From: Nitrospira sp. BO4
Lineage (GTDB): Bacteria > Nitrospirota > Nitrospiria > Nitrospirales > Nitrospiraceae
DNA length: 64,000 bases
Direction of reading: 5' to 3'
NCBI GenBank assembly: GCA_030144965.1
Contig: JAMPUU010000007.1
Span: forward strand, 62,001-126,000
The notes under the pieces were generated by a model that was given only the letters and a program-made list of their open reading frames with translations, had not been told where the DNA came from and did not search any database. The stretch's first letter is position 1, and every line of letters begins with the position of its first letter. This document shows positions 1 through 64,000 of this stretch, piece after piece. Position numbers and translations under genes: made by a program.

Positions 1-39
1 CTTTCGACCCCCGGCCATATGCTTTCCATCGCATCCTTT

Positions 40-57
40 GTCTACATCACAGTAGAC
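40..57 (-). other. small inverted repeat downstream of copB
   Basis: A perfect 6-bp stem (GTCTAC/GTAGAC) with a 6-base loop lies 10 bases past the copB stop codon. No T-run follows it on the minus strand, so it is at best a weak terminator or 3' mRNA stabiliser. Confidence 0.25.
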
Positions 58-67
58 TCAGCACAGG

Positions 68-1015
68 TCAAAACCACGCCCGCAGGCCCACGACGAAACG
101 AATCTGACTCGGGTTACCCCCGTCTAGGCGCACGAGGGTAGCAGTTTCGCCAAAGCTCCTGTCGAGGGAGACGCCGATATAGGGGGCCACCTCCCGTCGG
201 ATTTCATAGCGCAACCGAAACCCCAATTCGATATTGTTGAGACCCGAACCGGTCGTGAATTTCTCGACTCGTTGTACAGCGCCGTTGGTCTCGAAGCGGG
301 TCTGAAGAATCAGTCGCTCGGTGAATAACAGGTCTTTGGTCAATGAGAGGCGGCCGGACATCTTGCCGTTCTGATCGACGAACAACGCGGTCTCCACTTC
401 ATAGTTGTAGGGCACCAGCCCTTCGATCCCGATCACCGTCTGCCCGCGCGTCACGTTGGCTCCACGGAAGGACTGCGTTTCAACGCGGCCGCCTACTTGA
501 AAGTCATAATACTTCTGAATGAACCGTCCATAGAGCAACTGGAAATCTACATCGTAGTCCGCTTTGAAGGCGGTCCCACGCTGCCCTTCGCTTTTGAACC
601 AGACTCGATTGTAGTCCCCGCCGTACCAGCCTTCCATGTCCCATCGATAGTCACTGCTATTATTTTGTGTCCCCCCTGTGCTTGGGCGGTATTCGAGGAC
701 GTCGAAGAGAGTGAAGAGACGGTTCTCCTGGTCGTTGACGGGAGCAGGCCAGTCCTGTTGCGGCAATACATTCGGTCGCGTCCGATCCCGTCCGGTGGAA
801 GCGTTGCTGCTCAGCGATTCACTCGTAGCGGTGAAACGGCGAGGAGTCTTTGAAGAGGTGTTATCGGTCCCTTCTGACCACGTTACATGGGGGGAGGGGC
901 CGAAGGTCGATTGCGCCCCGACGCCTCTTGCGCCGATGCCTTGGCCCACTAAGCAGAGCAGAAACACGGCGAGGAAGCTCGCAGACAATCTGCCAGGAGG
1001 ACATGGTCCGGTCAC
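68..1015 (-). CDS. copB: CopB-like outer-membrane copper resistance protein
   Basis: About 315 residues. The PcoB/CopB family forms an outer-membrane beta-barrel that works with CopA in periplasmic copper resistance. A hydrophobic signal segment (about residues 8-34) ends near GVGAQS. A poorly conserved linker follows, then a domain rich in alternating aromatic and charged strands (for example DMEGWYGGDYNRVWFKSEGQ) that ends in RFVVGLRAWF, the typical terminal beta-strand with a C-terminal Phe. I chose the GTG at 1015 because it overlaps the copA stop as GTGA, which implies translational coupling; the frame stays open further upstream but that part is antisense-like to copA. The Met/His-rich N-terminal repeats seen in some CopB proteins are absent. 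Confidence 0.85.
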   Translation of the reverse strand: MTGPCPPGRLSASFLAVFLLCLVGQGIGARGVGAQSTFGPSPHVTWSEGTDNTSSKTPRRFTATSESLSSNASTGRDRTRPNVLPQQDWPAPVNDQENRLFTLFDVLEYRPSTGGTQNNSSDYRWDMEGWYGGDYNRVWFKSEGQRGTAFKADYDVDFQLLYGRFIQKYYDFQVGGRVETQSFRGANVTRGQTVIGIEGLVPYNYEVETALFVDQNGKMSGRLSLTKDLLFTERLILQTRFETNGAVQRVEKFTTGSGLNNIELGFRLRYEIRREVAPYIGVSLDRSFGETATLVRLDGGNPSQIRFVVGLRAWF

Positions 1016-2913
1016 TCTGCCACCTCGACGACGCGGAACATCCCGGCCTCCATATGAAGCAGCAGATGACAATGAAACGCCCAGCGTCCCGATGCGTCCG
1101 CGCTGATGGCGACGGACAGCCGCTCGGCCGGCTTCACGATGACCGTATGTTTTCGCGGAAGATACGCTCCGGCGCCGTTTTCCAGGTGCATCCACATGCC
1201 ATGCAAATGGAGCGGATGCTCCATCATGGTATCGTTCACGAAGGTCAAGCGCACCCGCTCGCCGTAGCGAAAGCGAATCGGCTCTTTTGCGTCCGAATAC
1301 TTCTTGCCGTCGAAGGACCACATGTAGCGCGCCATGTGGCCCGTGAGGTGGAGCTCAATCTCGCGCTCCGGCTCCCGTTGGTCCGGATAGGGCGCAAGGC
1401 TTTTCAAATCGGTGTAAAGCAGCACCCGCCGCGCACTGTCTTCCAGTCCTCTTCCGGGTTCATTCATACGGTTCTGCGAATATTCGGCCACGGTTTGATT
1501 GCCGGTACCGTGATCGTCGGGGCCATGTTTGACCGGCTCAACGCCGGGAATTTTCGAGCGGTGCTGATCGCTCGCGCCCAGGTCCTCCATGCCCGGCATG
1601 TTCTTCATTCCAGGACCGTGCTGACTATGCTCTATGTTCTGCTGCCTCTTCTGATCACCGTCGGAGTGCTTCATGCTCGGCATGTCGCCAGCCGTAGCCA
1701 GGCCAGGCATCGTCATGCCATTGCCATTCGGGTTCTTCTTCATGCCTGGCATGTCCATGCCCTCCATCTCCATACCTGCCATGTTCATGCCCATGTCCGT
1801 CATCGTGCGGAGCGGTCTGGGCCGGCGTGCAGGGATCTCCCCACTCATGCCCGCGCTTGTCGCGAGGGTGCCGCGCGCGTAGCCGCTGCGGTCCATCGTC
1901 TCCGCAAAGATGGTGTAGGCGCGATCCTCGACGGGTTCGACGATCACATCGTAGGTTTCCGCCGGGCCCATGCGAATCTCATCCACCACGACGGGTTGCA
2001 CGTTCTGCCCATCCGCCTGGACGACCGTCATCTTGAGACCCGGGATGCGCACGTCTAAAAAGCTCATGGCAGCCGCGACGATGAAGCGCAGCCGCACCCG
2101 ATCGCCTGGACGAAACAACCCCGTCCAGTTGCCGGTGGGCGACAAGCCGTTCATCAGATAGGTGTACGTGTAGCCAGTGACATCCGCAAAGTCCGTCGGG
2201 TCCATCCGCATCTGGTCCCACATCAAGTAGTTCTGTATCGCCGGCCAGAAGCCCATGCGTCCCACGTCGGCCAAGAACTCACCCACCGCGCGCTTCTGGA
2301 AGTTATAGTAGCCCCCTTGTTTCTTGAGATTGGAAAGCAGCGCTTCGGGTGATTCGAAGCTCCAATCCGAGAGCATCACCACATAATCGCGCTCGTAACC
2401 AAACGGCTCCGGTTCGATGGGATCAATGATCATCGGCGCGTACATCCCCAAGAGCTCTTGGCCGCCCGAATGGCTATGAAACCAATAGGTACCGCTCTGC
2501 TTGACCGGAAAGCGATAGGTAAAGGTGGTGCCCGGCTCGATGCCAGCGAAGCTCACGCCCGGCACGCCGTCCATGGCGGGCGGCAGGAGCAACCCGTGCC
2601 AGTGAATCGAGGTACTTTCTTCTAGGCGGTTCGTGACGCGCAACGTCGCCTGTTGACCTTCTTTCAGGCGAATCACGGGACCCGGTATCGTCCCATTGAT
2701 CGTCATGGCCCTCCCAGTTCGGCCGTCAAGGCGGAACAACTGCTCGCTGATGGTCAGATCGATAACGTCTCCGCACAACGGCGTCTGTGCACCGGGATTG
2801 ACGATGGTGTTCGCCACAGCGTAGGCGGGCATGAGTCGTTCCACCGCTGCCAGCAGCCCCAGCGCCGTTGCACGCTTCAACAAAAGACGTCTAGAAATCA
2901 GGTCTGAATTCAT
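1012..2913 (-). CDS. copA: CopA-type multicopper oxidase, periplasmic
   Basis: 633 residues, normal for PcoA/CopA. These enzymes oxidise Cu(I) to Cu(II) in the periplasm and bind extra copper. A twin-arginine signal (SRRLLLKRA, residues 7-15) points to Tat export. Three cupredoxin domains are suggested by the copper motifs HWHG (104-107), HSHSG (146-150), HPLHLHG (566-572) and HCHLLLHMEAGM (614-625). Between the second and third domains lies a Met/His-rich stretch with repeated MPGM and MxM motifs, likely low-affinity copper sites. copB follows with a GTGA overlap. No strong ribosome site is visible before the ATG; the 338-base leader upstream probably holds the promoter. Confidence 0.95.
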   Translation of the reverse strand: MNSDLISRRLLLKRATALGLLAAVERLMPAYAVANTIVNPGAQTPLCGDVIDLTISEQLFRLDGRTGRAMTINGTIPGPVIRLKEGQQATLRVTNRLEESTSIHWHGLLLPPAMDGVPGVSFAGIEPGTTFTYRFPVKQSGTYWFHSHSGGQELLGMYAPMIIDPIEPEPFGYERDYVVMLSDWSFESPEALLSNLKKQGGYYNFQKRAVGEFLADVGRMGFWPAIQNYLMWDQMRMDPTDFADVTGYTYTYLMNGLSPTGNWTGLFRPGDRVRLRFIVAAAMSFLDVRIPGLKMTVVQADGQNVQPVVVDEIRMGPAETYDVIVEPVEDRAYTIFAETMDRSGYARGTLATSAGMSGEIPARRPRPLRTMTDMGMNMAGMEMEGMDMPGMKKNPNGNGMTMPGLATAGDMPSMKHSDGDQKRQQNIEHSQHGPGMKNMPGMEDLGASDQHRSKIPGVEPVKHGPDDHGTGNQTVAEYSQNRMNEPGRGLEDSARRVLLYTDLKSLAPYPDQREPEREIELHLTGHMARYMWSFDGKKYSDAKEPIRFRYGERVRLTFVNDTMMEHPLHLHGMWMHLENGAGAYLPRKHTVIVKPAERLSVAISADASGRWAFHCHLLLHMEAGMFRVVEVAE

Positions 2914-3251
2914 GGTGTATGACTTTCGTTTACGGCCTCACTGATAAAGACCTCTTTTTTTTGAAACGCTACACGACTCACTGTCGGTCAATGATGCACG
3001 CAGAAGCGGCTTCACCTGATCCACTGGTCATCGAAATCATTGCAACGCGCCTAAGTAGTGGCTCGGTGGCACTGCGCGCAATCAATCAATTGCGAGGTCA
3101 TGGGCGTCGATATCCGTCAACGGTAATCCCCGGGTCATTTGGCACTCGCGGCAATCTTGGGCGAACAGCCGAAGTGTCGGTCCTGCATGGCGTGGGAGAT
3201 GGCGCATTCAGCGTCGTCTCCAGACGCTTCAATGATCCGCTCTGAGATCGC
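2914..3251. other. intergenic leader of copA, no convincing gene
   Basis: About 340 bases between copA and the nuclease-like gene. The open frames on the plus strand lack protein-like composition and ribosome sites. On the minus strand the frame of the upstream gene continues for about 37 codons past its TGA, but this is probably chance. The region most likely carries the copA promoter and the 3' end of the upstream transcript. Confidence 0.5.
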
Positions 3252-4568
3252 TCATACAAGCCTTCTCGCGAGCGCCTCGATGGGCTTCATCCCCTGCCCG
3301 AACCGTGCGATCGCTTCTCGGTGCCGTTCCAGTTCGGAATAGGGCAGATAGCGAACCTGGAGATCGCTCACCCGGCTGAACGCTGGGCGCCGCAATTGGG
3401 CTCTGACATCTTCCTCGCGCTCGTCCGGTGCGACGAGGAAGAGGCCATGCGCCGCCCCTGCGGCGCTGCCCAATGCCAGATCCAATAGCCGGACCACACC
3501 AGAATAGATGGACGTCGTATGCTCCACCTCGAAGGCCCCGGCGACCTGTCCACTGGCGGAATCCAGCCACAGGACATCGATTAAGCGCACGGCTTCAGCG
3601 CCCGGTCCTTCGCCTAACACGGACGGTAACGCCTCAAGACAGCCATCTCCGAGGCGGCCGGTGCCGAGGGACCGACCGCGGTCGTTGGCCGCAACCCACA
3701 CCGCGAAGCCCAGCGCGTGTCCGAGATCACGCAACCACCCCTGAATTTCCGTGTGCGTGCGGTCTCCTTTTTCTGCAGTCGCCCTCGACTTCTCGAATTT
3801 CTTCGCTGTCGTTCGGACCTCCGCAAGATCTCTCTCCCAGGTAGCCCGCGCTTGAGGGTCGTCCTCCTGTGGAGGCGCCGGATACCGCTCGATACCGAGA
3901 TCGAAGAGCAGCCCGGCAAGCGCTCCGAGGTCATTCGACAACATATCTCGGTATTGCTCATTCAGTCGGAGCATCCCGCTGCGCATGGCGAGGTACTCAT
4001 CCCACTTGCCAAGTTTCACACGAGCCCCAGTCAGGCGATTGTATCCCTTGACAATGGCGGTGTTGAACGGCGGTGCGAGGGTGGGGTGCAGAAAGTAGAG
4101 AAGATTGCCCACCGCCGGGCCAAGGCCTTTGATGCGTTGCTGGTCCAACGCCTGAATTGACTCGAGAATCGTGTCCTCATCGGTACAACAGACACATCTG
4201 TCGAGGAATCGTGCGAAGGCAAGTTGATTGGCTCGATTTTCGTAGATATCAGGGATGCGCAGCTTGGGCTTCCACAGGAATGCATGATCGGCTCCCTTGA
4301 AGATCTGGCGCTGCTCAGCGATGGACCCGACTACCGTTTCTAGAGAAGAGCCCTTGTACACGTTCCCGAAAGTGCCCTGTTCGATTTCTCTGACCACCTC
4401 GCCAATGCCTCGCCGTATGGATCGGAAGTTCTTCAGGCGTTCTTCCCATAAAAACCACGTTTGGTACGTCCCGCCGGAGTCCTCGCGCCACCTCAAAAGG
4501 AGGTCACGAAGAGGTCCAGCCGTCCCTGTATCAGAAGTACTCGGCCTGGCACATTCGCTCTTTTTCAT
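3252..4568 (-). CDS. hypothetical protein with PD-(D/E)XK-like C-terminal domain
   Basis: 438 residues, not recognised as a named family. The N-terminal half contains a helix-hairpin-helix-like segment (IKGLGPAVGNLLYFLHPTLA, about 148-167) followed by a helical region, reminiscent of DNA-binding folds. The middle (about 240-275) is charged and coiled-coil-like. The C-terminal part has IDVLWLD followed by GAFEVEHTTSIYSGVVRL, an Asp then Glu-x-Glu pattern typical of restriction-endonuclease-like (PD-(D/E)XK) folds. Nuclease activity is an inference from this pattern; the usual Lys is not obvious. There is a ribosome-site-like AAAGGTG upstream of the ATG. It starts 10 bases after a small membrane-protein gene and could share its transcript. 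Confidence 0.7.
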   Translation of the reverse strand: MKKSECARPSTSDTGTAGPLRDLLLRWREDSGGTYQTWFLWEERLKNFRSIRRGIGEVVREIEQGTFGNVYKGSSLETVVGSIAEQRQIFKGADHAFLWKPKLRIPDIYENRANQLAFARFLDRCVCCTDEDTILESIQALDQQRIKGLGPAVGNLLYFLHPTLAPPFNTAIVKGYNRLTGARVKLGKWDEYLAMRSGMLRLNEQYRDMLSNDLGALAGLLFDLGIERYPAPPQEDDPQARATWERDLAEVRTTAKKFEKSRATAEKGDRTHTEIQGWLRDLGHALGFAVWVAANDRGRSLGTGRLGDGCLEALPSVLGEGPGAEAVRLIDVLWLDSASGQVAGAFEVEHTTSIYSGVVRLLDLALGSAAGAAHGLFLVAPDEREEDVRAQLRRPAFSRVSDLQVRYLPYSELERHREAIARFGQGMKPIEALARRLV

Positions 4569-4578
4569 CCGTGCACCT

Positions 4579-4785
4579 TTACCGCTCAGATGACCGTATT
4601 CGAACTGTTCCGACGAGGATCAGCAGGATGCCAGCCAGTGGCAAGCCGTGGGCCCATGGCGCATGGCGAAACTCAGACATGACAAACTCAAGACCGTGCT
4701 GGGCCACGTCAATAATCATCCCAAACGTAAAGAGCACGAGTCCACTGACCAGCATGAGGTAGGCCGGCTGAGCAGGCTTGTACAT
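4579..4785 (-). CDS. small two-helix membrane protein
   Basis: 68 residues, with two hydrophobic segments (about 9-27 and 47-61) separated by a loop holding His residues (AQHGLEF, FRHAPWAHG). A very strong ribosome site (TAAGGAGGTG) sits just before the ATG. It lies between a His-tailed TPR lipoprotein and the nuclease-like gene, all on the minus strand with short gaps. I do not recognise the family; a role near metal stress is only suggested by the neighbours. Confidence 0.75.
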   Translation of the reverse strand: MYKPAQPAYLMLVSGLVLFTFGMIIDVAQHGLEFVMSEFRHAPWAHGLPLAGILLILVGTVRIRSSER

Positions 4786-4846
4786 GGTCGCACCTCCTTA
4801 ACTTCGCCTGTGAGGCTCGTGCAGCGAGCCTCCGGCATGCCATACG

Positions 4847-5263
4847 TTAGTGACTATGCCCATGGCCGTCGGACATGCCCGAGGGTCCACTGGGCCTGGA
4901 TGGCGCCTCCACTTTAGTGAACGGAGGTGCGTCCTGGATTACGTCGTTCTCAGGCGCCAAAGCCGCCGCTTTCAGGAAGTGCGGCGTTGCCTCGGCATCT
5001 TTCCCTTGCCTGTATAACACCATTCCCAGGTTGTATTGCGCTTCCGCGAGCGACGGCGCAATCTTGACTGCTGTCTCGAAATGCTCTTTGGCACGATCCC
5101 ACTGCTCCTGTTTGTACGCTTGAATCCCCGCAACATTGTGACGCGCGGCGAGGGCATCCGCACCGGACGGCGCAGACAATAGTGGGCCTTGCCAGAAGAG
5201 GCACCCGCTGATTGTGGCGGCGGTGATGAACAGGGTGATCATCTTGCAAGCTCGGATCCTCAT
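4847..5263 (-). CDS. TPR lipoprotein with His-rich C-terminal tail (copy 1)
   Basis: 138 residues. A lipobox (TISGC, Cys at about 20) marks a lipoprotein. The body has two TPR-like helix pairs (GIQAYKQEQWDRAKEHFETA and EAQYNLGMVLYRQGKDAEAT). It ends with a Pro/Ser linker and the tail SDGHGHSH, a likely metal ligand. I chose the ATG at 5263 because GGAG sits 7 bases upstream. Two paralogues occur in this window (13,458-13,886 and 32,510-32,920) with the same architecture and similar tails. No function is established; a periplasmic scaffold or metal-buffering role is inference. Confidence 0.8.
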   Translation of the reverse strand: MRIRACKMITLFITAATISGCLFWQGPLLSAPSGADALAARHNVAGIQAYKQEQWDRAKEHFETAVKIAPSLAEAQYNLGMVLYRQGKDAEATPHFLKAAALAPENDVIQDAPPFTKVEAPSRPSGPSGMSDGHGHSH

Positions 5264-5343
5264 CGCTGTACTCCTTTCATCAGGGGTAAAGATTGCGCGG
5301 CCTGGCAATCTGTCATGTCTATCCAATCGCCCATTCTCACTGA

Positions 5344-5412
5344 CTAGACTCCAACTGATAGTCCAATGGTGCTGAAGAAAATGAAGCCCATAAAGTTATG
5401 CATCCCGCCCAT
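5344..5412 (-). CDS. possible 22-residue hydrophobic peptide
   Basis: MGGMHNFMGFIFFSTIGLSV followed by GV and a stop. A strong ribosome site (AAAAGGAG) stands 8 bases before the ATG, inside the 3' end of the RRM gene, which the peptide frame overlaps by 17 bases. The peptide would be a single Met/Phe-rich membrane helix. Evidence is limited to the ribosome site and composition. Confidence 0.4.
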   Translation of the reverse strand: MGGMHNFMGFIFFSTIGLSVGV

Positions 5413-5689
5413 CGCTGTCACTCCTTTTGGGTTGGCTACTTGATGACGGTTTCTCTTGCAAGGTGACTATGAGAGTTTGCCCTTCTAGCCATGTTCTGTG
5501 CAGTGCCTGTTGGGCTCGGACTGCTTCTCCCTCCGAGCCCATTTCCACAAAGCCGAACCGCAGGGATTCCCCTGTATGCCTTCTGACAACTCTGGCGGCT
5601 ACCACCTGCCCAAACGGAGCGAAGAACTCGCCAAGCTGTTGATCCATACAGGACTCTGGAAAATCCTCAACGAGCAGCATCTTTCCCAT
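5396..5689 (-). CDS. RRM-type RNA-binding protein
   Basis: 97 residues forming one RNA-recognition motif. RNP2 is MLLVEDFP (about 4-11) and RNP1 is LRFGFVEM (about 43-50). Single-RRM proteins of this type occur in cyanobacteria and other bacteria and bind single-stranded RNA. A short Ser/Lys/Asp-rich tail follows the domain. The ribosome site GGGAG precedes the ATG. It lies immediately downstream of a decayed flippase-like gene and overlaps a possible micro-peptide at its 3' end. Confidence 0.85.
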   Translation of the reverse strand: MGKMLLVEDFPESCMDQQLGEFFAPFGQVVAARVVRRHTGESLRFGFVEMGSEGEAVRAQQALHRTWLEGQTLIVTLQEKPSSSSQPKRSDSDGRDA

Positions 5690-5755
5690 GTCAGCTCCCT
5701 AATTTTTGAATCTCATGAAGATGGCCACATTCGTTTTCGCTCATGCCGGGCATAA

Positions 5756-6167
5756 TTAGACGATCTGACCGATCGTCATGGCGGTCTTTGCGACGATGAC
5801 GGAAGCTAAACCATCGACCATGGGGATCGCGGATTGTTTCAGCAAGTGGGCTTTCAGGGGGCTCTCCTTCGACATAGGCCGTCGGTGTGGTTGCGTTCAC
5901 GAGCTCACCTGCCGTCCGGATCACGAAGAGCCGTGAGAATGGCACAGCGGCGCTGTGCTGTCCTAAGGTGAATCGCCAGCCGAGGCAATCAAGGAGATAC
6001 ATGAGAGTGGACGGCACGAGCATAACGGCCACGCCGACAGCACCGAGGCTTGCCCCGGCTCTGTCAATCCTTTCCGGACCGATATGGACCACGAAACCAA
6101 TCAAGGCCATCAAGCCTAAAAGAAGCAAGCTGACCTTAACGGTACGTGACGAGAGAACTGGTGACAT
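5756..6167 (-). pseudogene. frameshifted and truncated flippase-like (LPG synthase TM region) gene
   Basis: The first about 100 codons encode membrane helices and the signature LDCLGWRFTLGQH...RTAGELVNATTPTAYVEGEP of the lysylphosphatidylglycerol synthase TM-region/UPF0104 family. After a run of five C (5857-5861) the good frame is lost. Removing one C restores LKAHLLKQSAIPMVDGLASV and IVAKTAMTIGQIV, then a TAA. Even when corrected, the protein stops after about 137 residues, less than half the family length, so the gene is truncated as well as frameshifted. The uncorrected frame reads into nonsense and ends at 5691. Confidence 0.75.
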
Positions 6168-6322
6168 GAGAGCACCGTTTCAAAGGTGACGACGTCACCT
6201 AACCAGCCTGGGTAGGCCATCGGTTACGAGGTCCGGACGCGTCACGGTACTAATGCACCGTGAAACGGCAGAGGCTCCTTTTCACTGAAGGCAGCCGCCG
6301 CTAACAATGTTTTAGAGAAGGA

Positions 6323-6628
6323 TTAAAAGTGGAAGCGCGGAGGGTGAAACGGTGAGCAGAGAGCTAACAGTTTTGGGAGTACAGGGACAACCGATATCGC
6401 AAAACCCACAAGGCTCAACAGCAAGAGGATCAAAGACAAGTCAACTGAGGCCATGCACGTGGCACAGGAGGCAGAGGCGTCGTGGTGGAGGTGACCAGAA
6501 TGGTGCTGGGTGCTTCCCATAATTGGGATCATACATAACAGCACCAGGGAGAGGAATCCTATCAGGAACACCTTGAGCATGGGCTGCATGATCATCTTAT
6601 GACCAGAGAAAGTCAATCTCAAATTCAT
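6323..6628 (-). CDS. small membrane protein with His cluster and CxxC
   Basis: 101 residues with two hydrophobic segments (about 17-37 and 63-85) flanking a putative periplasmic loop with STQHHSGHLHHDASASCATC. The His cluster and CxxC could bind metal. GAGG lies 7 bases before the ATG. It resembles in style, not clearly in sequence, the small secreted proteins that precede the three RND efflux operons in this window, but here no tolC-like gene follows. The family is not recognised. Confidence 0.65.
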   Translation of the reverse strand: MNLRLTFSGHKMIMQPMLKVFLIGFLSLVLLCMIPIMGSTQHHSGHLHHDASASCATCMASVDLSLILLLLSLVGFAISVVPVLPKLLALCSPFHPPRFHF

Positions 6629-6957
6629 TCGCAGCCCTCAGGATTGAAACACAACAGAACACGCGCCCCCATTCTTTCTTCCCTCACACGATTCCTTGGC
6701 CCAATGCCTCCCAGAATGGATAATACCCATCGAATATCCGCTGTCCTCTGAAGACGAAGAACGGAGGCATTCCACCATATGTCACACCAAGCCCCCTAAT
6801 CCCCTTCCCCTCCCCGCTGTGACAACATATTTGTCCTTCATTACATTACTGTCGTCCTTCCACTGCCATGCGCACCTCCGGTCCTGTAGGGCCTTTGGAT
6901 CAGAAGAGCGTTCCGTGAATCAGGTCCGCCACGCTGTGATGTCACGTACCATGGAAG
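6629..6957. other. intergenic region without a supported gene
   Basis: About 330 bases. A minus-strand frame ending at 6684 looks faintly protein-like (GGMPPFFVFRG) but has no usable ATG and is closed upstream, so it is not called. No RNA gene is evident. Confidence 0.4.
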
Positions 6958-7128
6958 TCATCTCTTGTCAGTATAGCGCCGCGGATTCTGTTCGAAGAGC
7001 TGCTTACACGCCGGGGTGCAAAAGTAATAGGTACAGCCTTCGTGCTCGCTCTTGCCGGCGCTTTGAAATGGGATGACCTCCATCCCGCACACTGAATCAA
7101 TCGTCTTGGCTGATGCCTCAAGGTTCAT
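6958..7128 (-). CDS. YHS-domain protein, small
   Basis: 56 residues. The sequence DSVCGMEV ... GCTYYFCTPACKQLFEQNP fits the YHS domain, a short metal-linked module often fused to or encoded near heavy-metal ATPases. Three Cys (about 14, 37, 41) and a Met form the usual pattern. The ATG overlaps the stop of the response-regulator gene (ATGA), and GGGAAGAGG lies upstream, so the two are probably translated together. The P2-type ATPase lies three genes upstream on the same strand. Confidence 0.8.
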   Translation of the reverse strand: MNLEASAKTIDSVCGMEVIPFQSAGKSEHEGCTYYFCTPACKQLFEQNPRRYTDKR

Positions 7129-7787
7129 GGTGGCCTCTTCCCTAACGGGGTCCGGCCCAGGCCCGCCCAGGAGCCTCCAGGTCTCCTGATCGCCTCTGAC
7201 ACGGCAGATATCAGTGCATGTCCACTGTACGGTTTGGTGAAAAAGGCCCTCGCGCCATACTGGAGCGCCGCTGCTTTATCGGCATCGTTAGACGTTGCAG
7301 TCAACATAATAATTGGCAATGTCGGATCTCCCTCCTTGAGTCGTCGGAGCACCTCCAATCCGTTCACATCTGGCAACTCCAAGTCGAGGATAACGACCCC
7401 AAATCGTTGATCCCGTACCTGCTCAAGAGCCTGAACGCCTGTCCCGACGCTTTTGATCATGTAGTGTTGCGACTCCAGCAAATCGTGCAAGGCTCTACGG
7501 ATATCCTGATTGTCATCTACAATCAACACTCGCCGTGCACCAGAATTCATTTGATCATCGACCTTTCTCCCTTCCAGTCGGCGCGGCGGTTCGGCTCTGT
7601 GCGAGTGGGCGCCGTAGAGTTGCAGACTGAAGCCGATCTGCAACGGCCGGTCGTCCTTGACCGGGAACACCTCAGGCAAGACCTCCCAGCAGATTCGATG
7701 CTCCCTGACGAAACTTGTAAGACGTTCGAGTTTATCAGAGTCCCATGACCCCGACGTCCCATCTTCTGTAGGTTCATCCTTCTGCAT
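7125..7787 (-). CDS. single-domain response regulator with unusual N-terminal extension
   Basis: 220 residues from the ATG at 7787. The C-terminal 141 residues are a receiver domain: acidic pair in LIVDDNQD, phospho-acceptor Asp in VVILDLELPD, Thr in MLTATS and Lys in FFTKP. No DNA-binding output domain follows. The N-terminal 79 residues (ERLTSFVREHRICWEVLPEV, FPVKDDRPLQIGFSLQLYGA) look like real protein but unlike a receiver, possibly the front of a separate gene now fused in frame. An internal ATG at 7550, with GGAGAAAGG upstream, would give a receiver-only protein. The gene follows GH57 by 19 bases and overlaps the YHS gene. Confidence 0.75.
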   Translation of the reverse strand: MQKDEPTEDGTSGSWDSDKLERLTSFVREHRICWEVLPEVFPVKDDRPLQIGFSLQLYGAHSHRAEPPRRLEGRKVDDQMNSGARRVLIVDDNQDIRRALHDLLESQHYMIKSVGTGVQALEQVRDQRFGVVILDLELPDVNGLEVLRRLKEGDPTLPIIMLTATSNDADKAAALQYGARAFFTKPYSGHALISAVSEAIRRPGGSWAGLGRTPLGKRPP

Positions 7788-7806
7788 AGAACAATAAGCC
7801 CTTCGC

Positions 7807-10204
7807 TCACCTTGGTTGGGACGCCGGCCCTCTCTTCGTCCGCTGGTGTTTCGACGATGCGACCCCGGGCTGGTCTACGAGAATAACCACTCGGCGTATC
7901 TCGCCGCGGCAGCAGGGATCGGTGCCGCAGCAGCCGGGATGTGCGCACTGAAATCGGAACTCCACCGCGCGCATGGAGGACGAAAACGGTCCGAGCGTCA
8001 CCCCGAAGCGATGGATCGCGGCCATCACCCCGCCAGCCGGAATCATCTCGTCCGTTCGCCATGGCTCGTCAGGGTCGGCTCTCCAGATTACCCGGCCTGC
8101 ACAATTAGTCCGGATAGTCAGGCGGTCCTCGGGACGGATCGAGGCAATCGGTCGTGCGAACGTCCAGATGAGCGTATGGGGCACGATCGATTGATCGAGT
8201 GCAGTCGGTGGTTTCTGGCCAACGGCACGGTAGACTGTCTTCAGATGATTGCGAAACAGGTCATCGACCTCCGCATCGGAGTCCGAGGCCTGGTCGTCGC
8301 CGAACCACCAGAACCAGTCGCTGCCCTCGGCCGCGTAGAGTGCGTCAAAAGCCTTGCGATGACGCTCTGGAGTGGTCTTCACGCGGTCCAGGAAATCACG
8401 GGTTTCCCGCAGCAGGTCCCAAGCCCGGTTTTCTTCAGCCTCGCCGATCCAAGTGCCGAGATCGTTCCCGGGCCGCGAACCGTTTTCGTTAATCCAACTC
8501 GCCTGGAACAGGTCATACACTCGAGGCAATGCGGTCAGCGGATGTGCAGGCACTCGCCGCGCCGGATTGCCTTCGAGGTATTCGCGAAACTTGACGGTCC
8601 GGATCTCAGAATCGCCGGCCAGCGCCGCATACAGCGCATGCAGGAAGGGTCTCGCCTGCTGCGGATAGGCTCCCCAGGCATTTTCACCGTCAAGAATGAT
8701 GGACACGATCCGGTTCGGCGGATCATTGATTTGCCACGCGAACCGTTCCTTCAGTTCTCGCAAGAAGTCCGTTGCTGCCTGCCCTGGGTCCGGATAGCGC
8801 TGGTAGTGAAAGCCGATCTTGTCCGACAGAACCGTATCGCGAAAAAAGACGGCCACACCCCGTCCAGCCTCATCCTCCGCGCGATAAGCCTGGCACAACA
8901 CGTTCGGGTCTTGGACGTTGTACCCGTACTGCCCTGACCGCTCCAGCACGCCCCGGTCCGTGGCGATCCAGTGCATGCCGGTCTCGGCAAACAGCGAGAC
9001 CACTGACTGTCCGACCGCGCCCTCGGCGGGCCACATCCCCGCCGGCGGATGGCCGAACCGTTCCTGATAGAAGGTCACGGCCTGATGCACCTGCACCATC
9101 GCATCCTCCGGCCGATGAAAGCGAGTGGGATGCGTGGCGCCTTCTCGATCGATCGTGGCCTGATCGGTGTCTACGAGCAGGGGGAGGATCGGATGGTAAA
9201 AGGGCGTCGTGGAGATCTCGATTTGGCCGCGGTCTTGAAGCCGACGATGAATCGCGATCACCTGGCGCATGATCGTGAGCTGCTCGCCGACCATCTGTTC
9301 GATCTGAGTCATCGTGAAGCCCTTGCCCTGTCGGATGAGGCCAGCTACGGTGGCTGTCTCCCCGTTTGGCAGCGGCACGGGTCCTTCTTGAAACTCCGGC
9401 GCGAACCATGCCAGGTTGAACCACATCTGGAGATCGGTCAGGTCTTGGATGGTAGAGGGCTTGCCATCCCGGCGTTGTTCAAAGAGTTCCCGATAGCGAG
9501 CCCAGGGGTAGATCTGCCTGTGCCAGTCGGCCTCGAAGAACGTGGCGAGGAGTTCCTCTCGCTGGGCGGCGGACAGACGGCCCGCCGGGGTCAGGGTGAA
9601 TTCCAGGGCGCGGTCTGTCGCGCCGCGTTCAGTATAGTCCTCGAGCTGTTGGAGGAGGACGGGCGTGAGATTGATGGTGAGATGCACCTCGGGATGCTGT
9701 TCCAGCAGCGCGGCCATCGCGTAGTAATCGCGAATGGCGTGCAGGCGCACCCAGGGGAAACCGGTAGGCCCCCTGTGGTCGCGTGGCGTGCAGATCTTTG
9801 TAGAGCGGCTGGTGCTGGTGCCAGAGGATCGCAAGGTACAGCTTCGGGCTCACGACAAACAAGAAGGGCTCCCCGTCGCTGGACCCGGCCGGAGAGCTCC
9901 CTCTCAGCCAGTACTCCACCCGATCCCCGTCCGCAAACGGGCCGACGTTGAGAAACCAGTAGCTGTTGGCCTCCCGGTTGACATTCCAGGTGCCCTCCAC
10001 CTGTCCTCTCTGCACCGTGCCGTCCTGGTGCAGGACCTGATACTCGATCCAGGTTCGTTGGCCCCCCTCGATGGGCCAGGTGCCGAACTGAAGATTGACG
10101 TGCTGCCCCGCACTCACGAAAAACGGAAAGCGCGCGGCGTCAGGTGTGAGATGCCAGATGACCATGATCGTACACGCTCTCAATCCGAACGCAGTGACCT
10201 CCAT
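7807..10204 (-). pseudogene. glycoside hydrolase family 57 gene, split by a frameshift
   Basis: Together the two frames give about 800 residues of a GH57 alpha-glucan-acting enzyme (amylase or amylopullulanase group). The N-terminal part has a beta-sandwich-like segment, then LYLAILWHQHQPLYKDLHAT, the first GH57 motif. The frame changes at a CCCC run (9754-9757); removing one C joins GAYRFP to WVRLHAIRDYYAM. Downstream are further GH57 signatures: GMWPAEGAVG, with the candidate catalytic Glu, and IILDGENAWGAY. The C-terminus has a Cys cluster (CAHPGCCGTDPCC), perhaps a metal site. The gene follows the P2-type ATPase by 12 bases. The break may be real or a sequencing error, since no other damage is seen. 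Confidence 0.85.
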
Positions 10205-10216
10205 GTCTGTCCGGCT

Positions 10217-12919
10217 CTATCTGTCAGCGTTCTTTTTTGCTGCCTTCCACATTTCCATGGCGACGAGTGGCAGCATCCCAATGCCAATTGCCAGAACCCA
10301 ATGTTCAGGATCGAAGGGGGCGACCTTGAAGATGCTTTGAACCGACGGCCAGGACACAATGACGGCCTGCAGCAGCGCGGATAGCCCCACCGTGGCCAGC
10401 AACGGCTTGTTCGTCCAGAGGCCAAGCGCAAAGATCGATCGGTCCTCGCTCCGGTTATTCAGGGCATGGAAAAGCTGCGCCAGAACCATCACCGTAAAGG
10501 TCAGCGTGCGGGCCCGCTCCAGATTGAGGTCCATGCCGTAGAGGCAATACAAGAACGCCAGGAGCGTGATCACAGCGATGAAAGTTCCCTGAATAAACAG
10601 TCTCAGCAAGCGTGCCCGCGTGAGGAACTGCTCCTGTGGCGGACGAGGGGGCCGTTGCATCAAATCCGTGTCCGACGGGTCAACGGCTAAGGCCAGGGCG
10701 GGCAAGCCGTCTGTGACCAAGTTGATCCACAGAAGTTGCACCGGAAGCAGAGGGAGCGGGAGCCCGAACAGCGCCGCCAGCAACATCAGCAGAATCTCGC
10801 TGATGTTGCAGGAGAGCAGGTAGTAGACACTCTTCCGAATGTTGTCGTAAATCGCCCGGCCTTCCTCCACGGCCGCCGCAATCGACGCGAAGTTATCATC
10901 GGTTACGACCATGTCGGCGGCTTCTTTCGTCACGTCAGTGCCGGTGATCCCCATGGCAATCCCAATGTCTGCCGCTTTGAGAGCGGGGGCGTCGTTCACC
11001 CCATCGCCCGTCATCGCGACCACTGCTCCCTGTTGCTTCCACGCGCGGACGACTCGTAGTTTGTGTTCTGCTGTTACGCGCGCATAGACCGCCGCTGCCT
11101 TCACTCGATCACGCAACGCATCATCCGAGAGCTGGTTCAGCTCCGCACCTGAGATCGCTTGCTCGCCCGGCTCCATTATCCCTAGCTCTTTCGCAATAGC
11201 GACCGCCGTGTCCTTATGATCTCCGGTGATCATGACGGTTCGAATCCCAGCGGCGCGACACACCTCCACTGCCGCCTTCGCTTCCGGCCTGATCGGATCT
11301 TTCATCCCAACCAATCCCAAGAACACGAGATCGTGTTCCAGACTCTTGGCGTCATAGACGTCCGGAATCCGGTCCAGCGGCCGCATGGCCACCCCGAGGA
11401 CTCTGAGCGCTTGTGACGCAAAGCGTTGATTGTCAGCCGTGATCTCCTGGCGGATCGCATCCGTGAGCGGCTGGATTTCGCCGCCTCGCGTGAGCCAGGC
11501 TTGGCAGTCGCGCAGCAAGACATCCGGAGCGCCTTTGACAAAGGCGACTGGACCTGAGGGAGTTCGGCGCACCACTGTCATTTTCTTTCGCTCTGAGTCA
11601 AAAGGCACTTCGCCCAACCAGGGATTTTCCTGTTCAAGGTGATTCTTTGTCAGTCCGGCCTTGGCCGCGGCGACCAGCAATGCGCCCTCCGTCGGATCAC
11701 CCACGATTTGCCAGAGAAAGGCCTCCAGCCGAAGGTCGGCACCATTGCACAGCACACAGGCGCGCAAGAGCGTCATGAGTCCTGGTTGCAAAGACGGTGT
11801 CGTGGGCTCACTGTCCGACCGGATCTCCCCGACTGGCGCGTACCCTTCACCGGTTACGGTGAGGATTTCGCCTCCTTGGTACAGGGCCGTCACCGTCATT
11901 TCGTTCTTTGTGAGCGTCCCCGTCTTGTCGGAGCAGATGACTGTCGTTGAGCCCAACGTTTCGACCGCGGGCAACCGCCGGATCAAGGCGTGACGTTTCA
12001 CCATCCGCGTCACGCCTAAGGCAAGGGTGATGGTGACCACGGCGGGCAGGCCCTCAGGGATCGCCGCCACGGCCAAGCTCACCGCTGTGAGAAACATCGT
12101 CACTGCCGGGATGCCGCGCAAGATACCGAGTAAGAACACGATCATAACGATGCCGAGGGACAACCACAGCAGGGTGTGTCCCAGTTGGTCCAGCCGACGC
12201 TGAAGCGGCGTTTCCTCTTGCTCTGCCTGGGCTTCTCGGTGAATCAACGCGGCAATCTTCCCGAGCTCCGTCTGGGCTCCGGTGGCCGTCACCAGCGCGC
12301 GCCCTTTTCCGGAGACGACAATGGTCCCCATGAAGAGCATGTTATGGCGGTCACCCAAGGGCACCTCTGTTTGGGGAATCGGCTCGGCTGATTTGGCGAC
12401 CGGGGTCGATTCGCCAGTCAGCGAGGCTTCCTGTGTCTGGAGCCCCGTCGCATAGACTACGCGACTGTCTGCTGGAACACGGTCGCCCGCTTCGATCTGA
12501 ATGAGATCGCCCGGCACCACTTGACCGGCGGGGATTGCTTGTACTGTGTCATCACGGATGACCCGTGCGGTCGCCACCGAGAGTTGTTTCAGCGCCGCGA
12601 GCGACCGTTCAGCCCGGAATTCTTGTACGAAACCGAGGATCGCATTGAGTACGACGATCGCGAGAATGGCTGCCGCATCGATCCATTCCTGCAACAGACC
12701 GGACACGAGGGCGGCACCAATTAGCACCCAGACAATGAGGCTCGTGAATTGACTTAGAAAAATCTTGAGCGGTGAGGGCGGAGCTGCTTCTGGCAGTTCG
12801 TTCGGTCCAACTGTCGCCAAACGATGCTGTGCCTCGGAGGCGGTAAGCCCTGTAGCTATGTCTGATTGGAGCTCTTGCTCGAGTCGTTCAATGCTCAGCG
12901 CATGCCACGCAGCCGTCAT
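10217..12919 (-). CDS. P2-type cation-transporting ATPase (Ca2+-ATPase-like)
   Basis: 900 residues, full length for SERCA/PMR1-like bacterial P-type ATPases. It has an N-terminal cation-ATPase domain, actuator motif TGES (168-171), transmembrane ion-site motif IPEGLP (287-292), phosphorylation motif DKTGT (Asp331), nucleotide site KGAPD and hinge TGDGVNDAPALK. The IPEGLP helix and the C-terminal helix bundle (NLVTDGLPALALAVDP) indicate a P2 pump for Ca2+ or Mn2+ rather than a heavy-metal P1B pump. An AAGGAG ribosome site precedes the ATG. It follows two small lipoprotein genes and leads into GH57. Confidence 0.92.
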   Translation of the reverse strand: MTAAWHALSIERLEQELQSDIATGLTASEAQHRLATVGPNELPEAAPPSPLKIFLSQFTSLIVWVLIGAALVSGLLQEWIDAAAILAIVVLNAILGFVQEFRAERSLAALKQLSVATARVIRDDTVQAIPAGQVVPGDLIQIEAGDRVPADSRVVYATGLQTQEASLTGESTPVAKSAEPIPQTEVPLGDRHNMLFMGTIVVSGKGRALVTATGAQTELGKIAALIHREAQAEQEETPLQRRLDQLGHTLLWLSLGIVMIVFLLGILRGIPAVTMFLTAVSLAVAAIPEGLPAVVTITLALGVTRMVKRHALIRRLPAVETLGSTTVICSDKTGTLTKNEMTVTALYQGGEILTVTGEGYAPVGEIRSDSEPTTPSLQPGLMTLLRACVLCNGADLRLEAFLWQIVGDPTEGALLVAAAKAGLTKNHLEQENPWLGEVPFDSERKKMTVVRRTPSGPVAFVKGAPDVLLRDCQAWLTRGGEIQPLTDAIRQEITADNQRFASQALRVLGVAMRPLDRIPDVYDAKSLEHDLVFLGLVGMKDPIRPEAKAAVEVCRAAGIRTVMITGDHKDTAVAIAKELGIMEPGEQAISGAELNQLSDDALRDRVKAAAVYARVTAEHKLRVVRAWKQQGAVVAMTGDGVNDAPALKAADIGIAMGITGTDVTKEAADMVVTDDNFASIAAAVEEGRAIYDNIRKSVYYLLSCNISEILLMLLAALFGLPLPLLPVQLLWINLVTDGLPALALAVDPSDTDLMQRPPRPPQEQFLTRARLLRLFIQGTFIAVITLLAFLYCLYGMDLNLERARTLTFTVMVLAQLFHALNNRSEDRSIFALGLWTNKPLLATVGLSALLQAVIVSWPSVQSIFKVAPFDPEHWVLAIGIGMLPLVAMEMWKAAKKNADR

Positions 12920-12996
12920 TGTCGTGCCGCTCCTTCATGAATGGTCCCCGGTCAGCGCGGCTCCGGCCAGCTGCGCAAACCGGCTCTGAGACGGTC

Positions 12997-13341
12997 TTAC
13001 TGCATCACTCCGTGCGGTCGCATTGCGCGGTGCTCCCTCGCCAGCGCGTCCGCCTCGTCGGCCGCTTTCAGATTGTTTTGTGCAATGGCCCGACAGTGGG
13101 CGGCGTGCTGCTTGGGCTCCGTCTTCCCGTGGGGATCCGAATGCTTGTCATAGTACTCAGCCCAGGACTCCCACTGTTTGGCCTTCTCCCTCATCTCCTG
13201 CGCCTGCTGGATGTAGTAGTTGGCCAGGCCATTATGATCGTTCGCGTTGATCATCCGTTGCGTGGAAGTCTCCGCACAGCCGTCCAGCACCAACAGCAAC
13301 CCGACCGCGGATAACATCGCAACCCATCGCCCGTTCAACAT
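12997..13341 (-). CDS. small lipoprotein of the NDHxGL family (copy 1)
   Basis: 114 residues. A lipobox (LDGC, Cys about 22) follows a hydrophobic signal. The mature part is helical: NANDHNGLANYYIQQAQEMR, a Trp/Tyr-rich stretch, then AAHCRAIAQNNLKAADEADA and LAREHRAMRPHG. A paralogue at 37,838-38,191 shares NDHxGL, HC, ADEA and HR..PH, also beside a Cus-type operon. His, Cys and Met at the conserved sites could be metal ligands. The family is otherwise unknown to me. It lies downstream of a TPR lipoprotein and upstream of the P2 ATPase. Confidence 0.75.
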   Translation of the reverse strand: MLNGRWVAMLSAVGLLLVLDGCAETSTQRMINANDHNGLANYYIQQAQEMREKAKQWESWAEYYDKHSDPHGKTEPKQHAAHCRAIAQNNLKAADEADALAREHRAMRPHGVMQ

Positions 13342-13457
13342 GACAGCCCTCCTTGTTGGCAGTGAACCAGTTCACTGCACATGTGAAGAATGATGGAACG
13401 ATGCTCGCGAGCCCGGAATCCTCCGCTCCGGTTGCGACAGAGAGCCACCCTTCCGGC

Positions 13458-13886
13458 CTAGTGGCTGTGCATGTGTCCATCCGACGACATCCCCGGAGCT
13501 TCCTTGTCCGGAACCTTCACCCCTCTGAGCGGAGGCGCATCCCAAATCACCTTGTTCCCTGGCGCCAGATTCGCCGCTTTGATGAAATGCGCGTCGCCCT
13601 CTTGCATCGCTTTGAGTCGATACAGCACCAGCCCTAAGTTGTAGTGGGCTTCGGCTAGCTCCGGAGACGCGGCGATCGTCGCCTCGAAATGCCGCTTGGC
13701 ACTCTCCCACTGACTCTGCTGATAGGCGTGAACCCCTTCGTCATTGTGACGTGCCGCAGCGGAATTTGTGCCGGCGGGCGCAGGCAAGGCCATCCGCTTC
13801 GGTGTCGATTGACACCCGCTCCCTATGAACACTCCGACCAGCACCACGACCATCAATAGGTTTGTACGCTTCACCCGACCCTCCAT
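13458..13886 (-). CDS. TPR lipoprotein with His-rich C-terminal tail (copy 2)
   Basis: 142 residues. The signal ends in IGSGC (lipobox). The core has TPR-like pairs (GVHAYQQSQWESAKRHFEAT, AEAHYNLGLVLYRLKAMQEG), then NLAPGNKVIWDAPPLRGVKV and the tail SSDGHMHSH. It is closely similar in layout to copies at 4,847 and 32,510. It sits 33 bases downstream of cusA of the first Cus-type operon and is probably co-transcribed with it. Confidence 0.8.
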   Translation of the reverse strand: MEGRVKRTNLLMVVVLVGVFIGSGCQSTPKRMALPAPAGTNSAAARHNDEGVHAYQQSQWESAKRHFEATIAASPELAEAHYNLGLVLYRLKAMQEGDAHFIKAANLAPGNKVIWDAPPLRGVKVPDKEAPGMSSDGHMHSH

Positions 13887-13919
13887 TCGCTATAATTACC
13901 GGCTCACCTGCACATCCTA

Positions 13920-16900
13920 TTACTTCGCTTCTGCGGATGGCCGCATCTGGGCCTCTCGTCGCTCCTTCCACCACCGCCACATCACGTAGATGGGCGGAAT
14001 GACAAACAGCGTCAGGATCATGGCGGAGAAGACGCCGCCGACCTGCGGAGCGGCAATTCGTTTCATCACGTCGGCACCGGTGCCGGTGGCCCACATCACG
14101 GGGAATAACCCAACAACATCGACAAGCCCGATCATGGCCATGGGTCGGATGCGTTCCACCGCCCCACGATGGACGGTCTCGATGAGGTCTTGAAGTGTTC
14201 GTAGTCCCCCGGCCTCTTTTCGCCGCTTACAGGCCTCGTCGAGATAGGCCAACATCACGGCGCTGGTCTCCGCGGCCGTGCCCACGACCGTGATGAGTCC
14301 CACCCACACCGCAATGCTCATGTTGTAGTCGAGGATAGCCAGGTACCAAACCGCGCCCACCAGCGAGAGCGGCACACCCACCATCACCATGAAAGTTTTC
14401 GCGACCGATTGGAACGTGAAATAGAAGATCACGAAGATGATGATGAGCGTCAACGGCACGACGAGCTTCAGCCGCTCTTTTGCCCGCTCCATAAACTCAT
14501 ATTGACCGGACCAGACAATCGTATAGCCCGGCGGCAGTTCGACTTTTGCTGCCACAACCCGTTTGAGATCCTCCACGTATCCGCCGACATCCCGTCCCGT
14601 CATGTCGAGAAAGACGTAGCCCGCGAGCAGGCCGTTTTCGTCCCGGATCATCGGCGGCCCGTTGACGAACCGGAGCGTCGCGAGTTGCGCGAGCGGAACT
14701 TGCGCGCCGGTCGGCGTATCCACGAGCACGCGCTTCAACTTTTCAGGATCATCCCGCAACTCACGGAGATAGCGGACGTTGATCGGATAGCGCTCACGGC
14801 CCTCGATGGTGGTGGCGATATTTTCACCCCCGATGGCCGTTTCGATGATCTTTCCGACATCCATCAGCTTCAGACCATAGCGCGCGATCTCGTCACGGTT
14901 GATGTCGAAATCCAGGAAGTAGCCGCCGGACACCCGCTCTGCGTACACGCTCCGCGTGCCTGGGACATCTTTGAGCACCATCTCCAGATGCTCGCCGATC
15001 TTTTCGATTTGCTTCAGATCCGGACCAAAGATCTTGATCCCGACCGGCGTCCGAATCCCAGTCGTCAGCATGTCGATCCGCGCCTTGATCGGCATCGTCC
15101 ACGCGTTCGTCACACCAGGAATCTGGAGCGCGCGGTCCATCTCATCCACGAGTCCCTCATAGCTCAACCCTGGTCGCCACTGGTCTTTCGACTTCAGCGA
15201 CACCACCACTTCCATCATGCTGAATGGCGCCGGGTCAGTGGAGGTCTCCGCCCGTCCCGCTTTGCCGAAGACTTGTTCCACCTCGGGGAATGATCGAAGC
15301 TTCCGGTCCATCATCTGGAGCAGTCGACTGGCCTCCGTGACCGAGAGCCCGGGCAGGGTCGTGGGCATATAGAGGATCGTGCCCTCATACAGGGGCGGCA
15401 TGAACTCCGACCCCATGCGCTGGTACGCGGGGACAATGCTGAGCATGAGTCCGATGGCCAGGATCACCACGGTTCCGCGATGCAGCAACGTCCATTTCAA
15501 CAGAGGAGCATAGAGTCGCTGCAGGCTCCGACTCACAGGATGTCGTTGTTCCGGAAAGATCTTTCCGCGAATAAACGTCGGGAGGCAGGCCGGCACCAGC
15601 GTGATCGCCAGCACGGCGCACATGGCGATGGCCAGGTTGTTCGTCCAGGCCAGGGGCTTGAACATGCGACCTTCCTGGGCTTCAAGGGCAAAGATCGGGA
15701 TAAACGAAATGGCAATGACGAGGACGGAGGCAAATATAGGCGGACCGACTTCCTTGGCCGAATCAATCAGGACTTGCAGCCGATCGCCTTGTCGTCCATC
15801 CCGTTCCCACTCTTCCAAGCGCTTGTGGGCGTTGTCCACTATCACGATCGCGGCGTCAACCATGTCACCGATCGCCACGATGATGCCGCCCAGCGACATG
15901 ATGTTGATGCCGATCTCCATCAGGTACATGGGAATGAACGCGATCAGCACCGCAATCGGCAGGGTGAGGATGGGCACGATCGCGGAACGGACATGAAGCA
16001 AGAAGGCGATGATGAGCACACCCGTGACGACCAGTTCTTCCAGAAGGCTTTCGTTGGCCGTGGCGATCGATTCGTGGATCAAGTCGCTCCGATCATAGGT
16101 GCTGACGACCTTCACGCCTTTCGGCATGGAGGGTTCGATCTCCTTGAGCTTCGCCTTGACTCGTTCGATCACAGTGAGGGCGTTCTCGCCGAACCGCATA
16201 ATCACAATGCCGCCGGCGACCTCGCCTTGGCCGTTCAGTTCAACCAATCCTCGCCGCATATCCGGCCCAAGCCGAACCGTCGCCACGTCACGCAACAGAA
16301 TCGGTGTGCCGTTTTCGTTCACGGCGACCGCGATCTTTTCGATATCCTCGACTTTCTTGATGTAGCCGCGGCCACGGACCACATACTCGATCCCGGAAAA
16401 TTCCACGACACGGCCGCCCACGTCGTTGTTACTTTGGCGAATCGTTTCGACGATGGATGGAATGGACAGGCGATAGGCCGAGACCTTGGTAGGATCCAGA
16501 TTGACCTGGTACTGCCGGACGAAGCCGCCGATACTGGCCACCTCGGCCACGCCTTCCACAGCGCGCAGCCAGTACCGCAGGTACCAATCCTGGAAACTGC
16601 GCAGGGCGGCCAGATCATGCTGGCCGGTCTCATCGACCAGGGCATACTGAAAGACCCAGCCCACACCCGTCGCGTCTGGGCCGAGCTGCGGGGTGACGCC
16701 TTCCGGCATGCGTCCGGAGAGTTGATTCAGCCGCTCCAAGATACGGGAGCGCGCCCAGTAGATGTCGGTCCCGTCTTTGAACAGGATATAGACATAGGAG
16801 TAGCCAAAGTCCGAGAAGCCACGGACGACGGTGACCTTGGGCGCGGACAGCAGCGCCGTGACGATCGGATAGGTGATTTGATCTTCAACGAGATCGGGCG

Positions 16901-17069
16901 AGCGGCCCGGCCAGGTGGTGTAGACAATAACTTGCGTGTCGGAAATATCCGGCAGCGCATCAATCGGCGTTTGCCACATCGCCCATAGGCCAACGGCGGC
17001 AAACGAGAAGACGAGCAGGAAAACGATGAAGCGGTTTCTCGCGCTGAATTCGATGATTCGTTCAACCAT
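13920..17069 (-). CDS. cusA: CusA-type RND heavy-metal efflux pump (operon 1)
   Basis: 1049 residues, full length for HME-RND pumps, the proton-driven inner-membrane trimer of a tripartite exporter. TM4 carries GDMVDAAIVIVDNAHKRLE, the form found in CusA/SilA (Cu+/Ag+). Met residues in PAPFSMMEVV and RIDMLTTGIRTPVGIKI match the Met relay sites of CusA. The start is taken at 17069 (MVERIIEFSARNRF), the usual family N-terminus, rather than 14 codons upstream. It follows its membrane-fusion gene after a 104-base gap with a strong hairpin, and is followed by two small lipoprotein genes. Confidence 0.92.
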   Translation of the reverse strand: MVERIIEFSARNRFIVFLLVFSFAAVGLWAMWQTPIDALPDISDTQVIVYTTWPGRSPDLVEDQITYPIVTALLSAPKVTVVRGFSDFGYSYVYILFKDGTDIYWARSRILERLNQLSGRMPEGVTPQLGPDATGVGWVFQYALVDETGQHDLAALRSFQDWYLRYWLRAVEGVAEVASIGGFVRQYQVNLDPTKVSAYRLSIPSIVETIRQSNNDVGGRVVEFSGIEYVVRGRGYIKKVEDIEKIAVAVNENGTPILLRDVATVRLGPDMRRGLVELNGQGEVAGGIVIMRFGENALTVIERVKAKLKEIEPSMPKGVKVVSTYDRSDLIHESIATANESLLEELVVTGVLIIAFLLHVRSAIVPILTLPIAVLIAFIPMYLMEIGINIMSLGGIIVAIGDMVDAAIVIVDNAHKRLEEWERDGRQGDRLQVLIDSAKEVGPPIFASVLVIAISFIPIFALEAQEGRMFKPLAWTNNLAIAMCAVLAITLVPACLPTFIRGKIFPEQRHPVSRSLQRLYAPLLKWTLLHRGTVVILAIGLMLSIVPAYQRMGSEFMPPLYEGTILYMPTTLPGLSVTEASRLLQMMDRKLRSFPEVEQVFGKAGRAETSTDPAPFSMMEVVVSLKSKDQWRPGLSYEGLVDEMDRALQIPGVTNAWTMPIKARIDMLTTGIRTPVGIKIFGPDLKQIEKIGEHLEMVLKDVPGTRSVYAERVSGGYFLDFDINRDEIARYGLKLMDVGKIIETAIGGENIATTIEGRERYPINVRYLRELRDDPEKLKRVLVDTPTGAQVPLAQLATLRFVNGPPMIRDENGLLAGYVFLDMTGRDVGGYVEDLKRVVAAKVELPPGYTIVWSGQYEFMERAKERLKLVVPLTLIIIFVIFYFTFQSVAKTFMVMVGVPLSLVGAVWYLAILDYNMSIAVWVGLITVVGTAAETSAVMLAYLDEACKRRKEAGGLRTLQDLIETVHRGAVERIRPMAMIGLVDVVGLFPVMWATGTGADVMKRIAAPQVGGVFSAMILTLFVIPPIYVMWRWWKERREAQMRPSAEAK

Positions 17070-17111
17070 AGCTCGGTCCCCTGCGCAAGTTGAGCAGCGG
17101 GCGCAAGGCAT

Positions 17112-17159
17112 GGGGCGAGAGGCTATGGGACTGAATTCTTACCCATAGCCCAGCGCCCC
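17112..17159 (-). other. strong intercistronic hairpin between the cusB-like and cusA-like genes
   Basis: A 9-bp perfect stem (GGCTATGGG/CCCATAGCC) with a 12-base loop is extended by GGGGCG/CGCCCC across a 3x3 internal loop. It lies in the gap between the fusion-protein and pump genes. No T-run follows, so it is more likely an mRNA processing or stability element, or a dispersed intergenic repeat, than a terminator. Confidence 0.6.
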
Positions 17160-17173
17160 GCGCCTCTAGCCTG

Positions 17174-18403
17174 CTACTTCATTCCCGGCATCCCGCCCAT
17201 ACCATCGACAACCGACTTCAGCCGGCTTTCACTATCGATCAGAAAATTGGCCGAGGTCACAATATGCTCACCTTCTTTCAGCCCTTCCAGCACTTCAGAC
17301 CACTCCCCGGTCTTCACCCCGGTCTTGATCAGGCGCGGTTCGAGCCTCCCGCCGCCATGGTGGAGAAACACGACTTGCTTCTGGCCGGATTCGATGACGG
17401 CTTCTTGCGGGATCGCCAGGCGAGTTCCCAAGTTCACCCGCAGCTCCACGTTGGCATACATGTCCGGCTTGAGCTTTTCATCACGGTTGTCGAGTTCGAA
17501 CCGCACCTTTGCCGTGCGGGTCTTCGGGTCCAAGGTGGGATAGATGAAGCCCAGGTGGCCGGCCAGCAGTGTGCCAGGGTCGTAGGAGAGGGTGACGGCA
17601 GCCTTCTGTCCCGCTTTGACGAACGACAGCTCGTATTCGTAGATGTCCGCCAAGATCCAGACGTGCGAGAGATCCGCAATGGTATAGAGCTCCTGGCCAG
17701 GCTCCACATGTGCGCCGGCCAAGGCCTCTTTCTTGATGACCGTGCCGGTGATGGGCGAATGGATCGGCAGGGTCTTCAGCACCTTCCCGGTCTTTTCGAG
17801 TTCTCGGATGTGATCATCCGTGATATCCCAGAGCTGAAAGCGGCGCTTGGTCGCTTCAAGCAGATCCCTTGAACCCCGAGCCACTTCAGGGAATTCGCTC
17901 TCACCCATTTGCTTGAGGCCTTGCAACGCCAGGAGATATTCTTCCTGACTCGCGACCAGATCGGGACTGTAGATCGTGAACAGCTTCTGCCCCTTTTTCA
18001 CGTGATCTCCTGTCGCACTCACAAACAGTTGCTCGATCCAGCCGTGAAACTTGATCGTGACTTTGGCCAGCTTGCGCTCATCCACGGCGACGCGCCCGAC
18101 GGTCCGGATGACCTTCTCCAGGGGACGACGCACCACCTGCTCGTACTTCACCCCGATCGTTTGCAGCCGGTCGAGCGGAATCGTGACCATGCCGGGCACA
18201 TCCCCCGTGGCACCCTCTTGCCCCTCGCCCCCCACCCCTCGCCTCTCGCCCACTGGCTTCTTGTCCATGCCCGGCATGTCAGCCATGTCGCCCTGCTTGG
18301 AATCCGCCGGTGGGAGCACCACCGGCCGCGCCATCAGCCAGACGACTGCGGCAGCGGCGAGGATGAGGACCGCGGCCATACCGATGAGACGCTGACGAGT
18401 CAT
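17174..18403 (-). CDS. cusB: CusB-type membrane fusion protein (operon 1)
   Basis: 409 residues. An N-terminal membrane anchor (about 7-25) is followed by a Met motif DMADMPGMDKKP. A Gly/Glu/Arg-rich patch (GERRGVGGEGQEGATG, about 53-68) precedes a second PGM. Then come the periplasmic adaptor domains: barrel-sandwich (AVDERKLAKVTIKFHGWIEQ, VSATGDHVKKGQKLFTIYSP), a helical hairpin, and beta-barrel/MP domains (GTRLAIPQEAVIESGQKQVV). The family links the RND pump to the outer-membrane channel and in CusB binds Cu(I)/Ag(I) through Met. The ATG overlaps the tolC-like stop (ATGA). The Gly/Glu patch is encoded by a G-rich tract and looks inserted. Confidence 0.9.
   Translation of the reverse strand: MTRQRLIGMAAVLILAAAAVVWLMARPVVLPPADSKQGDMADMPGMDKKPVGERRGVGGEGQEGATGDVPGMVTIPLDRLQTIGVKYEQVVRRPLEKVIRTVGRVAVDERKLAKVTIKFHGWIEQLFVSATGDHVKKGQKLFTIYSPDLVASQEEYLLALQGLKQMGESEFPEVARGSRDLLEATKRRFQLWDITDDHIRELEKTGKVLKTLPIHSPITGTVIKKEALAGAHVEPGQELYTIADLSHVWILADIYEYELSFVKAGQKAAVTLSYDPGTLLAGHLGFIYPTLDPKTRTAKVRFELDNRDEKLKPDMYANVELRVNLGTRLAIPQEAVIESGQKQVVFLHHGGGRLEPRLIKTGVKTGEWSEVLEGLKEGEHIVTSANFLIDSESRLKSVVDGMGGMPGMK
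18213..18238 (-). other. possible G-quadruplex tract inside the cusB-like gene
   Basis: The coding strand has four G-runs (4, 6, 4 and 3 G) separated by loops of 1, 3 and 5 bases, meeting the simple G3+N1-7 rule. It encodes the Gly-rich patch near residue 60. Only sequence pattern supports it. Confidence 0.4.
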
Positions 18404-19743
18404 GATCCCGGTTTCCTTTCCGACTGCGGGGCAGCGAGAGGTCCCCCGGTCACGGCTTCGAGCCGAGCGAGCGCTTTCTCGTGGTTCACCATCTCGCCAT
18501 GCAGCTCGAGCTGGCTGTCCTGCAGCGTCAAGAGACTATTGAGCAGCGTCAGAAAATCCACTTTCCCCACCGCGTACCCTGCTTGCGCGGCCTGCAGGCC
18601 AAGCGTCGCCTGGGGAATGATGGCATCGCGCAGGATGGTGATCAGCCGCTCGGCGCGCTGCGCTTGCACGAACCCATCCTTCACCTGAAATAACAGGTCC
18701 TGGCGAGTCGCCGTAAAATCCTCACGCGCTCCCTCCAAGCTGGCGCGCGCCTCTCGCACGCCTTGCTTCTGCTTCGTTTCGTAGAACAGCGGGATCTTGA
18801 TCCCCACCATCACCTGGTAACCGTTGTCGTTGGTTCGATCGTTCCGAAGTCCCAAGGCCGTCAGATCAAAATCCGGGTAATATTGCCGTATGGCCAGCGA
18901 AACGGACCGCTCCGAACGATCAATGCTCTTTGCCGTCGCCAACAACGCGGGGGAGAATTCGTCGGCGCGGCGGCTGAGTTCCTGTAATGGTATCGTCATA
19001 ATCGTGGTTTGAATTTCCTCCGGTGTTCCCAATGGTCCAGCCGGTGGACGATTCACGAGACGATTGATCGCGGCATGGAGACTTTCTTTTTGCTGATCCA
19101 ACACGGCAAGCCGATCGAGCACCCGTGAGATCTCGACCTGGGCGCGGAAGACATCCTGCTGCGCGGCTTGGCCGACACTGTACCGAGCCTTGGCCGTTTT
19201 CTCGAACTGCATCAAGAGGACTTTGTTCTTTTCGACGATCTCGATGCTCTTATGCACGAAGTGCAGGTTGAAATACGCCTCCTTCAACGTGGCAATCAAT
19301 CGGAGACGGGTTGCATTAAATTCCTGCTCCAGCCGATCGACTTCGCTTTGCGCCACCTCGCCCTTCAATCTGAGCTTCCCTGGGAACGGAATCTCTTGGC
19401 CGAATCCATACATCGCACCCTGGAGCGGATCGGTCATCGGCATGCGCTGATATCCGAATTGGAGCCTCGGATCGGGGAGCGTCTGGACTTGCGGCACAAC
19501 GGCCTTGGCTGCCTCCCATCGTTCGCGGGCCGCCTTAATTTCCGGGCTCCGAGCGACCACTTCCTCAATGAGATTCTGGAGATTAATCCGATCGTCACCG
19601 GATACCGTGTGGACAGCGCTATCCAGGCGTGTAACACTACCAGTCTCTTGCGCGCCGCTGGCACTCAGTGGGGTGAGGCCCAAGACGGAGAGTGTGAGGG
19701 CAGAGAAGATCCACGACGGGATATGAACGAGTGATCGTTGCAT
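18400..19743 (-). CDS. TolC/CusC-type outer-membrane channel (operon 1)
   Basis: 447 residues with a signal peptide (about 10-35). It has two OEP repeats, seen as IEEVVARSPEIKAARERWEA near the start and GYAVGKVDFLTLLNSLLTLQ near the end. The family forms the trimeric outer-membrane tunnel of tripartite exporters. The start at 19743 is preferred because GGAGG sits 7 bases upstream. It is the first structural gene of the operon, preceded by a small secreted-protein gene and overlapping the next gene by ATGA. The mature N-terminus lacks an obvious lipobox Cys, unlike E. coli CusC. Confidence 0.9.
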   Translation of the reverse strand: MQRSLVHIPSWIFSALTLSVLGLTPLSASGAQETGSVTRLDSAVHTVSGDDRINLQNLIEEVVARSPEIKAARERWEAAKAVVPQVQTLPDPRLQFGYQRMPMTDPLQGAMYGFGQEIPFPGKLRLKGEVAQSEVDRLEQEFNATRLRLIATLKEAYFNLHFVHKSIEIVEKNKVLLMQFEKTAKARYSVGQAAQQDVFRAQVEISRVLDRLAVLDQQKESLHAAINRLVNRPPAGPLGTPEEIQTTIMTIPLQELSRRADEFSPALLATAKSIDRSERSVSLAIRQYYPDFDLTALGLRNDRTNDNGYQVMVGIKIPLFYETKQKQGVREARASLEGAREDFTATRQDLLFQVKDGFVQAQRAERLITILRDAIIPQATLGLQAAQAGYAVGKVDFLTLLNSLLTLQDSQLELHGEMVNHEKALARLEAVTGGPLAAPQSERKPGS

Positions 19744-19838
19744 GGCAGCACCTCCAGACGGCATTGAAGAACGAAATGGGGCATCGCTCGCTCAACCCAA
19801 GCAGCCGAGCGGCGAGCGAAAAAACTGGAGGTGTGGAA

Positions 19839-20210
19839 TCAGATTCGGAGGACCGAGGAAGTACCTATGGAGATGGGGACAATAGAACACGCGCTGCTCC
19901 AAGACCACCGCGTCGGGGCCGAGGGAACTGTGAGCATGGCAGCAGGACTGAACAGGCTCGTCGCATGATCAACATCCATGACCATGCTGTTTTTTATCTG
20001 ACGTTCAGGAGACGAGGTGAGTGACGGCGGGCACATGGCGGTCCCATCCATTGGACAGGCCATTCCCTCTTCCACGAGTAGCGCCGCACCTTCCGCCACC
20101 GAAAGATCGGGCAACGGACACACCGTCCCAATCACCTGGCACAAGGTGAAGAAAAAGAGCACCAGCGCAAAATATTGCGTATTAACTCGTCGAATCATGG
20201 GACCAACCAT
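19839..20210 (-). CDS. small secreted Cys/Met protein preceding efflux operon 1
   Basis: 123 residues from the ATG at 20210; an ATG at 20198 is also possible. It has a hydrophobic N-terminal segment (FALVLFFFTLCQVIGTVC), then EEGMACPMDGTAMCPPSLTS, a Cys/Met-rich motif, and MVMDVDHATS. It ends in SVLRI. A second 123-residue protein at 45,332-45,703, also just upstream of a tolC-cusB-cusA operon, ends in the same five residues and has its own Cys cluster. No function is known to me; metal sensing or binding in the periplasm is inference. The ribosome site is weak. Confidence 0.6.
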   Translation of the reverse strand: MVGPMIRRVNTQYFALVLFFFTLCQVIGTVCPLPDLSVAEGAALLVEEGMACPMDGTAMCPPSLTSSPERQIKNSMVMDVDHATSLFSPAAMLTVPSAPTRWSWSSACSIVPISIGTSSVLRI

Positions 20211-20738
20211 GCTCTTGCACGACCTGCTCAACTTCCCTGCCTAGTCTTTAGCAACTGAAGCGAGCATGTCTAGTCTGTTCGACTCACTCCTGCTTGTAAA
20301 GCATCAGCGATGCCAGAATGACCGGCGGAATGCATCTATTTCGAACCGCGTTTGATTTCATGAGCTTATGCAAACCAGCAGGGAACACCTCAAGCCGCAT
20401 AGTTGGATGGCGTTGAGGCATTTTGGGCCAACCTCCTCTGTGATACCCGTGGCAAAGTGCGTCACAGTTAAATCAGCTCTCTTTCTCTCGTGACGGGCTT
20501 TCAGAAACAGAACGACGACCTCTTTGAAAAAGATGAATCAGCTGATGCTACGGTACACAATGTCGCAAGACATGATGGACTACACAGAAGAGGTAAGAGG
20601 CTTGTCACACACTTTCCAATTCCTCACCGGCCGATCTCGCACTCTCAACGCGTTCCAGCTCGGTGCGCCTCTCGTGAACGCACGGTTTCTTGATGTGTGC
20701 GATACAGTGTGCTAGCTTTGGCACGAGAGAGAGGTTTT
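20211..20738. other. divergent promoter region between two efflux operons
   Basis: About 530 bases separating the minus-strand Cus operon from the plus-strand Czc operon, so both promoters must lie here. A plus-strand frame (20,524-20,715; NQLMLRYTMSQDMMDYTEE) has no ribosome site and no recognised similarity and is not called. I see no clear metal-regulator operator. Confidence 0.5.
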
Positions 20739-21221
20739 GTGAGCGCGTTTCCCAATCACAAGTCGTGTCTCCACACCCTGCTCCGAGGCTGGGCTGTCGT
20801 CTGGATGCTTGTGGTGCCATTGATCCACATTCATCCCGAAACCGATCCGCACCATGGAGAAGCCGGGCATGCGCATGGCGGGATGGTCCACACGGTCTTC
20901 TCTCCTGATCTGGACGGTGCGTTCGACAACCACCAGCACACGACCGATGTCACTGGACACACCACTCCGAGCCATGTCGCCTTCTCCGGCCATCCCCCAC
21001 ATGCGCTGGAAACTGCTGAGTTCGGATATTCATTCCTTAGCGATTCGACTGATCGAAAACTTCCCAAACCTCTTTTCGTACATGTGCTTGTCACTGAGTC
21101 CGCCCAGATTATCTCGTTTGGCCCTAGCCCGTCCATCGCACAGGACCGTGCATTCGCTCTTCCTCTTACAGTCCTCACTCGCGACATTCCGTCGCGAGCG
21201 CCTCCTTTTCTGCTCGTCTAG
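20739..21221 (+). CDS. His-rich secreted protein preceding the czc operon
   Basis: About 160 residues from a GTG at 20739 (AGAGAGG four bases before it); the frame is open from a GTG at 20697. A hydrophobic segment (GWAVVWMLVVPLI) is followed by a His-rich stretch: HIHPETDPHHGEAGHAHGG, then HQHTTDVTGH and HPPHALE. It ends in APPFLLV. The His-rich part could bind divalent cations such as Zn2+, Ni2+ or Co2+. The gene directly precedes the CzcC-like gene, parallel to the small proteins leading the two Cus operons. The family is not recognised. Confidence 0.65.
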   Translation: MSAFPNHKSCLHTLLRGWAVVWMLVVPLIHIHPETDPHHGEAGHAHGGMVHTVFSPDLDGAFDNHQHTTDVTGHTTPSHVAFSGHPPHALETAEFGYSFLSDSTDRKLPKPLFVHVLVTESAQIISFGPSPSIAQDRAFALPLTVLTRDIPSRAPPFLLV

Positions 21222-21328
21222 CGTTCACTGTTCATAGCACATCGTGACGTTGTCGCAGGCATCTCTGCGCGGGCAAGTAATTATCTCGCCGGCGCTCGGA
21301 GGTACTTGCGAAGCAGAGGAGGCTCCTG

Positions 21329-22588
21329 ATGAGTCCTCGAATGTTATTCTCGGTGTTGATCCTGTGCTGCCTACTCGGTCGGAGCCAGACCGACGGGATG
21401 GTCTGGGCCGCTGAACCAAGCACACCCTCCTATTCATTGGCCGACATCGTGGCGCTTGCGGTGGAGCACAGCCCCACACTAGCCGGTGCAGAGGGGGTGG
21501 TGAAGCAAAGTCACGGTCAACAGATCGCGGCGGGGGCCTACCCGAATCCGTCGGTCTCAGGTAGTGCCGGCCGCGGCGCCATTCGTGATCCAAGTACCGG
21601 TGTCCGGATCACCGAGCGGACGGTCACCGTCGAACAACCGCTGGAGTGGCTGGGAAAGCGGCAGGCGCGTCAGGACGCGGCGAATGCGGGAGTAGTCGGG
21701 GCCAGTGCCGCGCTGGAAGAAACCCGCCTGACACTCCTCGCTGATGTCAAAGTGGCATTTTATTCGCTGCTCTTTGCCCAACGTGACGCTGAGCTCGCGG
21801 CGCAGAACGTGACCTCGGTCGAAGAAGTGTTGCGCACCGTGAAAGCGCGGGTGGCCGCCGGCGAAGCGACTTCCTTCGATACGATGAAAGCCGGCGTGGA
21901 GGTACAGAAGGCCCAGAAAGACGTCGCCCGCGCACAGAATGCCTTATTGGTAGCAAAGACCCGCCTCAATACGCTTACCGCCGGTGCATTGGGGAAACAG
22001 TTCTCCATCCAAGGGGACTTCCAGTCTCCTAAACAAGGACTGGATCTGGATCGTCTGACAGCAAACGCTTTTGAGCAACACCCCTCCCTACGTCGTCTGA
22101 CCAAACTCGCGGAGCAGGCCGAGCATACCGTGCGGTTCGAGCGGGAATCCCGCGTGCCCAACATTAGTGTGCACGGCAGCTATCATCGAGAGGCGGGGGA
22201 TGAGTCGGTCGTCGCCGGGCTGAGCGTGCCGCTCCCCCTCTGGTATCGACGGCAGGGTGAGATTGAAACGGCGCTCGGCACAAAACATCGCGCGGAGGCT
22301 GAGCGGCTGCGGGCCCAGAATGAATTGGAACAAGCGATTACACAACATGCACAGGAAGCCCGCACGGCACAGGACCAACTTCACGTCTTCGAGACCGGCT
22401 TGCTGAAACAAGCTGAACAGACCTTGACCGTGGCCCGCATCAGCTTCCGGCAGGGTGCAGCGAGCCTGCTCGATGTGCTGGATGCGCAGCGTGTCTACCG
22501 ACAGACCTTGTTGGAATATGCCCAGGTGCGCGCGGATCTCTCGATCGCCCTGGTCCGGTTGGAGCGATCCCTGGGTGCCCCGCTATGA
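21329..22588 (+). CDS. czcC: CzcC-type outer-membrane channel
   Basis: 419 residues. Signal peptide to about residue 28 (GMVWAAEPS), then the two OEP repeats (LADIVALAVEHSPTLAGAEG and RISFRQGAASLLDVLDAQRV). GGAGG lies seven bases before the ATG. It is the outer-membrane part of a divalent-cation exporter whose fusion and pump genes follow at 22,629 and 23,809. Confidence 0.9.
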   Translation: MSPRMLFSVLILCCLLGRSQTDGMVWAAEPSTPSYSLADIVALAVEHSPTLAGAEGVVKQSHGQQIAAGAYPNPSVSGSAGRGAIRDPSTGVRITERTVTVEQPLEWLGKRQARQDAANAGVVGASAALEETRLTLLADVKVAFYSLLFAQRDAELAAQNVTSVEEVLRTVKARVAAGEATSFDTMKAGVEVQKAQKDVARAQNALLVAKTRLNTLTAGALGKQFSIQGDFQSPKQGLDLDRLTANAFEQHPSLRRLTKLAEQAEHTVRFERESRVPNISVHGSYHREAGDESVVAGLSVPLPLWYRRQGEIETALGTKHRAEAERLRAQNELEQAITQHAQEARTAQDQLHVFETGLLKQAEQTLTVARISFRQGAASLLDVLDAQRVYRQTLLEYAQVRADLSIALVRLERSLGAPL

Positions 22589-22628
22589 GCACACCACAGT
22601 TGCCGATGAGTGAGACGGGAGTATCCCT

Positions 22629-23807
22629 ATGACACGACGAACACCAACGATCGGGATGATGACTGCCACTCTTCTGCTTCTTGCAGGTTGTAGTGATCGT
22701 GGAACCGAGCCGCCGAAACGTCCTCCTGAGGTCGACAGCAAACTGAGCACGGCCAGCACCCGCTTGATACAGCCACCCTCAAGCGTCCGAGATCGCCTGC
22801 GAGCGGAACCCGTCACTCTGCACTCGATTCCCGAGGTGGTCACGGCCCCCGGCGAAGTCGCACTTGATCTGAAACAGGTCGCCAAGATTACGTCCCGGAT
22901 TGAAGGGCAAGCAGAAACGATTCACGTTCAGCTCGGTGATCGGGTCAAGCCAGGTCAGCCGCTCGTTGCCATCGGCAGCTTGCAGCTCGATCAGTTGATC
23001 GAAGAATACCTCGTGGGCAAGGCGCAGGCCGATGTCGCCGAGAACAGCTTCCGGCGAACGGAGAAACTGCGAGCCGACGACATCGTGACCGAGCGGAAGC
23101 TCATCGAAGACAAGGGGCGATATTTGGAAACAAAGGCAAGGTACCAGCATATCCGCGAGAAACTCCTGAACATGGGCCTTTCGATGGCGGAACTGACCGC
23201 GCTTGAGCGGGGCCGTCATGAGGAGAGCCATCGCTATACGTTGACCTCCCCGATCACCGGAACAGTCATCGCACAGAATGCCGTGCGCGGGCAGGGAGTG
23301 GCTCCTGGAAATGAACTGTTCGAGGTCGTCGACACGAGCCGGGTCTGGGTCTTCGCCAATCTGCCGATCGAACAGGCCAGAAAGTTCAAAGAGGGCGATG
23401 TGGGAACGATCCTGCCCAAGGGCGGAGAGCCGGTCACGGCTCCGCTCACGTATCTTGCGCCGGTCGCGGACGAGACCACCCGCACGATTCGAGTGCGGTT
23501 CGAGGTCGTGAACCAGCAGCACCGGCTGAAGCCACGAGAATATGTGGATGTTCAGCTGGCCCTCGCGAGTCCACCGACGTTGGCGGTTCCCGTCTCAGCG
23601 CTGACGATGGTAGGCAACGTGCGTGGCGTCTTCGTGCAGCGGGAGCCCGGGTATGCCTTCGTTCCGATCGACGTGGGCCGCGAAGCCGGAGGGTGGGTTG
23701 AAGTGAAGAAGGGACTGACAGAAGGTGAGCCGGTGGTGGTCGACGGCGTCTTTGACCTGAAGAACGTCCTACTCAAAGAACACATCGGGTCCGGAGAGGG
23801 AGAATAA
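22629..23807 (+). CDS. czcB: CzcB-type membrane fusion lipoprotein
   Basis: 392 residues. A lipobox (LLLAGC, Cys about 21) indicates an inner-membrane-anchored lipoprotein adaptor. The barrel-sandwich motifs VAKITSRIEGQAETIHVQLG and DRVKPGQPLVAIGS, the hairpin and the C-terminal beta-barrel (VPVSALTMVGNVRGVFVQRE) are typical. The N-terminal His-rich zinc domain of classic CzcB is absent. It ends 1 base before the pump gene. Confidence 0.9.
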   Translation: MTRRTPTIGMMTATLLLLAGCSDRGTEPPKRPPEVDSKLSTASTRLIQPPSSVRDRLRAEPVTLHSIPEVVTAPGEVALDLKQVAKITSRIEGQAETIHVQLGDRVKPGQPLVAIGSLQLDQLIEEYLVGKAQADVAENSFRRTEKLRADDIVTERKLIEDKGRYLETKARYQHIREKLLNMGLSMAELTALERGRHEESHRYTLTSPITGTVIAQNAVRGQGVAPGNELFEVVDTSRVWVFANLPIEQARKFKEGDVGTILPKGGEPVTAPLTYLAPVADETTRTIRVRFEVVNQQHRLKPREYVDVQLALASPPTLAVPVSALTMVGNVRGVFVQREPGYAFVPIDVGREAGGWVEVKKGLTEGEPVVVDGVFDLKNVLLKEHIGSGEGE

Positions 23808-23808
23808 A

Positions 23809-26800
23809 ATGGAACGGCTGTTCACCCTTTCGCTGCGCTACCGTTTCTTCACGCTAGTAGCGATGAGTCTCGTCATCGTCGTCGGCCTCTGGTCCTTCAC
23901 CCACCTCACCATCGATGCCATGCCGGATCTGACGCCGGTGCAGGTCCAAATCCTGACACGTTCACCAGCGCTTGGCCCGGTTGAAGTGGAGCAGTTCATC
24001 ACGTTTCCGATCGAGGCCTCGCTGAGCGGATTACCGGCCCTCCGCGAGCTTCGATCGGTCTCGCGCTACGGGCTCTCAGCAGTCACGGCGATCTTCGAAG
24101 ATCAGATGGACATCTACCGCGCGAGACAGTTGGTCACCGAGCGGCTGACCCGTGCGATGGAACGTATCCCCGTCGAGTACGGCCGTCCGATCGTGGGACC
24201 GCTGACGACCGGATTGGGCGAAGTCTACCAATTCACCCTGAAAGGCAACGGCTACAGCCCCATGGCCCTCCGAACACTTCTTGAGTGGGATATCGGGATG
24301 CGGCTGCGGGCGGTACCAGGCGTGGTGGAAGTCAACATTTGGGGAGGAGAGCCCCAACAGTTCCAAGTCGTGGTGGATCCCGCGAAGCTCCTGTCCTTCA
24401 AACTCTCGCTTCGGCAGGTGTTTGAGGCCTTGGAACGCAACAACGCGATTGCCGGCGGCGGCTACATCGAACGGCAGCGCGAACAATTGCTCATTCGTGG
24501 TGAAGCCTTGGCGACCCAGGTGGCTGACCTCGCGAGGATTGTGGTGGCACATGGATCCGGGGGAGTTCCGATCTACATTGCCGACGTCGCGGAAGTGAAG
24601 GAGGCGTCGGCACTCCGCATCGGCGCCGCGACGGCAATGGGAGAGGGCGAAACCGTCATCGGCATGGTGCAGATGTTGGCAGGCGAGAATGCGCAACAGG
24701 TCGTCGAGCGGGTTAAAACCAGAGTCAAGGAGATTGAAGCGACCCTCCCCACTGGAGTGACCATCGAACCCTACTACGATCGAACGATCTTGGTGTCGAG
24801 GGTCATCCATACCGTGCGCAACAATCTGCTCGAAGGTGGACTCCTCGTCATTGCCGTGCTGTTCCTCTTTCTTGGCGATCTCCGCGCCGGCGTGATCGTG
24901 GCGTCCGCCATTCCGTTGTCGATGATGATCGCCTTCAGCGGGATGATGCAGGCCGGACTCTCCGGCAACCTCATGAGCCTCGGCGCCATCGATTTCGGGT
25001 TGCTCGTGGATGGCTCGGTGGTGATGGTCGACAATATCCTCCGACGATTGGCGAAGAGAGGCGTCATGAGCCAGGAAGCACGGCTGAGTGAGATCCTGGC
25101 GGCTGGCCGAGAGGTCCTTCGTCCCATGACCCTTGCCGTCAGCATCATCATTCTTGTGTACGTGCCCATCCTGGCGCTGACCGGCATCGAGGGAAAGATG
25201 TTCCGTCCCATGGCCCTGACCGTCATCTTGGCCTTGGCTGGCTCGTTGCTCGTCGCGGTGACGATCACTCCGCTGCTTGCCTTGTGGTTTGTGCGGGCCA
25301 GGCCCGGACATGAGGACACGCGTGTGATTGCTATGCTGCGCCGTGCCTACGAACCCTGTCTCAGATGGGCGATGGCGCGCCCGGTGTGGATGGTCACGCC
25401 GGCAGTTGGGCTGTTTGTCGTGAGCCTGGGAATCGCCGGGTGGCTTGGCGTCGAGTTTGTGCCTCGACTCGACGAAGGAGACATGGCGATTCAAGTGTGG
25501 CGATTGCCCAGCGTGTCGTTGAGCGAGTCGGTTGCGACCTCACTCCAAGTCGAGAAGGTCCTTCGCCAATTTCCTGAAGTGGTGAACGTCGTGACCAGGA
25601 CCGGGAGCCCCGAGATAGCCACCGACGTCATGGGGGTGGAGCTGTCCGATGTGTTCGTCATTCTCAAACCACAGCGAGAATGGACGACGGCTGACACGCG
25701 TGAAGATCTGATCGCCAAGATGAAGCCCGCCATTCTCGAAGCGGTTCCGGGCGTCGGCCTCGGTTTTACGCAACCGATTGAGATGCGCTTTAACGAGTTG
25801 ATCGCGGGGACGCGCTCGGATCTCGCCGTCAAGATCTTTGGGCCTGATCTGGAGGTGCTCACGCAGCAGGCCGAGGCCGTGGCGCGTGTGTTGGAAACCG
25901 TGCAAGGTGCCGCAGACGTGAAAGTTGAGCAGGTAGCCGGGCTGCCACTTTTGCGAGTGATTGTAGACCGGGAACAGATTGCCCGCTATGGGCTCACGGC
26001 AGACGAGGTGCTCACCCTCGTCCAAACCACACGGGTGGGACGCGTCGTCGGTACCGTGGTCCAAGGCCCACGACGGTTTGACCTCGTCGTCCGCTTAGCC
26101 AACAGCGCATCAGCCGATCCTGCTGCATTGGGCAATCTGCTTCTCCCGACCAGTCATGGTGAACTCGTCCCGCTTTCCCGCGTGGCGGCTATCCGTGTTG
26201 ACACGGGACCGGCTCAGATCAGTAGGGAGCATGTGCAGCGACGTATTGTGGTGGAGAACAACATTCGAGGAAGGGACTTAGGAAGCTTCGTGACTGAAGC
26301 TCAGCGTATGGTGGCACGTGAAGTGTCGCTCCCGACAGGGTACGAACTGACATGGGGTGGACAGTTTCAGCATCTTCAGGAAGCCACCAGCCGATTAGCC
26401 GTGGTCGTGCCCATCACCCTCCTCCTGATTCTCGGTGTGCTGTCGGTCATTTTCGGGGCCATGCGCCCCGCACTGCTGATTTTTCTCAATGTCCCCTTGG
26501 CCCTATCCGGCGGCATTGTGGCCCTCTGGCTACGCGGCTTGCCGCTCAGTATTTCAGCGGTCATCGGATTCATTGCCCTGTTTGGTATTGCGGTGCTCAA
26601 TGGTGTGGTGCTGGTCAGCCACATCCGGCAACTCGAAGCAGAAGGGCTGCCAACTGATCAGGCCGTCGAGCAGGGGGCGATGGACCGGCTCAGGCCCGTG
26701 CTGATGACGGCACTCGTCGCCAGCCTCGGCTTTCTCCCCATGGCGGTGGCCACCAGCATGGGAGCCGAGGTTCAGCGGCCCCTCGCGACTGTCGTCATCG

Positions 26801-26931
26801 GAGGATTGATCACATCGACGATCTTAACGTTGCTGGTCATCCCGGCGCTCTATGGCAGAATCGGTGAGAAACGTTCCAATAAGCTCCAAGGGGTGGAGCA
26901 GACAATCAGCGGAGGATCGACAGATGCGTAA
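23809..26931 (+). CDS. czcA: CzcA-type RND pump for divalent cations
   Basis: 1040 residues. TM4 has IDFGLLVDGSVVMVDN, the DFG...D pattern of HME-RND pumps for Co2+/Zn2+/Cd2+ or Ni2+, unlike the CusA form of the two other pumps here. The N-terminus (MERLFTLSLRYRFFTLVAMS) and the C-terminal helix bundle are complete. It is followed directly, with an 8-base overlap, by a CDF exporter, as in czc clusters. The exact metal cannot be read from sequence. Confidence 0.92.
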   Translation: MERLFTLSLRYRFFTLVAMSLVIVVGLWSFTHLTIDAMPDLTPVQVQILTRSPALGPVEVEQFITFPIEASLSGLPALRELRSVSRYGLSAVTAIFEDQMDIYRARQLVTERLTRAMERIPVEYGRPIVGPLTTGLGEVYQFTLKGNGYSPMALRTLLEWDIGMRLRAVPGVVEVNIWGGEPQQFQVVVDPAKLLSFKLSLRQVFEALERNNAIAGGGYIERQREQLLIRGEALATQVADLARIVVAHGSGGVPIYIADVAEVKEASALRIGAATAMGEGETVIGMVQMLAGENAQQVVERVKTRVKEIEATLPTGVTIEPYYDRTILVSRVIHTVRNNLLEGGLLVIAVLFLFLGDLRAGVIVASAIPLSMMIAFSGMMQAGLSGNLMSLGAIDFGLLVDGSVVMVDNILRRLAKRGVMSQEARLSEILAAGREVLRPMTLAVSIIILVYVPILALTGIEGKMFRPMALTVILALAGSLLVAVTITPLLALWFVRARPGHEDTRVIAMLRRAYEPCLRWAMARPVWMVTPAVGLFVVSLGIAGWLGVEFVPRLDEGDMAIQVWRLPSVSLSESVATSLQVEKVLRQFPEVVNVVTRTGSPEIATDVMGVELSDVFVILKPQREWTTADTREDLIAKMKPAILEAVPGVGLGFTQPIEMRFNELIAGTRSDLAVKIFGPDLEVLTQQAEAVARVLETVQGAADVKVEQVAGLPLLRVIVDREQIARYGLTADEVLTLVQTTRVGRVVGTVVQGPRRFDLVVRLANSASADPAALGNLLLPTSHGELVPLSRVAAIRVDTGPAQISREHVQRRIVVENNIRGRDLGSFVTEAQRMVAREVSLPTGYELTWGGQFQHLQEATSRLAVVVPITLLLILGVLSVIFGAMRPALLIFLNVPLALSGGIVALWLRGLPLSISAVIGFIALFGIAVLNGVVLVSHIRQLEAEGLPTDQAVEQGAMDRLRPVLMTALVASLGFLPMAVATSMGAEVQRPLATVVIGGLITSTILTLLVIPALYGRIGEKRSNKLQGVEQTISGGSTDA

Positions 26932-27946
26932 ACACGAGTCCCACCACCATAGACCATCTGATGCGTCGACCCACGCAGAGGAGACACACGGCCATACTCA
27001 CGGGGCGATCGATCCCGCGCTCTTTACGACGCAACGAGGAATGTGGGCCGTGAAATGGTCATTCCTCGGATTGGCCGCCACGGCTCTGTTGCAGGTTCTC
27101 ATCGTGGGGATCACGGGGAGTGTCGCCCTGCTGGCCGACACCATTCATAACCTCGGGGACGCGCTGACGGCTATTCCGCTCTGGATCGCATTCAGGCTCG
27201 GGCAATGGAAACCCACCCGGCGATTCACTTACGGGTACGGGCGTGTAGAGGACTTAGCCGGCGTCGTGATTGTCGGCATCATTTTGCTCAGCGCTCTGAT
27301 CACTGGCTATCTTTCCGTGGCACGGCTGCTGCACCCCCAACCGATTTCCTATGTGGGGGCTGTGATCGCCGCCTCACTGATTGGGTTCGTGGGCAATGAG
27401 GCGGTGGCGATCTTTCGCATGCGAGTAGGCAAAGAGATCGGCAGCACCGCGCTCATCGCCGACGGCTACCACGCCCGGGCCGATGGTTTGACGAGTTTAT
27501 CGGTCGTATTCGGTGCGGTCGGCGTCTGGCTGGGATATGCGTTGGCGGATCCGATTGTGGGGCTTGTGATCACGGTGGTCATCCTTCGCATCGTCTGGCA
27601 ATCCGGCAAGGCCGTCTTCACGCGGCTGCTGGATGGGATCGATCCCGAGGTCATGGATGAGATTACGCATGCGGTCCATCACACCCCAGGGGTCTGCGAC
27701 GTCAGTGACGTCCGGGTCAGATGGTTGGGCCATCGGCTCCAGGCCGAAGTCAATGTGGCCGTGCGGGCGGATCTCTCGGTGGAACAAGGCCATGACATTG
27801 CCAAGGAGGTGCGCCACAATCTCCTGCACGAGTTGCGGTACCTGTCCCATGCCACCATTCATATCGACCCCCTCCATGCCTCCGGCGAAGCGCACCATGC
27901 CATTGCCAATCACACTCACGATGAATGGCCTCCCCATTCGCATTAA
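26924..27946 (+). CDS. cation diffusion facilitator with His-rich N-terminus
   Basis: 340 residues. A cytoplasmic His-rich N-terminus (HESHHHRPSDASTHAEETHG) precedes six predicted helices. The metal-site motifs are DTIHNLGD in TM2 and HARAD in TM5, the HxxxD pairs of CDF antiporters. A C-terminal cytoplasmic domain follows and ends in a further His-rich tail. The start at 26924 is chosen for the GGAGG upstream; it overlaps the czcA stop. It would export Zn2+, Co2+ or Fe2+ into the periplasm for pickup by the RND pump. Confidence 0.88.
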   Translation: MRKHESHHHRPSDASTHAEETHGHTHGAIDPALFTTQRGMWAVKWSFLGLAATALLQVLIVGITGSVALLADTIHNLGDALTAIPLWIAFRLGQWKPTRRFTYGYGRVEDLAGVVIVGIILLSALITGYLSVARLLHPQPISYVGAVIAASLIGFVGNEAVAIFRMRVGKEIGSTALIADGYHARADGLTSLSVVFGAVGVWLGYALADPIVGLVITVVILRIVWQSGKAVFTRLLDGIDPEVMDEITHAVHHTPGVCDVSDVRVRWLGHRLQAEVNVAVRADLSVEQGHDIAKEVRHNLLHELRYLSHATIHIDPLHASGEAHHAIANHTHDEWPPHSH

Positions 27947-28037
27947 AGAGTGGAGCCCACTGTACTCGTTGAATGCACAACGGGTGTCGATCGACAAATA
28001 GGATGGTTTATTTCTGAGTGAGGCACTGGAGGGCTCT

Positions 28038-28919
28038 GTGGAAGACTCGAGACGAGATAGAACGCAGAAACGACGGAGCCTGCTGATCGTCCTACTGATG
28101 ACCGGAACCTTCATGGTCATCGAGGTGGTCGGCGGTCTGCTCACGGGAAGTTTGGCCCTGTTGGCTGACGCAGGCCATATGCTGACGGACGTGGCGGCCC
28201 TTGGGCTCAGCGCCTTTGCCATGCGGATGGCGGCAAGACCCTCGACGCCGGAGAAGACCTACGGATATCATCGAGCCGAGATCCTCGCCGCCGTCATCAA
28301 TGCGGTGGTGCTGTTGCTGTTGGCCATCTGGATTCTGTACGAGGCCTACCGCCGTGCCTTCGAGCCGCCCCACGTGCTCGGCGTGCCGATGTTGCTCATC
28401 GGACTCGTCGGTCTCGCCGTGAATGTCGCAAGCATGAAGCTGCTCGCTGACGAATCCGCGTCGAGTCTGAATGTTCGCAGTGCGTATTTAGAAGTGCTCA
28501 GCGACGCGATCAGTTCGGTCGGAGTCATCCTTGGTGGGGTCACAATCTGGCTCACCGGGTGGGTTCTCATCGATCCGCTTCTGAGTGCCGGTATCAGTAT
28601 CTTTATCGTCTGGCGCACGTGGTCGCTCCTTTCTCAGGCCGTGCATGTGCTCATGGAAGGCGTGCCGACTCGCCTTGATACGCAAGAAGTCGGACGAGCG
28701 ATGGCCGGTGTGTCCGGCGTGAACGGGGTTCATGATCTTCATATTTGGACCATCACCTCCGGCCTCGATGCCCTGAGTGCCCACGTGGTAGTCCCTGTTG
28801 GAGAGGATCGGGACGCAGTCTTGGAACGCCTCCAACAGCTGTTGCAAGATCGCTTCGGAATCGATCATGTCACGCTGCAGATCGTGGAGGAGCGATCAAA
28901 TCCGGTTCAGATGGAATAG
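28038..28919 (+). CDS. czcD: CzcD-type cation diffusion facilitator
   Basis: 293 residues from a GTG with GGAGGG five bases upstream. Six helices are predicted. TM2 has GHMLTD and TM5 has EVLSDAISSVGV, typical of the CzcD/ZitB branch (Zn2+/Co2+/Cd2+). The C-terminal domain VHDLHIWTITSGLDALSAHV is a CDF hallmark. It is the second CDF gene in a row, 91 bases after the first. Confidence 0.9.
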   Translation: MEDSRRDRTQKRRSLLIVLLMTGTFMVIEVVGGLLTGSLALLADAGHMLTDVAALGLSAFAMRMAARPSTPEKTYGYHRAEILAAVINAVVLLLLAIWILYEAYRRAFEPPHVLGVPMLLIGLVGLAVNVASMKLLADESASSLNVRSAYLEVLSDAISSVGVILGGVTIWLTGWVLIDPLLSAGISIFIVWRTWSLLSQAVHVLMEGVPTRLDTQEVGRAMAGVSGVNGVHDLHIWTITSGLDALSAHVVVPVGEDRDAVLERLQQLLQDRFGIDHVTLQIVEERSNPVQME

Positions 28920-28991
28920 GAATCAGGAGAGGTTCAGATGCGTATACAGCCCGCGCCTGCCTATGCCTGTATAGATGGAGAGGAGATCACC

Positions 28992-29321
28992 ATGAGTCCG
29001 CCCGGTTCACTGGGATCATTTGTACTCGCCGGCCTGTGCAAAATCGGCGGCGGCTATCTCGTATGGCGCTCATTCCGGGAAGGTCATCACTGGAGATATG
29101 CCGTTGCCGGGGCTGCCATCTTGATCCTGTACGGCGTGATTCCGACTTTCCAAACGGCGCACTTCGTCCGTGTGCATGCCGCCTACGGCGGGATGTTCAT
29201 CGTACTGTCGCTTCTCTGGGGCTGGAGCTTCGACGGAGCCAAACCGGATCGCTTCGATGTCATGAGAGCGACCATCTGCCCGGCCGGCATGGGAATGATC
29301 ATGTACGCGCCTCGTCCGTGA
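28992..29321 (+). CDS. YnfA/UPF0060 family membrane protein (copy 1)
   Basis: 109 residues with four hydrophobic helices. Signature [18 protein letters not shown] near the start and [20 protein letters not shown] later, ending MYAPRP. UPF0060 proteins are small inner-membrane proteins of uncertain role, related to drug/metabolite exporters. The ATG at 28992 is chosen for the GGAG just upstream. A second copy of equal length lies at 35,617-35,946. Placement after two CDF genes suggests a link with metal stress. Confidence 0.85.
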   Translation: MSPPGSLGSFVLAGLCKIGGGYLVWRSFREGHHWRYAVAGAAILILYGVIPTFQTAHFVRVHAAYGGMFIVLSLLWGWSFDGAKPDRFDVMRATICPAGMGMIMYAPRP

Positions 29322-29383
29322 TGAGGGGGATGAGACCTGGCGCCGTGCTGACTATGACGACTACGCCATTATGGAGGCACCGC

Positions 29384-29728
29384 ATGACGCGCTTGTACCG
29401 TGCCGACTGTCGAGAGGTTCTTGCGGTCCTCGTTGTCACACTCGTCTCGCTCGTTTATCTCGGCTGCGTCGAGACGAACCCGCAACCCTTCTATGTCAAG
29501 CAGACGCTGATCGGCAAGTCCGAAGCGGAGATTGTGGTCTGCGCGGGCCCGCCACGGACAGTTGCATCCCATGACAATGTGAGAATCCTGACCTACTCAA
29601 GAGAAAGTGGACCGTTGGAAGGGTCATTCCCCGGAACGAAAGGCAGTCGCCCCGAGGGAGTACGGCACCGCTGTACGGCCATCGTGACACTGAACAGGAT
29701 CGGGTCACACACATGGAGTACCGGCTGA
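29384..29728 (+). CDS. small lipoprotein, SmpA/BamE-like fold possible
   Basis: 114 residues. Lipobox VYLGC after a hydrophobic segment. The motif LIGKSEAEIVVCAGPPR then VRILTYSRE is reminiscent of the SmpA/OmlA (BamE) fold. A GGAGG lies seven bases before the ATG. It sits between the YnfA-like gene and the P1B-like ATPase. Function unknown. Confidence 0.65.
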   Translation: MTRLYRADCREVLAVLVVTLVSLVYLGCVETNPQPFYVKQTLIGKSEAEIVVCAGPPRTVASHDNVRILTYSRESGPLEGSFPGTKGSRPEGVRHRCTAIVTLNRIGSHTWSTG

Positions 29729-29813
29729 CATCCGAGTCGAGCGCCACCCATGGACATTGCGAAGAGATCTTTCGTCAGTGCGGGCCGCAGTGAGAACCGT
29801 AGGAAGGAGCCTG

Positions 29814-31742
29814 TTGAGAAATCCGGGTGACAGAGGATTTGCTGGGCCGTGGTGGCGTTATCCCGTGCTTCGCAATGCCTTGATGGCCGGCGTACTGGCA
29901 GGGCTGGGGTTCCTTCTGGCACACATGGACCTCATCTCGAAAGAGGCCGAAGGTCTCTTCTATCTCCTGGCGATTCCGCTGGGTGGCTACCACTGGGGAT
30001 GGGAAGCGGTGGAGGTCCTCGTCTACGAACGGGTAATCGGGATCAGCTTCCTGATGCTGGCCGCCACCATTGGTTCCGGGATCTTGGGGTTGTGGGATGA
30101 AGCCGCTTTTCTCGTGTTTCTCTACGGGTCCGCTGAAGGTTTGGAGGAGTACACGTATGCCCGGACGCGGTCGGCGATTCGGGCTTTGCTGGATCTCGCA
30201 CCGAAGGAAGCCCATGTCCTGCGCAACGGAGAGGAGCTAACCATCCCGGCTGAACGCCTCCAAGTGGGCGATCACTTCCTGATTCGCCCTGGCGAGGCGC
30301 TCCCCACCGACGGGATCATCCGATCAGGCAGCTCGAGCATCGATGAATCCCCGATTACGGGAGAATCTATTCCGGTGGACAAGAGCCCAGGGATGAAAGT
30401 GTTCGCCGGCTCGCTCAATCGACAAGGACTCTTAGTGGTGGAGGCGACGGCCTCGTTTCAGGACAATACCCTGGCCAAGATCATCCATCTGGTTGAGGAC
30501 GCGCAGGAACGGAAGGGCGCCGCGCAGCAATGGATTGAGCGCTTCGGTCGCTGCTATAGCCCGCTGGTCCTGCTCGCCTCCCTTGGGTGTCTTCTCGTGC
30601 CGTGGCTTTTGGGATGGCCACTGGCCGACTGGGCGAGGCGAGCCGTGGTGCTTCTCGTCGCGGCCGCGCCGTGCGCGCTCGTGATGTCCACGCCGGTCGC
30701 GACCGCGGCCGCGATCGGCACAGCGGGGAAGCGCGGCATCCTGATCAAGGGCGGGGTACACCTGGAGCATCTCGGCGGGATTCGCGTGATCGCGTTCGAC
30801 AAGACCGGCACCCTGACGTATGGGAAGCCAGTCGTGACCGACGTCATTTCCCTTACCGGCTCAGAAGCTGAGATTCTCGCGATTGCTGCTGGTGTGGAAT
30901 ATGGCTCCGAGCATCCGCTGGCGCGGGCGATCGTAGACCGGGCGCGGACTGAGGGAATCGTCCCTGTTGAAGTGCGAGCGTTTCAGGCGCTCACAGGCGC
31001 TGGAGCGACGGCGGTGGTGGGAGATCAGAGCTGGTACGTCGGGAGTCCCGATCTGTTCCAACAGCTTGGCATGGACCTGAAGCCGGTGCAGGACCGTCTG
31101 CGAGCGTTACAGGCAGACGGGAAGACTGTAGTGCTGGTAGGGAGACAACAAGAACTGCGTGGCCTGCTGGCGCTGCAGGACCGTATCCGCGAGGGGATGC
31201 GAAACGTCATTGCTGACCTCCACCGGATGCACGTCCGCATTGTCATGTTGACGGGAGATAATGCGCGAACGGCGCAGAGCGTGGCCCAGAAGTTGGGTAT
31301 CGATTCCTACCGGGCGGAGCTCAAGCCGGAAGACAAAGTCCGAGCAGTGCAGGACCTGGAAGCCCGCTATGGCGCCGTGCTGATGGTCGGGGATGGGATC
31401 AACGACGCCCCAGCCCTGGCGGCCGCCACGTGCGGCGTGGCGATGGGTGCCGTCGGCACGGATGCGGCTATTGAAGCGGCAGGTGTGGCATTGATGGCCG
31501 ATGACCTTTCCAAGGTGATCGAAGCGCTTCGACTGGGACGCAAGGCCAGACGAATCAGTGCGCAGAACATCGTGTTCTCCCTCCTGCTCCTCGCTGTGCT
31601 GATCCCTCTGGCAGTCAGCGGCTTGCTCAGCGTCGCGCTTGTGGTCCTCGCTCACGAGACAAGCGAACTCTTGGCCGTCGCGAATGGACTGCGGGTCGAT
31701 TGGCACAGGGAACCACGTCTCGACACGGGGGCGCCTCTGTAA
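29814..31742 (+). CDS. P1B-like heavy-metal ATPase with APC motif
   Basis: About 642 residues. It has actuator motif TGES (about 182), phosphorylation motif DKTGT (Asp about 329), SEHPLA and GDGINDAPALAA. The metal-binding helix has AAAPCALVMSTP (about 283-294), where CadA/ZntA/CopA pumps have CPC and CoaT-like pumps have SPC. There is no N-terminal CxxC metal domain. The start is uncertain: a TTG at 29814 has AAGGAG four to six bases upstream, while the frame is open from another TTG at 29757. The substrate is likely a divalent cation; it cannot be assigned further. Confidence 0.85.
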   Translation: MRNPGDRGFAGPWWRYPVLRNALMAGVLAGLGFLLAHMDLISKEAEGLFYLLAIPLGGYHWGWEAVEVLVYERVIGISFLMLAATIGSGILGLWDEAAFLVFLYGSAEGLEEYTYARTRSAIRALLDLAPKEAHVLRNGEELTIPAERLQVGDHFLIRPGEALPTDGIIRSGSSSIDESPITGESIPVDKSPGMKVFAGSLNRQGLLVVEATASFQDNTLAKIIHLVEDAQERKGAAQQWIERFGRCYSPLVLLASLGCLLVPWLLGWPLADWARRAVVLLVAAAPCALVMSTPVATAAAIGTAGKRGILIKGGVHLEHLGGIRVIAFDKTGTLTYGKPVVTDVISLTGSEAEILAIAAGVEYGSEHPLARAIVDRARTEGIVPVEVRAFQALTGAGATAVVGDQSWYVGSPDLFQQLGMDLKPVQDRLRALQADGKTVVLVGRQQELRGLLALQDRIREGMRNVIADLHRMHVRIVMLTGDNARTAQSVAQKLGIDSYRAELKPEDKVRAVQDLEARYGAVLMVGDGINDAPALAAATCGVAMGAVGTDAAIEAAGVALMADDLSKVIEALRLGRKARRISAQNIVFSLLLLAVLIPLAVSGLLSVALVVLAHETSELLAVANGLRVDWHREPRLDTGAPL

Positions 31743-31959
31743 GAGTAGCCTGAGCCGGCTTGCGAAAGAGAAGGAAGTCATGATGCCGTAGAGAATTATC
31801 CGCCGACGCCAGCAGCGCTGGCAGAAGCTATGAGGCAACGGGTAGAGCTTCAAAGTCCTGCCCCTTGTACCAAACGATGGGCACACACGTTCCAGTTTTG
31901 TTGCCTATTCGGGTATCAACTGCTGGGATGAAGCAAGTAACGAGAGGAGGAGGTCTGTC

Positions 31960-32208
31960 ATGAAACCCGATGGCTTCAATTGGATATGGGCTGTGGCCGG
32001 GACATTGCTGGTGGCGACCATCGTATTGGCCGTGTGGCCACACCACCCCAAGCAGGTCGAGTACAAGGTGATTGACGTGGCGGCCGATGCCGAAAGAGTG
32101 CACGCCGCGTTGAGTCAGCATGGAAGTACTGGGTGGGAGTTTGCCTCAGCGGTCACAGGGAATGGTCAGCCACCGCGCCTCCTCCTGATCTTGAAGAAAC
32201 CAGAGTGA
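31960..32208 (+). CDS. small membrane-anchored protein
   Basis: 82 residues. One N-terminal helix (about 9-26), then a soluble part with KVIDVAADAERVHAALSQHG and GWEFASAVTG, ending in LLLILKKPE, a pattern reminiscent of DUF4177-like proteins. A strong ribosome site (GGAGGAGG) precedes the ATG. Function unknown. Confidence 0.7.
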   Translation: MKPDGFNWIWAVAGTLLVATIVLAVWPHHPKQVEYKVIDVAADAERVHAALSQHGSTGWEFASAVTGNGQPPRLLLILKKPE

Positions 32209-32509
32209 GGGCGCGCCCCGAGTTGGCCGTAGGAAGTGTTGGCGCAGTGCGCGAGCGCTTCGAAGCCCGGAGCAAGATTGAAATTGAGTAGCTGGTTCCC
32301 CTCTCTGATCGTGTCCGGTGGCGCCGGAAGAGGCTTGAGAAGACATGAAGGGAAAGCGAGCCAGGCTCATCGGTGATACGGGATTTCGGTGGTGGAGGAA
32401 ACAGCAGGCTCTGCCACAGCGCCGGCACGCGGCGCCAACACAGGCGATGAGGCCATTGGAAGTGTACCAACCAATGGAGACGGGATCGTTTCAGAAAAGG
32501 AGGGACGTC
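32209..32509. other. intergenic region before TPR lipoprotein copy 3
   Basis: About 300 bases. The lipoprotein frame is open upstream to 32345 but its composition there is not protein-like. I see no other gene or RNA; it probably holds the lipoprotein promoter. Confidence 0.4.
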
Positions 32510-32920
32510 ATGCACAGTACGGTAAGTGTGGTGCTCGCACTCGCGATCGGGCTGGCCCTGGCAAGCGGATGCCAATCGGCCCCCGCGCGCAAGCTGTTGT
32601 CCGCGCCGACTGGCACGTTGGTGACGGTGGTGCAGCACCATGAAGCGGGCATCCTGGCATACGAGCAGAGTCAGTGGCCGCAAGCGAGACAACATTTCGA
32701 GGCCGCGATCACGGCGGCCCCGAACCTGGCGGAGGCCCATTACAATCTCGGGATGGCGCTGTACAAACTGAAAGGCTTCAAAGAAGGAGATCGACATTTT
32801 ATCGAGGCCGCGAACTTGGCGCCGGGCCACACCGTCATCTGGAATTCCCCACCCTTACGGAATGTGCACGTTCCAGAAAAGACGGGCTTGGGGGATGACG
32901 GGCACGGGCATGCCCATTAA
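32510..32920 (+). CDS. TPR lipoprotein with His-rich C-terminal tail (copy 3)
   Basis: 136 residues. Lipobox ALASGC, TPR-like pairs (GILAYEQSQWPQARQHFEAA, AEAHYNLGMALYKLKGFKEG), then NLAPGHTVIWNSPPLRNVHV and tail DDGHGHAH. The start is fixed by AAGGAGGG upstream. It is closest in style to copy 2. It lies among genes of the plus-strand metal block. Confidence 0.8.
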   Translation: MHSTVSVVLALAIGLALASGCQSAPARKLLSAPTGTLVTVVQHHEAGILAYEQSQWPQARQHFEAAITAAPNLAEAHYNLGMALYKLKGFKEGDRHFIEAANLAPGHTVIWNSPPLRNVHVPEKTGLGDDGHGHAH

Positions 32921-33011
32921 GCCAGAGCCAGCGCACCAATTCACCCAGGTCATCGTGAGTAGCGTGCTGTTGACGAACCGCCAGGTCCGACTCGGATTGT
33001 AGGAGGATTTC

Positions 33012-33906
33012 TTGACCAGATCTCTGTTTGGCGGAATCTGTCTGATCTCTGTTGCGTTATCGGGCTGCGCCGGTTTGGGTGGATCATCTGATGCTTCCCC
33101 TACCCCCCCCCCCGCTGAAAGTCGTTGTGGGCCCCATCATTCTCGAAGCTCCGATCACCAAGAGCACCCAGATCCATTCGTTTGACGAAGCGCCGTCACC
33201 AGAAACCGAGCCGGTGATCCTGGCTCAGCTCATCGACGAGATCCAAACGAAAGCCCAGCGACTGCTCACTGAGCACCTGGCGCGACAGGAGAAATTCCTC
33301 GTCGTGCCCTTCGACGAGACGCGCCGCATCCTGGCGGACATCGCTCCGTCCGGCAGGCCCTTCACTGCAGCGCAGGTTCAGGCGCTCGGCCGTCAGACCG
33401 GCGCGGACATTGTGCTCACCAGTGTCATTCACGATTACGGCTACGTCCGGCGCCAATATTGGATGACCGGCTGGCTCCTGCACGCCTCATTCTGGACCAC
33501 GGTCATCGGGCTGTCCACCGCCTGGAACCCCGCAGCCATCGGCGGGTATCTCGCCTTTGATGCAACGACGGACTTTCCTCTGTGGTGGGGAGGGGCCCAA
33601 GTGTTCGGCTGGACCTTCAGGCCGGTGCGCGTGCACCTGGATGCGGTCCAACTGACGCAGTGTGACGGACCAATCTGGACGGAAGAGGAACTCATGGTGA
33701 AAGTGCCCGCCAAGACTCTGGCGGAATACTCCCCTGAGGAACAAAACCGAAAGGAAATCCAGCTTGAGGCGAATCTCAGCCGCGCTATGGCGGAGATGGC
33801 CGAGACCGCAGGCGAGCAGCTTCACCTTCGGCCTTGCACGGAGGAAGGACCCCCGGCCAGGATTCGCACGTTTTCCATCCTGTCTCTCCTTGATTTCCTG
33901 CTCTAA
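33012..33906 (+). pseudogene. lipoprotein gene split at an 11-C homopolymer
   Basis: A TTG at 33012 with AGGAGG upstream starts a clear lipoprotein signal (MTRSLFGGICLISVALSGC, then AGLGGSSDASPTPPP). A run of 11 C (33103-33113) then shifts out of the frame that carries the rest of the protein: LKVVVGPIILEAPITKST onward to LLDFLL, about 265 residues. Removing one C joins them. The mature part has a mixed fold (FLVVPFDETRRILADI, QALGRQTGADIVLTSVIHDY) recalling CsgG/TolB-like periplasmic lipoproteins, with hydrophobic stretches in the middle. The break may be phase variation, mutation or sequencing error. Confidence 0.7.
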
Positions 33907-34302
33907 CAGAAATGATTCGGCAATACGCAACGCGCTTCTCTCGGGCTGACTCCTTGTGGACTTCAGCAATACTGCCGGCACAACAGATGCCTATGTTTGT
34001 GACCTGCCATTTCGAGCCCTTTGGAGAAAGCAGTGAATGACTGGAGACTGAAGAGCCCCTCCTAACGGTCATCCTGATCCGAATATACGATTCACCACAC
34101 GGTTCCCTTAAACCGACTGAGCGCCATCGCGTTGCGCTTCTTTTGAACCCATCAAAAAGGGCGTTGACAACAGGCAGCTTCTTGCATCACGTTGGCTCGA
34201 TGCGCGATTCGATACGCCCCCAAGTCCCGCTCCTGAGATTTGGCAACTCATTGCTGGGGTTCGACCCAGGAGACGTTTCACCGCCATCATGAGGCTCAAC
34301 AG
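33907..34302. other. intergenic region, nothing recognised
   Basis: About 400 bases between the split lipoprotein gene and the hydroxylase-like gene. No frame with a ribosome site and protein-like composition, and no RNA gene, is evident. It probably contains the promoter of the downstream gene. Confidence 0.4.
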
Positions 34303-35121
34303 ATGACCACAGAGATGTTGATCCGGGTATCGGCGTTTGTCACCGTGATGGGTCTGATGGCGTCGTGGGAGGTGCTGGCTCCGCGGCGGCGCTTGACCAC
34401 GCCTAGGCTGAGGCGTTGGGTGGCGAACCTCTCGGTCGTGGTCGTCGATGCCGCCGTCATCCGCCTGCTGTTCGTGGCCGGCGCAGCCGGGGCGGCGATG
34501 CTGGCAGCCGAGCGGAGCTGGGGCTTGCTGAACCATCTGGGTTGGCCGATCTGGCTCGAAACGATTCTGTCGGTCGTCGTATTAGATTTTGTGCTCTATC
34601 TGCAGCACGTGCTGTTCCACGCGGTGCCCCTGTTTTGGCGTTTCCATATGATGCACCACGCGGACCTAGATTGTGACGTGACCACAGGAGTCCGATTTCA
34701 TCCGGTTGAAGTGGCTTTGTCGATGGTCATTAAGCTGGCCGCGATCGTGGTCCTGGGTCCGTCGCCAGCGGCCGTGCTGACCTTCGAAGTGCTCCTCAAT
34801 GCGACCTCCATGTTCAACCATAGTAATGTGCGGATGCCTGTGGCGATCGATCGCGCCCTTCGCTGGATTGTCGTCACGCCCGATATGCATCGCGTACACC
34901 ATTCAATTTTACCGAGGGAAACCAACACGAATTTCGGGTTCAACGTGTCGTGGTGGGATCGACTCTTAGGGACGTACCGGGTACAACCAGCCGGAGGTCA
35001 TGAAGGCATGACTCTCGGTCTGGAACAGTTCAGAGATCCTGCTCGCCAAACGATTGTCGGCATCCTCATACTCCCCTTTGTCGGCAAGCCGGGCGACTAT
35101 CCGTTGAGTCGAATACGTTGA
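34303..35121 (+). CDS. sterol desaturase/fatty acid hydroxylase family protein
   Basis: 272 residues. Membrane protein with the di-iron His clusters of the family: LQHVLFH, FHMMHH, FNHSN and the C-terminal MHRVHH. Members use O2 to hydroxylate or desaturate lipids (sterols, fatty acids, carotenoids). GAGG lies eight bases before the ATG. The substrate is unknown; membrane remodelling under metal stress is only a guess from its neighbours. Confidence 0.85.
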   Translation: MTTEMLIRVSAFVTVMGLMASWEVLAPRRRLTTPRLRRWVANLSVVVVDAAVIRLLFVAGAAGAAMLAAERSWGLLNHLGWPIWLETILSVVVLDFVLYLQHVLFHAVPLFWRFHMMHHADLDCDVTTGVRFHPVEVALSMVIKLAAIVVLGPSPAAVLTFEVLLNATSMFNHSNVRMPVAIDRALRWIVVTPDMHRVHHSILPRETNTNFGFNVSWWDRLLGTYRVQPAGGHEGMTLGLEQFRDPARQTIVGILILPFVGKPGDYPLSRIR

Positions 35122-35187
35122 CGTGAAGATCGGTCGCAGATTGTTCCAGCGATGAATGCGCATAACCATACAACCGCGAGGTGAGCC

Positions 35188-35541
35188 ATAACGCTTCTGT
35201 TTACTCTCAACGATGCACCGTATGGGTCGGAGAAACTCTACAACGCCCTCCGATTGGCCATGAAGTTGTAGCAAGAGCATACCGACGCGGAAGTGCGGGT
35301 GTTTCTGATGGCGGACGCCGTCACCGCGGCTATTCCCGCGCAGACGACGCCGCAGGGGTATTACAACATCGAACGCATGTTGACGTCCGTCCTCAGCAAA
35401 CACGGACAGATCAACATCTGCGGCACCTGCGTAGAGGCACGTGGGATCGACAAACTGGGATTGATCGACGGCGCGGAGATCAGCACGATGAGCCAATTGG
35501 CTCCGTGGGTCATAGACTCTGACAAGGTGCTGACGTTTTAA
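35188..35541 (+). pseudogene. DsrE/YchN-like gene with lost start and internal stop
   Basis: The frame reads ITLLFTLNDAPYGSEKLYNA then LRLAMKL, a TAG, QEHTDAEVRVFLMADAV and so on to INICGTCVEARGIDKLGLID. This is a DsrE-like sulfur-relay protein with its CxxC-type Cys. Where the ATG should stand there is ATA, four bases after GAGGTGA, and codon 28 is TAG where CAG would fit. Both changes are transitions, so the gene looks inactivated. A GTG at 35293 could still start an 82-residue fragment. Confidence 0.7.
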
Positions 35542-35616
35542 CCGTACCAACATCTGGTTAACGAGGTCGGTAAAGATCGTGTATTCAGGTTCGCATTGAT
35601 ATCAGAGGAGATGTCC

Positions 35617-35946
35617 ATGTCCATCCCAGTCTCGATCGCTCTATTCGGCCTCGCGGGACTCTGTGAAATCGGCGGGGGATACCTCGTGTGGCTCTCGTTT
35701 CGGGAGGGTCGTCCCTGGGGGTACGCCATTGCTGGAGCTGTCATTTTGATCCTCTACGGAGTGATCCCAACCTTCCAGCCTGCCCACTTTGGCCGCGTCT
35801 ATGCGGCCTATGGCGCGGTGTTCATTGTACTCTCGCTGCTCTGGGGCTGGGGTCTCGACGGAACCAGACCGGATCGATACGACACCGTTGGAGCGGTTCT
35901 CTGCATGGTTGGAATGGTCGTCATCATGTATGCGCCGCGGACATAA
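35617..35946 (+). CDS. YnfA/UPF0060 family membrane protein (copy 2)
   Basis: 109 residues, four helices. [18 protein letters not shown] and [20 protein letters not shown] are near-identical to copy 1 at 28,992; it ends MYAPRT. The ATG at 35617 is chosen because GAGGAG is six bases upstream. It stands alone between the broken DsrE-like gene and the MFS gene. Confidence 0.85.
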
Positions 35947-36100
35947 GTAAGAGAGAAGTCTGGCAGAAGCAATGCTGAGACGCATTGCGCCTCAAGCGTT
36001 CATTGACTCTGCAACGCATTGATCGGATCAGCATCGATCACAGAAATAGTGACCTGACGATCAGGTGTTCGCATTCTAACCCACAAGTGGGACTGGTCCT

Positions 36101-37285
36101 GTGAAACTCCAGTTACGTCAGAACAGTCCACTGCGCCACATTCCCCCTGGGATCTGGGTGCTCGGCTTCGTCAGCCTGCTGATGGACATCTCGTCGGAAA
36201 TGATCCACAGCCTCCTGCCCTTGTTCATGGTCACGGCACTCGGGGTGAGCACGGTCGCAGTCGGCCTTGTTGAAGGGCTCGCCGAGTCTCTGGCTCTCGT
36301 GGTCAAAGTGTTTTCAGGTACGTTGAGCGACTATCTCGGTAAGCGGAAGGGGCTAGCCGTGTTTGGCTACGCCTTGGGCGCCTTCACCAAGCCCCTCTTT
36401 GCCGTCGCCTCTGGTGTTGGCCTCGTCTTGACCGCTCGGCTGCTGGACAGAGTCGGGAAAGGCGTACGCGGCGCACCGCGGGATGCCTTAGTCGCGGACA
36501 TCGCGCCACCGCAACTCCGTGGCGCCGCATTCGGTTTACGGCAGTCTCTTGATACGGTCGGGGCCTTCCTCGGTCCCTTGCTCGCGGTCGGGTTAATGCT
36601 CCTCTGGGCCAACGATTTTCGGGCGGTCTTCTGGGTCTCCGTCATTCCAGGGATCATGGCCGTCGGGCTCCTGTTGCTCGGCATCCAGGAGCCTGTGCAC
36701 CGACAGACTGATGGGCGCACGAACCCAATTCGACGAGACAACCTCTTGCGGCTGGACTCAGCCTATTGGTGGGTGGTGAGTATTGGGTCGGTATTTACAT
36801 TGGCTCGCTTCAGCGAGGCCTTTCTGGTTCTCCGCGCCCAGCAAGGAGGGATTCCCATCGCCCTGGTCCCTCTCGTCATGGTCGCGATGAATCTGATTTA
36901 TGCGGCATCGGCGTACCCATTCGGCAAGCTCTCCGATCAGATGAGTCACATGAAGCTGCTCACACTTGGTCTTCTGGTTCTGCTTGCGGCCGATTTGGTC
37001 TTGGCGACGAACGATCACTGGAGCGTTGTCTTATTGGGCGTTGGGCTGTGGGGCCTACATATGGGGATGACGCAAGGCTTGCTGGCCACGATGGTAGCCG
37101 ATACAGCACCCGCCGATCTACGTGGGACGGCGTACGGCTTCTTCAATCTCGCCAGCGGCCTGGCGATGCTGATTGCCAGCGTACTAGCAGGGTTTCTGTG
37201 GGATCAGCTAGGCGCGTCATTCACCTTCTATGCGGGTGCCGTGTTTTGCGGGGTCGCCCTCATGGGACTAGCCCTTCACCGATAA
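36101..37285 (+). CDS. MFS transporter
   Basis: 394 residues from a GTG, about 12 predicted helices. The TM2-TM3 loop has DYLGKRKGLAVFGYALG, the usual MFS motif A position, and VGKGVRGAPRDALVADIAPP follows TM4-5. ISSEMIHSLLPLF in TM1 resembles a branch of MFS proteins annotated as metal- or drug-related exporters. The substrate is unknown. The ribosome site is weak. Confidence 0.85.
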   Translation: MKLQLRQNSPLRHIPPGIWVLGFVSLLMDISSEMIHSLLPLFMVTALGVSTVAVGLVEGLAESLALVVKVFSGTLSDYLGKRKGLAVFGYALGAFTKPLFAVASGVGLVLTARLLDRVGKGVRGAPRDALVADIAPPQLRGAAFGLRQSLDTVGAFLGPLLAVGLMLLWANDFRAVFWVSVIPGIMAVGLLLLGIQEPVHRQTDGRTNPIRRDNLLRLDSAYWWVVSIGSVFTLARFSEAFLVLRAQQGGIPIALVPLVMVAMNLIYAASAYPFGKLSDQMSHMKLLTLGLLVLLAADLVLATNDHWSVVLLGVGLWGLHMGMTQGLLATMVADTAPADLRGTAYGFFNLASGLAMLIASVLAGFLWDQLGASFTFYAGAVFCGVALMGLALHR

Positions 37286-37392
37286 GCATGAAATAAATAG
37301 GCGAAGAGAGATATTTTTAGCTGACACCGACGCCGTCGGCCATGATCATCCTCCAGTTCGTCACTCAAAGCTACCGTTCCTCAGATTCACTG

Positions 37393-37761
37393 TCAGCTCG
37401 CTGAGCTGACCAGACCTTTCCCCTTATCAGAGCCACCACCGCGCGCAAATGAGTCAGGCCCCATGACGGCAATGACGGTCATCACCTTGGGCCGCACCCG
37501 CTGGACGGTTCCTTCTATAATGGCCTCGCGCAGGTCGTGAGCCGTCGTCATGCGGCCTTCGCGTACTCGCCGCTCATACGCCTCGTCGAGATAGACGAGC
37601 CTCACCACCCCCCTCTCCGCCGCCACGCCGGCCAGCGCGATCATCCCAACCCAGGTTTTTCTACACTCATCATAGCTGAGCCCCACACGAGACATTCGAT
37701 ATCTTCTGGTGTGATCGACCAAACGCCTGAACGTAGGCCTGCCAGAGGGACGTCCATGCAA
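37393..37761 (-). pseudogene. remnant of a cusA 3' region (fragment A)
   Basis: Only 37,462-37,653 matches an HME-RND pump: WVGMIALAGVAAERGVVRLV, YLDEAYERRVREGRMTTAHD, then EGTVQRVRPKVMTVIAVMG. The same stretch in the complete pump at 39,067 reads AAETGVVMLVYLDEAYERR, so charged substitutions (T to R, M to R) have entered a membrane helix. Flanking codons do not match the pump. It is a decayed duplicate. Confidence 0.75.
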
Positions 37762-37765
37762 CCCC

Positions 37766-37795
37766 TGCCCGACAGGGTGTTTCCCCTGTCGGGCA
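37766..37795 (-). terminator. strong hairpin downstream of the small lipoprotein gene
   Basis: A 12-bp perfect stem (TGCCCGACAGGG with its complement) around a 6-base loop, about 43 bases past the lipoprotein stop at 37,838. No T-run follows on the minus strand, so termination is likely but not certain. Confidence 0.5.
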
Positions 37796-37837
37796 TAAAC
37801 GACCTGCCAATTGTGTGCTGCTCCCGTGAATCCTTTC

Positions 37838-38191
37838 TTACGAATGGGGCTTCAGGTCTCGATGCGCGCGGGCGATCACCTCGGCCTCATCAGCCGCCTT
37901 GGTGTAGATAGCCGCGAGGGTTTGGCAGTGCTGGACCATATCGATCTTGCGGGACATCACCCCGTACGAACCCGCTTCAGGATTCTTCTGATACTCCTCC
38001 GCCATCACCAGCATGTCCTTCGCACGTTGTCGGAGATGGGCGGTCTCCTGCACATACCAGGTTTCCAGCCCTGCGTGGTCGTTCTTGGCAACCAGGTCTT
38101 GAGGCGGACTGGCCATGACCGCGCACGCCACGATGCCCACCATCATCAGAACCGCGACGAGACCTCTCAATCGGTTCCCCTTCTGTGTCAT
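37838..38191 (-). CDS. small lipoprotein of the NDHxGL family (copy 2)
   Basis: 117 residues from the ATG at 38191 (GGGGGA upstream). A hydrophobic signal with GIVAC as a probable lipobox is followed by AKNDHAGLETWYVQETAHLR, a Lys/Glu-rich helix, VQHCQTLAAIYTKAADEAEV and IARAHRDLKPHS. It shares NDHxGL, HC, ADEA and HR..PH with 12,997-13,341. It lies between two cusA fragments downstream of the second Cus operon, matching the place of copy 1 downstream of the first. Confidence 0.75.
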   Translation of the reverse strand: MTQKGNRLRGLVAVLMMVGIVACAVMASPPQDLVAKNDHAGLETWYVQETAHLRQRAKDMLVMAEEYQKNPEAGSYGVMSRKIDMVQHCQTLAAIYTKAADEAEVIARAHRDLKPHS

Positions 38192-38513
38192 GATTTTCCC
38201 CCTTCCCTTGTTAAGGCGCATCCTGTTCAAGCACCAGCTGATGATGACGTATCTGCTCACATTTCCACCCAACGCTCCTTGAAGATGGACTGCGTTCTCC
38301 ACCCAGTGCCCACCGGTTTTGCCGAGGTCTGTCATCACCTCCCTCCTCTACATGATGTGTCGAATATGCACGAGTGGCCTCACGCCGACTGCTGATTCAA
38401 CCTGTCTTCTATCCTGCTCACCGCACTTCATATGTGTCGCCGCTCGGAACCGCTGAGGCCTTCCTGCTCTTGCAGAGAAAGATCGGTACCGGTGAGGAGG
38501 GGCGCGGCCCCGA

Positions 38514-38763
38514 TGGACACAGACCAACCACGCCACAGGGCATAGAGCATGGGGATCACCAGAAGCGTCAGGATGGTCGAGCTCACCATGCCGCCAATCA
38601 TGGGAGCCGCAATCCGTTTCATGACGTCGGCGCCCGTGCCGGTGGTCCACATGATCGGGAACAACCCCCCCATGATCGAGGCGACCGTCATCATCTTGGG
38701 CCGCACCCGCTGAACCGCGCCCTCCATGATGACCTCGCGCAAGCCGTGAGCCGTTCCCATCCG
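38514..38763 (-). pseudogene. remnant of a cusA 3' region (fragment B)
   Basis: About 80 codons match the end of a CusA-type pump: MGTAHGLREVIMEGAVQRVR, PKMMTVASIMGGLFPIMWTT, then MKRIAAPMIGGMVSSTILTL and LVIPMLYALW. It is very close to the complete pump at 39,067-42,213 and has the original reading frame, but it lacks the first 90 percent of the gene. Its 5' border joins an unrelated start-like sequence (AGGAGG then ATGAAAGCATTCCTGG), which marks a recombination junction. Confidence 0.8.
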
Positions 38764-38931
38764 GCCAGGAATGCTTTCATCGTTATCTCCTCCTTTCTTC
38801 TGGGGCTCGCTGGCGAACTAGGCCGGCCTGCGGCTCCGCCGCAGAAGAAAGATCGTAAGGGCCATGAACGCGGAAACCGCACCAACGATTCCTCTTCAAA
38901 CATGCTTTCCTTTGGTTTCGAGAGCCCACCC

Positions 38932-39054
38932 TCACTTCAGCATTTTGGCAATGAGGACGATGAGAAGCACGATCACCAGAATCCCGATTACCCACCCGAT
39001 GATTCCCATTCCCATCATTCCACCCATCATGCCGCCATCCATTTGCATCATCAT
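38932..39054 (-). CDS. 40-residue Met-rich single-helix peptide
   Basis: MMMQMDGGMMGGMMGMGIIG is followed by a hydrophobic helix (WVIGILVIVLLIVLIAKMLK). A strong ribosome site (TAAGGAGG, about 8 bases upstream) supports translation. It starts 12 bases after the cusA-like stop, so it is probably co-transcribed with the pump. The Met-rich head could hold Cu(I)/Ag(I) in the periplasm. Too short for family assignment. Confidence 0.65.
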   Translation of the reverse strand: MMMQMDGGMMGGMMGMGIIGWVIGILVIVLLIVLIAKMLK

Positions 39055-39066
39055 TGCGAAGCCTCC

Positions 39067-42000
39067 TTAAATAATCGTAACGGCAGGGGATCTTATCCCC
39101 GTGCGCTCGAGTCGTTTCATTTCCCGCCACCGCCACATCGCATAGAGTACGGGGATCACCAGCAGCGTGAGAATGGTCGAGCTGACCATACCCCCGATCA
39201 TCGGTGCCGCAATCCGTTTCATGACGTCGGCGCCCGTACCGGTGGTCCACATGATGGGGAGCAACCCGCCCATAATGGCAGCGACCGTCATCATCTTGGG
39301 CCGCACCCGCTGGACCGCGCCCTCCATGATGGTTTCGCGCAGGTCGTGAGCGGTCGCCATGCGGCCTTCGCGCACTCGCCGCTCATATGCTTCGTCGAGA
39401 TAGACGAGCATCACCACACCCGTCTCCGCCGCTACACCCGCCAGCGCGATGATCCCCACCCAGACGGCCACGCTAAGGTTGTATCCCAGATAGTCGAGAT
39501 ACCAGATCGCCCCGATCGCGGCGAAGGGGACAGACAACAACACGATCAGCGATTTCGCCAGGGACCGAAAATTCAGATATAGCAACAAGAGGATCAAGGC
39601 AAGAGTCACGGGAACCACGAGTTTCAATCGTTCTTCTGCCCGCACCAGATGCTCGTATTGACCGGTCCAGACCAGCCGGTACCCAGGGGGGACTGTCACC
39701 CGGTTTTGGACCGCTCGTTGGGCGTCTTGGACATAGCCGCGCAGGTCGCGTCCACTGACCGCGACCGACACGAGACCGGCCAGCGCCCCTGCCTCATCCG
39801 CGATCGACGTCGGCCCCTGCGTGATCACCGTCTCTGCGATCTGTCCGAGTGGAATCTGTGCACCGCTCGACGTGGGGATCAGCACCCTCTTGAGCCGGTC
39901 TGGGTCATCGCGCAGTTCACGCTTGTAGCGGACATTGACCGGATACCGCTCCCGCCCTTCGACCATGGTCGTCACGGTTTCTCCCCCGATAGCCGAGGCG
40001 ATGACCGCTTGCACATCTCCCACCGTCAGGCCGTAGCGGGCTGCTTCGCGTCGGTTCACGATCAGATCCAGGTAGTATCCTTCGTTGAGCCGTTCCGCGA
40101 ATGCGCTCTTGGTGCCCGGTACGCTCGCCAAGACCTGCTCGATGTCTATTCCAATTTTCTCAATCATCTTCAGATCCGGCCCCAGGACTTTAATCCCGAC
40201 GGGACTCCGGACACCGGTCGTGATCATTTCCGTGCGGGTCTGGATCGGCATCCACCAAATGTTCGGAAAGCCAGGAATGCGCAGCTTGGCATCCATCTCA
40301 TCCAGCAAACGGTCCCAGGTCATGCCGGCTCGCCATTGCGCTTCCGGTTTGAGGGTGACGGTGATCTCAGCCATTCCAACAAAGGCCGGATCGGTCGCAG
40401 TCGGCGCTTTCCCCATCTTGCCGAACACCCGTTCCACTTCCGGGAAGGTCATGAGCAACTGATCCTGAACCTGCAACACCTTGGCCGCTTCGGGGATCGA
40501 AAGGCCAGGGACGGTGGTCGGCATGTAGAGGATGGTCCCCTCGTTCAGCGGCGGCATGAACTCCGCCCCCAGGCGCATGAACACCGGCACCGTGAGCCCG
40601 ACTGCCACCACTGCCAGCGCCAGTGTCAGCCATCGAACGCGCAGCGCGCCCGAGAGGATGGGCCGGTACAGCGCGATCAGCAGCCAGTTCAACGGATTCT
40701 TGGTTTCCGCCCGGATGCGCCCCCGGATCAGGAGGACCATCAGCACAGGAGCTAACGTCACCGAAAGCGCGGTGGCAGAGAGCATCGCAAACGTCTTGGT
40801 ATAAGCCAACGGCGTAAACAGTCGGCCTTCCTGAGCTTCCAGTGCGAAGATCGGCAGGAACGACACGGCGATCACCAGTAGCGAGAAGAACAAGGGACGG
40901 CCGACTTCTTTGGCCGCCGCGATGATGGTCTCGATTCTGTCCGAATGGGGCTGTTGCTCCAACCGCTTATGCGCGTTCTCCACCATCACAATGGCGGCAT
41001 CGACCATTGCGCCGATGGCAATGGCAATCCCACCGAGCGACATGATGTTGGACGTGATCTTCAAGTAGGCCATCGGGATGAAGGCGAGGAGCACGGCTAT
41101 GGGCAGAATGATGATGGCTACGAAGGCGCTGCGGAGGTGAAACAGAAAGACCACCGCGACCAGGCTGACGATGACACTCTCCTCCACGAGCTTCTCGCGG
41201 AGCACGGCGATGGCCCGATGAATGAGGTCTGACCGGTCATAGGTGGGTATGATGCGCACGCCTTTGGGCAGGGCTGGTGTGATCTCTTCCAGCCGGGCTT
41301 TGATCCGCTCGATCACGGCGAGCGCGTGCTCTCCGGCCCGCATGATCACGATGCCGCCCACGGTCTGGCCCTTGCCGTCCAACTCGGCGATGCCCCGCCG
41401 CTGGTCCGGCCCGATGTGGACATGGGCGATATCCCGAATCAAGATGGGCGTGCCGCGTCCATCCGTGCCGACGGGAATCAGCTCAATATCCTCAACCGAG
41501 CGCAGGTAGCCGCGCCCTCGAATCACGTATTCCGTGCCGGCCATTTCCAAGACACGGCCACTCACCTCCGCATTGCTGTTGCGAACCGCCTCGATGATCG
41601 TCTTGATCGGCAACCGATAGGCGGCTAAGGTGTTCGGGTCCACCTCGATTTGATATTGTTTGACGAACCCGCCGATCGCTGACACTTCTGCCACGCCGGG
41701 CACACTTTCCAGTTGGTAGCGCAGGTACCAGTCCTGAAGGCTGCGGAGCTGTGCCAGATCGTGCGTCCCGGACTCGTCCACCAACGCGTACTGATAGACC
41801 CACCCGACTCCCGTGGCATCGGGGCCCAGCGTCGGCGTGACGCCAGCCGGAAGCTTCCCGGTGAGTTTCTGCAGGTATTCCAACACGCGACTCCTCGCCC
41901 AATACAAGTCTGTCCGGTCTTCGAAGATCACATACACGTACGAGACCCCGTATTCCGAAACCCCCCGCACTCGTTTGACCTTCGGCCCAGCGAGGAGGGA

Positions 42001-42213
42001 CGTGACGAGTGGATAGGTGACCTGGTCTTCAATCAACGTGGGGCTGCGCCCCTGCCATTCGGTGTAGATGATCACCTGGACATCGGACAGGTCAGGAACC
42101 GCATCCAGCGGAACCTGCCAGACTCCCCAGACTCCCCAGGCTGACAACAGCAACACACAGAGGATAACCAGGACGGGATTGCGGGCGCTTCCTTCAATGA
42201 GTCGCGCGATCAT
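39067..42213 (-). CDS. cusA: CusA-type RND heavy-metal efflux pump (operon 2)
   Basis: 1048 residues, full length. N-terminus MIARLIEGSARNPVLVILCV. TM4 has GAMVDAAIVMVENAHKRLE, the Cu+/Ag+-type form. Met residues stand in DPAFVGMAEITVTL and RTEMITTGVRSPVGIKV at the relay positions of CusA. It starts 6 bases after the fusion-protein stop and is followed by a Met-rich micro-peptide. Two fragments of a near-identical gene lie further downstream. Confidence 0.92.
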   Translation of the reverse strand: MIARLIEGSARNPVLVILCVLLLSAWGVWGVWQVPLDAVPDLSDVQVIIYTEWQGRSPTLIEDQVTYPLVTSLLAGPKVKRVRGVSEYGVSYVYVIFEDRTDLYWARSRVLEYLQKLTGKLPAGVTPTLGPDATGVGWVYQYALVDESGTHDLAQLRSLQDWYLRYQLESVPGVAEVSAIGGFVKQYQIEVDPNTLAAYRLPIKTIIEAVRNSNAEVSGRVLEMAGTEYVIRGRGYLRSVEDIELIPVGTDGRGTPILIRDIAHVHIGPDQRRGIAELDGKGQTVGGIVIMRAGEHALAVIERIKARLEEITPALPKGVRIIPTYDRSDLIHRAIAVLREKLVEESVIVSLVAVVFLFHLRSAFVAIIILPIAVLLAFIPMAYLKITSNIMSLGGIAIAIGAMVDAAIVMVENAHKRLEQQPHSDRIETIIAAAKEVGRPLFFSLLVIAVSFLPIFALEAQEGRLFTPLAYTKTFAMLSATALSVTLAPVLMVLLIRGRIRAETKNPLNWLLIALYRPILSGALRVRWLTLALAVVAVGLTVPVFMRLGAEFMPPLNEGTILYMPTTVPGLSIPEAAKVLQVQDQLLMTFPEVERVFGKMGKAPTATDPAFVGMAEITVTLKPEAQWRAGMTWDRLLDEMDAKLRIPGFPNIWWMPIQTRTEMITTGVRSPVGIKVLGPDLKMIEKIGIDIEQVLASVPGTKSAFAERLNEGYYLDLIVNRREAARYGLTVGDVQAVIASAIGGETVTTMVEGRERYPVNVRYKRELRDDPDRLKRVLIPTSSGAQIPLGQIAETVITQGPTSIADEAGALAGLVSVAVSGRDLRGYVQDAQRAVQNRVTVPPGYRLVWTGQYEHLVRAEERLKLVVPVTLALILLLLYLNFRSLAKSLIVLLSVPFAAIGAIWYLDYLGYNLSVAVWVGIIALAGVAAETGVVMLVYLDEAYERRVREGRMATAHDLRETIMEGAVQRVRPKMMTVAAIMGGLLPIMWTTGTGADVMKRIAAPMIGGMVSSTILTLLVIPVLYAMWRWREMKRLERTGIRSPAVTII

Positions 42214-42219
42214 GATGGA

Positions 42220-43860
42220 TTACAGGCCTCCCCCGACGACCGAGAACTGAAACTTTTCCGCAATGGGCGGTCGCCCTGGTACCGTCAAGTTGACCGTCAC
42301 CAGCCAGGTGCCGCCCATGCCGAACGTCACCGTACCTTCGTAGAGCCCATCCTTAGTGTGGCGAGCCGGCGCCTTGGAATCGGCCATGCCCGGCATCGGC
42401 ATCGTATAGACGAACAGGACTTGCGCATTCGTCACCGGTTTGCCGACCTGATCCGTCACGTTGAGCCGGAGCAGCACGTTACCGGCCTTGGGTTTTTCCG
42501 GCATCGATGTAAGTGAGAGCGTGAGTCCGCCCATCTGACGGGTCTCAGCTACTGTCATCCCGCTCTTGCTCCCCATGTCCATGCCCGGCATATCTTCCAT
42601 CTTGCCCTCATGCGCGCCGCGCATCTGCCAATCGGCCATGCCGATCCGGCCCATCATGGCCTGCATGCTCGACGTCGATGCCAACTTGCTCTCTGCGTCC
42701 AATAAGAAATTCGCTGAGGTGACGATGCGATCTCCTGCTGTGAGCCCCTCCAAGACTTCCACGTTATCCTGGTTCCGACGCCCCAACTTGACCGGCGCCG
42801 GCTCATAACGGCCTTGTCCTCGATCCAAGAAAACGAGTTGGCGAAGTCCCGTTTCCAGCACCGCTTCCTTGGGCACGACTAAGGTGTGGGCCGCATCCGT
42901 TTGCAGGCCCACGTTTCCGTACATGCCGGGCTTCAGCTTCAGTCCAGGATTCGGCAATTCCACCCGCACGCGCACCGTGCGGGTTTCGGTATTCAACGAG
43001 GGGTAAATGTACCCCACGGTACCGCGAAAGGTTTCTCCCGGATAGGCAGCGAACGTGACCGAAGCGGGCTGCTTGAGCTTCACCGCGGCGACTTCGGACT
43101 CATAGATGTCGGTAGAGATCCAGACCGTGGAGAGATCCGCCACCTCATACAGCGTCGTGCCTGGTTCCACATATTTCCCAGGCAAGGCCTCCCGTTTCAG
43201 GACGATCCCGGATGACGGGGCATAAATCGTGAGCACCGACTCCGCTGTCCCTCGACGCTCCAGCGTGGCGATTTGCCCATCGGTCACGTCCCACAGGTGC
43301 AGGCGCTCCCGCGAACTCGCCACGAGGGAAGCCGCGTTGGCTTTGACTTCAGCGAGCGGACTGGTAGCCAGTTGGCCCTGCATTTTCACGGCGAGGAGAT
43401 ACTCGTCTTGCGTGGCCAGGAGGTCCGGTGAGTAGAGGGTGAAAAGGGGATCGCCTTTGTGTACGGGGCGACCGATCGAATCGACAAAGACCGCTCGCAC
43501 CCACCCGGAGGTTTTCACGGTGACCTGAGTCAAGCCGCGTTCGTCGTAGCCGACCGTGCCGACCGCGCGAATCTCTTGCCCCAAGGACGCGTAGGTGACC
43601 GGGGCACTCCGAACTCCAATCAACTGTCTCATCACAGCCGGAACTACCACAGCCCCCGATGGCGCTCCGGACATACCTGGCATGGGTGCCATGTCTTTCA
43701 TGGGCATCGTGCCCTCCATCGGCATCTCTTTCATATTTATCTGCTTCATGTCACCCGTCATCATTCTGTGAGCGGTGAAGAAGCCGACGGCGACTCCAGC
43801 GATCACACCGATCGCCACGGCGCCAATCACGAAACTGTTGTTGGATGTCAGTCGGTTCAT
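42220..43860 (-). CDS. cusB: CusB-type membrane fusion protein with C-terminal YtkA-like domain
   Basis: 546 residues, about 130 longer than usual CusB. Membrane anchor (about 10-30), Met-rich head (KEMPMEGTMPMKDMAPMPGM), then adaptor domains (VGYDERGLTQVTVKTSGWVR, VHKGDPLFTLYSPDLLATQD, VPKEAVLETGLRQLVFLDRG). After residue about 410 a Met-rich linker (EGKMEDMPGMDMGSKSGM) leads to an extra beta-rich domain: GLTLSLTSMPEKPKAGNVLL, ending VTVNLTVPGRPPIAEKFQFS. That domain resembles YtkA/FixH-like copper-linked folds. It may act as a built-in CusF-like or chaperone module; this is inference. Confidence 0.9.
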   Translation of the reverse strand: MNRLTSNNSFVIGAVAIGVIAGVAVGFFTAHRMMTGDMKQINMKEMPMEGTMPMKDMAPMPGMSGAPSGAVVVPAVMRQLIGVRSAPVTYASLGQEIRAVGTVGYDERGLTQVTVKTSGWVRAVFVDSIGRPVHKGDPLFTLYSPDLLATQDEYLLAVKMQGQLATSPLAEVKANAASLVASSRERLHLWDVTDGQIATLERRGTAESVLTIYAPSSGIVLKREALPGKYVEPGTTLYEVADLSTVWISTDIYESEVAAVKLKQPASVTFAAYPGETFRGTVGYIYPSLNTETRTVRVRVELPNPGLKLKPGMYGNVGLQTDAAHTLVVPKEAVLETGLRQLVFLDRGQGRYEPAPVKLGRRNQDNVEVLEGLTAGDRIVTSANFLLDAESKLASTSSMQAMMGRIGMADWQMRGAHEGKMEDMPGMDMGSKSGMTVAETRQMGGLTLSLTSMPEKPKAGNVLLRLNVTDQVGKPVTNAQVLFVYTMPMPGMADSKAPARHTKDGLYEGTVTFGMGGTWLVTVNLTVPGRPPIAEKFQFSVVGGGL

Positions 43861-43884
43861 GAGGGTTTCTCCTTTAGGTCTGAA

Positions 43885-45174
43885 TTAGCTCTGCCGATCG
43901 AGAGTGATGCCTACGACCTGTTCGAGTTCAGCCAGCCGATGCTGTCGATCTACGAGGGCCTTGAAGTACTCCAGCTGAAATCCTCGCCACGCCCGCTGGG
44001 TTTCAATCAGATCCAGAAACCCTGCTTTGCCCGCACGATACCCGATGCGCGCCGCTTCCAGACTCTGCTCGGCCTGTGGCAAGATGGTGGTGCGGTACAA
44101 CGTGGCCACCTGGTCAGTCGCCCGGAGCTTGGCCAGGAGGTCTTTAACCTGAAACCGAGTCAGGTTTTCTAAGGTATGTTGCTGCGCCCGGGCGGCCGAG
44201 ACTGCCGCTGCGGCCTCCTGCACGCCTGCGTCATACTTCGGCTTGGTCCAAAACGCGAAGGGGATGCTCATCGCCACGTAAGCGCCGAATCCGTCGTTGG
44301 CCTGAAAGTTCTGGAAGCGCTGAAACGCCACATTAAAGTCCGGGTAGTACTGACGCTGGGCCAGCGCGTGGGACTGTTCGTTCCGTTGCACGGCCAGTTC
44401 GGCGGCTTTGAGCTCCGGCCTCTCGTTCAGCGCGAGACGGTGTAGATCGTCGATGGGCTTATCGAGTGGCAGTTGAGAGGGTTCTTGCGCAATGCCCAAG
44501 GGTGAGGCGGGATCCCGATCAAGCAGCGTATTCAGCATCGCTTCGGCGGTCTCGCGACGCTGTTCCAGGACGGGAAGATGCTGGAACAGCATGGACAGCT
44601 CGACCTGGGATTTGAGGACATCGGTCTGGGCTCCCTTTCCCGTTCGGAACTTTGCATTCGTAATCTCTACGAACTGTCTGATCAGCTCCACCTGTTCATG
44701 ATGAATCTGGATGGCCTTCTGCGCGAGAAAGAGATCGTAGTAGGCCTGCTTGAGGCGGGCGACCAACTCTCGCTCCTTCGCATGGACCGCCTGCTCGGTC
44801 ATCTCGGCCGAACGACTCGCCACGTCGCCTTTGAGCGCCAGTTTGCCGGGGAAAGGGAAACTCTGCGAGAGACCGAAGACGCTGTTCTGCGCCTGCGTGA
44901 CGTTGACGGTCTGCGGGACATTCCACAACTGGACGGACAGAGTGGGGTCCTCCAGCGACCGCGCCTGCGTAATCCGAGTCGTGGCGGCTTCCCATTGCTT
45001 GCGTGCCGCCACAAGCTCGGGATTCCGAGCCAGGACCTCGTGGATCAATTCCGGCAGCACCAGCGTGTTGCGCAGCACAGAGTCGGAATCCTGTGCCCTC
45101 GACAGTCCGCTGCTGAAGAACATCACCAGCACTGACGCGACCGTCACACACTGACGTCGTCTATTCCGTCTCAT
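43885..45174 (-). CDS. TolC/CusC-type outer-membrane channel (operon 2)
   Basis: 429 residues. Signal peptide to about residue 28 (SSGLSRAQ), OEP repeats with LIHEVLARNPELVAARKQWE and IGYRAGKAGFLDLIETQRAW. The ATG at 45174 is supported by GGGAGG upstream; the frame is open further but antisense-like there. It begins the second Cus operon, 157 bases after a small secreted-protein gene. Confidence 0.9.
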   Translation of the reverse strand: MRRNRRRQCVTVASVLVMFFSSGLSRAQDSDSVLRNTLVLPELIHEVLARNPELVAARKQWEAATTRITQARSLEDPTLSVQLWNVPQTVNVTQAQNSVFGLSQSFPFPGKLALKGDVASRSAEMTEQAVHAKERELVARLKQAYYDLFLAQKAIQIHHEQVELIRQFVEITNAKFRTGKGAQTDVLKSQVELSMLFQHLPVLEQRRETAEAMLNTLLDRDPASPLGIAQEPSQLPLDKPIDDLHRLALNERPELKAAELAVQRNEQSHALAQRQYYPDFNVAFQRFQNFQANDGFGAYVAMSIPFAFWTKPKYDAGVQEAAAAVSAARAQQHTLENLTRFQVKDLLAKLRATDQVATLYRTTILPQAEQSLEAARIGYRAGKAGFLDLIETQRAWRGFQLEYFKALVDRQHRLAELEQVVGITLDRQS

Positions 45175-45331
45175 AGCAATGACCTCCCAGAGTTCCCACA
45201 CGTTCGATGCCCGGTCTGCGCTCTGGCTGTACGTGGCCAAGAGAACTAGACGGTAGGCCGGACGCTGAAACTGAGCGTCGAACGGCACACGTGATGGCAA
45301 AGGAGCGATTACGAGGTGAGGGCTGGGAAGA

Positions 45332-45703
45332 TCAGATGCGAAGCACGGAAATCTTGAGCAGGAGATCCTGGGGCGGACCGACTGTGGGATGATCGGACAA
45401 GCGGCTGCTGTGTGAGGTGAGGATGACAAGAAGAGCTAACGAGGCGGTATCTTCAGAACAGATCGTCTGACAGTCACTGCTGAGGTGGAGCTTATCGGCA
45501 GACTGCACGCCGAGCGTTTTAAACGCATCGCAGAACTGATAGACCGGTTGTTCATCTGGAGTCGAACAGCCATTGCCCATGGCAGCGGCCGTGACGCCAT
45601 TCACCGGCAGGAGGCAGGCATAGGCATTGAAGCTCAGCGCGAAAAAGAGCACGACGAGTGTGCAGGCTAGAATCGAACGGGAGCGATGGGAACGTACTCG
45701 CAT
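45332..45703 (-). CDS. small secreted Cys-rich protein preceding efflux operon 2
   Basis: 123 residues. Signal-like hydrophobic segment (ACTLVVLFFALSFNAYACLL), then GNGCSTPDEQPVYQFCDAFK and LSSDCQTICSED, with six Cys in or after the signal region. It ends ISVLRI. Same length, position and C-terminal SVLRI as the protein at 19,839-20,210, although the middle parts diverge. Predicted to act in the periplasm. The family is not recognised. Confidence 0.65.
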   Translation of the reverse strand: MRVRSHRSRSILACTLVVLFFALSFNAYACLLPVNGVTAAAMGNGCSTPDEQPVYQFCDAFKTLGVQSADKLHLSSDCQTICSEDTASLALLVILTSHSSRLSDHPTVGPPQDLLLKISVLRI

Positions 45704-46128
45704 AGTGTCAGTCTATCCCCCTCCATCCCAGGCGTCAACGGTGTTCCTCATACACTGTTGCCCCCAGCACCTCAAACAGAACAGATCCTAGCAAGGACTC
45801 GCCCAGCCACTCATACCGACTAGCCAGAACTTTGAAGCATCACTCATCAGGAATTGCCAGATGCATCAGCAAACACGCACGATAGCGGGTCCCAATACGG
45901 CACTGAGCTTTCCCGCTCCTCGGTAAACAGATTCACTTCCGACCGTCCTCAGTTAAAATGATTACTTCTCATTCTGGAATAGAAACTCGGAGCTTCTGCG
46001 GAGAGACAACATCGATTTTGAAAAGACTTGAGAGGTGGGAGATGTAAACACTTTTCCTTCCCAGGACATTTACATAAGCACTTCTATTTCAAAACGCATT
46101 CGTTGCACCAACGCTTCGACAAAATAGT
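45704..46128. other. AT-richer intergenic region
   Basis: About 425 bases, visibly less GC-rich than the neighbours, between the second Cus operon and the ASCH gene. A weak inverted repeat (ATGTAAA at 46,042 and TTTACAT at 46,069) lies about 55 bases before the ASCH start and could be an operator. No gene or tRNA is seen. Confidence 0.45.
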
Positions 46129-46539
46129 ATGTTGATCAGCACCATCCCACTCTATGCCATCTCTATTCGCCAACCCTGGGCCTCTCTCATCATTGAGGGA
46201 TCCACAGGTATCTATAAGGATGTTGAGAATCGCACCTGGACTACCCGTATCCGCGGCGTCATCGCCATTCATGCTGCCAAAGAATTCGACCAGGCCGGCT
46301 ACAACTGGCTACGTGTCCATCGACCAGAACTTCCTCTCACATCACCCGCAGACTGTCCCCATGGCGGCATCATCGGGTCCGTAAACCTCGTCGACTGTGT
46401 CTCTTCGCATTCGAGTCTGTGGTTCAGCGGACCCTATGGATTCGTGCTGGAGCGGCCACAGCCCTGTCCATTCATCTCACTCAAAGGCCGACTGGGATTC
46501 TTTCCCATCTCCTGGCCCCACAAGTCGACGAAGTCCTAA
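46129..46539 (+). CDS. ASCH-domain protein
   Basis: 136 residues. AISIRQPWASLIIEGSTG, DVENRTWTTRIRGVIAIHAA and HGGIIGSVNLVDCV fit the ASCH (PUA-like) fold, thought to bind RNA or modified nucleotides. Some members are amidohydrolases of N4-acetylcytidine or act in phage and mobile contexts. It is the only plus-strand gene in the right half and lies in a less GC-rich patch, which suggests transfer. No clear ribosome site. Confidence 0.8.
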   Translation: MLISTIPLYAISIRQPWASLIIEGSTGIYKDVENRTWTTRIRGVIAIHAAKEFDQAGYNWLRVHRPELPLTSPADCPHGGIIGSVNLVDCVSSHSSLWFSGPYGFVLERPQPCPFISLKGRLGFFPISWPHKSTKS

Positions 46540-46884
46540 CTGAACACGCGTCGGCCACGACCCATAGAAATCACTCGCTTTTACATCTCCCCTGGCCGGA
46601 TCACACGTCCGTGGAAGTAAATCTCTTTACCTTTTGGAAGTAACGTTGTTGACATACCCCCCATTTCACCTCCCGCCTGACGGGTATTAGGTGGGTTTGA
46701 TTCCCGAGCTGACCTGGGACAAGTACCACTGGCACGATCTGGTGCCGAGTGGGTACCGTGAGCCAAAACCAAAAAACCGGACCACAAATACCTTGAGAAA
46801 AGGATTCGTATCTCAACTGGCGGGTGGTCTACTTTTCCTGTGTTGGGTCACGTGACCGCCCGCACCCGACGCCAACACTCTGAT
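46540..46884. other. intergenic region between ASCH gene and TonB receptor
   Basis: About 345 bases. A short plus-strand frame (VGLIPELTWDKYHWHDLVPS, about 46,690 onward) looks protein-like but lacks a start and recognised similarity; it may be a gene scrap. A T-loop-like string (GGGTTTGATTCCC) does not sit in a tRNA fold. Confidence 0.4.
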
Positions 46885-48936
46885 TTAATAATGCCATGCA
46901 ATACCTGCGGACACAGTCCGTGGCCCGCCCGGTGTAAATTGAATCCCATTCACCGGCACCGCATCCGTGGCGAGCTTGGTTTCATAGGCTAATTGCGTCT
47001 GCCGCCACGAGGCATCCAGCAAGTTTTGAATGCTGAGAAATCCCTCCATGCGCTGCCACCAGCCCTTCGACTGCGGGCGATAGCGCGCCACAAAGTTGAC
47101 GATGGTCCAGGCCTGGGCGTTGAGGCTGCGATCTTGCGTCAGCGGCCTGGCCCCCAAATACACCATCTGCAGCGACGCGGCCAGCCCCATCGGAAGACGA
47201 GCGGTCAACTCACCGCGTCCGGTCATGGTCGGGGCCTGGGGAATGGCCTGCCCCGTCTCACGAAACTCCGCCGAGTTCAACGTCGCACTTCCGGAAAGAG
47301 ACAACCAGTCCAGCAGCTGGAGACGACTACCAAGGTCCGTGCCATACCGGCGTGTGGCGCCGAGAATCTGGGTCGTCCCGAGGTTGCCCTGATACACCAG
47401 TTCGGAGGTCAGATCCAAGAGCCAGAAAGAGGCGGAGACCTCAAGCCGGTCCCACTGCCTGGTACGGAGCCCCACTTCGTACCCTGTCGCTTTCGGAAGT
47501 GCTTGGACGCTTGAAGAACTCACCACGGCGCGCGCGTCGTTACTGTGGAAGCCGGTGCCGGCATTGAGAAAGATCTCCGTGCCGGCCCAGGGACCGAGAA
47601 TCACGTTTCCCTTTGTCGTCATGATCATGGCATCGACACTCCCGCTCGGATTTTGCGGACAGCCGGTCTGGCAGAGGTTCCGTACGTTGAACTGAAAATA
47701 ATCCGCCCTCGTGCCGCCCGTCAGTCTGGCCCATGGTGCCGGTTGAAACTCCAACCTCAGATAGGGTGAATAGGAGGCCTCATGGATCCGGCTATCCGAC
47801 GTGGTCCCCACCAGGACCCATTGCCGCTGGCTGCTCAGGCGAACATGGGCATCGTCCACGCGGGTCTGAACACCCACGGTCGCTGAGCTCTCGACGTCCA
47901 GCAGCTTCCCGCTCTGGCGATAGCCCACCTCTCCACCATACACAGACCGCCGATCAGCCTGCTCAATCCCATCGCCATTCACCGGGTCGTTGAGCAAGAA
48001 GGTGAAGTCAGACACCAGATTCAAAGCATAGTACTGAAGGTAGGTTTCGGCGAACAGGGTCCCGCCGGACGGAGTATCGTAGTGATAACGTATATGGCCC
48101 GTGGACCGCTGGGTTCGACCTCCCTGGTAGGGATCGATCGAGCCGAACCGGGAGATGAGCCCGGACTCCACCGTACGCAGAGGGATTTCCCCGGGGCTGT
48201 TCCAGCGGCCCTGGTAGTAGGTGCCGGTGACCGTGAGTTCGGAGCGAGTGGTTGGATTCATCGTTGCTTTGGCCAATCCGTTGACCCGGAGGGCCCGGTT
48301 GGGATTCACATAGGGGCCATCGGTATAAAACCCTTCGACCGCGACCAGTGAGCGAACCGTGGCTTTCGTGGGCGAGAACATCAGCAACTGCCGCTGGGTA
48401 TTGAACTGACCGCTGGAAACCTGAACCATCCCTTCCTCGACAACATCCCTGGTCACAAAATTGACTGCGCCCGCCGTGGCAAAATCTCCGAACTGGACCT
48501 GATAGGGCCCTTTATAGGCATCGACGCGCTTCATCGTTTCAGGAATGAGGAAATTCAGGTCGAGGTAGCCTTGCCCGTGGGCATGACTGCGGAGATTAAG
48601 CGGCATCCCGTCCAGAAACCCAGCGAGATCGGTCCCGTGATCGGCATCGAAGCCGCGGAGCAAATAGTTATCCGGTTTGCCAGGCCCGCCGCCCGGATTG
48701 GTGGTGATAAGGCCCGGCACCATACGAAGCACGTTTGCAGGACGATCGGACGACTGAAGTTCGATATCTTGTTCCGTGACGGTATACTGGGACGCGGCTT
48801 CGAAGTGCGAGTCATGCGTCGCTCTCACTTCGACTTCCGGCAAGATGATGGCGTCATCTGGCTCTTCCGTGTGCCCCGATGAACTCCAGAACATCGCAGA
48901 GACAAACACTATGATCCCAAGGATCTGACGAAACAC
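46885..48936 (-). CDS. btuB: TonB-dependent outer-membrane receptor under cobalamin riboswitch control
   Basis: 683 residues from a GTG (GGGG upstream). Signal peptide to about residue 22, plug domain (PANVLRMVPGLITTNPGGGP, LLRGFDADHG, VDAYKGPYQVQFGDFATAGAVN read in parts), then a beta-barrel ending in SAGIAWHY. Such receptors import large ligands across the outer membrane with TonB energy. The riboswitch 40 bases upstream marks a corrinoid (or cobalt) ligand. The barrel has little visible similarity to the second receptor at 50,670, so the two may take different corrinoids. Confidence 0.85.
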   Translation of the reverse strand: MFRQILGIIVFVSAMFWSSSGHTEEPDDAIILPEVEVRATHDSHFEAASQYTVTEQDIELQSSDRPANVLRMVPGLITTNPGGGPGKPDNYLLRGFDADHGTDLAGFLDGMPLNLRSHAHGQGYLDLNFLIPETMKRVDAYKGPYQVQFGDFATAGAVNFVTRDVVEEGMVQVSSGQFNTQRQLLMFSPTKATVRSLVAVEGFYTDGPYVNPNRALRVNGLAKATMNPTTRSELTVTGTYYQGRWNSPGEIPLRTVESGLISRFGSIDPYQGGRTQRSTGHIRYHYDTPSGGTLFAETYLQYYALNLVSDFTFLLNDPVNGDGIEQADRRSVYGGEVGYRQSGKLLDVESSATVGVQTRVDDAHVRLSSQRQWVLVGTTSDSRIHEASYSPYLRLEFQPAPWARLTGGTRADYFQFNVRNLCQTGCPQNPSGSVDAMIMTTKGNVILGPWAGTEIFLNAGTGFHSNDARAVVSSSSVQALPKATGYEVGLRTRQWDRLEVSASFWLLDLTSELVYQGNLGTTQILGATRRYGTDLGSRLQLLDWLSLSGSATLNSAEFRETGQAIPQAPTMTGRGELTARLPMGLAASLQMVYLGARPLTQDRSLNAQAWTIVNFVARYRPQSKGWWQRMEGFLSIQNLLDASWRQTQLAYETKLATDAVPVNGIQFTPGGPRTVSAGIAWHY

Positions 48937-48976
48937 AATTCACGCCCCTTTGCTCTCGAAAGGTGTGTATAGAGTC

Positions 48977-49140
48977 TCCCAGTACCCAGGTCTCCTGACT
49001 CTCGGCTCGTCCTACTCTCTGCGCCTTCCCATCCTTGCGGACAGTGGCTGAGGCAGATTTCGTCCCCGATCACAGTTGCGGACCAGTGGCGGCTTCTACC
49101 GCGCTTCCCTTGAGGTACTTGGGCTATGAACTTACTGGAT
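48977..49140 (-). promoter_or_regulatory. cobalamin riboswitch 1
   Basis: On the minus strand, a GGGAAG...GGTAGAAGCCG stretch is followed by CCGCAACTGT (core, about 49,072-49,081), then CACTG, GGGAAGGCGC and the B12 box GAGAGTCAGGAGACC (48,989-49,003). These are the conserved elements of the AdoCbl-type riboswitch in the right order. It ends about 40 bases before the receptor start, so it probably represses translation or transcription of that gene when cobalamin is plentiful. It is identical over about 140 bases to the element at 52,943. Confidence 0.92.
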
Positions 49141-49169
49141 GTCGAAAACGTGTGGCCTGGCTCCTCCTT

Positions 49170-50084
49170 TTACACGGCAAGTCCGGCAAGCTGTTCTATG
49201 TGCTTTGCCACCTCATCAAGTGTCCATTGAGGGACAAGGATGCCTCCCACGACTGCGGCTTTATTGCTCCCATCGAACCACTCCCATTGGAGATCCTCTT
49301 TGGAACGAATTCGATATGTGTGTGACTTCTGCTCAGCACACACCTCAAAGACGCTGAGGGACGACCCACTGCCGTCATCCACCACGATCACAACGTCCGC
49401 TTTCTGGGCTAACTTCACGGCCATGTTCTGTCGCAGATAGGAGTCGCTACAGACGGTCTCGATGATTTTTATTGGAATGTTCTTTTCCTCGAGTTTCCGC
49501 TTCACACGGTCGTACTCAAGCGTATTCCCGGTCACTTGACCCACAAACGCCCACTTGCGCTCCTTCTCGTTCGGCAGGGTCTCAATGTCTTCCGGTCTCT
49601 CCGCCACTACACATTGGCGCCCATGTGTCTCCGCAAGTCTGTTGGCCTCCAGACAATGATGATTGCCTCGCTTGCCGAAAATAATGATGTCAAATTCATC
49701 CGTCACCAGTGTTTTTATCGTTTCGTTCAGCCTCGAGATGAACGGACACTGCCGATCGTCCACGACCGCACCGTCTCGCTCCAACCGTTCCCGCACCCCT
49801 GGTCCAACACCATGAAAGCCCACGACCACCACATCGCCGGTTTGGAGACGCGAGAGATCGTGAGGGTCTAGGACCGATATTTTTGTGAGATTGGGATAGC
49901 GGCTGATGAGGGACGCGTCTTTGGTTTCAATTCTCCTCAACGTATCCCATTCGGCATTTTTGTGGGGCGTGGTGCATTGATGAACGGCAAAGGTCGATTC
50001 CCGGTCGGCGGCGATCTTGTTCATGGCCTGATAGGCCTGCTCGATCCCCACGCAAAAACCGAGTGTCGCTGTTGTGATTTCCAC
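49170..50084 (-). CDS. IspH (LytB)-like Fe-S protein, substrate residues altered
   Basis: 304 residues from a GTG with AAGGAGGG upstream. The layout follows IspH: GFCVGIEQA (Cys11), HQCTTPHKN, FHGVGPGVRE, QCPFISRL (Cys113) and VCSDSYLRQN (Cys212), so the three ligands of a [4Fe-4S] cluster are kept. By eye, the IspH HPE motif with the catalytic Glu reads NHHCLE, the SxN of the diphosphate site reads SLS, and the late Ser (GASAP) reads GILVP. It therefore may not make isoprenoid precursors. It is the last gene of the operon with the B12-controlled receptor and a permease. A corrinoid- or cobalt-related redox role is inference. Confidence 0.8.
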   Translation of the reverse strand: MEITTATLGFCVGIEQAYQAMNKIAADRESTFAVHQCTTPHKNAEWDTLRRIETKDASLISRYPNLTKISVLDPHDLSRLQTGDVVVVGFHGVGPGVRERLERDGAVVDDRQCPFISRLNETIKTLVTDEFDIIIFGKRGNHHCLEANRLAETHGRQCVVAERPEDIETLPNEKERKWAFVGQVTGNTLEYDRVKRKLEEKNIPIKIIETVCSDSYLRQNMAVKLAQKADVVIVVDDGSGSSLSVFEVCAEQKSHTYRIRSKEDLQWEWFDGSNKAAVVGGILVPQWTLDEVAKHIEQLAGLAV

Positions 50085-50162
50085 TGGTTCCCTCCTTTCG
50101 CTGTTGTGATGGTCACGAATTCACTGCCAGCAAGAAACGGCTTCATTGCTCATCCCGTAGGA

Positions 50163-50660
50163 TCATTTAAAAAATCGCGCAAACACCAGGTGCGCAATGC
50201 CGCCGGCGAGCGGGGGCACGAAGACACACGACAGAAATCGAAACAGGGCGAACCGGGGGCTAATCAGAGCCGATTCAAGCATGATAATACGAGCCCCCCA
50301 CATCGACCAGGCCGTCACATACGCCACCAACGTCCCTAATCCTGCCCCGGCCTGGAGAAATCCAGCCGCCATCGGAAAAACGATCATCGGGCCTCCTGGA
50401 GCCAGCACACCGGCCAGAGATCCGATCCAGACCCCTCGCCATCCTGACTCTTGGCCGATCCATTGCGTTATCTGATCCTTGGGGATGAGCGCTTGCGCAA
50501 GTTGAGAAATGCCCAGCGAGAGAATCATGAGCGGGAGCACCGTCAGGAGTAACTCCAAGCCGGCCTTCCACCCACCCACCAGCACGGCGGGGCTTCGTTG
50601 CCATGCGATCCAGGATAAGACCGCGGCGATGAGTGCAAACGTCCAGGTGATGATGGTCAT
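50163..50660 (-). CDS. small permease (DUF318/ArsP-like half) in the B12 operon
   Basis: 165 residues, about four or five helices. GWRGVWIGSLAGVLAPGGPM and IVFPMAAGFLQAGAGLGTLV match the repeated core of the DUF318 permease family, but only one repeat is present, so it may act as a dimer. AGGAGA lies before the ATG. It starts 9 bases after the receptor stop. It could move cobalt or a corrinoid precursor through the inner membrane; no substrate is known. Confidence 0.75.
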   Translation of the reverse strand: MTIITWTFALIAAVLSWIAWQRSPAVLVGGWKAGLELLLTVLPLMILSLGISQLAQALIPKDQITQWIGQESGWRGVWIGSLAGVLAPGGPMIVFPMAAGFLQAGAGLGTLVAYVTAWSMWGARIIMLESALISPRFALFRFLSCVFVPPLAGGIAHLVFARFFK

Positions 50661-50669
50661 GTCTGTCTC

Positions 50670-52904
50670 CTAAAAACGCGAGGTTAATGCAATGGAGAAG
50701 GCTCGTCCCGGCTCCACCAATGGATTCGCGTTGCCGCCCGGAAACCGGATGTCTTCCACGGTCGTGGGTTGGCGGAACGCTTGGTTTAGGATGTTTTCCA
50801 GTGCCAGTCGGAGACGCATGTCAGGAAGCCCGGAGGATACGTTCCACAGATCTATCCCCGCGTACAGATTCAGCACCACATATCCGGCCGTTTCCCGTTC
50901 TAGAGCGCTATCGATCTGATCCTTCCGTAGCGACCATTTAGTGACGCCTTCCACATAAGCGCCTTTCTCCGGCAAGGTATACCGTGCCCCTAGCAGACCG
51001 TTGAACGGAGGCACATAGGACAGCGGTCTGCCCGTGCCGGTATCGGTGCCGTGCAGATAGGCGGCATTCGTCAAGACCTCCCATCCCGCGGTGATGGTCC
51101 AGGTGGCATCGAACTCTACCCCCTGCATCCTGGCTCCCCCGGCATTCTGATTTTGGAAGGACGGGAGTCCCTGGAACGTGATCGGCTGGCGGATGACGAA
51201 GTTGGTATAGTCACTCCGAAACGCCGTCACATTCGCGTGCACGATCGGCAGACGCAGCCGCGTCCCGACTTCATAGGTCACGCCTTCCTCAGATTTCAAA
51301 TCTGGATTCGGCACGTTAAACCCCGCTCCTTGACGGCTCGATCCAAAGCTTTCAATCGTTGACGGAGCCCGAAAGGCTTTGCCCACATTGGCCGTAAAGT
51401 GCAGGATGTCCCAAGGCCGATAGATCAGGCCGATCGCGCCGGTCAGGGGCAGTTCACTGCTCTCCTTCCCCCGTTCGTATGCGGCCTGTAACTGCGGGGC
51501 TATCGCCGGGCTCGTTTTTGAGGTCGTACGGATGTAGTCCAGTCGCCCCCCGGTGGAGACCGTCAGCTTCGGAGAAGGGTCCCAATCGTGATGCACGAAC
51601 AGACCGACGTCGGTTTGTGTCGCATCGGGGGCGGTCTGAGCGAGCGGGCTAGTCGTGACACTCGTCACGTTCCCGGAGGCGTTAAAGTTGGTCGTCATAC
51701 TATCCGCCAGCGCGCCCTTCCGCGATTCACGGAACCAGTCAGTCCCGATGGTCAGAGTGCCCTGAGACCAGGGCTTGACGCCGAAAACTTTGCCCCCGAT
51801 GACGGTCGGTCCCACGACGAGGTTATTGGACTGGATCACACGATTCGCCTGCGTACGATTGTCCGTCGCCAGGCGGGAGTTCAACTGCCGTCCATAGACG
51901 CTCGCCTCCACCTTCTCCAGGCCTAGCGCCTCCAGGCGGCCTTGATACGCGAGCTTCCCGAACGATTCACGCAAAGGATCTTCGCGTTGACGGACCAGCG
52001 GCACACCGGGCGCCCCGCCGATCCCGCCTGCGCGACCGCTTTCGACGTCTGCAAACTTGCCGGTAATCTCGATGCGGTGCCCGGTAACGGGCGAATAGCC
52101 CAGCCGAAGATCGGCCTGAAATTGTTCGAAGGCGCTGTTCTGAATCTGGCCGAGTGGGCTCTGATAGTCATCAGCCTGACGCCAGCTCACGCCAACGAGC
52201 CCGTCGATCCCGTGCCCCAGCACGTCAACCTCGGCACGAGTCCCGCGCAGATGATTCACACTGGTATAGTCGAGGGCCCGGAGGCGCGGCACCAGACGAA
52301 ACGGGCCGCTATACTCGCCCTTCGCTCGGCGGGTGATGATATTGACCACTCCGACCATGGCATCAGGACCGTACATCGTCGAGCTCGGCCCGCGGATTAC
52401 TTCGATACGCTCGATCTGGTTCGGATCGAACAAGTTGTACTCGAGAGTATTGCGACCGCGAAACCGATCCCCGTCTACGAGCATCAGGAGTCTTGGGACA
52501 TTCGAATTAAAGCCGCGCATGACGATTTGCCCGCCGAGCCCACCGGCCCGCGAGAGCGAAACCCCTGGCACCTCTTCCAGCAGTTCTTGAACGCTCCTAG
52601 CGTTGCGAGATTCGATGTGCTCTTGAGTCAGCACGCTCACCGCTTTGCTGATCTGATCCAGTTCGCGATTCGTCCGCGTGGCCGTCACCGCCCCAATGAC
52701 ATGGACATCCGGAAGCTCGAGGGTCTCGGCTTGTTGGGTCTCCTGAGACTCCTGCGCGAGGGCATAGCCAGACCCGAGGCCCACTGGCTGCCCGATCACG
52801 GTCACAGGCTGAACTTCCACCCTTTCTTCACCCTCTCCGGCAAAAAGATTGAGTGGCATGAGACACAACACAATTCCTGAGGCCGTAACAAGACTGCGAA
52901 GCAT
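50670..52904 (-). CDS. btuB: TonB-dependent corrinoid receptor (BtuB-like)
   Basis: 744 residues. Signal peptide to about residue 22, a TonB-box-like region, plug domain (VQELLEEVPGVSLSRAGGLG, VMRGFNSNVPRLLMLVDGDR, IEVIRGPSSTMYGPDAMVGV) and a 22-strand barrel ending in FSIALTSRF. GGAGGAG precedes the ATG. A cobalamin riboswitch ends 39 bases upstream. It leads an operon with the small permease and the IspH-like gene, and follows the NiCoT and corrin synthesis genes. Confidence 0.9.
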   Translation of the reverse strand: MLRSLVTASGIVLCLMPLNLFAGEGEERVEVQPVTVIGQPVGLGSGYALAQESQETQQAETLELPDVHVIGAVTATRTNRELDQISKAVSVLTQEHIESRNARSVQELLEEVPGVSLSRAGGLGGQIVMRGFNSNVPRLLMLVDGDRFRGRNTLEYNLFDPNQIERIEVIRGPSSTMYGPDAMVGVVNIITRRAKGEYSGPFRLVPRLRALDYTSVNHLRGTRAEVDVLGHGIDGLVGVSWRQADDYQSPLGQIQNSAFEQFQADLRLGYSPVTGHRIEITGKFADVESGRAGGIGGAPGVPLVRQREDPLRESFGKLAYQGRLEALGLEKVEASVYGRQLNSRLATDNRTQANRVIQSNNLVVGPTVIGGKVFGVKPWSQGTLTIGTDWFRESRKGALADSMTTNFNASGNVTSVTTSPLAQTAPDATQTDVGLFVHHDWDPSPKLTVSTGGRLDYIRTTSKTSPAIAPQLQAAYERGKESSELPLTGAIGLIYRPWDILHFTANVGKAFRAPSTIESFGSSRQGAGFNVPNPDLKSEEGVTYEVGTRLRLPIVHANVTAFRSDYTNFVIRQPITFQGLPSFQNQNAGGARMQGVEFDATWTITAGWEVLTNAAYLHGTDTGTGRPLSYVPPFNGLLGARYTLPEKGAYVEGVTKWSLRKDQIDSALERETAGYVVLNLYAGIDLWNVSSGLPDMRLRLALENILNQAFRQPTTVEDIRFPGGNANPLVEPGRAFSIALTSRF

Positions 52905-52942
52905 CTGCTCCTCCTTCGATCACGAAAGGGATGAATGGAGTC

Positions 52943-53106
52943 TCCCAGTACCCAGGTCTCCTGACTCTCGGCTCGTCCTACTCTCTGCGCCTTCCCATCC
53001 TTGCGGACAGTGGCTGAGGCAGATTTCGTCCCCGATCACAGTTGCGGACCAGTGGCGGCTTCTACCGCGCTTCCCTTGGGGTACATGGGCTATCGATGCA
53101 TTGGAT
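52943..53106 (-). promoter_or_regulatory. cobalamin riboswitch 2
   Basis: Same elements as riboswitch 1: core CCGCAACTGT (about 53,038-53,047), GGGAAGGCGC and B12 box GAGAGTCAGGAGACC (52,955-52,969). About 140 bases are identical to riboswitch 1; only two differences appear in the next 17 bases of the 5' part. It lies between the NiCoT stop and the receptor start and should control the receptor-permease-IspH-like operon. Confidence 0.92.
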
Positions 53107-53141
53107 TGGAAAATTTACTGCTGTAGTAGGCCTCCCTTCTG

Positions 53142-53942
53142 TTACGCCACCCGGCACTTGGCTTTGATCAGAGCTGTCATAAACGCCAACAGCACCGCCC
53201 CGAGCACCATGATCGTGAGACCCATGTCGCTGATCGGCAACGCAAACGAGGTGGGCTGGAGCAATTTGATGATCCCAACGACGTAGGCCAATCCCACGAC
53301 GGTCAGCGTCATCATGCGATTACCCTGGATGGCCATCGTGGTCGCAGCCAGATACATCCGGCGCACGACGAGTCCGTTGATCGAGTCGGTGATCACCATC
53401 CCCAAGCTGAATGCCACCCCGATCAGCAACGCGCCCAACAGGCCGTAGCCCATCGTTCCGGCCAAGGCCCAGGCCGACATCTGACTAGCTGTCTCGAACC
53501 CCAGCCCGAATAAGGCGCCGACCGGCACAGCGCTCATCGGATGCGTGATATTGAGCATCTGCCTGGGCAAGAGATGGCCGATGACGCCGCTGCTCGGAGC
53601 TGCGGCGCCAGCCGGCAGCGTGACCAGCCGCGCGAGATTCAACGTCCCGATGGCGAACAAGAGGAGGGCCGACAACACCCCGCTGACCTGCAGCACAGAG
53701 TTGCTGAACGATTGCAGATACTCTGCCGCCAGCGCGATCAGTCCTGCAATCAACAGAACGGAGAGCGCGTGGCCGAATGCGAACCAGGTTCCCACCCAGC
53801 GACTCATTCTCGGATGCCGATCCACCGAGGCCCTCGTCATGCCGTCGATGGCGGTGAGATGGTCCGGGTCGGCTCCATGGCTTAGCCCCAATGCGCAGGC
53901 GAGACCGAGTAAGGGCCAGAGACTGCCGTCAGCTGGATTCAT
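53142..53942 (-). CDS. NiCoT-family cobalt/nickel transporter
   Basis: 266 residues, about seven or eight helices. The signature in TM2 is LSHGADPDHLTAIDGMTR (His22, Asp25, Asp27, His28), with FGHALSV, LGFETASQ and VITDSINGLVV in later helices, as in HoxN/NixA/NhlF permeases. In this setting Co2+ for corrin synthesis is the likely substrate. The ATG at 53942 is preferred (AGGG upstream); a GTG two codons earlier is possible. It follows cobQ by 50 bases. Confidence 0.9.
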   Translation of the reverse strand: MNPADGSLWPLLGLACALGLSHGADPDHLTAIDGMTRASVDRHPRMSRWVGTWFAFGHALSVLLIAGLIALAAEYLQSFSNSVLQVSGVLSALLLFAIGTLNLARLVTLPAGAAAPSSGVIGHLLPRQMLNITHPMSAVPVGALFGLGFETASQMSAWALAGTMGYGLLGALLIGVAFSLGMVITDSINGLVVRRMYLAATTMAIQGNRMMTLTVVGLAYVVGIIKLLQPTSFALPISDMGLTIMVLGAVLLAFMTALIKAKCRVA

Positions 53943-53992
53943 AGACACCCTTGTGGATTGTGGCTCTCACACCGAAAATCATGACGCATCCT

Positions 53993-55543
53993 TCACCTGG
54001 GAGAAACCGAGCAGAGGCCGGTGAGACGCCAGAGCAGCTCGCAGTCGATGTGCTCACGAACCACGGCTTCCAGCCGGTCATACTCAGCCTGCTTCGAAGG
54101 GATGCGTTGAATCGAGGCTGGCTCCGAAAGCCCCTTGCGCCGGCGCAGGAAGGAAAGAGTCCTCGCCCTGATCACCTCATTCTCGAACAGGCCGTGCAAC
54201 ATGGTGCCCACCACCATACCGTTGCTACTGATGGCCCCGTCGCTGCGCACCTCCATCCGCCCGTTCCGCGACCGAATCTCGAAGGGGCTCGCCTGCCTGT
54301 TCCTAGGGTCCACCATCCCCATGTGGATTTCGTACCCCCTGACCTCCCCTTCGACAGCCGCGCCATCGGTGAGGAACGAGGGACGCAACACGCGGGCCAG
54401 AACCTGTGCCGTAATTTTCTCCCGCTCGAAGCGGGTCCGCAGGGCAAGCAGTCCCAACCCGCGCACCTGAACTTCTGTTGATTCCACTCCGTGGGGATCG
54501 TCGATGACCTCACCGAGCATTTGGCACCCACCGCAAAGGCCTAACACCGGTTGGCCCTCGTTGGCGCGCGCCTCGATCGCGCCGGCAATGCCGCTTGCGC
54601 GGAGCCAGGCAAGATCGGCCACCGTGTTCTTCGAGCCAGGCAGGATCACCAGATCGGCGCCCTCTACCTCGTCCGGCTGCTCAACGAATCGTACGACGAC
54701 ACCGGCTTCATGCTCCAGCGCCTCAACATCGTCGTAGTTCGAGATGCGCGGCAATCGCACCACCACGATGTCGAGCTCCTGTCGGGAGGGTCTGCGGCGT
54801 GATAGCCGTTCTTCAAGCGACACGGAATCCTCGTCTGCAATGCGGAGGTCCTTGATGTAGGGCACGACACCCAGCACCGGCTTGCCGGTGCGTTCGGTCA
54901 GGAAACTAAGCCCCGGCGTGAGCAGCGCAAGATCGCCGCGAAATTTATTCACGACGAACGCCGCGACCCTGGCCCGCTCGTCCGGCTCAAGCAGTTCCAT
55001 CGTCCCGACAAAAGAGGCGAAGACGCCGCCCCGGTCGATGTCTCCCACGAGGAGCACCGGCGCATCCGCCAGCTTGGCCACATGCATGTTGACGATGTCG
55101 CGGTCCTTCAAATTGATCTCGGCCGGACTCCCTGCCCCCTCGATCACGACGAAGTCATAGTCCGTTCTGAGTCGCGTGAGCGATTCCGCAATCACCGGCA
55201 TGAGGCGCGGCTTATATTCGTGATACTCGGTCGCCGTCATGCTGCCGATCGGCTTGCCGAGCACCACGACTTGGCTTCGTCGATCGCCTTCCGGCTTGAG
55301 CAGGATCGGGTTCATGTCCACACAGGAGAGAATGCCGGACGCTTCTGCCTGCACCGCTTGCGCCCGTCCGATCTCGAGGCCGTCGGCGGTGACGGCCGAG
55401 TTGAGCGACATGTTCTGCGACTTGAAGGGAGCGACACGCAGTCCTTCGCGGCGGAAGAACCGGCAGAGGGCCGTAACCAGAAGACTCTTCCCGGCAGACG
55501 AGGCCGTGCCTTGGACCATGATGGTGGGAGCGCGAACGCTCAC
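53993..55543 (-). CDS. cobQ: cobyric acid synthase
   Basis: 516 residues. N-terminal ATP-binding domain with GTASSAGKS (about 12-20) and FKSQNMSLNSAV; C-terminal GATase domain with GLCGGCQMLGE (catalytic Cys about 337) and GTMLHGLFEN. It amidates four side chains of adenosylcobyrinate a,c-diamide using glutamine and ATP in the cytoplasm. The GTG at 55543 is chosen because it overlaps the cobB stop (GTGA) and has GGAGGGG upstream; the frame is open a further 23 codons. Confidence 0.95.
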   Translation of the reverse strand: MSVRAPTIMVQGTASSAGKSLLVTALCRFFRREGLRVAPFKSQNMSLNSAVTADGLEIGRAQAVQAEASGILSCVDMNPILLKPEGDRRSQVVVLGKPIGSMTATEYHEYKPRLMPVIAESLTRLRTDYDFVVIEGAGSPAEINLKDRDIVNMHVAKLADAPVLLVGDIDRGGVFASFVGTMELLEPDERARVAAFVVNKFRGDLALLTPGLSFLTERTGKPVLGVVPYIKDLRIADEDSVSLEERLSRRRPSRQELDIVVVRLPRISNYDDVEALEHEAGVVVRFVEQPDEVEGADLVILPGSKNTVADLAWLRASGIAGAIEARANEGQPVLGLCGGCQMLGEVIDDPHGVESTEVQVRGLGLLALRTRFEREKITAQVLARVLRPSFLTDGAAVEGEVRGYEIHMGMVDPRNRQASPFEIRSRNGRMEVRSDGAISSNGMVVGTMLHGLFENEVIRARTLSFLRRRKGLSEPASIQRIPSKQAEYDRLEAVVREHIDCELLWRLTGLCSVSPR

Positions 55544-56916
55544 TGGCCCCTCCTCGCATGTCCCGCGCAGGCCTGCACAAAACCCTGAGCCAGGAGAGGA
55601 TTCGAGGCCCAATGAGCATGCACATAAGACGCCAGCGTATTGCCCTTACGATAACCCTCCTGGAACAGCTCGCCTCCACGGCGGCGGCGCACGCTGTAGA
55701 CGCTCTCAACCTCAGCTTGAAGGCGAAAGTCCGAATAGCGAAATTGATGTCCGCGAAATCGCAGACCGGACGGACCGAACATCGTGGCATCCTGCGTTTC
55801 CACCTCGACGTATCCGAGCGCCTGCAAGCGATCGCGCATCTCCGCTTCACCGGGGATGAGCCCCACCATGGCATGCAGAACGCCATCGACCGTCCGGATA
55901 CCGCTGGATAAATACATGAGGCCGCCACATTCGCCGTAGATAGGCCCTTGGGCCTCGGCAAACGCCGCCACATCGTGGCGCATGGAGATGTTCCGGGACA
56001 GCACTTCGGCATGGACCTCTGGATAGCCGCCACCGAAGTAGAGACCGTCCACGTCAGGCAGGTGCGTATCGCGAATGGGAGAGAACCGCACGAGTTCCGC
56101 GCCGAGGCTCTCAAGACGCCGAAGGTTGTCGTCATAATAGAAGTGGAATGCCTCGTCGAAGGCGAGACCGATTCGGCAGCGTGCCCCCTCCCCGACGATC
56201 CGTGCCATCGCAGGAATGTCCGGAAGAGCCGGCGCGGCGCGCGCCAGCGCCACGATCGCCTCGACATCGCACCACTCGCTCACCCGATCGCCCCAGGACA
56301 CGAACACAGCCTCCGGAACCGTTGCCCGGTCTGCGCTATGCAGACCCAGATGCCGGTCCGCGAAAGCCAGCGCTGCTTCTTTAGGCAACCCGCCCAAAAC
56401 GGGAGGAACGCCCCCCGTCGCCTTGCGGAGTAAATCGAGATGCCCACGGCTGCCGAGCCTGTTACAGATGAGACCGGAAATCTGGAGGTCTGGATCGAAG
56501 GTCGAGAACCCTTTGGCCAGCGCCGCGATGCTACGAGCCATGCCTCCTGCGTCGCAGACGAGCAGCACCGGCGCCTGCAGCCACTTGGCAATCTCGGCGG
56601 TCGAGCCTTCGTCACTCGTCGGTGAGGCGCCGTCGAACAAACCCATCACTCCTTCGAGCAACGCGATATCCGCCCCTTGCGACGCGCGCGTGAACGTCGA
56701 GAGGACCGCCTCACGCCCCATCATCCATCCGTCGAGATTCTGGCAAGGCGCATCGGCCGCGCGAACGTGATAGGTCGGGTCGAGATAATCGGGACCGCAC
56801 TTGAAGACGGCCACGCTCAGCCCCCGCGCACGTAATGCCCGGACGAGACCGACCATGACGGTCGTCTTGCCGACGTTGCTAGCGGTGCCGGCAATGACGA
56901 GCCGTGGAATCGTCAC
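55540..56916 (-). CDS. cobB: cobyrinate a,c-diamide synthase
   Basis: 458 residues. P-loop IAGTASNVGKTT (about 8-19), FKCGPDYLDPTYH, and a C-terminal glutaminase domain with GPIYGECGGLMYLSSG (Cys330) and FRGHQFRYSDF. CobB/CbiA amidates the a and c acetate groups of cobyrinate. It follows bluB by 49 bases and overlaps cobQ. Confidence 0.95.
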   Translation of the reverse strand: MTIPRLVIAGTASNVGKTTVMVGLVRALRARGLSVAVFKCGPDYLDPTYHVRAADAPCQNLDGWMMGREAVLSTFTRASQGADIALLEGVMGLFDGASPTSDEGSTAEIAKWLQAPVLLVCDAGGMARSIAALAKGFSTFDPDLQISGLICNRLGSRGHLDLLRKATGGVPPVLGGLPKEAALAFADRHLGLHSADRATVPEAVFVSWGDRVSEWCDVEAIVALARAAPALPDIPAMARIVGEGARCRIGLAFDEAFHFYYDDNLRRLESLGAELVRFSPIRDTHLPDVDGLYFGGGYPEVHAEVLSRNISMRHDVAAFAEAQGPIYGECGGLMYLSSGIRTVDGVLHAMVGLIPGEAEMRDRLQALGYVEVETQDATMFGPSGLRFRGHQFRYSDFRLQAEVESVYSVRRRRGGELFQEGYRKGNTLASYVHAHWASNPLLAQGFVQACAGHARRGQ

Positions 56917-56965
56917 GAGTCGATCTCCGGCTGAGCCTTAACCGCACATGCGAACGGGTAGGTCA

Positions 56966-57712
56966 CTAGGCTCTGCCTTCCGCGGAATGTATCGGTGCGG
57001 GTGTCGCTTGCGCTCCGTCGATCCGGCTCGTTTCCAGCGCGCGGAGGAGGTCTGGCCTGGGACGCTCGTCCCACTTGTCATGAAACACCAACTCATGCAG
57101 CGGCAGCCTTGGCAGCCAGCCGTTGCTCTCAAAAATAGGCCGTTCAGGAAAACTCTCCACGAACCCGACACAAAGATAAGCAACAGGAATGATCCGTTCA
57201 GGAATTCCGAGAATCGTGCGGAGGACGGCCGGCTCCATGATGCTGACCCAGCCGACTCCGACCCCTTCTGCCCGCGCGGCCAACCAGAGATTTTGAATCG
57301 CGCAGCAGGTGCTATAGACGGCGGTTTCCGGAATCGTGTTCCGTCCGATCACCGTCGGCCCGAACCGCTCCTGATCGCAGGTGACACAGAGGTTGAGGGG
57401 CGAATCGAGAATCCCCTCCAGCTTGAAGGAGAGATACTTCTCGCGGCGCTCCTGGTCGAACGTTTCCGCTGCGCGCAGCCGTTCTACCTCGACATGGGCT
57501 CGCACCTTGGCGCGGGTCTCGCGATTCTCTACCACGAGAAAATTCCAGGGCTGCGAGAGCCCGACCGAGCCAGCCTGATGCGCGGCCATGAGGATACGAG
57601 CCAGGGTTTCGTCTGGAATGGGATCAGGGAGAAACGCGCGCATGTCGCGTCGGCGCGTAATCGTTTCGTACAGGCCCCGGCGCCAGGCTTCCGGAAAGGC
57701 ATGATCCGTCAT
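56966..57712 (-). CDS. bluB: 5,6-dimethylbenzimidazole synthase
   Basis: 248 residues. Nitroreductase-like fold with RRRDMRAFLPDPIPDETLAR, GSVGLSQPWNFLVV, and GVGVGWVSIMEPAVLR, all typical of BluB. BluB splits reduced FMN with O2 to form the lower ligand of cobalamin, so the cell probably meets oxygen. Its ATG overlaps the cobA/hemD stop (ATGA). Confidence 0.95.
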   Translation of the reverse strand: MTDHAFPEAWRRGLYETITRRRDMRAFLPDPIPDETLARILMAAHQAGSVGLSQPWNFLVVENRETRAKVRAHVEVERLRAAETFDQERREKYLSFKLEGILDSPLNLCVTCDQERFGPTVIGRNTIPETAVYSTCCAIQNLWLAARAEGVGVGWVSIMEPAVLRTILGIPERIIPVAYLCVGFVESFPERPIFESNGWLPRLPLHELVFHDKWDERPRPDLLRALETSRIDGAQATPAPIHSAEGRA

Positions 57713-59181
57713 AGTTTCCCCACCATCGACACCACCAGAGAGACCAGCGATGCCACGCTGTCTGCCTCAGACAAGACTACAGACTGAGCCCCGCATTGAC
57801 GCGCCGCTGCTTCGGTCTGAGGCCCGATTGCCGCCATCGGCAGGCCCAACAGAGCCTTGCCGAAGTCTCCAGACAGTATGGTGCGAGCTGCAGAGGAACT
57901 GGGCAGGATCACGAGATCGATCGGCGGCAAGGGAGCCGTCGGCATCCGGTGAACATAACGATAGGCAGCCACCGCTTCGATCTCTGCACCGATCTTCGTC
58001 AGTTCGTGTCGTAAGTTCGGACGGCCCTCCTCCGCTGTCACGAGGAGAAATGGCCCCTTCTGAAAAAACACCGACTGCTCACCCACCGCCTCCTGACAAG
58101 CCCCACGCAGAGCAACGGCGGATGCGATGCCATGCCGTGACAGGGCCTGCGCCGCCGCGGCTCCGACTGCAATGACCGGCAGGTCGAGGGTGGGAACATG
58201 GGACAAGACCGCATCGACACCGGCCGCGCAGCCGAAGACGATGCCGCGGAATTCATGGAGGCGAGCCAGAGCCTTATCGATGGGGGACCCTCCGCTCAAC
58301 GAGACCGCTTCGACCTCGGGAATTTCCAGCACCTCTGCTCCGAGCGAACGGAGTTCCGCTGCCATCGCAGAGAGGCCTGGGCGAGCGCGCGCGACGAGCA
58401 AACGCCGGCCAGCCAACGGGCGGCGCTCGAACCAGGCAATCCGTTCACGCAATCCAACAACGTCGCCGACGATGACGAGGGCAGGAATGGCAAGGTCGAC
58501 ATATTGTATTTTTCCTGGAAGTGTCGCCAATGTCCCGACAATGACATGCTGTTCAGGAGTGGTGGCGGAGGCGATATAGGCAGCGGGAGTCTCAGATGAG
58601 CGGCCTGCCTGAATCAATCGCTGAAGATTCGCCGAAAGTTTTCTGGCAGCCATGAACAACACCAGGGTACCCTTGCCGCTGGCAGCCTTGGACCAGTCGG
58701 TGAGACTCTGGCTCCCCTCGACATCGTGGCCGCTTAGGAAGGTCACGTCGGAGGAATGCATTCGATGGGTCAATGGAATCCCCGCATAGGCTGCTGCGCC
58801 AAGAGCGGATGAAATACCAGGAACGATCGTGCAGGGAATGCCAGCTTCCGCCAGTTCCTCCGCCTCCTCCCCGCCCCGCCCAAAGATCAGCGGATCTCCC
58901 GCCTTCAACCTCACGACGGTCCTGCCAGCTTTGACGCGAGCCAGCACCTCCGGGTGCAATCGATAGCCTATCGCTCCCTCACCATGACGCCGGCCTACTG
59001 ATAGTAGCTCGGCCTCAGGCCTGACGAGCGAAAGAATGGCCTTGGAAACCAACTCGTCATAGGCCACGACATCCGCGGCCCGCAGCAATTCCAGCGCACG
59101 AACCGTGAGCAGGCCCGGATCGCCCGGTCCTGCCCCGACCAGATAGACCATGCCTGTTCGAGTCTCTGGCTCAGTCGGCAC
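57709..59181 (-). CDS. cobA/hemD: fused uroporphyrinogen-III methyltransferase/uroporphyrinogen-III synthase
   Basis: 490 residues. Residues about 10-245 are a SUMT (CobA): VGAGPGDPGLLTVRALELL, VRLKAGDPLIFGRGGEE, PGISSALGAAAYAGIPLTHR. Residues about 255-490 are HemD-like: GRRLLVARARPGLSAMAAEL then VILPSSSAARTILSG and MAAIGPQTEAAARQ. It closes the tetrapyrrole ring and makes precorrin-2, the branch point to corrins and siroheme. It overlaps cobM by 11 bases and bluB by 4. Confidence 0.93.
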   Translation of the reverse strand: MPTEPETRTGMVYLVGAGPGDPGLLTVRALELLRAADVVAYDELVSKAILSLVRPEAELLSVGRRHGEGAIGYRLHPEVLARVKAGRTVVRLKAGDPLIFGRGGEEAEELAEAGIPCTIVPGISSALGAAAYAGIPLTHRMHSSDVTFLSGHDVEGSQSLTDWSKAASGKGTLVLFMAARKLSANLQRLIQAGRSSETPAAYIASATTPEQHVIVGTLATLPGKIQYVDLAIPALVIVGDVVGLRERIAWFERRPLAGRRLLVARARPGLSAMAAELRSLGAEVLEIPEVEAVSLSGGSPIDKALARLHEFRGIVFGCAAGVDAVLSHVPTLDLPVIAVGAAAAQALSRHGIASAVALRGACQEAVGEQSVFFQKGPFLLVTAEEGRPNLRHELTKIGAEIEAVAAYRYVHRMPTAPLPPIDLVILPSSSAARTILSGDFGKALLGLPMAAIGPQTEAAARQCGAQSVVLSEADSVASLVSLVVSMVGKL

Positions 59182-59965
59182 GAATCTCTCCTTGCTGCTT
59201 CACCGTCGGCTCGCCCTTCCTGAACCGATGGGTAAACTCCGGATCGTACAACTTCGAATTGGCAAACTCGGTCGCCGTAAGCACACGCCCCACCAACACC
59301 ATCGAGGTCGAGTTGAGCTTGGCCGCCTTGGCCTTGTCGGCGATGTCCGCTAGGGTCCCGGTCACAATCACTTGATCGGGCCAGGACGCTTTATGCACGA
59401 TGGCCACGGGACAATCAGCGCCGTACGAGGGAGTCAGGGACCGCACGACATCCTTGAGGAGCGTGATGCTGAGAAACAGCGCCAACGTCGCTTGATGCTT
59501 CGCCAGGTCTTCCAGCTTTTCACCCTCAGGCATCGAGGTCCGCCCCTCCGCCCTGGTCAGGATCACCGTCTGAGACAATTCTGGAAGGGTGAGTTCACGG
59601 CCCAATGCCGCCGCGGCCGCCGTGAAGGAGGAGACGCCGGGAATAATCTCATACGCAATGCCCAGCTCCGTCAGCCGGCGCATCTGCTCGGCCGTGGACC
59701 CGAAGATCATCGGATCTCCCGTATGGACCCGCGCCACATCCTGGTCCGCCTCGCGGGCGGCCACGATCACTTCGACGATCTGTTCGAGCGTCATCCCCGA
59801 TGAATCCATCACCTTGGCGTCGGGCCTGGCATGGGCAATGACCTCTTTAGGGACCAGCGATCCTGTGTAGAGCACGACGGGGCAAGACGCGATCAACTCC
59901 GCCCCGCGAAGCGTGAGGAGTTTCGGATCGCCCGGACCTGCTCCAATGATATACACACGCATCAT
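59171..59965 (-). CDS. cobM: precorrin-4 C11-methyltransferase
   Basis: 264 residues. VYIIGAGPGDPKLLTLRGAE, LYTGSLVP, VHTGDPMIFGSTAEQMRRL and PGVSSFTAAAAALGRELTLP are those of CobM/CbiF. It methylates C11 of the corrin precursor with S-adenosylmethionine. It overlaps cobA/hemD by 11 bases. Confidence 0.95.
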   Translation of the reverse strand: MMRVYIIGAGPGDPKLLTLRGAELIASCPVVLYTGSLVPKEVIAHARPDAKVMDSSGMTLEQIVEVIVAAREADQDVARVHTGDPMIFGSTAEQMRRLTELGIAYEIIPGVSSFTAAAAALGRELTLPELSQTVILTRAEGRTSMPEGEKLEDLAKHQATLALFLSITLLKDVVRSLTPSYGADCPVAIVHKASWPDQVIVTGTLADIADKAKAAKLNSTSMVLVGRVLTATEFANSKLYDPEFTHRFRKGEPTVKQQGEIRAD

Positions 59966-59972
59966 GACTCCT

Positions 59973-60386
59973 TTACGTACACTTCAACACGGTCTCTCGC
60001 ACAATCTGCCAAATCTCTGATGGGATCTCTCCCAGCCACTGCGCGTCGATATTGCCGACCGGCGCTGCGCGGTTTTCCTGTTTGGGATCGGTCACCAAAC
60101 GCCAAAGGCGATCGCTCACCGATCCATTCCGCTGAATCACGAACCGATCCACCAGCAACCGGGCCAAGACTTCTCCCTCGACGTTCATGGTCACGTAGGG
60201 TTGTGGAACCTGAACCGGGCGAAGAGTCGAGAGCCTGATAAATGGCCGTTCCATCGCATCGATCACGCCGGGATGTTCGAACCCCACCGCAATAAAGTCA
60301 CAGGGCTCCTTGGGATTGCCCACCAGAAAGAACTGTCCTTCCGTCTCGGCCAGAATGGCTCCGGCTAAACGTCCGACCAACGCCAT
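59973..60386 (-). CDS. unknown protein embedded in the corrin operon
   Basis: 137 residues, not recognised. Soluble, mixed alpha/beta: FFLVGNPKEPCDFIAVGFEH, PGVIDAMERPFIRLSTLRPV, YVTMNVEGEVLARLLVDRFV, ending IVRETVLKCT with a penultimate Cys. The ATG shares one base with the cobJ stop (TGATG), and the stop lies 7 bases before cobM, so it is surely translated with them. It does not resemble any standard corrin enzyme I know. It could be an assembly or substrate-handling factor. Confidence 0.75.
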   Translation of the reverse strand: MALVGRLAGAILAETEGQFFLVGNPKEPCDFIAVGFEHPGVIDAMERPFIRLSTLRPVQVPQPYVTMNVEGEVLARLLVDRFVIQRNGSVSDRLWRLVTDPKQENRAAPVGNIDAQWLGEIPSEIWQIVRETVLKCT

Positions 60387-61222
60387 CAGTCCGTCTCCGC
60401 TGCCGGTGGAACCACGAGCGAGAACCCCGGTCTCTGACCAGGGAGGACGGCTCCGTCGAAACGGTACTTGTTGGTATAGCCACGCGGAGTGACCATGTAA
60501 CCCTCGAACATGAAGGTGTTGCTCGACCCGATGATGACGGTAGTCAGCATCCCAATCTCATAATCCAAAAAGTTATCCAGATCGGTCAGAATTACCTGTT
60601 CCATATCGCGATAGGCGCTCTTCACCAGGGCCACTGGCGTGTTCCCCTCGCGATGACGCCGGATAATCGCCTGGGCATCCACGATCTGCCTCGTGCGCCT
60701 GCCGCTGGCAGGATTGTATAAACCGATCACGAAGTCCGCGCTGGCCGCCGCTTCGATCCGCTTCTCGATCACAGACCAGGGGGTCAGCAGATCCGAGAGC
60801 GAGATCGAGCAAGAATCATGAACCAAGGGCGCTCCGACCAGCGACGCGCAGGAATTGAGCGCGGTCATCCCAGGGATGAGACGAAGCTCAGGCGAATCGC
60901 CCCTCTTCCAGCCCATTTCTTTCAACACCTGAAAAACCAAGCCTGCCATGCCATAGACTCCTGCATCGCCGGAGGAGATCAAGGAAACCGTCGCGCCATC
61001 TCTCGCTCGTTCAATGGCGGCACGGGCACGGCCGATCTCTTCCGTCATCCCGGTCTTGATGATCTCTTTGCCTTCGAGCAGGTGGCGGACCAGCTTGATA
61101 TAGGTGCTGTAGCCGACCACGAGCTGGGACTCGGCAATCGCCTTCAAGGCAGCCGGAGTCGCATGGTCCTGCGCACCAGGCCCAATGCCCACGACATAGA
61201 GAATTCCTGTTGCATCGCTCAT
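60386..61222 (-). CDS. cobJ: precorrin-3B C17-methyltransferase
   Basis: 278 residues. LYVVGIGPGAQDHATPAALK, VSLISSGDAGVYGMAGLVFQ, PGMTALNSCASLVGAPLVHD, and IGLYNPASGRRTRQ are typical of CobJ/CbiH. It methylates C17 and drives ring contraction. Two Cys (about 125 and 138) stand near the active region. It overlaps cbiG by ATGA. Confidence 0.95.
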   Translation of the reverse strand: MSDATGILYVVGIGPGAQDHATPAALKAIAESQLVVGYSTYIKLVRHLLEGKEIIKTGMTEEIGRARAAIERARDGATVSLISSGDAGVYGMAGLVFQVLKEMGWKRGDSPELRLIPGMTALNSCASLVGAPLVHDSCSISLSDLLTPWSVIEKRIEAAASADFVIGLYNPASGRRTRQIVDAQAIIRRHREGNTPVALVKSAYRDMEQVILTDLDNFLDYEIGMLTTVIIGSSNTFMFEGYMVTPRGYTNKYRFDGAVLPGQRPGFSLVVPPAAETD

Positions 61223-62358
61223 AGGCTGCCCACCTCCATCTGCCGTTTCACGAAGGCCCGCCGCGCCACGGCTAAGGTCATCGATCGTCCCGCTCCCGGT
61301 TCCGTATAAATCTGTTTGGGCACGAGGAGCTCATCCGCCCCTGCTGCAAGCAATGCAGCCGGCTCCGACACCCCGCGCGAACCAACATGCTGTTTCACCT
61401 TCTCCGAGGGATTCTGGATGCCTGGCACCACGTCCAATTGTTCCGGCGGATAGGTGCGTAGCGGCCAGCCATATTTCTCGCTCAAGGCCAGCAATGCAAG
61501 CTCATCCTTCTTCACGTCGATGGTCGCCAGCTCTTTGACAGATTTTGGTGAGAGGCCCTGCTTAGCTAAAATGGCCAGGACTCCCCGCTCCACCAGATCG
61601 GGAGCCGTACCTCTGTCGCAGCCGATCCCGAGCACGAGACTCTTCGGGCGATAGATGACAGCATTCTTCCAATGGGCCGGATGAGATAAGTCGATCTCGC
61701 GATCCGTGGCGATCAAGAGAATTTCAAACGCCTCCGGGTCCACTCCCTCCAGCGAGGTGGCGTAACCGACCCCTTCCGGCAAGGGCTTCTCGACAGGCCA
61801 CCAGTCCGGCTCTCCTGTCTCCTGGACAAAGAGCACGTCGGTCGCATTCACCACTGCGGCGCAGCCCCTCGTCACATTGCGGTCCGCATCGTCGAGCGTC
61901 CACCCCAAGTCGCGGCCCAAAATATCCACCGTCAAGGTGCCGATCGCATCGGACGCAGTGGTCACGACCGACTGCGCGCCCAAGGCGGTCGCGACCCGTT
62001 CCGTAAATATATTGCCTCGGCCGACGTGACCCGACAGGACACAGATCGAGAAGCGGGCTGCATCGTCGATGCAGACCACCGCCGGATCGACCTTCTTGTT
62101 CTTCAAGAGCGGCGCGATCATCCGCACTACCGCCCCGACACTGATAATGAAAATGTGGCAATCGTAGGCAGGAAAGGTCTCGATCAGCGTAGGCCCCATC
62201 GGCAACGGCAGGCGAAGCGCACCGGCTGGCGCCGAGGCGATCAGCTTCTCCGACACGAAGAGGTCCGCGCCGGATAGCTGCGGCAGCAAGCGGGAGGCAA
62301 TCGCGATCCCATGCTTCGTGATGGCATAGACCGCAAATGGTTTGCGTTCGACGATCAT
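61219..62358 (-). CDS. cbiG: cobalt-precorrin-5A hydrolase
   Basis: 379 residues. Contains the CbiG N-terminal region (FAVYAITKHGIAIASRLLPQ), the central FIISVGAVVRMIAPLLKNKK with DPAVVCIDD, VLSGHVGRGN and TASDAIGTLTVD, and the C-terminal CbiG_C domain (LVLGIGCDRGT, SEPAALLAAGADELLVPKQI). It opens the lactone in the early-cobalt (anaerobic) pathway. The start at 62358 overlaps the cobI stop (ATGA). Confidence 0.95.
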   Translation of the reverse strand: MIVERKPFAVYAITKHGIAIASRLLPQLSGADLFVSEKLIASAPAGALRLPLPMGPTLIETFPAYDCHIFIISVGAVVRMIAPLLKNKKVDPAVVCIDDAARFSICVLSGHVGRGNIFTERVATALGAQSVVTTASDAIGTLTVDILGRDLGWTLDDADRNVTRGCAAVVNATDVLFVQETGEPDWWPVEKPLPEGVGYATSLEGVDPEAFEILLIATDREIDLSHPAHWKNAVIYRPKSLVLGIGCDRGTAPDLVERGVLAILAKQGLSPKSVKELATIDVKKDELALLALSEKYGWPLRTYPPEQLDVVPGIQNPSEKVKQHVGSRGVSEPAALLAAGADELLVPKQIYTEPGAGRSMTLAVARRAFVKRQMEVGSL

Positions 62359-63137
62359 GCCCCTGTCTCTCTTGTGGCCAATCTCGGGGTCGCAGGCACC
62401 AGACCTGCCAACAACCCGCTCCGTTCCTTGCGCGACACGATGATCATTGCGAAACAATCGCCCCGCTCGGTCTGGATCGTGCGAATGTCCCGGACGATTC
62501 TCTGTTCTGCCATGGTGGCCTTCGATACATAGACCGCCCGATCGACGAGTCCCTGCCGCTCCAGCGCTTCGACCACCTTGGGAATCTCTGTACCCATCTT
62601 CATCAAAACGACGGTGTCGAACATCTCCAGCACCTGGCTCAAATCCTCAACCCCGTAGCTCGCGGGGAGAATGGCGATCCGCTCCTGCCCATCTGCCAAG
62701 GGAATGCCGGTCACGGAAGGCACAGCCATGATCGACGAGACGCCTGGGACGACTTCGATACGGATACCGGGCCAGCGCAACGGAGCTTCCCGGCGCAGAT
62801 AGATGAAGGTGCTAAAGAGCGAGGGATCGCCTTCCGTCGCAAAGGCAACCGACAGGCCTTTCTCCAGCCGCTCCCCGATGGCCGTGAAGGCCGCGTCCCA
62901 GGCAGGCTTCAACCGCTCCGGGTCCTTGTTCATCGGGAACGTCAAAAAAATCCGTTCCTGCCCCGGAATCTCGCCCAAGGTCGGCTTGAGGATCTTCCAG
63001 GCCATCGACTCTCCGTAATCGGAGCTGCGAGGCAGAGCGAGGACCTGCGCCTCTTTCAACACATTGAGCGCGCGGAGCGTAATCAGATCCGGTGCGCCTG
63101 GACCGACCCCGACTCCATATAATGTTCCATAGTTCAT
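62355..63137 (-). CDS. cobI: precorrin-2 C20-methyltransferase
   Basis: 260 residues. YGVGVGPGAPDLITLRALNV, VAFATEGDPSLFSTFIYLR and PGVSSIMAVPSVTGIPLADG match CobI/CbiL. It adds the C20 methyl group. It overlaps cobL and cbiG by ATGA on both sides. Confidence 0.95.
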   Translation of the reverse strand: MNYGTLYGVGVGPGAPDLITLRALNVLKEAQVLALPRSSDYGESMAWKILKPTLGEIPGQERIFLTFPMNKDPERLKPAWDAAFTAIGERLEKGLSVAFATEGDPSLFSTFIYLRREAPLRWPGIRIEVVPGVSSIMAVPSVTGIPLADGQERIAILPASYGVEDLSQVLEMFDTVVLMKMGTEIPKVVEALERQGLVDRAVYVSKATMAEQRIVRDIRTIQTERGDCFAMIIVSRKERSGLLAGLVPATPRLATRETGA

Positions 63138-64000
63138 GAGACCGCTCCTGTCTGGCTGGGCTTCTCGACTGAGAAAATTTGAATCGGGTTCAAGGATTCG
63201 TACCGAAGATAATGGGCCAGGGGTTCGGCGCGCGACACTTGGAGCAAGGTCACCTCCGGCACCAACCCGCGCTTGCGAAGAGATTGATAGGTCTCCGCCA
63301 CATTCTCCAGCGTGATGGCGTTCACCACCAGGCGGCCGCCCGGTTGCAGCCGGTCCATGACGACATCGATAATCTCTTCCATGCTCCCCTTGCTGCCTCC
63401 GATGAAGACCGCGTCCGGCGCTTCCAATCCTGTCAGCGCCTCCGGCGCCCGGCCTGCGATGACTCGCACATTGTCCACCCCATGGGCCAAGAGATTTTCT
63501 CGGCAGATCTCGACGCCTTCCGGATCGACCTCGATCGCATAGACCAGGCCTTTCGGCGCGAGTAAGGCTGCCTCGATCGATACGGACCCGGAACCGGCTC
63601 CGATATCCCAGACCACGCTGTCCGGCCTGATCCCCATCGCAGCCAGCGACAACAATCGCACTTCACGCTTCGTGATGAGGCCCTTTTTCGGCATCCGCTT
63701 CGCGAACTGATCCTCATGAAGAAAAGGAATGGCACAGGGAGCGCGCCAGGAGGGATCGGAGCGAACGAGCAACAAGACGTTGAGCGGCCCGATATCCTGG
63801 CAGGCGGCCAGAGCCGCTACGTCGAATCGCCGGACCCTCTCATCCGGGCCGCCAAGATTCTCACAGACCCAGGCCTCCCAGGCCGTCTCTCCATGTTCGA
63901 CCATACGCTGAGCCAAGAACTGCGGCGAATTCTTTTCATCGGTGAGGATCGCCACCTTGGCCTGGCCCTTGAGCCTGGTGAGGAATCCCTCAGACGAGCG
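63134..64000 (-). CDS. cobL: precorrin-6Y methyltransferase (CobL or CbiET), 5' end missing
   Basis: The frame stays open to the window edge, so the start lies beyond 64,000. About 288 codons are visible. The first about 90 are the end of the CbiE-like domain (VAALAACQDIGPLNVLLLVR). From KRMPKKGLITKREVRLLSLA onward is the CbiT-like decarboxylating methyltransferase: VWDIGAGSGSVSIEAALLAP, IEVDPEGVEICREN, AVFIGGSKGSMEEIIDVVM. It methylates C5 and C15 and decarboxylates C12. First gene seen in the corrin operon. Confidence 0.92.
   Translation of the reverse strand, partial: RSSEGFLTRLKGQAKVAILTDEKNSPQFLAQRMVEHGETAWEAWVCENLGGPDERVRRFDVAALAACQDIGPLNVLLLVRSDPSWRAPCAIPFLHEDQFAKRMPKKGLITKREVRLLSLAAMGIRPDSVVWDIGAGSGSVSIEAALLAPKGLVYAIEVDPEGVEICRENLLAHGVDNVRVIAGRAPEALTGLEAPDAVFIGGSKGSMEEIIDVVMDRLQPGGRLVVNAITLENVAETYQSLRKRGLVPEVTLLQVSRAEPLAHYLRYESLNPIQIFSVEKPSQTGAVS

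Follow-up and report, generated by a model that had tools for sequence, protein, structure and literature searches.

A LytB/IspH-fold protein from a cobalamin-riboswitch unit that also encodes a TonB-dependent receptor and a half-size permease: a candidate for corrinoid or cobalt assimilation

Results

A minus-strand transcription unit of Nitrospira sp. BO4, headed by a cobalamin riboswitch, encodes a TonB-dependent receptor, a half-size permease and, as its last gene, a divergent relative of IspH that we call the LytB-like protein. We propose, with a probability of only about one in three, that it is a horizontally acquired, neofunctionalised IspH-fold protein that would carry out a reductive step on imported corrinoid or cobalt and so feed a B12 pathway. 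The fuller reading, in which an IspH-fold [4Fe-4S] enzyme for corrinoid or cobalt assimilation has its own receptor and half-size permease and was spread by a mobile element together with B12 synthesis and a B12-dependent ribonucleotide reductase, is put forward more tentatively. It is the genomic context alone that points to corrinoid or cobalt as the object of the reaction. The window, by which we mean the whole 64,000-nt stretch of DNA that was analysed, corresponds to positions 62001–126000 of a 277-kb contig (C7) in a 4.7-Mb genome. The features on which the argument turns are collected in Table 1.

Table 1. Coordinates of the receptor-permease-LytB unit and associated features (window positions unless marked C7).
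Feature	Position	Strand	Remarks
Second TonB-dependent receptor, 683 aa	46885-48936	-	behind second riboswitch, in the neighbouring unit
Second cobalamin riboswitch, RF00174	48968-49133	-	79.8 bits; heads the next transcription unit
LytB-like gene	49170-50084	-	intact frame, 304 aa, GTG start
Half-size permease, 165 aa	50163-50660	-	remote ArsP_1 relative (27.7 bits; Pfam cut-off 32.3)
TonB-dependent receptor, 744 aa	50670-52904	-	profile matches below cut-offs
Cobalamin riboswitch aptamer, RF00174	52954-53076	-	76.7 bits; heads the receptor-permease-LytB unit
NicO-family nickel/cobalt transporter	53142-53948	-	just upstream of the riboswitch at 52954-53076
End of de novo B12 operon	53993-63955	-	profiles and sequence reading
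Adenosylcobalamin-dependent class II ribonucleotide reductase, intein-containing, 1502 aa	C7 203518-208026 (L089:1519-6027)	+	TIGR02504, 534 bits (cut-off 400)

Family and predicted fold of the LytB-like protein

The start codon of the LytB-like gene has a good ribosome-binding site, with AAAGGAGGG standing 5' of it. The encoded protein matches the LYTB family of Pfam (PF02401) with 139.5 bits (gathering score 24.5) over residues 5–297, covering positions 4–267 of a 267-position profile, and this family is the sole match in scans of Pfam and NCBIfam. A profile built from 18 canonical IspHs gives 132 bits over residues 5–299, and a sequence search of the PDB returns Aquifex IspH as the best match (E 1.5e-27), followed by the E. 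coli and Plasmodium enzymes. These profile and PDB matches lie far outside chance and identify a genuine LytB relative. Eight ispH models of NCBIfam are matched too, none at its curated cut-off (128.4 bits for TIGR00216, with an equivalog cut-off of 187.85, and 136.4 bits for NF002187, with a cut-off of 276), so the protein is not an ordinary member. Its identity to canonical IspH sequences is 17–27%. It is a new form within the known IspH/LytB fold family. Its placement in a tree was dropped because the end branch, at 7.4 against a median of 0.32, is too long to place.

An AF2 model, built from an input of three sequences (mean pLDDT 78.9, pTM 0.68, poor at residues 36–55), aligns with E. coli IspH (3f7t) in VIA-align with Z 23.5 and an rmsd of 3.2 Å over 281 residues, and with Aquifex IspH (3dnf) in Foldseek with E 3.7e-21. 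The best non-IspH structural match reaches Z 7.7 over 96 residues. The model predicts that the protein has the three-domain IspH fold; together with the whole-domain PF02401 match, it bears out the general IspH layout described in an earlier note on this DNA. Structural matches to CbiX, Dph2, nitrogenase-like proteins and quinolinate synthase (VIA-align Z 5 to 7) were set aside as lying within the chance range for partial matches.

No orthologue of the LytB-like protein was found in 79 genomes of the genus, in a sample of 395 genomes from the phylum to which a Prevotella genome belongs, or in a genome contig collection, where the single match was a Prevotella IspH. Samples of its own phylum (246 and 396 genomes), as well as plasmids, phages and viral contigs, likewise yielded no orthologue, returning canonical or distant IspH only. 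One family within the phylum gave matches of E 1e-26 to 1e-29; these were rejected as orthologues, since those that we read keep the HPE, SxN and Ser motifs. With no orthologue in the collections searched, the proposed role of the protein rests on one genome, the only one in which the receptor-permease-LytB neighbourhood was seen. A literature search for LytB or IspH in connection with a cobalamin riboswitch or a TonB receptor returned nothing relevant.

Cluster ligands and substrate pocket

Residues were compared in an alignment with the 18 canonical IspHs, using the numbering of E. coli IspH as the reference. In that enzyme, H41, H74, H124, T168, N227, S225, S269 and Q166 form the diphosphate pocket, T167 lies at the hydroxyl, and E126 is the probable proton source (PMC8837944). 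All these positions are invariant in the canonical sequences (18/18). The LytB-like protein keeps the three cluster cysteines that the earlier note had picked out, with C11, C113 and C212 aligned to C12, C96 and C197 of E. coli. These conserved residues and the predicted fold make it very probable that a [4Fe-4S] cluster is still bound through the three cysteines, leaving one iron open to a ligand. Five pocket residues are also retained, namely H41 (H41), H91 (H74), Q183 (Q166), T185 (T168) and S239 (S225), and three positions are substituted (T167 to V184, N227 to S241 and S269 to L283). In addition, ~20 extra residues are found around positions 43–72, between the first-domain helix and the next strand.

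The earlier note had described the HPE motif, the SxN motif and a late serine of IspH as replaced. The serine is indeed gone, as leucine 283 occupies its otherwise invariant position, and V184 in place of T167 is a further pocket loss absent from the note's list. For SxN, the loss of Asn227 stands but Ser225 is kept: the aligned site is S239-G240-S241, and the SLS that had been named as the replacement comprises residues 242–244. The HPE site reads NHHCLE (residues 141–146), so the motif is disrupted as claimed, but the glutamate need not be lost. Specifically, the profile alignment pairs H142 with H124 and E146 with E126 by way of a 3-residue insertion, at low posterior probability, whereas two MAFFT runs place N141 in the His column and disagree on the Glu column; read together, the alignments point to a broken motif with a histidine and a glutamate still nearby. 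At neither motif did alignment with the canonical IspHs reveal an intact HPE/SxN site.

HMBPP reduction by the LytB-like protein is unlikely, as the loss of part of the diphosphate pocket probably leaves it inactive on this substrate. The genome carries a second, canonical ispH on another contig (C12, 328.6 bits), the type also found in other genomes of the genus. This copy and the altered pocket agree with the earlier view that the LytB-like protein is not the housekeeping IspH.

The riboswitch-headed unit

On the minus strand, the B12 operon is followed by the NicO gene, the riboswitch, the receptor, the permease, the LytB-like gene, the second riboswitch and the second receptor. The earlier note had placed the LytB-like gene last in an operon with a cobalamin-regulated TonB receptor and a small permease, and this arrangement holds: the three genes share one strand, an RF00174 aptamer heads them, and the next element is another riboswitch, which begins 36 nt past the LytB-like stop. 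The permease ATG lies 9 nt past the stop of the receptor, and the gap between the permease and the LytB-like gene is 78 nt, wide by operon standards; the intervals between the receptor, permease and LytB-like genes showed no strong promoter or terminator. The sequence suggests that the cobalamin riboswitch likely shuts down the unit when corrinoid is plentiful. The two riboswitches are 95% identical over 181 nt and flank the unit, an arrangement suggestive of insertion at a riboswitch or of duplication together with one.

The closest NCBIfam model for the 744-aa receptor is TonB-hemin, with 258.9 bits (cut-off 316.85); the TonB-B12 equivalog gives 132.9 bits (cut-off 599.7). Homologous receptors occur on Cupriavidus, Methylosinus and Methylocystis plasmids, with no riboswitch beside them in the stretches scanned. 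The permease carries an invariant PGGP motif, which it has in common with half-size ArsP_1-like permeases of other genomes of the genus and of Agrobacterium plasmids (30–33% identity). Those relatives sit within what appear to be PQQ clusters or are neighbours of a monooxygenase, with no riboswitch in the stretches scanned, so the permease family is not corrinoid-specific. Within the genus, half-size PGGP permeases were seen inside apparent PQQ biosynthesis clusters in three stretches (L080, L081, L083), and the neighbourhoods examined in other genus genomes, which are PQQ-type clusters, contain neither a LytB-like gene nor a riboswitch.

Adjoining B12 synthesis genes

The part of the B12 operon inside the window encodes CobQ, CobB, BluB, SUMT-HemD, CobM, a 137-aa frame, a CobJ-type methylase, CbiG, CobI and a CbiT-type methyltransferase, and the operon is headed by its own cobalamin riboswitch (118.7 bits). 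The assignments of BluB, CbiG and the methylase and methyltransferase domains are profile-supported, and the other names come from reading the sequence. The 137-aa frame (59973–60386), located between the CobJ-type and CobM-type genes, has no match in Pfam or NCBIfam. The operon continues (L069:1-5184) with CbiX, DUF3209, an FAD-binding oxidoreductase, CbiD, CbiC and more cbi/cob genes; its CbiX is fused to a 2Fe-2S ferredoxin and occurs together with DUF3209. CbiJ/CobK (PF02571) has no match in the whole genome, and 3 of 14 control genomes match this family. The FAD-binding oxidoreductase of the operon (L069:2517-3242) is a candidate substitute for it. A second B12 locus, on contig C17, shares 98.7% identity with the nearest genome. 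The de novo operon of the window is distinct from that locus, their CobQ proteins being only 48% identical.

The carrying contig

Contig C7 encodes a TraD-type coupling protein, integrases, a primase zinc finger, a sliding clamp, a MucB-type polymerase and DNA methylases, and from this gene content it looks like a conjugative plasmid or an integrated element. The ends of the contig do not overlap. It may also be a foreign contaminant contig; the listed contamination of the genome is 2.43%. Neither the receptor nor the LytB-like gene has a counterpart in the nearest genome, which the DNA around the LytB-like gene matches only in short pieces, at 65–78%. The gene for the class II ribonucleotide reductase adjoins that of the TraD-type coupling protein. 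This B12-dependent enzyme gives the element a B12 need of its own, alongside the B12 synthesis that the element also seems to encode.

Discussion

In the reading that we favour, the outer-membrane receptor and the inner-membrane half-size permease would import a corrinoid or a cobalt complex. The LytB-like protein would, like IspH, receive electrons from ferredoxin or flavodoxin, and its open iron site would act reductively on the ligand brought in. The candidate reaction is a reduction of Co(III) with loss of an upper ligand or, alternatively, the reductive breakage of a C-O or comparable bond, and the product would feed the element's own B12 pathway. The riboswitches, the adjoining de novo B12 operon, NicO, BluB and the B12-dependent ribonucleotide reductase on C7 all support a corrinoid role. 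Against it, the receptor scores nearer to haem-type than to B12-type models, both below cut-off, and the retention of H41, H74, Q166, T168 and S225, with E146 as a possible stand-in for E126, speaks against neofunctionalisation.

The same receptor scores and residual pocket would also suit an enzyme that acts on a small non-corrin organic molecule, for example a metal-binding compound brought in through the receptor, by Fe-S-dependent reductive dehydroxylation or a similar reaction, with the riboswitch serving metal or cofactor economy. IspH itself works by reductive dehydroxylation on an open iron (PMC8837944), the polar pocket is half preserved, possibly with a histidine and a glutamate, and the receptor resembles haem/siderophore-type more than B12-type receptors. 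We nevertheless regard a non-corrin substrate as somewhat doubtful, given that the unit is linked to cobalamin by two neighbouring riboswitches and by the cbi/cob operon next to it. The extreme end branch, the occurrence in one genome only and the loss of invariant residues would fit a non-catalytic or decaying paralogue, whether an Fe-S sensor, a scaffold, a cluster carrier or a gene being lost after transfer. A full-length open frame with a good ribosome-binding site, the retention of all three cysteines and of several pocket residues, and a fold predicted to be intact are harder to square with decay, and this explanation appears doubtful.

That the protein is a divergent but working HMBPP reductase, adding isoprenoid capacity, we consider improbable. 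T167, N227 and S269, each invariant in the canonical set, are lost, the scores fall far below the NCBIfam ispH equivalog cut-offs, and the genome has its canonical ispH, with no isoprenoid genes seen near the LytB-like gene; these points outweigh the kept H41, H74, Q166, T168, S225 and cysteines, a possible replacement of E126 by E146, and the precedent of two LytB proteins coexisting in Mycobacterium tuberculosis (PMC4550268). The absence of CbiJ from a genome with a de novo cbi/cob operon suggests the further idea that the LytB-like protein supplies the missing precorrin-6A reductase step of the element's pathway. This is highly improbable: the gene lies in a separate transcription unit with the receptor, the FAD-binding oxidoreductase within the operon is the more natural candidate, and the only Pfam family matched is PF02401, not PF02571. 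Moreover, CbiJ/CobK performs an NAD(P)H-dependent reduction, which is unlike IspH chemistry.

Among known systems, corrinoid reduction of the kind proposed for the LytB-like protein is carried out by Fe-S-, flavin- or thiol-based proteins, namely the corrinoid reductases and reductive activators PduS, CobR, RACo and RamA, together with BtuM, and the likeness to them lies in this proposed kind of function. IspH (PF02401, TIGR00216; 3f7t, 3ke8, 3dnf) has in common with the LytB-like protein the whole fold, the three cysteines and five pocket residues (H41, H74, Q166, T168 and S225), and differs from it at T167, N227 and S269, in the HPE site that is here expanded to NHHCLE, in the ~20 extra residues and in the B12-regulated context. 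LytB1 of Mycobacterium tuberculosis is likewise a second LytB homologue, present beside an essential one that it is unable to replace; it keeps all described critical residues (PMC4550268), and the LytB-like protein does not.

Annotation almost always makes LytB/IspH proteins isoprenoid enzymes. If the favoured reading is correct, the organometallic IspH fold would have been recruited to another pathway and hidden by automatic annotation, and the LytB-like protein would be an added candidate component of corrinoid uptake or processing. A corrinoid or cobalt role would be new for the LytB family, as none is described in the literature searched, and the single-gene scale of the case makes it easy to test.

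Other features of the contig

Reading of the translated frames also revealed several CusA/CzcA-type efflux systems and P-type ATPases at 10217–45429 of the window. Elsewhere on C7, at ~180.3–180.5 kb (L071:14274-14516), lies a HEARO RNA (RF02033, 108 bits).
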